Virus record (IMG/VR): IMGVR_UViG_3300044619_001435
Span: 1-22,903 of that record
Direction: 5' to 3' (one strand)
Source: a virus
DNA length: 22,903 nucleotides
Position 1 is the first letter of the stretch, and every line of letters begins with the position of its first letter. Below the pieces are notes generated by a model that worked only from the letters and a program-made list of their open reading frames with translations, was not told the DNA's origin and made no database searches. This document shows, in pieces, positions 1 through 22,903 of this stretch. Made by a program: the position numbers and the translations under genes.

Positions 1-167
1 CCATTGTTGCTATTCTCAAAAGCATTCTTACGGGCCATAAAAGCTACCTCAGAAGCCACCATAGAGGCTATGTGACGTAGCGAGTATTGGCTGTCATCAT
101 TCCTGATACCCTTATAGTAAGTAGTCAGGATCTGCTCAGAAATATAACCGTAGGTTGTAACTGCCAT
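1..167 (-). CDS. Phage structural protein, N-terminal part (runs off the left edge)
   Basis: The first 55 codons are visible and begin MAVTTYGYISEQILTTYYKG; the rest lies outside the window. The ATG (165-167) overlaps the stop of the upstream connector-like gene by one base (TAATG), which indicates translational coupling. The visible part looks mostly helical, with no signal peptide or membrane segment. The position, directly downstream of capsid and connector genes in the same direction, suggests a neck, tail-adaptor or other virion protein. I do not recognise the family, and the functional call is inference from context only. Confidence 0.6.
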   Translation of the reverse strand, partial: MAVTTYGYISEQILTTYYKGIRNDDSQYSLRHIASMVASEVAFMARKNAFENSNN

Positions 168-847
168 TATAATCCAGTTTGAGTTTTAACTTGAGCAAAT
201 TGTGAAACGTCTCCGTCTTTCAGGTTGATTCCGATGTAGCTCAATGCAATGTATATAATCTCGTTCATATCAACATCTTCCCACTTAGGCTGAACACTTG
301 CAAGTGCGTTATACACAGGTCTACCATTAACGGTAGTGTAAGCCCATACCATATCTTCTGGCTTTCTCAAATAGAATAGTTTGTAAACTATGTTCTGAGT
401 CTTAGGGTAGAATTGATATTTATCTTTTAGTTGCGTGTAAATAGGGAACTCTGAGTCTGGAGCATCGTAGTAACTTGTTAAGTTATTAGCTACACGATCC
501 TGCTCTACACGAGTAACCTCATAAGGCACGTTATTAATATCTTTTGTTAAAGAAACAGTCTGAAACATTGTTGCTGGGATAGCAGCTTGCCCATTTGCAT
601 CTGTAGTCAAGTTTGTGGACTCCAAGAATGGACTCAAGCTATTACTGATTTTCTCAGTTACAGCGTAAGATATTTTAGGAACTGGCCTATCGTATCTGTA
701 ATCGTTTTGATTTCCGTAGAGCTTATTGAAGTATTGAACCTGAGCTCTATTGATAACCAAATTAAACTCTTCTGGCGAAATATATCCACCAGCACTACTC
801 TTTTTAGTAATGAAGTTTATGAACTTGTATACTTCGTCTATAGTCAT
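167..847 (-). CDS. Probable head-tail connector / neck protein
   Basis: 226 aa from the ATG at 845-847. An upstream in-frame ATG exists but lies inside the preceding terminator and before a TATCTTTG promoter element, so the shorter start is preferred. The N-terminus is helical (residues 1-45, with the phrase SAGGYISPEEFNLVINRAQ), followed by a mixed alpha/beta region rich in Tyr, Pro and Asn. No membrane segment is seen. It sits third after the capsid gene and is coupled by TAATG to the next gene. Head-completion or adaptor proteins usually occupy this place in tailed phages. The call rests on context and general look, not on a recognised catalytic motif. Confidence 0.6.
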   Translation of the reverse strand: MTIDEVYKFINFITKKSSAGGYISPEEFNLVINRAQVQYFNKLYGNQNDYRYDRPVPKISYAVTEKISNSLSPFLESTNLTTDANGQAAIPATMFQTVSLTKDINNVPYEVTRVEQDRVANNLTSYYDAPDSEFPIYTQLKDKYQFYPKTQNIVYKLFYLRKPEDMVWAYTTVNGRPVYNALASVQPKWEDVDMNEIIYIALSYIGINLKDGDVSQFAQVKTQTGL

Positions 848-854
848 CGTGATA

Positions 855-862
855 CAAAGATA
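855..862 (-). promoter_or_regulatory. Bacteroidota -7 element before connector gene
   Basis: The minus strand reads TATCTTTG, a full match to the TAnnTTTG -7 element. No TTG lies at the ideal 19-21 base spacing. The predicted start of transcription is within a few bases of the ATG at 847, so the mRNA would be nearly leaderless. It lies just after a terminator, consistent with a restart of transcription inside the structural block. Confidence 0.45.
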
Positions 863-880
863 ATCAATATTTAGACCCCT

Positions 881-918
881 TTTTAAAACAAAGCCACCCA
901 TCATCACGACAGGTGGCT
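881..918 (-). terminator. Rho-independent terminator after the 288-aa virion gene
   Basis: On the minus strand AGCCACC (918-912) pairs perfectly with GGTGGCT (898-892) across a 13-base loop, followed by TTGTTTT. It lies downstream of the gene ending at 948 and upstream of the connector gene. Confidence 0.7.
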
Positions 919-947
919 AACACAAGAGAAAGGAATCAAGGAAGCTC

Positions 948-1814
948 TTACATTCTCTTCAATTGCTCTACAAGCTTGATTGCATCTTCGTTATTTTGCA
1001 TAACTAATTTAGCAACGTCTTGGGCAATATCTGATCCTTTAGGAGCATCCATAATAACCTTCCGTGACTCAGACCATACAAGTTTACCTTCAATGATCGC
1101 AGTCGAGATAATATTCTCAGTCACACCCTTGTGAACTAAATAAGAAATTTCGTTCTTAGGATCGACAAAGTGTTTTAAGAAGTAACGAGGATTAGCCTTA
1201 GCCTTCATAATGAACTCACGTCTAATCTCTCTTTCGCTTTTCTGAGTATTAATACCTAATACAAATGCGAATGGAACCATCTCCTCGTCACTGCACTCTT
1301 TAGCAATTTTTAAAGCCTCAAATTCAATTTCAAATGAATCTAATGCGTTGTCAAGATCTTTTTCTTCATCTACTAATCGGAAAATGGTCTTCGAGTTTTG
1401 TTTGCGGTATTTCTTACCTTCAAAGCCATCTTGATGCATTAATGCGGCGAGCTTATTACGCTCCCAGCCCTTAACAGTCATCTTCCCATAAATGAAGATC
1501 AAATCTTCGTACTCATCATACCTTGGCTCGATTCCTTCTTGGTCATCTACCCAGATTGAATCAATACCTTTTAAACATCTCCATCTACGGCTTCTTTGAG
1601 TTACCTCATCAATCGCAATACCTTCGCTCGCTAATTTGTAGAACGGAGGGAATGGATCATAAGGCGATTGGCCTGTATCTGGATCTTTTGGTTTATACTT
1701 TTCGTATGTATCAGTTAATACGAATGTATAACTCTTGTCAATTTCATTAACCTCAACTTTCTTCTTACCAAAGTTAGGGTTCCCTTTTTTCTTAACTTGT
1801 GTTAATTCTTCCAT
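948..1814 (-). CDS. Phage virion-associated protein, unknown function
   Basis: 288 aa. The N-terminus is lysine-rich (KKKGNPNFGKKK, about residues 8-19) and probably flexible. It is followed by a folded region with the conserved-looking phrases PPFYKLASEGIAIDEVTQRSRR and YEDLIFIYGKMTVKGWERNK. The middle (about 150-200) is acidic and helical, and the C-terminus is a helical tail. There are no transmembrane segments. It lies immediately downstream of the major capsid gene, separated by a strong terminator, so it is expected at lower dose than capsid. I do not recognise a named family; a head-associated role is inferred from position. Confidence 0.6.
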   Translation of the reverse strand: MEELTQVKKKGNPNFGKKKVEVNEIDKSYTFVLTDTYEKYKPKDPDTGQSPYDPFPPFYKLASEGIAIDEVTQRSRRWRCLKGIDSIWVDDQEGIEPRYDEYEDLIFIYGKMTVKGWERNKLAALMHQDGFEGKKYRKQNSKTIFRLVDEEKDLDNALDSFEIEFEALKIAKECSDEEMVPFAFVLGINTQKSEREIRREFIMKAKANPRYFLKHFVDPKNEISYLVHKGVTENIISTAIIEGKLVWSESRKVIMDAPKGSDIAQDVAKLVMQNNEDAIKLVEQLKRM

Positions 1815-1830
1815 TTTCTTTCCTTTTGTG

Positions 1831-1864
1831 TTATAAAATAAGGGGGAGAGCGAACCCTCCCCCT
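1831..1864 (-). terminator. Strong terminator of the capsid gene
   Basis: On the minus strand AGGGGGAG (1864-1857) pairs perfectly over 8 bp with CTCCCCCT (1848-1841) around an 8-base loop, followed by TATTTTATAA. It begins 8 bases after the capsid stop codon. The GC-rich stem stands out in this AT-rich genome and would limit read-through into the next genes. Confidence 0.8.
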
Positions 1865-1871
1865 ATATTAA

Positions 1872-3209
1872 TTACGCACCTTTTACGATCACGTATTGGT
1901 TTGCACCCATTACTTGTACACCGAAGTATCCAACTTGAGACACAGTCAGCTCCATTTTAGCAGAGGTTGGAACTTTTGCCAAACCGCCAGTTTCAGCGAT
2001 CTGTACTTTCTGTCCATTACCTAAGATATCTTGGTAGCGAATGTTGAAACGAGGTACTACGTTACGAGTTTTAGCATCAACAGCTGAACCTTTAGGGATC
2101 AACAAGCCGAAGTTGTTACGCTGAGCGCCAGCAGGGCTTGAGCCGTAGAAAGCAGCATCAGAGAAAGGCAAGTAACGAGTAAAGTTGAATTTACGTTGTA
2201 GTGGAGTAAATGATTTGAAACCACGAGCTAAATCCATATCAGCCATATCACCAGTTTGGTTGTAAAGGATAGCACCGTTATTGAACTCAGCACCTAAAGC
2301 GGTTTGAATTGCAATGTGTTGGTTAGTATCGCACAACCAGTCATACTCTTGAGGAGCACCTTGTGCATCTAATTGACGCTCGATGTCAGCAAAAGTAGTG
2401 TTTACGCCGAAAGTAGCATAGTTAACAGTTTGACCGTTAGCTTGAGTTTGTTGGATTACACCAGCAGTTCCAGACTCACCGTTAGCTAAGTTATCAGCCA
2501 AGTTAGAGTCCATCAACATCAATTCACGCTGTAACAAGAATTTCTTGTTGTCATCAGCTAATTGCTTATACTTGTAGTAACGTTGACCATCATATTCGAA
2601 GTCAATCGCTTCCGCTAAGTTTAAGTCAGTAAAACGAGAATCGATACGGATTTGAGATACGTAGTTAGTGTACTTGTCGATTGTCTGTACTTGAGTAGCA
2701 GTGTAATCAGAAGCTTCACCTACGTATTTGAAACCACGACCTTGTAAGATGTCACCAGCAAGAACTGAAGCGTTATCAGCTAAGATAACAGGCTTAATGG
2801 TCATAGTTTGAGAGTTGGTACCTTTACCAGATACAGCAGTTACGATAGATTCAACACCAGTACGAGAGTTGAAGAATACCATACCTACTTCAGGTAAAGA
2901 TTTGTAGTTGCTAGAGTATAAATCACCAGCAGATAATACAACAACGATAGTTGCACCAGCAGCACCAGAAACGGTAGTTGAAGAAGTCACGAATGACATC
3001 TGACGACCTTTTGATTCATACCAGTAGAACAATTTGTTGTCTGAAGCCATAGTGTTACCAGCAAGCTCGTTCATCATTACATAAGGAACGAATTGGAACT
3101 TGTCGATAAATTCTTTGTACGCACGAGGTACAACGATATTTAGCTCCGAGATGAGGGTCCCCGCACGGGTTGCCGATGCGGAGGTAAAGGTACTTGGAGT
3201 AGTAGCCAT
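1872..3209 (-). CDS. Major capsid protein (probable)
   Basis: 445 aa, starting MATTPSTFTSASATRAGTLI. It has the composition of a HK97-type shell protein: Ala, Thr, Gly, Val and Asn rich, no membrane segments, a helical N-arm (residues 15-45, RAYKEFIDKFQFVPYVMMNE), beta-rich central domains, and a C-terminal beta segment ending in QVMGANQYVIVKGA. It follows portal and scaffold-like genes in the classical order, and a very strong terminator follows it, as expected for the most highly expressed virion gene. Codons are strongly biased (GCT, GTA, GGT, AAC), unlike neighbouring genes, which also fits high expression. Family assignment is from order, length and composition; I cannot run a fold search. 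Confidence 0.85.
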   Translation of the reverse strand: MATTPSTFTSASATRAGTLISELNIVVPRAYKEFIDKFQFVPYVMMNELAGNTMASDNKLFYWYESKGRQMSFVTSSTTVSGAAGATIVVVLSAGDLYSSNYKSLPEVGMVFFNSRTGVESIVTAVSGKGTNSQTMTIKPVILADNASVLAGDILQGRGFKYVGEASDYTATQVQTIDKYTNYVSQIRIDSRFTDLNLAEAIDFEYDGQRYYKYKQLADDNKKFLLQRELMLMDSNLADNLANGESGTAGVIQQTQANGQTVNYATFGVNTTFADIERQLDAQGAPQEYDWLCDTNQHIAIQTALGAEFNNGAILYNQTGDMADMDLARGFKSFTPLQRKFNFTRYLPFSDAAFYGSSPAGAQRNNFGLLIPKGSAVDAKTRNVVPRFNIRYQDILGNGQKVQIAETGGLAKVPTSAKMELTVSQVGYFGVQVMGANQYVIVKGA

Positions 3210-3240
3210 TTTTTTCTTTTTTTAAGGTTAATTAATAATT

Positions 3241-4353
3241 TTATAAACTCAACACATAGTTACCAAAGTCGTAAGGATCTCCGCCTTTAGCGTCAAATGT
3301 TTTACCAGGAGAGCCAATCTCGATATTCTTTAGGTCTTTACCTATCAAATCCATCTTGGCTTTTTCTTTAGCTTGAGTCCAGCCTGACTTAAACATCTTC
3401 TCGTTATTTTCAAGAATATACACATCCTCGGTAATCTTCTTGACATTTGGCGAGCCGTCTTGGTTAAGCCAACCTCTCTGTACTAAATAGCTTTCGGCAT
3501 TGAAGCTCTTCATAGTTTCTACCAGCTGCTTTTTCTCTTCTTCAGTAACTTTATAGGACACATCCTCGTCTCCTAATTTAAAGTTGAATTCGTCAAGCTT
3601 AGGTACTTCTATTTCCACAGCCGAAATCCACTCTTTCTGATGCTTTTCAATCTCTTCTTGAGTTAGACCTTGCGGCTCTGGAGCTTTTTCTGCCTCCTGT
3701 TTAACATTATTTTCAGGCTTTATCTTTCCTGAAATTGGTAATTGAATGTTCGCTTTAATCTCCTCAAGCTCAACTCTCTTTTCCATAGCGTCTCTTTTGA
3801 GGAGTTTTTGAGCTCTATCAATCTCTTTGTTAAGCTTGATAGCCTCTTTATATGCTTCAGGGTCTAAGTCTTGATCAATTTCGCTCAAGTCTATTTTATC
3901 CTGAAACAATGCAGCACCATATTTCTGCTCTAATTCAAACTGAATGTCTTCGTCATCCCAGTTCTGGTGCTCGCCTTCCAGATATCCAGCAATAATATCT
4001 AAGTCAGATATAGAACTGTAGTCTGTGTTTTTGATGGTTAGGTACTCAAATAGTGCCTGCTCATCTTCTTCTGTCAAATCTAAACCAACAGATATTTCTT
4101 CTAACTGTTGTTGTACTTCTTCTTCCTGAGCTTCAACCTGTGTTTCTGGTTGAGTCTCTGGTTGAGTTTCAGCTTCTACAGTTTCCTGTTGTTGCTCCTG
4201 TACTTCTTCTGAGCTTTGTGTATCTTCTACACTTTGCTCCTCTGTAGCTACTGCTTCTTGTGTCTCAGTAGTTTCCTGTTTTTGCTCTTGGGTTTCTGGG
4301 CTAAAATTATTAGCCAATACGTCCTCCCAAGACGCTGCCTTGTTTACTTCCAT
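3241..4353 (-). CDS. Acidic scaffold-like head assembly protein
   Basis: 370 aa. Residues about 18-85 are a low-complexity Glu/Gln/Thr tract with short repeats (ETQPETQPETQ). The middle is acidic and helical with a strong coiled-coil look (about 160-205, with EAYKEAIKLNKEIDRAQKLL). The C-terminus (from about 290) is more globular and holds ESYLVQRGWLNQDGSP. An acidic, coiled-coil protein between portal and capsid is the usual picture of a scaffold or head-assembly chaperone. No protease catalytic triad was recognised. The repetitive DNA at 4130-4290 may vary in length between relatives. Confidence 0.75.
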   Translation of the reverse strand: MEVNKAASWEDVLANNFSPETQEQKQETTETQEAVATEEQSVEDTQSSEEVQEQQQETVEAETQPETQPETQVEAQEEEVQQQLEEISVGLDLTEEDEQALFEYLTIKNTDYSSISDLDIIAGYLEGEHQNWDDEDIQFELEQKYGAALFQDKIDLSEIDQDLDPEAYKEAIKLNKEIDRAQKLLKRDAMEKRVELEEIKANIQLPISGKIKPENNVKQEAEKAPEPQGLTQEEIEKHQKEWISAVEIEVPKLDEFNFKLGDEDVSYKVTEEEKKQLVETMKSFNAESYLVQRGWLNQDGSPNVKKITEDVYILENNEKMFKSGWTQAKEKAKMDLIGKDLKNIEIGSPGKTFDAKGGDPYDFGNYVLSL

Positions 4354-4375
4354 TTTGTGTTCCTTTCTTGTTATG

Positions 4376-4383
4376 CAAAATTA
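4376..4383 (-). promoter_or_regulatory. -7 element before the scaffold gene
   Basis: The minus strand reads TAATTTTG, matching TAnnTTTG, 23 bases before the scaffold ATG. A -33 TTG at the right spacing is not evident, so this is a partial promoter match that could drive scaffold and capsid. Confidence 0.35.
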
Positions 4384-4403
4384 GTGATTATAAGTAAGTG
4401 TTT

Positions 4404-6872
4404 TTAAGACTGCATTGCTACTTGTTCAGCTCCCTCTTCTCCAGCTTCCTGCTCCATCTCAGCACCTTCCATTTGCTGAGCGCCCTGTTCCATCATTTGC
4501 TGTTGAGCTAACATAGCCTGTTGTTCAGCCATCATCTTTTGTTGTTGGTCCATAATCTCTTCAGCAATCAACTGCTTCTGAGTTTGAACTACACCTTCGA
4601 TACCATCGAATAACCAGCTAGGCATTTGCTCAATAGACTGACCTTGTTCTAATAGTTTCTCAAGTGTTTTGACACGCAAGATGTTAAAGTATTTAAGAGT
4701 TTCAGATTCTTTTTGGTTCTCAAGCTCTTCTTGCATTTGCTGAAGTTTGAATTGAGCTTTAGCCTGCTCTAATTGTAATTCACCTTGAGATTTAGCCTGA
4801 GCAGCTTGAACAGCCTGTTGCATTTGCATTTCACTGTTCTTCTGAGCTTCCTCCATTCTTAATCTACGTCTCTTCTTCTGAGCAGAGATTAAATAGTAAT
4901 TAGCAGCTTTAGGATTGTCAAGTAATCTGATCTGTATAGCATCTTCTAATTCGATGCTTTGTTGAGCTAACGCCTGTTGAATGTTAGCCTCTAACTGTGC
5001 TTTTTCTTTATCGTCTATAGTAGCTTCAATCTTAACATCAAAATTGGTCTTCTCAAAACCATCTTCAGCTTCTAATTTGATATACTCAACTCTATCTGTG
5101 CCAAGAGCATATTTATAACCTTCGTATCCAGTCTCACCGAATACTAAGATATCCCATAATCTCATTTGGGCGAGCTTAGCAGTTTTCTCTAAGATATTTA
5201 AGTAAGAGTTGTAGATATAGTTTACAGAGCTCTCTCCGATTTGGCGAGCATCCTCTAATACACCACGACCTACAGCCTGGTTAGTAATCATACCTTGGTC
5301 AAGTGCGTTAGAACCAATCATTCTCTCAAGCTTCGCTAACTCAAAATTGTAAAGCTCAATGAACGCCTGTAACTTTCCGCTGAATGGCACGTTTAAAGGA
5401 GTGATTGGAGGTCTTGAATTTCCTTCCAGTTCATCCACTTGTCCTTTTGTAAATACAACACCCGTTTGTTTGTAAATACGGATAAGCTCCATTGGCTGTA
5501 AAAGCCCTTTACCGTTACCCAAATCTACATCACTCATACCTGCGATATCAACGATATAACCGTCTGGTGCAGCTTGAGCAATAATCTTTTGCATTTGCAG
5601 GTGAGCTAACTGCATCTGTTTGATAGATGGAATCATCGTCTCAATCAAAGGTTTGTTAGTCATCCTGTTATTGTTGTACATATATAACGAGAACGGCAAT
5701 AAGCACTCCTGTAAGTTCTCGTTAGGCTTCAACATATTCTTAGCTACAGCCCAATGTAAAAGGTGGTTAGTATCACAGATCCAAGCTCCTTCGTATTCTA
5801 CATAGTAAGGTTTAGACTGCACATACTCCTTACCTTCTTTTATCTTCTCAGTTCTATCTAATAGAGTCTTACCAAATCTATCTTGGTTTTTCTCGTATTT
5901 AAGATTATAAAGAGTTTTGTAGGAGAGCTGTAGTACTGGCACCCTAAACGCATCGTAAGGTCTAGAGAATGCATTTGAATATTGGTAGTTCCAAGTAAAT
6001 GTCCAAGATGCAGGGTTTGAGTATTTACCAGTAGCGTTTTTAGCCAAGTTGAATAACTCCTGCTCTGAAACTTTTCCTGGGTACATCATACGAACATCCA
6101 TAATACTCATATAAACTACCTCACCCACCCACTCAATATCTTTAAAGTCATTACGCTCACTGTAAGAAAGAACCAGGTTGTAAGGATTTACCTTTCTAAT
6201 TCTCACCTTACCATTAGCGTCTAAGTATGTTTTAGTTCCACCAATACCAAAGTTGATTAAATCATCTAAGATATCGTCTTTAATTTCACGGATGTCGTTA
6301 TCGTAAAGAACAAGGTCAATACCTTGCTCCATCATCACCTCTTCTCTTTGCTTATAGTTAAAGCCAAAGTAAATATCATTTTCCTCCGCATCTTCTGGAG
6401 TGAAAGCAGAAGGGTCTTCCAGTTTCATCCCAGTTGATTCTTCTAAAGCAGCTATCTCATTTTTAAATTCCATACGGAATTGAGCCTCAGCTTTCTCCTT
6501 GCTCTTCTTAGATACGCTAACGGGGTCTATTGCATTACATCTAATTTTTTCTACACGCTGATTAAATCTATCTTTAATACGCTGAATAATAGGGATAGCA
6601 ATAGGTAGTGGTGTGAAGTCTAAGTTAGAATATGGCTGCTGGCCGTTAATATCAAGGTAATCCAAAAACTCCTGCATCGGCTGCTGACCAGTTGCGTAAG
6701 ATACGTTATAGTCAAATCTAACTTGACGTTGCTTTTGGCTTACACCTCCATACCCGTTTAACCACTGGGTATAGATACTTTTCATAACTTTTAAGCCGTA
6801 TTCTGGAGAGTTCTTATCCGAGTCGTTTGCTAACGGATTGGGAAAACCGTAATAAGTTTCTGCTGCTGCCAT
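4404..6872 (-). CDS. Portal protein
   Basis: 822 aa. It forms the ring at the head vertex through which DNA is packaged and released. The N-terminal two-thirds has the mixed alpha/beta look of large portals, with the phrase LDFTPLPIAIPIIQRIKDRFNQR near residues 84-106. The region around 520-560 (MIGSNALDQGMITNQAVGRG) and the following long helices fit the clip and stem zones. The last ~130 residues are a Gln/Met/Glu-rich helical tail likely to be coiled coil, comparable to a portal barrel. Size is large, like portals of podovirus-like phages of Bacteroidota. It lies between TerL and the scaffold gene, in standard order. No frameshift was seen. Confidence 0.85.
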   Translation of the reverse strand: MAAAETYYGFPNPLANDSDKNSPEYGLKVMKSIYTQWLNGYGGVSQKQRQVRFDYNVSYATGQQPMQEFLDYLDINGQQPYSNLDFTPLPIAIPIIQRIKDRFNQRVEKIRCNAIDPVSVSKKSKEKAEAQFRMEFKNEIAALEESTGMKLEDPSAFTPEDAEENDIYFGFNYKQREEVMMEQGIDLVLYDNDIREIKDDILDDLINFGIGGTKTYLDANGKVRIRKVNPYNLVLSYSERNDFKDIEWVGEVVYMSIMDVRMMYPGKVSEQELFNLAKNATGKYSNPASWTFTWNYQYSNAFSRPYDAFRVPVLQLSYKTLYNLKYEKNQDRFGKTLLDRTEKIKEGKEYVQSKPYYVEYEGAWICDTNHLLHWAVAKNMLKPNENLQECLLPFSLYMYNNNRMTNKPLIETMIPSIKQMQLAHLQMQKIIAQAAPDGYIVDIAGMSDVDLGNGKGLLQPMELIRIYKQTGVVFTKGQVDELEGNSRPPITPLNVPFSGKLQAFIELYNFELAKLERMIGSNALDQGMITNQAVGRGVLEDARQIGESSVNYIYNSYLNILEKTAKLAQMRLWDILVFGETGYEGYKYALGTDRVEYIKLEAEDGFEKTNFDVKIEATIDDKEKAQLEANIQQALAQQSIELEDAIQIRLLDNPKAANYYLISAQKKRRRLRMEEAQKNSEMQMQQAVQAAQAKSQGELQLEQAKAQFKLQQMQEELENQKESETLKYFNILRVKTLEKLLEQGQSIEQMPSWLFDGIEGVVQTQKQLIAEEIMDQQQKMMAEQQAMLAQQQMMEQGAQQMEGAEMEQEAGEEGAEQVAMQS

Positions 6873-6924
6873 TAATCCTAATATAAATTATTTACAAAAT
6901 TAGTCAATTTAATTGTGCGATTTT

Positions 6925-8934
6925 TTAAAACCTATTGAGGTTAACAGGCTTAGCGTGTTTAAGAAATACTAATTTTTGCTCCTTAGCTTCTACCTTCACA
7001 TTTTCTGTTCCAGCGAGCAAACTCATACCGAATGCTACAGTGTCGTCATACTTTGTTCTTTTGGCGTGTTTATAAGCCATCAGATCAACGATCAGCTCAT
7101 CGAAGTATATCTTGTCGCAGTGAAGCTCAACGTAGTCGTAGACCGTGTCAAAATGCTTCTGGAGAGCAAACGGATCTTTAGATGGTGTACCGTACTTAAC
7201 CTTCTTATTTTTCCTGTTAGGATCAATAGTAGATTTAGGCCTCCACATTACATAGTTCTTATATCCCTTATTGATAAAGTACTCGTAGTAATCTTCCACG
7301 TCACTCTCGTAATTAGCCTTGCAGCCAAAGTATTCGCACAGCATAATAATGTTATCGTGGAATATAGATTTTAACGGAGGTCTGTCTGAATATCTTACAA
7401 CGCACAGTCCGCTATCCTCTGGATCTTCTGGGTCGTGTTTTCTGTACACATAAGCTACACCGTTTGATCCCTGCTCACCTGTAATAATCGTACTGGCGAA
7501 TGGATCGACTCCGATTGCAAATGAAGCTGTGTTATCTGGCCTCTTAAATCCGCCTTCAACTATGTTTTTATTAGACTTAGTCTGGTCTTTAAAATCCCAT
7601 ACCATCTGGAACTTTCCTTTTGGATCTGGTCTCCACGTTACAGTGCCATCCTGCCTTCTGTAAAAAGTCACTCTATTAACTAAACCTTTTGGCGCATATT
7701 CCCTCAAATAGGTGAGCTGATTATTAAGATTTAGTGCATTAAAGTGACACTGGCTCGAATCGGTCTGGAATGCTTCTTCTACAGTTAGGGGAAGCTTTCT
7801 TTTTTCAGAGGCCAACTGCCTGTCATCTAAGCCCTGTCTGTTTCTTAGAATGTAGTCTTTGGCGAGCTGTTGTCTGGAATATCCGTACTCATCTATAAAC
7901 GCAACCCCAGTAATATCGTCTTCTCCATAATACCCCATATACGCAGGATTAAAATAACGCCATAATCCACTTTGGGTTTTACCGCTCTCCAGCTTCTCAT
8001 TAGGGTTTGATTTATCCCAGATGTTCTTATATTGTACCGATGCCTCAAACGAATCTCCATCCTCTACTGTTGTTGTTATTAACGCTTTACCTATAATCCT
8101 GGATCCGTTCACTAAACAGAATCTTACTACGTTCCAGGTTTCCTCTACGTCTACATTCTCAGCCTTAGCGGCCTCATCAAATATATAAGTCTTTAGTTTC
8201 TGTCCGTCATATGCAGTCTTTACTGTTGCTGCATAGTCTATCCAGGAGTTCAGAGCTACTGAGTATTCTTTCTTCTGCGCCTTAGTGCTTCTTTTACCTG
8301 GCTCAAAGAAACGGAGAGCTGACTTGGGATTTGATTCTCCTTCATCTATTGGTTTTAGGAATGATGGCATACGTTGCCATCTTTGTACTAACTTTGAGTA
8401 TAAGTCTTTAGCCGCATCGTTTGTCTTTGACTGGATACCGCAATGCGAGAACTGGACTAATATGGTTCTTAGGTAAGCTATGATGATAGATACCTCTCCC
8501 TTTCCCCAGCGGCGTGGTGTAGTCAAACACAATCCATAACACGAAGGGTCTTTCTCTATTGTATCCCAAACGTAGAAGAAGTCACGTTGAGCATCTGTGA
8601 ACAATGGCTTATCGCCATCGATAATCATATAGTTCAAGAATGCGTAGTGATATCCAGTAATGTATTCCAGGTTCCCGTTATTGAAGAACCAGTAACCATT
8701 CTTGATTCTGTCAAATTCCCTTACAGCAATCTCGCTCTGTGTATCCTCATCCAGCTCATCAAAATCCTCTACTACATCTACGTATTCAAACTTCTGCTTA
8801 GACTTCTCCTTATCGTAGTTAGCAATCTGTCTGAATAGGGGAGGAGCTGGCAACTCCACCTGTATTTCCCCGCATACACGCTTTCTCTCAAATTTATCGA
8901 GAGCTGAGTCTATTAAGTCTTTATCAATTGCCAC
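6925..8934 (-). CDS. Terminase large subunit (packaging ATPase-nuclease)
   Basis: 669 aa motor that cuts concatemeric DNA and pumps it into proheads through the portal. The Walker A-like motif is TPRRWGKGE (residues 139-147), the Walker B is TYIFDEA (249-255, with D253 and E254), and a coupling TTT lies at 287-289. The C-terminal RNase H-like nuclease shows VDPF (D477), YESD (E543) and KYDD (D630/D631). The residue after the Walker A lysine is Gly rather than Ser/Thr, a departure from textbook P-loops. The start overlaps the 117-aa gene upstream by 11 bases, suggesting coupling. Length and motif order are complete. Confidence 0.93.
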   Translation of the reverse strand: MAIDKDLIDSALDKFERKRVCGEIQVELPAPPLFRQIANYDKEKSKQKFEYVDVVEDFDELDEDTQSEIAVREFDRIKNGYWFFNNGNLEYITGYHYAFLNYMIIDGDKPLFTDAQRDFFYVWDTIEKDPSCYGLCLTTPRRWGKGEVSIIIAYLRTILVQFSHCGIQSKTNDAAKDLYSKLVQRWQRMPSFLKPIDEGESNPKSALRFFEPGKRSTKAQKKEYSVALNSWIDYAATVKTAYDGQKLKTYIFDEAAKAENVDVEETWNVVRFCLVNGSRIIGKALITTTVEDGDSFEASVQYKNIWDKSNPNEKLESGKTQSGLWRYFNPAYMGYYGEDDITGVAFIDEYGYSRQQLAKDYILRNRQGLDDRQLASEKRKLPLTVEEAFQTDSSQCHFNALNLNNQLTYLREYAPKGLVNRVTFYRRQDGTVTWRPDPKGKFQMVWDFKDQTKSNKNIVEGGFKRPDNTASFAIGVDPFASTIITGEQGSNGVAYVYRKHDPEDPEDSGLCVVRYSDRPPLKSIFHDNIIMLCEYFGCKANYESDVEDYYEYFINKGYKNYVMWRPKSTIDPNRKNKKVKYGTPSKDPFALQKHFDTVYDYVELHCDKIYFDELIVDLMAYKHAKRTKYDDTVAFGMSLLAGTENVKVEAKEQKLVFLKHAKPVNLNRF

Positions 8935-9277
8935 GTATCAAATCCTCTGGTCTTAATATCTTTTTCTTTTCGGGCTTAGTATCCTGCTCATCTTCTTTTT
9001 CGTTGAGCTGTGCTAATATCTTAAGCTTATCCATTTTGTCAATAAGCTTCATAACCTTATCAATCATAGCATCTGACTTGTCGTCATTGATGTACTTACC
9101 TGCAATAGCGCCGTTACGTATGTTGCTAATATCGTTAGCAAAATCGCCAGCAATACCACTAAGCTCCGAAAGTAATCTTTTAGCACCGTCATTCCTGTAC
9201 GCCGCCAATTCCGTTTCCAAATATTCAACATAATCTAATTGCTCCTGTTTTAATCCTTTTAGGTTCGGTCTATTCAT
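8924..9277 (-). CDS. Small helical protein before TerL, possible small terminase subunit
   Basis: 117 aa and almost entirely helical. A coiled-coil-like N-terminus (LKQEQLDYVEYLETELAAYR) is followed by a Gly/Asp segment, a second amphipathic helix (MIDKVMKLIDKMDKLKILAQ) and a charged Lys/Glu tail. Its 3' end overlaps the TerL start by 11 bases and its own start overlaps the upstream gene by 8 bases. A small helical protein coupled to TerL is typical of a small terminase subunit, but no helix-turn-helix is visible here. The upstream 211-aa protein is an alternative candidate for that role. Confidence 0.5.
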   Translation of the reverse strand: MNRPNLKGLKQEQLDYVEYLETELAAYRNDGAKRLLSELSGIAGDFANDISNIRNGAIAGKYINDDKSDAMIDKVMKLIDKMDKLKILAQLNEKEDEQDTKPEKKKILRPEDLIRGN

Positions 9278-9905
9278 ACTTTAACTTCTGTGATTCCTCC
9301 TGTATCCTTTTAACTAATGACTTTCCCTTAACGCTAAGATAATACTGATTTATCGTAGTTTTTTGAGAGTCGATATAACCAAGTGTCCTGCATTTATTCA
9401 ATGCGGTCATACTAAATGATTTTCCGAAGAATGATCTGTAATCAGTAGATGATAGGAATGTGAAGTTCCAAGTAAAGCAGATGTAAGACATCTCACTTAT
9501 CTTTAGTCCACACTCCTTAGATAGCTTCTCCATAACTGGTAATACAAACAATGCGGAGAGCAGGTCACCTTTCTCAAAAGCAGATCTTCTTACCTTTTTG
9601 TTGGTTAGCTCAACGGCTTTGCTGTTTACTCTGGATTGCTGTACAGCGTATCTTTTTTGATTGTACTTATATCTTAACCAGCGCTTAGCATCTATCTGCC
9701 TGTTCTTCCTTTCCATCAAAGCCTTCTTAGACTTTTTTAGGTTAGATATCTCTACTTCCATACCTCTTATTACACCTCGGTAATATGGTATGATAACATT
9801 CCTGAGATAAACAGACGGCTTTCCTTTTGTATTTAGGTCTATCTTCCTTCCTACAAATGGTACAAACTCTATCTCATTTAGTGATTTAGGTAAGTTCTTC
9901 GCCAT
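9270..9905 (-). CDS. Basic protein with C-terminal winged-helix-like region
   Basis: 211 aa. Residues 45-110 are very rich in Lys and Arg and probably a long helix (EISNLKKSKKALMERKNRQ). Residues about 135-205 look like a winged helix: helices, then KSFSMTALNKCRTLGYID as a recognition-helix region, then a short beta wing (YYLSVKGKSLV). This suggests DNA binding. It overlaps the co-chaperonin gene upstream by 20 bases and the gene downstream by 8 bases, so it belongs to the packaging operon. It could be the DNA-recognising small terminase subunit or a regulator of late genes; the sequence alone does not decide. Confidence 0.6.
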   Translation of the reverse strand: MAKNLPKSLNEIEFVPFVGRKIDLNTKGKPSVYLRNVIIPYYRGVIRGMEVEISNLKKSKKALMERKNRQIDAKRWLRYKYNQKRYAVQQSRVNSKAVELTNKKVRRSAFEKGDLLSALFVLPVMEKLSKECGLKISEMSYICFTWNFTFLSSTDYRSFFGKSFSMTALNKCRTLGYIDSQKTTINQYYLSVKGKSLVKRIQEESQKLKYE

Positions 9906-10458
9906 ACACTCCTACGATATACACTTCATCAATTTTGATAAACTTCTCTCCTTCGTAGTTGATAATGTACTGATTCCCATCACAAGACATAATTGTGTTG
10001 CCTTCCTTGATGTAGTCCTGTGATTCTGGGACATTAGTAACCTTAATCTTCAGAAGCTCTTTCTGATCATCGTAAGGAGTAAGAAAAATACCACTCTCAG
10101 TCTTCGGAGCCTCTGATATTACTTCCTTTCCCAAGTAAACACCATTAGCCATTTCGAATGAGCCATCTTCCTTGATCTTAAAAAAGATCTGGCTCTCTCT
10201 GATTCTGTGATACGTTTCTCCTTCGTGTTCGAATGAGTTTCCTTTGTCTGAGCCCAAATAATGAGTCCAAACCTGATCTCCCTGTGTTAGCCACTTGCAG
10301 TTATCTGACACACCAACCACTAAAGCTCTCTGATCGTGTCCTTCCTTTAGATCATTGTTAAGCTCTCTAGCGATTTCAATTTCAACTGTCCCTAATTTAG
10401 CCTTCCTCATATGACCCTTGTCATACTTCAAAATTACATAGCCTCTTACTGATCTCAT
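9886..10458 (-). CDS. Tandem GroES-like co-chaperonin
   Basis: 190 aa, about twice a normal GroES. The second half (residues about 106-188) has the GroES plan: a strand (GVYLGKEVISE), then a mobile-loop-like KTESGIFL (119-126) in place of the GroES GGIVL, then YIKEGNTIM and a closing segment EKFIKIDEVYIVGVYG like GEEYLIMRESDILAIV. The first half (1-97) shows the same plan (ALVVGVSDN, LTQGDQVW, GETYHRIRESQIFFKI) but has no clear IVL tripeptide. Phage co-chaperonins such as T4 gp31 let host GroEL fold the capsid protein. It is coupled to its upstream neighbour by ATGA and overlaps the downstream gene by 20 bases. The fold call comes from motif reading; a duplicated arrangement is inferred. Confidence 0.65.
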   Translation of the reverse strand: MRSVRGYVILKYDKGHMRKAKLGTVEIEIARELNNDLKEGHDQRALVVGVSDNCKWLTQGDQVWTHYLGSDKGNSFEHEGETYHRIRESQIFFKIKEDGSFEMANGVYLGKEVISEAPKTESGIFLTPYDDQKELLKIKVTNVPESQDYIKEGNTIMSCDGNQYIINYEGEKFIKIDEVYIVGVYGEELT

Positions 10459-10646
10459 AAATTAACTTTAGGTACGTCTATTTGACCGTATTCAACTTCG
10501 TAATTAGTAATGCTTTGGTTGATTAACCAATGGATGTGCTCAGATAATTTCCTTCCTCTTGATCTAGCCACCATTTCCGCTTTGTATCTCTGAGCATTTT
10601 TAAGCCTGATTGGATACATTGCGCTTACTTTTGTTTTTACTGCCAT
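10455..10646 (-). CDS. Small ribbon-helix-helix-like DNA-binding protein
   Basis: 63 aa from the ATG at 10646; a longer start is possible but would overlap the promoter element. The sequence shows a strand (AMYPIRLKNAQ) followed by two helices (AQRYKAEMVARSRGRKL and SEHIHWLINQSITNYEVEYG), the order of Arc/MetJ-type ribbon-helix-helix proteins. These bind operators as dimers, so a repressor or regulator of this operon is plausible. It is first in a coupled run with the co-chaperonin gene (ATGA overlap). The fold call is by pattern only. Confidence 0.55.
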   Translation of the reverse strand: MAVKTKVSAMYPIRLKNAQRYKAEMVARSRGRKLSEHIHWLINQSITNYEVEYGQIDVPKVNL

Positions 10647-10667
10647 TCCTTCTTCCTTTTGTATATG

Positions 10668-10675
10668 CAAAGATA
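10668..10675 (-). promoter_or_regulatory. -7 element before the RHH-like gene
   Basis: The minus strand reads TATCTTTG followed by C, a full -7 match, about 22 bases before the ATG at 10646. No clear -33 TTG is present at 19-21 bases. It would start the coupled run of genes from the RHH-like protein down to TerL. Confidence 0.45.
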
Positions 10676-10683
10676 TATACTTT

Positions 10684-11685
10684 TTACTTACGATTTTTAA
10701 CCTCTACAATAGAGTTGTATCTCTGCTCGTTTACTCTTGATAATAATAGTTTTGCTTTTATAAAATCCCAAGAATCTTTATTCATCTGTTCCTGTCTGTC
10801 TAAATCTTTTTTGATAGCGTTAAACTCAGGCAGGAATGACTTCCCAAAATTCAGTACACCTGGTTTGATAAAGTCCTGGTGAAACTCTGGGGCGAGCACA
10901 GCTGCTCCCGAATAAGTAGCCTCAATCCAAGATATGTTGCTCTTGCCTCTATTGAACATTGAGTCTTCAAGTGGGTATATAAAGATATTTGGGTTTAGTC
11001 TGTGCATATTTCTGAAGTAATCCAATATGTGTGTTCCTGGGATGATTAAGTAATTATCACCACACTGGCTCTCCAGATAAGCAAATCTTGCTCCCATAAA
11101 GTAGAACTCATATGTTTTATTCTTATTAATAGCCTCAATCCAATCATTTAAGTGACTATATACGTCAACTTCGTGCGTCTGACCACCTCTATAAGCTATC
11201 TTCTTAGTTTCCCTGTTAAACGGCATCTTTTTATCAACTGGGAATAAAAAGTCATTGTGAGCATTTGGTACGATCTCTATGCTTTCATTGTATTTACAGA
11301 ATACTGATCTTAAAGATTCTGTGCTCACCCAAATATGGTCAGCTGCTTCACAAATCTTTTTGATGTTATCTTCATTAGCTTTATAGTTCTGGTAGTATGG
11401 GTTGTGTATAGGAAGATTCAATAAGTCATCATCGAAGTCTATGATAACCTTTACCCCCATCAACTTAAGCATATTGATTGTTTTTAAGTGGGGAGCTATG
11501 AATGGTCTCTGGAATACTGCTACATCAAATGAGGCGTAGTCTGCCCAGTCAATCTCTTTAGTATGAGACATATCTTTAATATAGATGTCCTCAAACTGCT
11601 TATCTAAATACGGCATTACACCTCCTAAGCGATAGAAGCTTGTCCCATCGTATACGTTAGGTGCGAACGTCAAAACTCGAATCAT
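10684..11685 (-). CDS. Glycosyltransferase, GT-B type
   Basis: 333 aa. It starts with MIRVLTFAPNVYDGTSFYRL, the N-terminal strand and loop common in GT4-like and CgeB-like enzymes. It continues with VKVIIDFDDDLLNLP (about residues 78-92), IEIVPNAHND (the interdomain phrase where the second Rossmann domain begins), IAYRGGQTHEVD and finally SNISWIEATYSGAAVLAPEF (about 259-278), the donor-sugar site region. Such enzymes move a sugar from a nucleotide-sugar donor; the acceptor here is unknown. In a phage it could modify virion proteins, phage DNA or host surface sugars. No signal peptide or membrane segment is seen. It lies between the SSB-tail operon and the RHH-like gene, on the same strand as the packaging genes. 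Confidence 0.8.
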   Translation of the reverse strand: MIRVLTFAPNVYDGTSFYRLGGVMPYLDKQFEDIYIKDMSHTKEIDWADYASFDVAVFQRPFIAPHLKTINMLKLMGVKVIIDFDDDLLNLPIHNPYYQNYKANEDNIKKICEAADHIWVSTESLRSVFCKYNESIEIVPNAHNDFLFPVDKKMPFNRETKKIAYRGGQTHEVDVYSHLNDWIEAINKNKTYEFYFMGARFAYLESQCGDNYLIIPGTHILDYFRNMHRLNPNIFIYPLEDSMFNRGKSNISWIEATYSGAAVLAPEFHQDFIKPGVLNFGKSFLPEFNAIKKDLDRQEQMNKDSWDFIKAKLLLSRVNEQRYNSIVEVKNRK

Positions 11686-11693
11686 ATTATACT

Positions 11694-11701
11694 TACCTTT
11701 G
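11694..11701 (+). promoter_or_regulatory. -7 element of the lone plus-strand gene
   Basis: TACCTTTG matches TAnnTTTG, about 44 bases before the ATG at 11745. No good -33 TTG is found at the usual spacing, so either the promoter is extended or another factor helps. Confidence 0.4.
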
Positions 11702-11744
11702 TGTATTCGTAAACTTATTTATTAACCCTTTAACTTTAACCGAA

Positions 11745-11993
11745 ATGGCTAAATTAATTTCTGTATCTGCTTGGTACACTCCACAAGACAGTTCTTTGCC
11801 TGCAACTGCTCAGCGTTTAATCAACACTGACAACATCCAAGGTGTTAAAGCTGCTCCTGCTGCTGTAACTGCTCAGTATTCAGGTGCTCAGTCTGTAATT
11901 GACTATAGCTACAACTTAGGAAATGCTTTGCAAAATGGTGACATTATTGTTACTCAAGCTGTATCTGCTATCTTAGCAGCTGCTTCAGCGTAA
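11745..11993 (+). CDS. Small Ala-rich protein, probably highly expressed, unknown function
   Basis: 82 aa from the ATG at 11745 (MAKLISVSAWYTPQDSSLPA); an upstream in-frame start exists but lies across the promoter. About 17 residues are Ala, and Gln, Ser, Val and Thr are common; charged residues are few and there is no signal peptide. A beta-rich, virion-like composition is suggested. Codons are nearly all of the preferred kind (GCT, GTA, ACT, CAA), like the capsid gene and unlike its neighbours. It stands alone on the plus strand between minus-strand genes, with its own -7 element and a strong terminator, so it is a separate single-gene unit. A minor capsid, decoration or other abundant protein is possible. 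Confidence 0.7.
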   Translation: MAKLISVSAWYTPQDSSLPATAQRLINTDNIQGVKAAPAAVTAQYSGAQSVIDYSYNLGNALQNGDIIVTQAVSAILAAASA

Positions 11994-12006
11994 TTTTTAC
12001 GTAAAG

Positions 12007-12053
12007 CAAAAGAGAAAGGGGTTGCGGTTAAGCTTCCCCTTTTTTGTTCTCTT
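12007..12053. terminator. Bidirectional terminator between convergent genes
   Basis: AAGGGG (12016-12021) pairs with CCCCTT (12036-12041), and an outer AGAGAA/TTCTCT pairing extends the stem. The plus strand then reads TTTTT and the minus strand reads into A/T-rich sequence. It serves the lone plus-strand gene and overlaps the last codons of the minus-strand gene that stops at 12028. Confidence 0.7.
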
Positions 12054-12249
12054 GATTTAACTCCTCCATCATCTGCTCTACAGCTTCTCTAAAGTCCATT
12101 ATCTTATGATACGTGGCCTCTGGATCACCCTCTACAATTAGAGTAGATAGAAAGTCGAAGTTTTTAACTGCGTTGCGTATTACAGAGTTGATTTCTTCAA
12201 TCTTCTTTTTACGCTCTTTTTCCAGTCTTACCTGAACGCTTCTTTTCAT
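12028..12249 (-). CDS. Small coiled-coil protein, unknown function
   Basis: 73 aa from the ATG at 12249; this start leaves a one-base gap after the SSB-tail gene, whereas a longer start would overlap it. The N-terminal half is highly basic and helical (RLEKERKKKIEEINSVIRN); the C-terminal half is amphipathic and acidic (REAVEQMMEELNQE). No membrane segment is present. It is co-transcribed with the SSB-tail protein from the promoter at 12568-12599 and ends in the bidirectional terminator. The family is not recognised. Confidence 0.6.
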   Translation of the reverse strand: MKRSVQVRLEKERKKKIEEINSVIRNAVKNFDFLSTLIVEGDPEATYHKIMDFREAVEQMMEELNQENKKGEA

Positions 12250-12250
12250 T

Positions 12251-12544
12251 TTAGAAAGGTAAGTCGTTGTCACTTGCAACAGGCTCTAATTGTGCGGGCT
12301 TCGCAGCTGGCTGACCTGAAGGCTTCCAATCGTTTAATACAGCGGTGTGTGTTCTACCTTTTTCATCAACCTGTTGCTTTTGTAACAAGTCGATATCACA
12401 CCATCCACCTTCGTTCTGATGCTTTTGCAAGAATGCTACTACATCTTCTACTTTGCAAGATACTTTGATGATGTCACCATAAGTTGTTTTTTGAGTTTTG
12501 ATAAACATCCCGTTTACGAAAACCTTTTCTTTCTTTTGTTCCAT
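12251..12544 (-). CDS. Phage single-stranded-DNA-binding-like protein with SSB-type C-tip
   Basis: 97 aa from the ATG at 12544, which sits 24 bases after the -7 element; a longer in-frame reading would begin inside the promoter. Residues 6-70 look like a compact beta-rich domain (KVFVNGMFIKTQKTTYGDII, then GGWCDIDLLQ and LNDWKP). A flexible Pro/Ala/Gln linker and the terminal SDNDLPF follow. That end closely resembles the DDDIPF tip by which bacterial SSB recruits replication and repair enzymes. I infer an ssDNA-binding or SSB-mimic role in replication or recombination. It is first in a two-gene unit with a good promoter. Confidence 0.6.
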   Translation of the reverse strand: MEQKKEKVFVNGMFIKTQKTTYGDIIKVSCKVEDVVAFLQKHQNEGGWCDIDLLQKQQVDEKGRTHTAVLNDWKPSGQPAAKPAQLEPVASDNDLPF

Positions 12545-12567
12545 TTTAATTGAATTACATTGAGTTT

Positions 12568-12599
12568 CAAAGTTAAATAGAATAATCTGTATATGCAAA
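12568..12599 (-). promoter_or_regulatory. Promoter of the SSB-tail operon
   Basis: On the minus strand TTTG (12599-12596), 20 bases, then TAACTTTG (12575-12568): an essentially perfect Bacteroidota promoter. Predicted transcription starts near 12561, leaving a leader of about 18 bases. It is back to back with the plus-strand promoter at 12611-12643. Confidence 0.8.
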
Positions 12600-12610
12600 T
12601 TTATTTTTTC

Positions 12611-12643
12611 TTTTGAAAGTTTAAATATTTTTTCTTATCTTTG
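12611..12643 (+). promoter_or_regulatory. Promoter of the pseudoknot RNA
   Basis: TTTTG (12611-12615), 20 bases, then TATCTTTG (12636-12643) matches the Bacteroidota consensus. The expected start is about 12649-12652, exactly where the first paired strand of the predicted RNA begins. Confidence 0.8.
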
Positions 12644-12648
12644 CTGTA

Positions 12649-12750
12649 CTGGGATTCATCAATAAAGACATTTAACCACTAAGTGTGGGGAGTAAGCACG
12701 ATGGATCCCAGACCAAAAAGCTGAAACTCACGTTTAGTGGTTTTTTATTT
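12649..12750 (+). ncRNA. Predicted small RNA with two interleaved long stems (pseudoknot)
   Basis: Stem 1 is CTGGGATTCATC (12649-12660) with GATGGATCCCAG (12700-12711): 12 pairs, one of them G-U. Stem 2 is AACCACTAAGTGTGGG (12674-12689) with CTCACGTTTAGTGGTT (12727-12742): 16 pairs, three of them G-U. The order 1-2-1'-2' makes a pseudoknot with joining segments of 13, 10 and 15 bases. TTTTTTATTTT follows stem 2, so stem 2 can also end transcription. A perfect promoter places the 5' end at stem 1. No ORF of note lies within. The function is unknown; it could be a free small RNA or the leader of the downstream nuclease gene. An HDV-type ribozyme was considered, but stem 1 is too long and no leader would remain to cleave. 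Confidence 0.65.
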
Positions 12751-13027
12751 TGCTCAGTTGAGAACTCTGGAACTGAGGAGTACATAGGCTCGGAAGAGCA
12801 AACAAAAACTTGAGTATAAAAATATTGACAACCAATGTCAAAGTGAGAGCAATTAAGGGACTAAACATTGAACTCTCGACCAGCAGAAAGAAACATTGGG
12901 GTGGTATGAAAACAAAGCTTGGTAGATGGGCTTGTCTGGAGAAAGTTCCAGTTCTGGGGTACGCACTGTTAATATTGAATAAACTCGGTGGTTGTAGAAC
13001 TGCTGGGATATAGAGAAGGTATATCAA
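12751..13027 (+). other. Gene-free stretch with many short inverted repeats, possible RNA extension or leader
   Basis: No convincing gene is seen between the pseudoknot RNA and the nuclease gene. Inverted repeats on the plus strand are TTTGCTC/GAGCAAA (12749-12755 with 12796-12802), TTGACA/TGTCAA around 12825-12841, GAGAG/CTCTC, CTGGA/TCCAG near 12938-12953, and CAGTTCT/AGAACTG about 45 bases apart. A 67-codon frame starting with TTG at 12810 crosses it, but its start and composition are poor. The region could be a structured 5' leader of the nuclease gene or a longer RNA. Confidence 0.4.
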
Positions 13028-13402
13028 ATGAAAGAGAAGGAATTGTTTAATTGGTTGAAAGACAGGTTCTTACCTGATTTAGAGGCAACGGATCAGTTTG
13101 ACTACAAGGATGCTTACAGTAAAGAGCACGATTTGTATATAGAATTGAAGTGTAGAAAGACACACTATGATGACCTTCTTATTGAGAGTATCAAGTGGAA
13201 TAAACTTATAGAGCATAAAAACGCCAGGTATATTAACTGGACACCTAAAGGTATCTATTCATTCAATATACAGGAGATACCACCACCTACGTGGCACGTT
13301 AGATTGATGCCTCAGACAACAGAGTTTGAAAACACAGATATGATTCCTAAGGTTGTTGCTATGCTGAATGTATCCTCAGCTAAGGAGATCTCCAGGATCT
13401 AA
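13028..13402 (+). CDS. PD-(D/E)XK-like nuclease, small
   Basis: 124 aa. Its core has the phrase HDLYIELKCRKTHYDDLLIE (residues 34-53) with an acidic-x-Lys pair (E39, K41) preceded by D35, the signature of the restriction-endonuclease fold. An N-terminal helix carries further acids (FLPDLEATDQFDYKDAYS). The length is short, as for phage single-domain nucleases. Possible roles are recombination, DNA processing or degradation of host DNA. It is the only plus-strand gene between minus-strand blocks, it follows the structured RNA region, and its stop overlaps the convergent stop of the next gene (13399-13402). The fold call is by motif; metal-binding residues need a structure model. Confidence 0.65.
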   Translation: MKEKELFNWLKDRFLPDLEATDQFDYKDAYSKEHDLYIELKCRKTHYDDLLIESIKWNKLIEHKNARYINWTPKGIYSFNIQEIPPPTWHVRLMPQTTEFENTDMIPKVVAMLNVSSAKEISRI

Positions 13403-13683
13403 TTACAGTTCCATTTACGGAGAGCTAAGGCTTTTCTGGTAGGTCTACCCTTAGCATCCTTCATAGGGCCTTTAACGCCGCTCATACGGGCGCAGAAAGA
13501 CTTTCTTCTATTAGCATCCTTACTACCAGGCTTAAGCTTAGAAGGTGGCGTAGTTACAGCCATTTTAAGTTTACTGCCAGGATTAGCTTTTCTGTACGAA
13601 GCTACACCCTTAGCGTTCAATCCGCCTTTAGGGTCTTTACCTTCTTTTCTGGTCCAAGCTGGTGTCTTAGCTGTCTTTTTCAT
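13399..13683 (-). CDS. Small basic phage protein, DUF6321-like
   Basis: 94 aa from the ATG at 13683. Conserved phrases are TPAWTRKEGKDPKGGLNAKG near the N-terminus, then PGSKDANRRKSFCARMSG, and GRPTRKALALRKWNC at the end. This set is typical of a small basic domain family I know from phages as DUF6321, whose function is undetermined. About a quarter of the residues are Lys or Arg. It overlaps the preceding gene by 17 bases, and its stop meets the nuclease gene head-on. A nucleic-acid-binding or virion role is inferred. Confidence 0.7.
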   Translation of the reverse strand: MKKTAKTPAWTRKEGKDPKGGLNAKGVASYRKANPGSKLKMAVTTPPSKLKPGSKDANRRKSFCARMSGVKGPMKDAKGRPTRKALALRKWNCN

Positions 13684-13870
13684 AGCGTTTAAATGTAATA
13701 TTAGACTTGACAATAATATCCTTATGGGTAAACTGCCAAAGCTCTCCTGTATTATTAATTATCACGGTATAAACAGTATCTGTCTCGTGCCCGTAATCCA
13801 TAACTAACCAAACAACACCATCGCCCTTTGGTGTTTTCACTTCTAGGCGATTGTGCGGTTCGTATATCAC
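13667..13870 (-). CDS. Small beta-rich protein, unknown function
   Basis: 67 aa starting with GTG at 13870, coupled to the upstream stop by a GTGA overlap. The pattern of alternating strands (NRLEVKTPKGDGVVWLVMDY, TVYTVIINNTGELWQFTHKD) suggests a small SH3-like barrel. It is less basic than its neighbours. It overlaps the DUF6321-like gene by 17 bases. The family is not recognised. Confidence 0.55.
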   Translation of the reverse strand: MIYEPHNRLEVKTPKGDGVVWLVMDYGHETDTVYTVIINNTGELWQFTHKDIIVKSNITFKRYEKDS

Positions 13871-14019
13871 TTCTTCTTAGCTTTAATCTTTTTCTCCATC
13901 GCAAGCATTGCTTTTGTTGGAGCTTTTGGTTTTGCGCCAGACTTTTTATTCATCTGAGCTTTTTTGCGGATGTTATTCCATAGGGAATTTTCTACACCCA
14001 ATTTATTTACCTTGGCCAC
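13867..14019 (-). CDS. Lysine-rich mini-protein (50 aa)
   Basis: 50 aa with a GTG start at 14019, beginning MAKVNKLGVENSLWNNIRKK and ending in a Lys-rich helix (KKIKAKKK). Fifteen lysines and one arginine give a very high positive charge. The phrase NSLWNNIRKKA, then KPxxPTKxML, is one I associate with small phage proteins of unknown function. It overlaps the 47-aa gene upstream by 17 bases and the gene downstream by a GTGA overlap, so translation is coupled. DNA binding or packaging with DNA is a reasonable guess. Confidence 0.6.
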   Translation of the reverse strand: MAKVNKLGVENSLWNNIRKKAQMNKKSGAKPKAPTKAMLAMEKKIKAKKK

Positions 14020-14146
14020 GATATCTTTTTAAATAGTTTTTAGATCCTTTTAACTTACTGGCTTTCTTTTTAGCGTGAACGCCAGGATTGGAAACCTTAT
14101 GCTTCTCAATCTTTTTAACAATAGCCTGAGCTTTTGGTTTAGCCAT
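14003..14146 (-). CDS. Lysine-rich mini-protein (47 aa)
   Basis: 47 aa: MAKPKAQAIVKKIEKHKV, then NPGVHAKKKASKLKGSKNYL and KRYRGQGK. Fourteen Lys and two Arg make it one-third basic. The GVHAKKK...KGSKNYLKRYRGQG pattern recurs in small phage proteins of unknown role, from memory. The start overlaps the upstream stop as TAATG. It is one of a run of such mini-genes, and a virion DNA-binding role is inferred. Confidence 0.6.
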   Translation of the reverse strand: MAKPKAQAIVKKIEKHKVSNPGVHAKKKASKLKGSKNYLKRYRGQGK

Positions 14147-14445
14147 TATTTATTAAATGTCTTATTAAACGCTTTGTCAACTGCTGCTTTAACAACAGAT
14201 TTAGGCTTATACTTAGAAGGATTAGCAATAATCTTCTTGTATCTTGCGATAGCTTCTTGATTACCTGCAATTTTACCCAAGAAACCTACATCTGGGTTCT
14301 CTGGTCCTTCAGCTTTCATCATACCTTCCATTTGAAGGTTCATATCTTCTAGAAATTTTACTCTTTCTTTAAGTTCTCCAACTGTAGTTACACCTTTCTT
14401 TCTAAGAGCAGTTGCTACTGGCGATTTTTGTTTGAACGGATTCAT
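14146..14445 (-). CDS. Small helical protein, unknown function
   Basis: 99 aa. A basic N-terminus (FKQKSPVATALRKKGVTT) is followed by a coiled-coil-like helix (GELKERVKFLEDMNLQMEGM), a Gly/Pro-rich loop, and a second helix ending in a basic tail (AAVDKAFNKTFNK). No membrane segment is seen. It is coupled by TAATG to the 47-aa gene. The family is not recognised; context suggests a virion or DNA-associated protein. Confidence 0.6.
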   Translation of the reverse strand: MNPFKQKSPVATALRKKGVTTVGELKERVKFLEDMNLQMEGMMKAEGPENPDVGFLGKIAGNQEAIARYKKIIANPSKYKPKSVVKAAVDKAFNKTFNK

Positions 14446-14447
14446 AA

Positions 14448-14576
14448 TTATTTTCCTCTTTTAGCGCCTTTAGTTGGCTTATAAACAAATTGACTTACTA
14501 AAGCGTTAGCTTTTTTTAATGAAATTGGAGTTGGTTTGTTAGCTCCTGCTTTTTTACTTACTGATGGCTTCTTCAT
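14448..14576 (-). CDS. Lysine-rich mini-protein (42 aa)
   Basis: 42 aa, MKKPSVSKKAGANKPTPISL to KPTKGAKRGK. Lys and Arg are about a quarter of the residues; a short hydrophobic stretch (ANALVSQFVY) lies in the middle. It lies two bases from the next gene downstream and two bases from the gene upstream. The same style of short, basic product as its neighbours supports it being real despite its size. Confidence 0.5.
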   Translation of the reverse strand: MKKPSVSKKAGANKPTPISLKKANALVSQFVYKPTKGAKRGK

Positions 14577-14578
14577 AA

Positions 14579-14764
14579 TTACTTAGATTTTTTAGGCATT
14601 AATACTTTTTTAAGATTTGGATTAGCTGCTTTAGCTTTTGCAGATGCTTTACGAGCACCAGAAGCAAGGATAGCACCAGCATTTTTAACTGGAATTCCCT
14701 GTTTTTTAGCAATAGAGGCAGCAGCTTTCTTAAAGCCCATACCTACTTTTGATTTAGCTTTCAT
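14579..14764 (-). CDS. Histone-H1-like Lys/Ala-rich small protein
   Basis: 61 aa from the ATG at 14764; a longer start would cross the promoter element at 14770-14777. It is Lys/Ala-rich (GFKKAAASIAKKQGIPVKNA, ARKASAKAKAANPNLKK), like the tails of histone H1-type proteins, with 17 lysines and one arginine. Probably it binds nucleic acid. It is first in the run of mini-genes and has its own -7 element after the terminator of the Hsp20-like gene. Confidence 0.6.
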   Translation of the reverse strand: MKAKSKVGMGFKKAAASIAKKQGIPVKNAGAILASGARKASAKAKAANPNLKKVLMPKKSK

Positions 14765-14769
14765 CAATG

Positions 14770-14777
14770 CAAAATTA
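14770..14777 (-). promoter_or_regulatory. -7 element of the lysine-rich gene cluster
   Basis: The minus strand reads TAATTTTG, matching TAnnTTTG, directly after the U-tract of a terminator. The leader would be very short (the ATG is at 14764). A -33 TTG is not seen. Confidence 0.4.
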
Positions 14778-14780
14778 AAC

Positions 14781-14808
14781 AAAAAAAGCCCACCGTTTTG
14801 GGTGAGCT
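14781..14808 (-). terminator. Terminator of the Hsp20-like gene
   Basis: On the minus strand an 8-position stem (one mismatch) joins AGCTCACC to GGTGGGCT around a short A-rich loop, followed by TTTTTTT. It lies just past the stop of the Hsp20-like gene at 14830. Confidence 0.75.
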
Positions 14809-14829
14809 CTCCTGTTGATCAATGATTTA

Positions 14830-15177
14830 TTACTTAACCTTGATTTTCTTAGCTTCCTCTCTCTTGTCGTCAAATGTAATAGTAATCATACCATCAGCAA
14901 CAGTAAGTTCCAGGGTGTCTTGGTCTACAGTGTTTGGAATAACCAAAACAAAGTCAATACTCTTTTTACCGTACGTTTCGCTCTCCCCCTTAATGTGCAG
15001 AAGATCTCCGTGTTTAAGCTCCGCTGTAATGTCGGACTTTTTAAATCCAGCAGCCTGGATGTAGTAGGGTGAATGTTTTAGTGAATTGTTTACAATGACT
15101 GGCTTATTGAATTTACCAGCAGTTGAATTTGTCCAAGTCTTCATTGGCTCAAACTCCCAAAAATCGAAATATGTCAT
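14830..15177 (-). CDS. Small heat-shock protein, Hsp20 / alpha-crystallin type
   Basis: 115 aa. The alpha-crystallin domain is visible: YYIQAAGFKKSDITAELKHG (residues 38-57), the strand LLHIKGESE, then FVLVIPNTVDQDTLELTVAD and GMITITF. The last part corresponds to the usual A-x-x-x-G-L/I-L motif with Met-Ile in place of Leu. The N-terminal arm is short (about 35 residues) and the C-terminal tail is basic. Such proteins hold unfolding proteins without ATP; phage versions are known and may protect virion proteins. It stands alone, with a terminator after it and no perfect promoter before it. Confidence 0.75.
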   Translation of the reverse strand: MTYFDFWEFEPMKTWTNSTAGKFNKPVIVNNSLKHSPYYIQAAGFKKSDITAELKHGDLLHIKGESETYGKKSIDFVLVIPNTVDQDTLELTVADGMITITFDDKREEAKKIKVK

Positions 15178-15245
15178 AGCTTTTAAGTTTTTAGTAACTA
15201 TTAGTCAATGTTTGTGCCACTGAGTTAAGAATGAAAATTTGACAC

Positions 15246-15449
15246 TCAGTTTTGAGTTATGTCGAACGTTTTGTCAGTGTACTCCAGGTATCTACAGATG
15301 TAAAGTGCGTAGACATCCATAACTTCTTTCTCTACCAAATCATCTATCCTATGCTTTCTTAAGTACTGTGAGTAAAACATCTCAAGATCCTCTAAGAATT
15401 CCTCTTCACTCATATCTGCATAAGCGTCTGATATGGTATAGATTTTCAT
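15246..15449 (-). CDS. Small acidic protein, unknown function
   Basis: 67 aa, helical, with SEEEFLEDLEMFYSQYLRK and YALYICRYLEYTD. Charge is negative, the opposite of the nearby mini-proteins. It is coupled to the upstream gene by an ATGA overlap at 15446-15449. The stop region (15246-15252) forms one arm of an inverted repeat ACTGAGT/ACTCAGT with 15219-15225, which may act as a weak terminator, although no U-tract follows. The family is not recognised. Confidence 0.55.
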   Translation of the reverse strand: MKIYTISDAYADMSEEEFLEDLEMFYSQYLRKHRIDDLVEKEVMDVYALYICRYLEYTDKTFDITQN

Positions 15450-15712
15450 TTCTTCTTAGGGATAGACAATGATATTGATAAATTGTTCGGCGGCTCTACG
15501 TTTCTGATCAGCTCTTTTATAACTACGGTGTTGTTCCATTTGTTTATACCGTAAACCTGTGAGCAGAGCAGCGCCGTTTTATCAAAAACGTGGAAGTGGA
15601 TCTCAAAGATCAGTTGCCTGAGCATCGTGTCGTCACCCTTAATGTATTCCTCGATCGCCTTTTTTGTGTAAGGATGTTGCATTATGTACTCAGTATTCGC
15701 TTTTATGTTCAT
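15446..15712 (-). CDS. Small protein, unknown function
   Basis: 88 aa, starting MNIKANTEYIMQHPYTKKAI. It is helical, with IHFHVFDKTALLCSQVYGI in the middle and a basic Pro/Ser C-terminus (LSISLSIPKKK). No signal or membrane segment is evident. It is transcribed from the minus-strand promoter at 15737-15768, and its start lies next to the palindromic motif at 15714-15732, which may regulate it. It is coupled to the 67-aa gene downstream. The family is not recognised. Confidence 0.55.
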   Translation of the reverse strand: MNIKANTEYIMQHPYTKKAIEEYIKGDDTMLRQLIFEIHFHVFDKTALLCSQVYGINKWNNTVVIKELIRNVEPPNNLSISLSIPKKK

Positions 15713-15713
15713 T

Positions 15714-15732
15714 ATTTGGAATGATTATAAAT
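15714..15732. repeat. Palindromic motif, copy 1
   Basis: ATTTGGAATGATTATAAAT has arms of 9 bases matching at 7 positions around a central G. It shares TTATTTRGA and ATTATAAATTRCA with the copies at 19123 and 21469. It lies between the divergent genes starting at 15712 (minus) and 15788 (plus), over the predicted start of transcription of the former. Confidence 0.5.
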
Positions 15733-15736
15733 TACA

Positions 15737-15768
15737 CAAATTTAAAATTAATTTTTTTTATTTCAAAA
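15737..15768 (-). promoter_or_regulatory. Promoter of the 88-aa gene
   Basis: On the minus strand TTTTG (15768-15764), 19 bases, then TAAATTTG (15744-15737): a full Bacteroidota match. The start of transcription is expected near 15730, inside the palindromic motif, with a leader of about 18 bases. Confidence 0.7.
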
Positions 15769-15787
15769 TAAGTAATTATCTTTGAAT

Positions 15788-16006
15788 ATGTTGAAGTTTA
15801 TAACGTTTCAAAATAACGGAGAAGTAATATCCATAAACCCTAATTATGTCGCTCACATATACGAATCTGGGCATAATGCAAAACACGTTATAATAACAAT
15901 GTGCGATGGAAGAAGATATGAGATAGAGTATGATTATGGTAACAATATTACCTGCTTAATGCTTACTCAAAAATTTGAAATACAAGCAAACTATGGCGGT
16001 ATCTAA
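15788..16006 (+). CDS. Small beta-rich protein, unknown function
   Basis: 72 aa from the ATG at 15788 (MLKFITFQNNGEVISINPNY); a TTG six bases upstream is a less likely start. Strands alternate with turns (HVIITMCDGRRYEIEYDYGN), giving the look of a small beta protein. No cysteine pairs or membrane segments. It overlaps the next gene by 14 bases and heads the plus-strand run that leads to the lysis genes. A TATCTTTG lies just before the ATG but is too close to be its promoter. Confidence 0.55.
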   Translation: MLKFITFQNNGEVISINPNYVAHIYESGHNAKHVIITMCDGRRYEIEYDYGNNITCLMLTQKFEIQANYGGI

Positions 16007-16262
16007 GAGGGTACTTAAGGAATTAGAGTGCAAATACAAGGTTGAGGAGATATTTACAGACGGAAGGACTAATTACACAATCCAGTCTGTAAGAACCAGA
16101 GACGAATACAGAGCTCTCCTGAAAGAGCCAATGTATATGATGGAAAGATTCCCAGATGAAGTATATAGAAATGGGAAGTTAATATTGAAGTTAAACTCAG
16201 TTGAGATGTCAGAGTCTCAGATAAACAAATTACTCGGTCTTACGTGGACCAAAGTTGAATAA
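15993..16262 (+). CDS. Small basic protein, unknown function
   Basis: 89 aa from the ATG at 15993 (MAVSKRVLKELECKYKVEEI). A mixed alpha/beta protein with YTIQSVRTRDEYRALLKEPM in the middle and a C-terminal helix (EMSESQINKLLGLTWTKVE). It overlaps the upstream gene by 14 bases and is followed two bases later by the coiled-coil gene. The family is not recognised; likely part of the same operon as the lysis genes. Confidence 0.5.
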   Translation: MAVSKRVLKELECKYKVEEIFTDGRTNYTIQSVRTRDEYRALLKEPMYMMERFPDEVYRNGKLILKLNSVEMSESQINKLLGLTWTKVE

Positions 16263-16264
16263 AA

Positions 16265-16456
16265 ATGGAACAATACAAAGAAGGCATAGTAAATGCTATT
16301 AAGATCTTAGATGACGAGGTACAGAACCTTCGCTCTAAAAGAGACTCTACTATTCACGAGGAGTCTAAAACACGGTTAAACGAACAAATTTTATCACACA
16401 TTCTATCAATTCAGCATTTAAGGGAGGTTATATTCGATGAGCAAGAAGAACAATAG
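16265..16456 (+). CDS. Small coiled-coil protein next to lysis genes
   Basis: 63 aa and wholly helical, with heptad-like hydrophobic spacing (IVNAIKILDDEVQNLRSKRD, LSHILSIQHLREVIFDEQEE). There is no signal peptide, lipobox or membrane segment, so it is not an evident spanin. It overlaps the membrane-protein gene downstream by 20 bases. It may help or regulate lysis, or may simply share the transcript. Confidence 0.5.
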   Translation: MEQYKEGIVNAIKILDDEVQNLRSKRDSTIHEESKTRLNEQILSHILSIQHLREVIFDEQEEQ

Positions 16457-16661
16457 ACTATCTAACGACATATTCGGATTAGGCGTAGAGCTGTGCTTAG
16501 CTCCTATAAACTATTTACTTAGGTCATTACCTTACAGAGCTGGCGTAGTAGCATCAGTTGCTTGCATTTGCTTGTGGTCAACACCAATTATGATCTTATT
16601 TTCAATAGTTTCTAACATTATATTCTTAGTAGAGATAGCGTACAAACTAATAAAGCAATAA
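16437..16661 (+). CDS. Candidate holin (small membrane protein)
   Basis: 74 aa. A basic N-terminus (MSKKNNRL) is followed by a hydrophobic stretch (about residues 12-28) and a long hydrophobic region (about 36-65, VVASVACICLWSTPIMILFS and on), ending in YKLIKQ. One to two membrane spans fit a small holin. It ends one base before the lysozyme ATG, the classical holin-endolysin order. Holins form the inner-membrane lesion that frees the lysozyme. The call rests on size, hydrophobicity and place rather than a recognised family. Confidence 0.6.
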   Translation: MSKKNNRLSNDIFGLGVELCLAPINYLLRSLPYRAGVVASVACICLWSTPIMILFSIVSNIIFLVEIAYKLIKQ

Positions 16662-16662
16662 T

Positions 16663-17115
16663 ATGGAAATAAAGAAAGTAAGCAAGAACGGCCTTGATTT
16701 TATAGGCAAAGAAGAGGGATTGGTACTTAAACCGTACAAATGCTCAGCTAAAGTACCTACTATCGGGTACGGCTCTACGTATTATGAGGACGGTACCAAG
16801 GTTAAGATGACTGATCCACCAATAACAAAGGAGCGAGCTGAGAAGCTTTTCTTAGATACCCTAAAACATTACGAGATGTGTATCTATGCCAGCACCAGAG
16901 ATGACATCAATCAGAATCAATTCGATGCACTGGTAAGCCTTTGTTACAACATCGGCACGCACGCCTTCAAAAAATCAACGCTTCTAAAGAGAGTTAATAA
17001 AGATCCTAACGGGAACGATATTGAGGGAGCTTTTCTTATGTGGAGAAACGCAGGCGGTAAGCCTATTCTTCTTGGGAGAAGACAAAGAGAGTATAAACTG
17101 TATAGTAAAAAGTAA
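16663..17115 (+). CDS. Endolysin, GH24 lysozyme (T4-lysozyme type)
   Basis: 150 aa enzyme that cuts the N-acetylmuramic acid to N-acetylglucosamine bond of peptidoglycan. The active-site region reads EGLVLKPYKCSAKVPTIGYG (residues 18-37). E18 is the catalytic acid and T33 the conserved Thr; the usual Asp between them is replaced by C27, with the T4 spacing (E11, D20, T26) preserved. Later conserved phrases are NQNQFDALVSLCYNIG and FLMWRNAGGKPILLGRRQRE. No signal peptide, so export needs the holin. Length fits single-domain phage lysozymes. It directly follows the candidate holin. Confidence 0.93.
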   Translation: MEIKKVSKNGLDFIGKEEGLVLKPYKCSAKVPTIGYGSTYYEDGTKVKMTDPPITKERAEKLFLDTLKHYEMCIYASTRDDINQNQFDALVSLCYNIGTHAFKKSTLLKRVNKDPNGNDIEGAFLMWRNAGGKPILLGRRQREYKLYSKK

Positions 17116-17121
17116 ACTAAA

Positions 17122-17265
17122 ATGAAATTCTACGAAATGTTAGCAGACGAGATTGTAGTGCAAAAGAAAATTGAGGCTTTAATGAAGTTAAAGGCCCAGA
17201 AATTACACGAATTAAAGGAAATTGACGCAACTTTGCGCAAAATGATTTACAGAAAGCGGAAATGA
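17122..17265 (+). CDS. Small helical basic protein (47 aa)
   Basis: 47 aa, a single predicted helix (EIVVQKKIEALMKLKAQKLH, then ELKEIDATLRKMIYRKRK) with heptad-like spacing. It begins six bases after the lysozyme stop and is coupled to the next gene by ATGA. It may be an accessory of the lysis or tail region; no family recognised. Confidence 0.45.
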   Translation: MKFYEMLADEIVVQKKIEALMKLKAQKLHELKEIDATLRKMIYRKRK

Positions 17266-17453
17266 AGAAGAAACCAACAGGTCCAAAGTACCACTCAGCT
17301 GAGGTTTACGACCATCAAAAGCCTAAAAAAAGGAGAAAAAGCCACCCTAAGTACCCGCAAGGTGAGATTATTCCTGTTCAGCTCTACTATTTAGCTGTAG
17401 CACTGGCTGTTTTAATGACTATTTTCTTAGGTATTTTAGTAGTTAGGGGGTAG
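17262..17453 (+). CDS. Small membrane-anchored basic protein
   Basis: 63 aa. The N-terminal half is Lys/Arg/His/Pro-rich (about 15 Lys or Arg in the first 35 residues, with KPKKRRKSHPKYPQGE), and one membrane segment lies at about residues 42-60 (YYLAVALAVLMTIFLGILVV). By the positive-inside rule the N-terminus should face the cytoplasm. It is coupled by ATGA to the helical gene upstream. It could be a second lysis-membrane factor such as an antiholin, but this is a guess from size and place. Confidence 0.5.
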   Translation: MKKKPTGPKYHSAEVYDHQKPKKRRKSHPKYPQGEIIPVQLYYLAVALAVLMTIFLGILVVRG

Positions 17454-17473
17454 TGGGACAAAGAAGAAAGCCA

Positions 17474-17611
17474 ATGACACGTGAAGAGCTCCTCGCAAAC
17501 GGATCTTGCTGTGGATGTGGCTGTCTTAATTGCCCTTATACTCCAAGAGGTATTAAAGGATCAAACAAAGTAAAAGATGAAAGACAAACTAAAGCTAATA
17601 AGAACAACTGA
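17474..17611 (+). CDS. Small Cys-rich protein with CCxCxC motif
   Basis: 45 aa: MTREELLANGSCCGCGCLNC, then PYTPRGIKGSNKVKDERQ and KANKNN. The C-C-G-x-G-C-x-x-C-P-Y spacing resembles a small cysteine-rich motif (like that of DUF5522 proteins) thought to bind zinc or another metal. Its last 35 bases overlap the next gene in another frame. Translation looks real because the motif is recognisable and the codons fit; function is unknown. Confidence 0.55.
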   Translation: MTREELLANGSCCGCGCLNCPYTPRGIKGSNKVKDERQTKANKNN

Positions 17612-17768
17612 GTACGACTTAGAAGGCAATATCAAGTCAGAAAAGTTCAAGATTGGCGTAGATGTAGTAACCCAAGCCGACCACGGCATACACGAGCGGT
17701 ATATGAATAAGACATTCGACACCTACGCTGAAGCCAGAAAGTACATTAGAATCCACGAAGGTATATGA
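17577..17768 (+). CDS. Small protein, unknown function
   Basis: 63 aa: MKDKLKLIRTTEYDLEGNIK, a central segment with VDVVTQADHGIHERYMNK, and a helical end with TYAEARKYIRIHEG. A mixed alpha/beta fold is likely. It overlaps the Cys-rich gene upstream by 35 bases in a different frame, and its stop overlaps the next start as ATGA. The family is not recognised. Confidence 0.5.
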   Translation: MKDKLKLIRTTEYDLEGNIKSEKFKIGVDVVTQADHGIHERYMNKTFDTYAEARKYIRIHEGI

Positions 17769-17941
17769 AAATAGAAAACGTAAAGACGATTAAAATTAAA
17801 ATCGCACACTTTGAGCAGTTCGAGTTCAATTATGCTCAGCTCGCCAATGTAGAATGTCAGTTTGAAGACTCTGATACTGTAATGATCACTATTAAACCCA
17901 ACGAATATGCTACACAGCTGGAAGAAGACAAAGAGGTATAA
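17765..17941 (+). CDS. Small beta-rich protein, unknown function
   Basis: 58 aa: MKIENVKTIKIKIAHFEQFE, then FNYAQLANVECQFEDSDTVM, ending ITIKPNEYATQLEEDKEV. Strands alternate, with an acidic C-terminus. It is the last gene of the coupled plus-strand run before a new promoter at 17959. No membrane segment or metal site seen. Confidence 0.5.
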   Translation: MKIENVKTIKIKIAHFEQFEFNYAQLANVECQFEDSDTVMITIKPNEYATQLEEDKEV

Positions 17942-17958
17942 ATTTTTGCAGAAATTCC

Positions 17959-17989
17959 TTGCAAAATTGATCAAGAAATCTTAAATTTG
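17959..17989 (+). promoter_or_regulatory. Promoter with structured leader
   Basis: TTG (17959-17961), 20 bases, then TAAATTTG (17982-17989): a full Bacteroidota match. Transcription should begin near 17996 and give a leader of about 75 bases before the ATG at 18073. Confidence 0.75.
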
Positions 17990-18029
17990 AGTCTACATTA
18001 TTCATTACGAATACAATTTACCGACAATT

Positions 18030-18057
18030 AGCCCTGGGGATACGGGAACCTGGGGCT
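18030..18057 (+). promoter_or_regulatory. Leader hairpin before the 63-aa gene
   Basis: AGCCCTGGG (18030-18038) pairs over 9 positions (two G-U) with CCTGGGGCT (18049-18057), followed by TTATTTGT. It lies between the promoter and the ATG at 18073. It may be an attenuator or a transcript-stabilising element; the U-tract is interrupted. Confidence 0.55.
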
Positions 18058-18072
18058 TATTTGTAAATAGCT

Positions 18073-18264
18073 ATGGAAGAAACTAAATACTACAAAGTGA
18101 TCAACTGCTCAGGAAAAGTAACCTGCGCCACTAAGTTCGATGAGAAAGTAGACTTTGCTCGCCGTATAGAAGTACGTGAGCTGCTCAGAATGAACGAGTA
18201 CACAATGGTAGAGATAACAGAAGAAGAGTATAACAAAACTCCTAATAAACTTGACGCAGTTTAA
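18073..18264 (+). CDS. Small protein, unknown function
   Basis: 63 aa: MEETKYYKVINCSGKVTCAT and later DEKVDFARRIEVRELLRMNE and MVEITEEEYNKT. Mixed alpha/beta, with two cysteines (residues 12 and 18). The start context TAGCTATGG recurs before several right-arm genes. It has its own promoter and hairpin leader, so it is a separate unit from the run upstream. The family is not recognised. Confidence 0.5.
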   Translation: MEETKYYKVINCSGKVTCATKFDEKVDFARRIEVRELLRMNEYTMVEITEEEYNKTPNKLDAV

Positions 18265-18283
18265 AAGATAATTCTTATATTTG
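18251..18283 (+). promoter_or_regulatory. Possible promoter of a small RNA
   Basis: TTG (18251-18253) and TATATTTG (18276-18283) fit the Bacteroidota elements, but the spacing is 22 bases, slightly long. It overlaps the last codons of the 63-aa gene. Predicted start about 18289. Confidence 0.5.
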
Positions 18284-18288
18284 CATAC

Positions 18289-18356
18289 GACAGCTCGGAA
18301 AGACGGCTCATTTGTTTTATTGTGAACCCTGGGCCTTGTCAGCTCAGGGTTTTTTG
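18289..18356 (+). ncRNA. Possible small RNA (about 65 bases)
   Basis: Between a promoter-like pair ending at 18283 and a strong terminator at 18325-18356 lies about 35 bases without an ORF. The transcript would begin near CGACAGCTCGG and end in the terminator. No target or partner is evident. It could instead be a read-through terminator of the 63-aa gene with a coincidental promoter. Confidence 0.4.
18325..18356 (+). terminator. Strong rho-independent terminator
   Basis: AACCCTGGGC (18325-18334) pairs over 10 positions (one G-U) with GCTCAGGGTT (18342-18351) around a 7-base loop, followed by TTTTTT. It closes the plus-strand block that includes the lysis genes. Confidence 0.85.
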
Positions 18357-18522
18357 CTTCTAGGTGTGGAACAAAAAAGTAACAAGTCAGCTCTTATATA
18401 ACACTCGTTCTAAAAATGTTCCAGAATGCGGTTACAAAATATTGAGCAGCTCTATCTTTATATACCCCCTAAACAGAAAATGTAACCTGGTGTATAATGT
18501 GGTTGTACGGAGTAGGGATTCT

Positions 18523-18581
18523 CCCCCCAAAATTAAACCCCGCCACCCCCGAAATAACCCGATTTCTGTGACCCCGCCCCC
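18523..18581. other. Six C-runs (G-quadruplex-capable minus strand)
   Basis: C-runs of 6, 4, 5, 3, 4 and 5 bases lie within 59 bases of an otherwise AT-rich genome. The minus strand therefore has six G-runs with loops of 1 to 11 bases, enough for a G-quadruplex. Confidence 0.55.
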
Positions 18582-18666
18582 TTACTAAAAGTTTTAGCAT
18601 TAGATACAAACTTGCTAAGGTAATTAGCTTTGTGAGGAAATAGAATTGATTTTGAAAGCTTGCTTA

Positions 18667-18693
18667 CTAATAAACTTAGTATTATACACTAAG
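18667..18693 (+). repeat. 27-base direct repeat, copy 1
   Basis: Starts CTAATAAACTTAGTATTATA and matches the copy at 18757-18783 at 23 of 27 positions. It contains an inverted repeat ACTTAGT/ACTAAGT (18674-18680 with 18688-18694). The copies are exactly 90 bases apart. Confidence 0.55.
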
Positions 18694-18756
18694 TCTTTTT
18701 GTTTCCCCTGCGGGCGAAGTGTATTAACGTATGCTTAAACGCACTTTTTACTTTTG

Positions 18757-18783
18757 CTAATAAATGTAGTAAAATACACTAAG
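18757..18783 (+). repeat. 27-base direct repeat, copy 2
   Basis: Starts CTAATAAATGTAGTAAAATA; see copy 1. The inverted repeat is weakened here (TGTAGT instead of CTTAGT). Confidence 0.55.
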
Positions 18784-19122
18784 CTATCCTAAAATGCCTT
18801 CTATTGGCTGTATTTGATGTTTTTCTTTTTTGTGCTTGTTTAAAGATTAAAGAGGGATAACCCCTCTAAATACTTTCTTTTCTACCTAATTTCCCTTGAT
18901 TTAAAGGCTTTTATTTCCTTTGCGGTGGTTTGTATTGCCTTTGAGTATTATCGTGGCTTGTAGGGCTTTATTTTCAGTCTGTTAAGTCTGTTTTATTTCC
19001 TATTGTTAATCCCCGCTAACTTTGACCCGCCCTTGATTGTTTTACCTTTGCTTTTGTCTCTTTTCTCTTATTGTATTTAGTGTTACTTGATTTCTTTTCG
19101 GTGAGCTTTTCTGTATATACTT

Positions 19123-19141
19123 ATTTAGAATCATTATAAAT
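19123..19141. repeat. Palindromic motif, copy 2
   Basis: ATTTAGAATCATTATAAAT: arms match at 8 of 9 positions around a central C, the best of three copies. It is embedded in the shared 25-base motif TTATTTRGAnnSATTATAAATTRCA. It lies 163 bases before the first gene of the right arm. Confidence 0.55.
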
Positions 19142-19206
19142 TGCATTTTTTTTCTTTGTTTTTGATATTGTTAGACGTGTTTTTCAAATTATTTTTAGCC
19201 GTGCTA

Positions 19207-19237
19207 TTGACAAGCGTTTAAAATAGCCTTACTATTG
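19207..19237 (+). promoter_or_regulatory. Promoter of the right-arm operon, bracketed by an inverted repeat
   Basis: TTG (19207-19209), 20 bases, then TACTATTG (19230-19237, one mismatch to TAnnTTTG). TTGACAA (19207-19213) and TTGTCAA (19240-19246) are perfect inverted 7-mers covering the -33 element and the start of transcription, a plausible operator. Confidence 0.65.
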
Positions 19238-19268
19238 CTTTGTCAAACGACAACAACGAACACAAAAA

Positions 19269-19302
19269 ACTAAAAAAATTAGCAAACTAAAAAACTTAGC
19301 AA
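19269..19302 (+). repeat. Tandem 17-base repeat in the leader of the first right-arm gene
   Basis: ACTAAAAAAATTAGCAA (19269-19285) and ACTAAAAAACTTAGCAA (19286-19302) are adjacent copies with 16 of 17 identical, ending one base before the ATG at 19304. They are A-rich and lack a Shine-Dalgarno, and may aid ribosome binding. Confidence 0.6.
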
Positions 19303-19303
19303 A

Positions 19304-19513
19304 ATGGAAGATTTTCAAACATCAATCGAATTATTTTTAAGCAAATTAAAAAGATACGAAGGTGCAAACCCTATTTTTCAAATTGATTATCGCAATCAGT
19401 TTATTATCGTAACATATGCCCCAGGTGGATTTTTGAGACAATTATACGCCGATGACAGGGTTTTGGCTAACTTAAACGAGAAAGGGTTGCATATTGAATT
19501 TTTAAAAAATTAA
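19304..19513 (+). CDS. Small protein, unknown function (first right-arm gene)
   Basis: 69 aa: MEDFQTSIELFLSKLKRYEG, then IFQIDYRNQFIIVTYAPGGF and DRVLANLNEKGLHIEFLKN. A helix followed by strands and a second helix suggests a small alpha/beta protein. It is the first gene after the promoter at 19207-19237. The leader is about 60 bases and contains the tandem 17-base repeat. Likely an early phage protein; family not recognised. Confidence 0.55.
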   Translation: MEDFQTSIELFLSKLKRYEGANPIFQIDYRNQFIIVTYAPGGFLRQLYADDRVLANLNEKGLHIEFLKN

Positions 19514-19525
19514 CTATTAACCAAC

Positions 19526-19543
19526 GGGGGTAGCAATACCCCC
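19526..19543 (+). promoter_or_regulatory. Intercistronic hairpin 1
   Basis: GGGGGTA (19526-19532) pairs perfectly with TACCCCC (19537-19543) around the GNRA tetraloop GCAA, followed by TATTTAA. It lies between two genes of the same direction, 20 bases before the next ATG. Weak terminator, stabiliser or attenuator. Confidence 0.6.
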
Positions 19544-19563
19544 TATTTAACCTATTAAACACA

Positions 19564-19845
19564 ATGAATCTAACTAAATTTGAATTAATCGGCAATAACC
19601 TTGAACAAAAGCTTTTAAACGCTTCAAAGGTTAAGCAGTTATTATCTAATATTAACAGCGAATTTCACACTAATTTCATTAAGGAAATTTTGTTCAATGA
19701 AACAATAGTAAAACACAAAGGCGAATTTTATTTATACGGCTATTCGTGCAAAGGCTCTTTAAGCAAATACGATTTTCTTAATGATGCTAATTTTATTCAA
19801 GCTGTTAAATTAACTACACGCAAAGTATTCAGAAACATTAAATAA
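19564..19845 (+). CDS. Small basic protein, unknown function
   Basis: 93 aa: MNLTKFELIGNNLEQKLLNA, a central beta part (VKHKGEFYLYGYSCKGSL) and a helical C-terminus (AVKLTTRKVFRNIK). Overall charge is positive. Preceded by a hairpin and an A-rich start context, without Shine-Dalgarno. It lies in the same direction as the 273-aa gene downstream; a role in early infection is inferred. The family is not recognised. Confidence 0.55.
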   Translation: MNLTKFELIGNNLEQKLLNASKVKQLLSNINSEFHTNFIKEILFNETIVKHKGEFYLYGYSCKGSLSKYDFLNDANFIQAVKLTTRKVFRNIK

Positions 19846-19851
19846 ATAACG

Positions 19852-19867
19852 GGGGCGTTATTGCCCC
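19852..19867 (+). promoter_or_regulatory. Intercistronic hairpin 2
   Basis: GGGGC (19852-19856) pairs with GCCCC (19863-19867) around GTTATT, followed by TATTTTT. It closely resembles hairpin 1 in position and flanks (AAC before, CCCCTATTT after). Confidence 0.6.
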
Positions 19868-19899
19868 TATTTTTAAACCTAACTTAACTTTATAACATT

Positions 19900-20721
19900 A
19901 TGAAAAAAGTCGTTTCAACAGAACAAGTATGCCACCTATTCGCTAATCAATTACAGCTTGAGGCGTACAATCCAACCAGAAGTGTTTATTTCTACAAAGA
20001 TAGAATTTACAGCTATGGCAGTCATTTTTGTATGGCAAAATTTGTAGGCGTTGGCACAATCCTATTTACTACACGGGGTTACAGCAACACCACTGCAAAA
20101 CACCTTTCTATTTTATCAAATGCAACAAGCCACCTAAATAAAATTTATTGTGCTTATCCAACGGGCACACACGAGGAAAATTTTAACTATTGGCTACGGG
20201 ATGCAGAAAGCATCGCAAAGGGATTAATAAACGCCCGTAAACCCGAAAAGTATTTAAACGAATTAGCATCGGTTAAATTAAGGGCTGAAAAATACGCTAC
20301 CTATTTTGGTATTTCATTACCTGAAAATCTTAATGCCCTATTAAGTATTGGGGACAAAGCAGAATTTTTGGCTTATCAGGAAAGCAAAACACGTTTATTA
20401 GAAGCTGAAAACAAACGCAAGCAAGCCGAAAAAATGAAAGCTTTGCGCAAAGAGTTAAAAGATTGGCGGGCGTTTCAAAAACGCACCCTATACAATCGCG
20501 TGGATTTTGATTACTTGCGCAAAGATGCCGAAAACTTTGAAACGTCACAGGGCGTTAAAATACCTATCAATGTAGGCTTAAGACTTTACAACAATATCCG
20601 AAATTTAAAAGTAGGGGACAAGTTTTTGGACTACATTGTAGGGGATGTTACAAAAGATTTTATCCAAATTGGATGCCATAAACTTAAATTTTCTGAAATA
20701 GACGCAATCGCAAAAGCTTAA
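19900..20721 (+). CDS. Phage protein of a widespread family of unknown function
   Basis: 273 aa. Phrases typical of a broad phage and plasmid family are visible: RSVYFYKDRIYSYGSHFCMA (residues 28-47), then GYSNTTAKHLSIL and a later LRKELKDWRAFQK. The middle (about 150-200) is a Lys/Glu-rich helix (LEAENKRKQAEKMKALRKEL), probably coiled coil. The C-terminus (about 225-273) looks like a small beta domain (DKFLDYIVGDVTKDFIQIGC). No catalytic motif I can name. It is the largest gene of the right arm and lies between two spacer hairpins. From memory the IYSYGxHFxxA pattern is common, but its function has not been established. Confidence 0.65.
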   Translation: MKKVVSTEQVCHLFANQLQLEAYNPTRSVYFYKDRIYSYGSHFCMAKFVGVGTILFTTRGYSNTTAKHLSILSNATSHLNKIYCAYPTGTHEENFNYWLRDAESIAKGLINARKPEKYLNELASVKLRAEKYATYFGISLPENLNALLSIGDKAEFLAYQESKTRLLEAENKRKQAEKMKALRKELKDWRAFQKRTLYNRVDFDYLRKDAENFETSQGVKIPINVGLRLYNNIRNLKVGDKFLDYIVGDVTKDFIQIGCHKLKFSEIDAIAKA

Positions 20722-20740
20722 CAATTAACCTTAAAAACCT

Positions 20741-20762
20741 TTCGGCGTATAGGCTAACCGAA
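20741..20762 (+). promoter_or_regulatory. Intercistronic hairpin 3
   Basis: TTCGG (20741-20745) pairs with CCGAA (20758-20762) across a 12-base loop, followed by TTTT, just before the ATG at 20773. Weaker than hairpins 1 and 2 but in the same place relative to its gene. Confidence 0.45.
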
Positions 20763-20772
20763 TTTTACAGCT

Positions 20773-21081
20773 ATGGAAACTAAATTAACAGAATTAGAAT
20801 CCCGAATAGTTAGGGAATTAGAAAATTTAGTCGGTCAGCGTTTTACTCTTTACACTTTGACTCAAAAGATATGCGAAATTTTCCACGAAAATATAGTCCT
20901 TATTGAAACGAATTACGAGGACGATGACTTTACAGATTGGTGTTATCTCTTTGAAAGTATTAAAGAGGAAACCTACGGATTCTTTGAAGTATATTTTTTA
21001 AAGATGCGGACAAAGGGATTTGACGGGTCGGACATTTACATTGCTGAAATTAACTGCGATTTTGAATCACAATCATTTTAA
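20773..21081 (+). CDS. Small acidic protein, unknown function
   Basis: 102 aa: METKLTELESRIVRELENLV, then TLYTLTQKICEIFHENIVLI and acidic segments (ETNYEDDDFTDWCYLFESIK). Mixed alpha/beta, with the beta part ending in FDGSDIYIAEINCDFESQ. Start context ACAGCTATGG. The spacing to the next gene is 13 bases. The family is not recognised. Confidence 0.55.
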   Translation: METKLTELESRIVRELENLVGQRFTLYTLTQKICEIFHENIVLIETNYEDDDFTDWCYLFESIKEETYGFFEVYFLKMRTKGFDGSDIYIAEINCDFESQSF

Positions 21082-21094
21082 AACCTTAAATAAT

Positions 21095-21316
21095 ATGAAC
21101 GCTGAATATAAAAAGCTTTTAAAAGCAATAGAACGAGAAAAGAAAACCCTAATTGAACGGGCAAATAAAAACGGGCTATGGGAAAACTTTGGGCAAAAGG
21201 AATTGCATAAATTGGATGACAAATTTAATTACCCGAAGTATTACATACATACCGAAAGGGATATGGCTATTGCCTTAATGAATTTTGAACAATGGGCAAT
21301 TAATTACACACTTTAA
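21095..21316 (+). CDS. Small helical protein, unknown function
   Basis: 73 aa from the ATG at 21095; a longer in-frame reading would overlap the previous gene. MNAEYKKLLKAIEREKKTLI is a strongly helical, charged N-terminus, followed by FGQKELHKLDDKFNYPKYYI and a helical end (DMAIALMNFEQWAINY). Preceded by an A-rich AACCTTAAATAATATG context. No motif recognised. Confidence 0.5.
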   Translation: MNAEYKKLLKAIEREKKTLIERANKNGLWENFGQKELHKLDDKFNYPKYYIHTERDMAIALMNFEQWAINYTL

Positions 21317-21329
21317 AACCACAAACGCT

Positions 21330-21464
21330 ATGACACTAACGGAAGTAATTATCGAAATCATATATACTACTGCCAATGTTTTATTTCCCTTTGCAATACT
21401 ATTCTTTGTAGGTGGGTTTATATACGACCTATGCGAAAGGAATAAGAATAAGGAGAGCAGATGA
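21330..21464 (+). CDS. Small single-span membrane protein (44 aa)
   Basis: 44 aa: MTLTEVIIEIIYTTANVLFP, FAILFFVGGFIYDLCERN and KNKESR. A hydrophobic stretch of about 22 residues (residues 8-31) should cross the membrane, with a basic tail. Start context AACGCTATG. It could insert in the host inner membrane early in infection; no family recognised. Confidence 0.5.
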   Translation: MTLTEVIIEIIYTTANVLFPFAILFFVGGFIYDLCERNKNKESR

Positions 21465-21468
21465 CCTT

Positions 21469-21487
21469 ATTTAGACCGATTATAAAT
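21469..21487. repeat. Palindromic motif, copy 3
   Basis: ATTTAGACCGATTATAAAT: right arm identical to copies 1 and 2, left arm weaker (6 of 9). It lies 67 bases before the ATG at 21554, in a spacer with an additional pairing CCGAT/ATCGG (21476-21480 with 21506-21510). The shared 25-base motif runs 21467-21491. Confidence 0.5.
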
Positions 21488-21553
21488 TGCAAATAAATTT
21501 TATTTATCGGAATGTTAGCTTTAATATTACATTAACTTTAAAAACTTAATCAA

Positions 21554-22078
21554 ATGAAAACTATTGAAATTAACCTTTATTCATTTAACGAATTATCAGA
21601 CACGGCAAAAGCAAAAGCCCTCGAAAAATATCGGTATAAATTTGCCGATGGTATGTGGTGGGATTTAGTTTATTACGATGCTAAATTGGTAGGCATACAA
21701 ATAGAAAGCTTTGATATTTACCCGAATAGCATTGAAATTAATTTGTTGTATGCGGGCGATGACGTGGCAAATAAAATAATGACCGACCACCCTAAAGGGT
21801 CGGATACATACAATTTAGCGGAAGAATTTTTAAAAGAAAGGGACTACCTTGTAAGAAAGCATTCAGACGGGGTAAATAAAAACGTGGTGGCGGAAGAAAA
21901 CGAATACGAATTTGATAATGAATTGGATGACTTGGAATACGAATTTAAAAAGCAATTAGCAGAAGAATACCTTTCATTGCTTAAACAAGAATACGAATAC
22001 ATCCAATCTGATGAGTATTTAACTGAAATGTTTGAAGTAAACGAATACGAATTTACCGAAGACGGAACAATTTACTAA
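21554..22078 (+). CDS. Acidic phage protein, ELSDxAKxKA family of unknown function
   Basis: 174 aa. The N-terminus IEINLYSFNELSDTAKAKAL, then MWWDLVYYDAKLVGIQIESF, is the mark of a family common in phages of many hosts, with unknown function. A strongly acidic, helical C-terminal half (about residues 90-174, with NELDDLEYEFKKQLAEEYLS) follows. Overall charge is negative. No catalytic residue pair is evident. The spacer before it carries the third copy of the palindromic motif, so it may have its own promoter. The acidic nature would fit DNA mimicry, but that is only a guess. Confidence 0.65.
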   Translation: MKTIEINLYSFNELSDTAKAKALEKYRYKFADGMWWDLVYYDAKLVGIQIESFDIYPNSIEINLLYAGDDVANKIMTDHPKGSDTYNLAEEFLKERDYLVRKHSDGVNKNVVAEENEYEFDNELDDLEYEFKKQLAEEYLSLLKQEYEYIQSDEYLTEMFEVNEYEFTEDGTIY

Positions 22079-22110
22079 CTTTAAATAACCTTAACTTAAA
22101 CTTAAAACAA

Positions 22111-22272
22111 ATGAAAGCTATTATCTTAAACTTTGAAACATCGGAAGTATTAATTGCAGACATCCCTAAAAATGTTGAGGATGCGGAACAATACTTGACA
22201 GATGACTTAGACCTTAACTTAACTAACTGCGAATGGATGTTCGTGGATGAATTAAGAATCGTAAACCTTTAA
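22111..22272 (+). CDS. Small acidic protein, unknown function
   Basis: 53 aa: MKAIILNFETSEVLIADIPK, then DAEQYLTDDLDLNLTNCEWM and FVDELRIVNL. A beta-alpha-beta arrangement is likely. Preceded by AAACTTAAAACAAATG, a start context repeated at 22693. No family recognised. Confidence 0.5.
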   Translation: MKAIILNFETSEVLIADIPKNVEDAEQYLTDDLDLNLTNCEWMFVDELRIVNL

Positions 22273-22283
22273 ACCTATTAGCT

Positions 22284-22526
22284 ATGGAACGGATATTATA
22301 TCACGCTAAATGCGATGAATGCGGAAGCGGTATGAACGAGGGGTATTGTATCAATGGCGGAGAGCAGTACTATTGTTCAGATGAATGCCTACACGAGCAT
22401 ATCAGCCCCGAAGAATGGGAGGAATTATACGAGGATGGTGGAGATAGCTATTACACGGAGTGGGATGCCGAATGGGATGCCAATTATCAAGAAATTAACG
22501 GAGTATTAACTGAAATAGAGGAATGA
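22284..22526 (+). CDS. Small zinc-binding-like protein
   Basis: 80 aa. Cys residues at 10, 13, 22, 31 and 35 (KCDECGSGM, GYCINGG, YYCSDECLHEH) can bind zinc in a CxxC...CxxxC plan, with extra His at 37 and 39. The C-terminal half is acidic (EEWEELYEDGGDSYYTEWDA). Start context TTAGCTATGG. The gene is followed by an ATGA overlap with the next. Function unknown; a nucleic-acid or protein-binding zinc ribbon is plausible. Confidence 0.6.
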   Translation: MERILYHAKCDECGSGMNEGYCINGGEQYYCSDECLHEHISPEEWEELYEDGGDSYYTEWDAEWDANYQEINGVLTEIEE

Positions 22527-22672
22527 AAATTTACAGAATCTATAACCCCGATAACATTGCAGACAAATACGATATTTGTTTGGAGAATGAGCATACATTG
22601 CGTCATTGGATTATCAATCACTTAGACCTATCAATTAATTGGAGAGCAGTCGAACTACTTTCCTATACTTAA
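22523..22672 (+). CDS. Small protein, unknown function (49 aa)
   Basis: 49 aa: MKIYRIYNPDNIADKYDICL, ENEHTLRHWIINHLDLSI and NWRAVELLSYT. Mixed, with one Cys and three His. It is coupled to the zinc-binding-like gene by ATGA and probably translated with it. No family recognised. Confidence 0.5.
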   Translation: MKIYRIYNPDNIADKYDICLENEHTLRHWIINHLDLSINWRAVELLSYT

Positions 22673-22692
22673 ACCTTTAAAACTTAAAACAA

Positions 22693-22903
22693 ATGGAAGC
22701 AAGACAAAACCCCTTAGCAGTATGGACTAAGAAAGCAAGAGAAGTATTAATGAATCGTACAATCATTGGTGTACGCTACTTAACTGATTTAGAGATGGAG
22801 GATATGGGATGGTATAGTAGACCTTTGGCAATCTTTTTAGATAACGGAGAGCATTTAATCATTTCAGCAGATGACGAAGGCAATGATGGTGGTGCAATCT
22901 TTT
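22693..22903 (+). CDS. Conserved small phage protein, N-terminal 70 codons (runs off the right edge)
   Basis: MEARQNPLAVWTKKAREVLM, then IIGVRYLTDLEMEDMGWYSR and PLAIFLDNGEHLIISADDEG, ending at the window edge with NDGGAIF. The RYLTxxEMExxGWYSRPL...DDEGNxGGAxF pattern is one I know from many phages as a small protein of unknown function. The family is often about this length, so little should be missing. Same start context (AAACTTAAAACAAATG) as the gene at 22111. Confidence 0.65.
   Translation, partial: MEARQNPLAVWTKKAREVLMNRTIIGVRYLTDLEMEDMGWYSRPLAIFLDNGEHLIISADDEGNDGGAIF

Follow-up and report, generated by a model that had tools for sequence, protein, structure and literature searches.

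The 22,903-base window (the whole stretch of DNA analysed here, a virus record) carries, at the start of a predicted phage transcript, an element of about 100 nt that, judged by comparative sequence analysis, is a real, conserved, and previously uncatalogued structured RNA. The structure of the element and its promoter context are well supported. The best reading is that it belongs to a new family of intrinsic terminators, built as pseudoknots or kissing loops, that open phage transcription units. In this design, the loop of the 3' hairpin is base-paired to a 5' segment, forming an H-type pseudoknot in the window and 7-nt kissing loops in most relatives. Such a family would add a widespread, uncatalogued RNA to the Bacteroidetes phages, whose gene control is little studied, and would be an example of an intrinsic terminator whose loop is bound by the 5' end of the very transcript it terminates.

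Structure and promoter context of the window element

The arms of stem 1 form 12 base pairs, one of which is G-U, and those of stem 2 form 16, three of which are G-U (Table 1). The stems interleave as an H-type pseudoknot and a T-tract follows the second stem; both stems and their order, which had been proposed in a sequence-only reading of this DNA, can be read directly from the sequence. That reading also held that such an arrangement is unlikely by chance, and this is borne out. It is the top-scoring interleaved stem pair of the whole window, and its score of 62, which counts neither the promoter nor the T-tract, exceeds those of all 240 whole-window dinucleotide shuffles (mean, 42.6; standard deviation, 2.8; maximum, 54.5). 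The nested minimum-energy fold of the element has a predicted energy of -30.3 kcal/mol.

Table 1. Positions of the pseudoknot, its promoters, and the downstream module (window coordinates unless a locus is named)
Feature	Position	Strand	Remark
Divergent promoter, same Bacteroidetes type	12568-12599	-	Predicted to drive the leftward operon (terminase, portal, capsid)
Bacteroidetes-type promoter, TTTG - 20 nt - TATCTTTG	12612-12643	+	Predicted +1 at 12648
Stem 1, 5' arm CTGGGATTCATC	12649-12660	+	Predicted transcript 5' end
Loop 1 motif ATAAAGACATT	12662-12672	+	Similar motif in L009, L005, and L021
Stem 2, 5' arm AACCACTAAGTGTGGG	12674-12689	+
Stem 1, 3' arm GATGGATCCCAG	12700-12711	+	Within the stem 2 loop
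Alternative local hairpin using the stem 2 3' arm	12712-12741	+	Possible anti-terminator; belongs to the nested minimum-energy fold
Stem 2, 3' arm CTCACGTTTAGTGGTT	12727-12742	+	3' half of the pseudoknotted putative terminator
T-tract TTTTTTATTTT	12741-12751	+	Presumed intrinsic terminator; overlaps the end of stem 2 and runs past it
Module A, conserved structured noncoding element	12750-13022	+	83-84% identity in L003, L004, and L013; 74% in L009
Module A in L003	5998-6270
Module A in L013	5966-6241
Module A in L009	6286-6582

The element is located in the interval that separates a divergent pair of Bacteroidetes-type promoters from the next rightward gene. The minus strand of the window encodes a terminase, a portal, and a structural protein, and its kin among named phages have Flavobacterium and Cellulophaga as hosts. 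The promoter pattern TTTG-TAnnTTTG has 4 matches in the window, compared with 1.3 expected. Because the TAnnTTTG box sits at -12/-5 where it has been mapped in Flavobacterium psychrophilum (PMC9723704), we place the predicted +1 at 12648, and stem 1 begins at +2, one base past it. The consensus promoter that had been claimed just before stem 1 is present, but it is of the Bacteroidetes type, TTTG - 20 nt - TATCTTTG, and a sigma-70 assignment was dropped in favor of it. This promoter type, the terminator-like 3' stem, and the conserved noncoding element downstream had all been overlooked in the earlier reading.

In agreement with that reading, which found neither an open reading frame nor a named RNA family to account for these bases, no ORF of at least 50 aa explains the element, and there is no match to it in Rfam 15 at the gathering threshold; permissive Rfam scans gave only weak, subthreshold matches there. 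ARAGORN reports no tRNA in the window. No antisense promoter was found over the window hairpins, since the sole nearby TTTG-TAnnTTTG match on the opposite strand (12568-12599) points away from them. The neighboring genes at 12028-12279, 12251-12598, and 13028-13402 have no Pfam matches. The minus-strand gene at 13399-13713 encodes a small basic protein that matches several PHROGs of unknown function, and its DNA resembles Pelagibacter and cyanophage records.

Relatives with the same pseudoknot topology

Loci from the same phage group were obtained by a terminase scan of IMG/VR. Three of them (L009, L005, and L006) have a pseudoknot of the same topology at the homologous locus, directly past the promoter, with quite different stem sequences, and the same topology with yet other stem sequences is found in L021, a more distant phage with 47% terminase identity. 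A T-tract ends the interleaved stems in these relatives too. For the best interleaved pair counted from the predicted +1, the observed score is reached by 0 of 400 shuffles in each of the window, L009, and L005, by 4 of 400 in L006, and by 2 of 400 in L021, compared with about half of 400 shuffles for each of two control loci without the element (L003 and L013). The weakest case among these loci is L006, whose second stem has alternatives. Relative to the predicted +1, stem 1 starts at +2 in the window, +1 in L009, and +8 in L005. Loop 1 contains ATAAAGACATT in the window, ATAAAGATATT in L009, ATAAGATATT in L005, and ATAAAGGCATT in L021. Relatives that retain the region and lose the pairing had been named in the sequence-only reading as evidence that would count against the pseudoknot; where the element is retained, its stems still pair in interleaved order although their sequences are wholly different, and what L003, L004, and L013 lack is the whole element, not the pairing of a retained one.

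We searched Rfam 15, IMG/VR, INPHARED, and one genome set by means of sequence patterns. With the element itself as the query, neither blastn nor nhmmer found relatives, as expected when the pairing alone is conserved, and the exact stem 1 pattern has 0 matches in IMG/VR. Scans with the adjacent protein and with a module A pattern yielded nothing new, and a TerL search of one genome-contig set found no relative. Two pattern matches in the genome-contig set were rejected as chance matches in coding sequence. Among open-licence papers, we found no description of this RNA.

The kissing-loop group

A scan of 80 relatives' loci for a promoter followed by interleaved stems and a T-tract also yielded L044 and L046, and the homologues of these two supplied sequence patterns for two further scans of IMG/VR. 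The resulting group comprises 57 contigs and, once four chance matches were removed, 42 distinct sequences; those four (L102, L109, L110, and L123, among the 57 pattern matches) look coding and lack the architecture. The shared plan is a 5' hairpin (AATCCGA.../...TCGGGTT) with a 7-nt loop, a small hairpin, and a terminator hairpin (AACCCAYAC.../...GTGTGGGTT) followed by a T-tract, and the loop of the terminator hairpin carries the complement of the 7-nt loop of the 5' hairpin. All members have the terminator stem and T-tract.

Across 37 distinct aligned sequences, pairing in the loop-loop helix is 100%, and all 7 pairs of this helix have changed on both sides with 0 broken. The whole structure is 97.8% paired in these sequences, compared with 85.5% for shuffled partners and 29 to 43% for slid partners, and the covariation score is 0.317, compared with 0.113 for shuffled partners (reached by 0 of 500 shuffles). 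Because the search pattern included the outer part of the 5' hairpin, that part carries no weight in the covariation. Five more divergent sequences likewise have complementary loops. The alignment contains 16 allele pairs, all of them self-complementary, and cross combinations are complementary in only 12 of 240 cases. Between near pairs of sequences, the loops differ by 0.334 per column, compared with 0.088 for the scaffold outside the search anchors. L091 and L144 differ in 1 scaffold column and in 10 of 14 loop positions, and their flanks are otherwise unrelated; the loop alleles of these two appear to have been exchanged or diversified. Alleles that change in matched pairs offer a ready test system for loop-loop specificity.

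A TAnnTTTG promoter lies a few nucleotides before the first pairing arm in 44 of 48 kissing-loop loci, and with the spacing from F. psychrophilum (PMC9723704) the predicted +1 marks the start of the invariant sequence, which four variable bases precede. The upstream gene is codirectional in 47 of 47 loci and the first downstream gene in 43 of 47. The placement itself varies among unrelated phages: the RNA is upstream of terminase in L091, between terminase and structural genes in L116 and L136, and before an Erf-type recombination gene in L113.

The window form and the kissing-loop group cannot be aligned in sequence and share only the promoter, the topology, the T-tract, and a short ATAAAGA..ACC motif. 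We nevertheless judge that they probably constitute one family, because they have in common the promoter position, the topology, the terminator, a following noncoding module, and the short motif and because L021 and L005 are intermediate.

Downstream noncoding modules

Module A, the 273 bases behind the window pseudoknot, is 83.6% identical to L003 and L004, compared with roughly 69 to 79% for other aligned stretches, and it is more conserved than the surrounding coding genes. A coding function was rejected, since single-base indels between relatives break every frame. Module A has no Rfam match; it has a consensus fold with a few compensatory changes. In L003, L004, and L013, it lies directly behind its own promoter with the pseudoknot absent, and it is probably a structured RNA in its own right.

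In the kissing-loop group, the module position is filled by at least five other, unrelated clusters of about 200 to 400 bases (30, 12, 6, 4, and 3 loci, plus one singleton), and most have no ORF of 70 aa ahead of the next gene. None of the downstream modules searched has an Rfam match, and the loop alleles are independent of which module follows. The site is one at which phages exchange several unrelated, strongly conserved noncoding RNAs of about 200 to 400 nt. A TAnnTTTG box lies directly past the T-tract in 12 of 48 loci, against a background of 2.9% per 50 nt, and may be the downstream module's own promoter at some loci. Several modules fold with many compensatory changes; examples of modules, taken as the first 200 to 400 nt past the kissing-loop RNA, are those of L094, L104, L113, L046, L136, L095, and L096.

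Proposed function and alternatives

We see about an even chance that the element is an attenuator that also releases a small RNA of about 100 nt, with the 3' hairpin as the intrinsic terminator, and on the sequence evidence it is probably an on/off gate for what lies downstream. RNA polymerase would either stop at the T-tract, releasing a compact small RNA, or, when an alternative fold takes up the terminator strands, read through into the downstream noncoding module and genes. Capture of the loop by the 5' segment would favor the terminator fold. In the window, stem 1 would form first, the local hairpin could hold the 3' arm of stem 2, and termination would require the pseudoknot. Candidate inputs to the switch are a protein, a ligand, a second RNA, or the dose of the RNA itself.

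For the kissing-loop group, two nearly isoenergetic folds are predicted: one keeps the three hairpins, and the other is a nested rod joined by pairing of GGGTT from the 5' hairpin with AACCC from the terminator. The rod is the nested minimum-energy fold in 17 of 42 sequences. Either fold can accommodate the loop-loop helix, and the three-hairpin fold is supported by covariation in both the inner 5' stem and the inner terminator stem. The cross-pairing of the rod is kept through changes in L096 (A-U to U-A and G-U to G-C) and in L036 and L099 (U-R to C-G), and part of this helix also belongs to an extended form of the small hairpin in the three-hairpin fold. The candidate anti-terminator fold is based on predicted energies plus a small number of compensatory changes; in the window it is just the local hairpin. 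Counting against attenuation are the box past the T-tract in a quarter of loci (12 of 48) and the occurrence of module A behind its own promoter without a pseudoknot.

The box past the T-tract also gives scope to the main rival, which is possible and deserves serious weight while falling short of probable: the element would be a self-contained small-RNA gene with a trans-acting product, aimed for example at an RNA or protein of the host or of a competing phage, and the neighboring modules would be independent RNA genes, some perhaps with their own promoter. The element has its own promoter and terminator, occupies differing locations in otherwise unrelated phages (L091, L116, L136, and L113), and has near-identical scaffolds within unrelated flanks, with loops that change while the scaffold stays, as in L091 and L144. 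However, it is codirectional with the following gene in nearly all loci, the ORF in L021 starts within about 20 nt of the T-tract with no promoter between, and the loop 7-mers are not matched in the downstream module of the same phage, which also leaves a targeting of that module by the loops unsupported. We consider it unlikely that the pseudoknot is instead the 5' domain of one longer noncoding RNA (about 12648-13022) in which the T-tract is no terminator. The downstream element does start a few bases from the T-tract and is more conserved than coding genes, but the T-tract is kept in all members despite the unrelated modules behind it, module A occurs without the pseudoknot, and the pseudoknot precedes plain ORFs in L021 and L006.

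That the stems arose by chance, or are palindromes retained for a role of the DNA itself, protein binding for instance, is very improbable. The arms of stems 1 and 2 are also inverted repeats as DNA, but the shuffle tests, both of the whole window and from the predicted +1, and the strict orientation and position relative to the promoter argue against this explanation. For the kissing-loop group it is contradicted by the covariation, since compensatory change is complete across 37 distinct sequences and slid controls are far lower. We entertain as a doubtful idea that the matched, fast-changing loops are a self-recognition code, in which released RNA would compete through its loops with the internal contact that nascent transcripts of that allele make. 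If this were true, a phage could sense its own dose or exclude relatives with the same allele (superinfection immunity), and the swappable large structured RNAs would be the payload behind the element.

Comparison with known RNA systems

The late-gene leader of phage lambda consists of pR', 6S RNA, and tR', with antitermination by Q. The order of promoter, short RNA, terminator, and phage genes is alike; in contrast, no Q-like protein was identified here, the architecture is a pseudoknot or kissing loop, the promoter is of the Bacteroidetes type, and the RNA is not always ahead of late genes. Type III antitoxin RNAs (ToxI) form repeated pseudoknots, as do STAXI elements (PMC2864571). These are also small pseudoknots in or near mobile elements, whereas the phage RNA is single copy, with far longer stems and a terminator built into the knot. 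At the window locus there is only one pseudoknot, without tandem repeats, and Pfam searches of the three neighboring genes found no adjacent toxin.

Leader attenuators and riboswitches that choose between a terminator and an anti-terminator resemble the phage RNA in their 5' position, terminator hairpin, and alternative fold, and in the kissing-loop group also in a loop-loop contact that involves the terminator hairpin; a kissing loop is found in corrinoid riboswitches (PMC10653944). Unlike these systems, the phage RNA has no conserved aptamer-like core beyond short motifs, its contacts are among its most variable parts, its downstream content is diverse and usually noncoding RNA, and it has no Rfam match. 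In the ColE1 RNA I/RNA II kissing loops, loop sequence sets compatibility (PMC9458437). The fully complementary short loops (7 nt here) and the divergence of alleles on a constant scaffold are similar, whereas both loops here are in one molecule and no antisense promoter was found at the window locus. GOLLD and ROOL are also structured RNAs encoded by phages; their function is unknown, kissing loops are part of their structure, and tRNAs are often nearby (PMC12286853). They are much larger than the phage RNA, form multimers through intermolecular contacts, and lack the leader-terminator design, and their Rfam models do not match it.

Other candidate RNAs at related loci

In L112 (9053-9173, minus strand) and L142 (about 6380-6490, minus strand), the kissing-loop RNA and the module are separated by a tRNA-like structure that has acceptor, D, and T arms but carries a long insertion where the anticodon arm would normally be. 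The L112 structure scores 31.5 bits with the Rfam tRNA model, and ARAGORN reports no tRNA. The rest of the L005 contig (L150) has, at 17636 on the minus strand, a second promoter-proximal interleaved stem pair with C5/G5 tracts, possibly a second such RNA. At 19045 on the plus strand of L066, the promoter TATATTTG is followed by two tandem hairpins, one with AAAAGACATT, and a T-tract, perhaps another small phage RNA.
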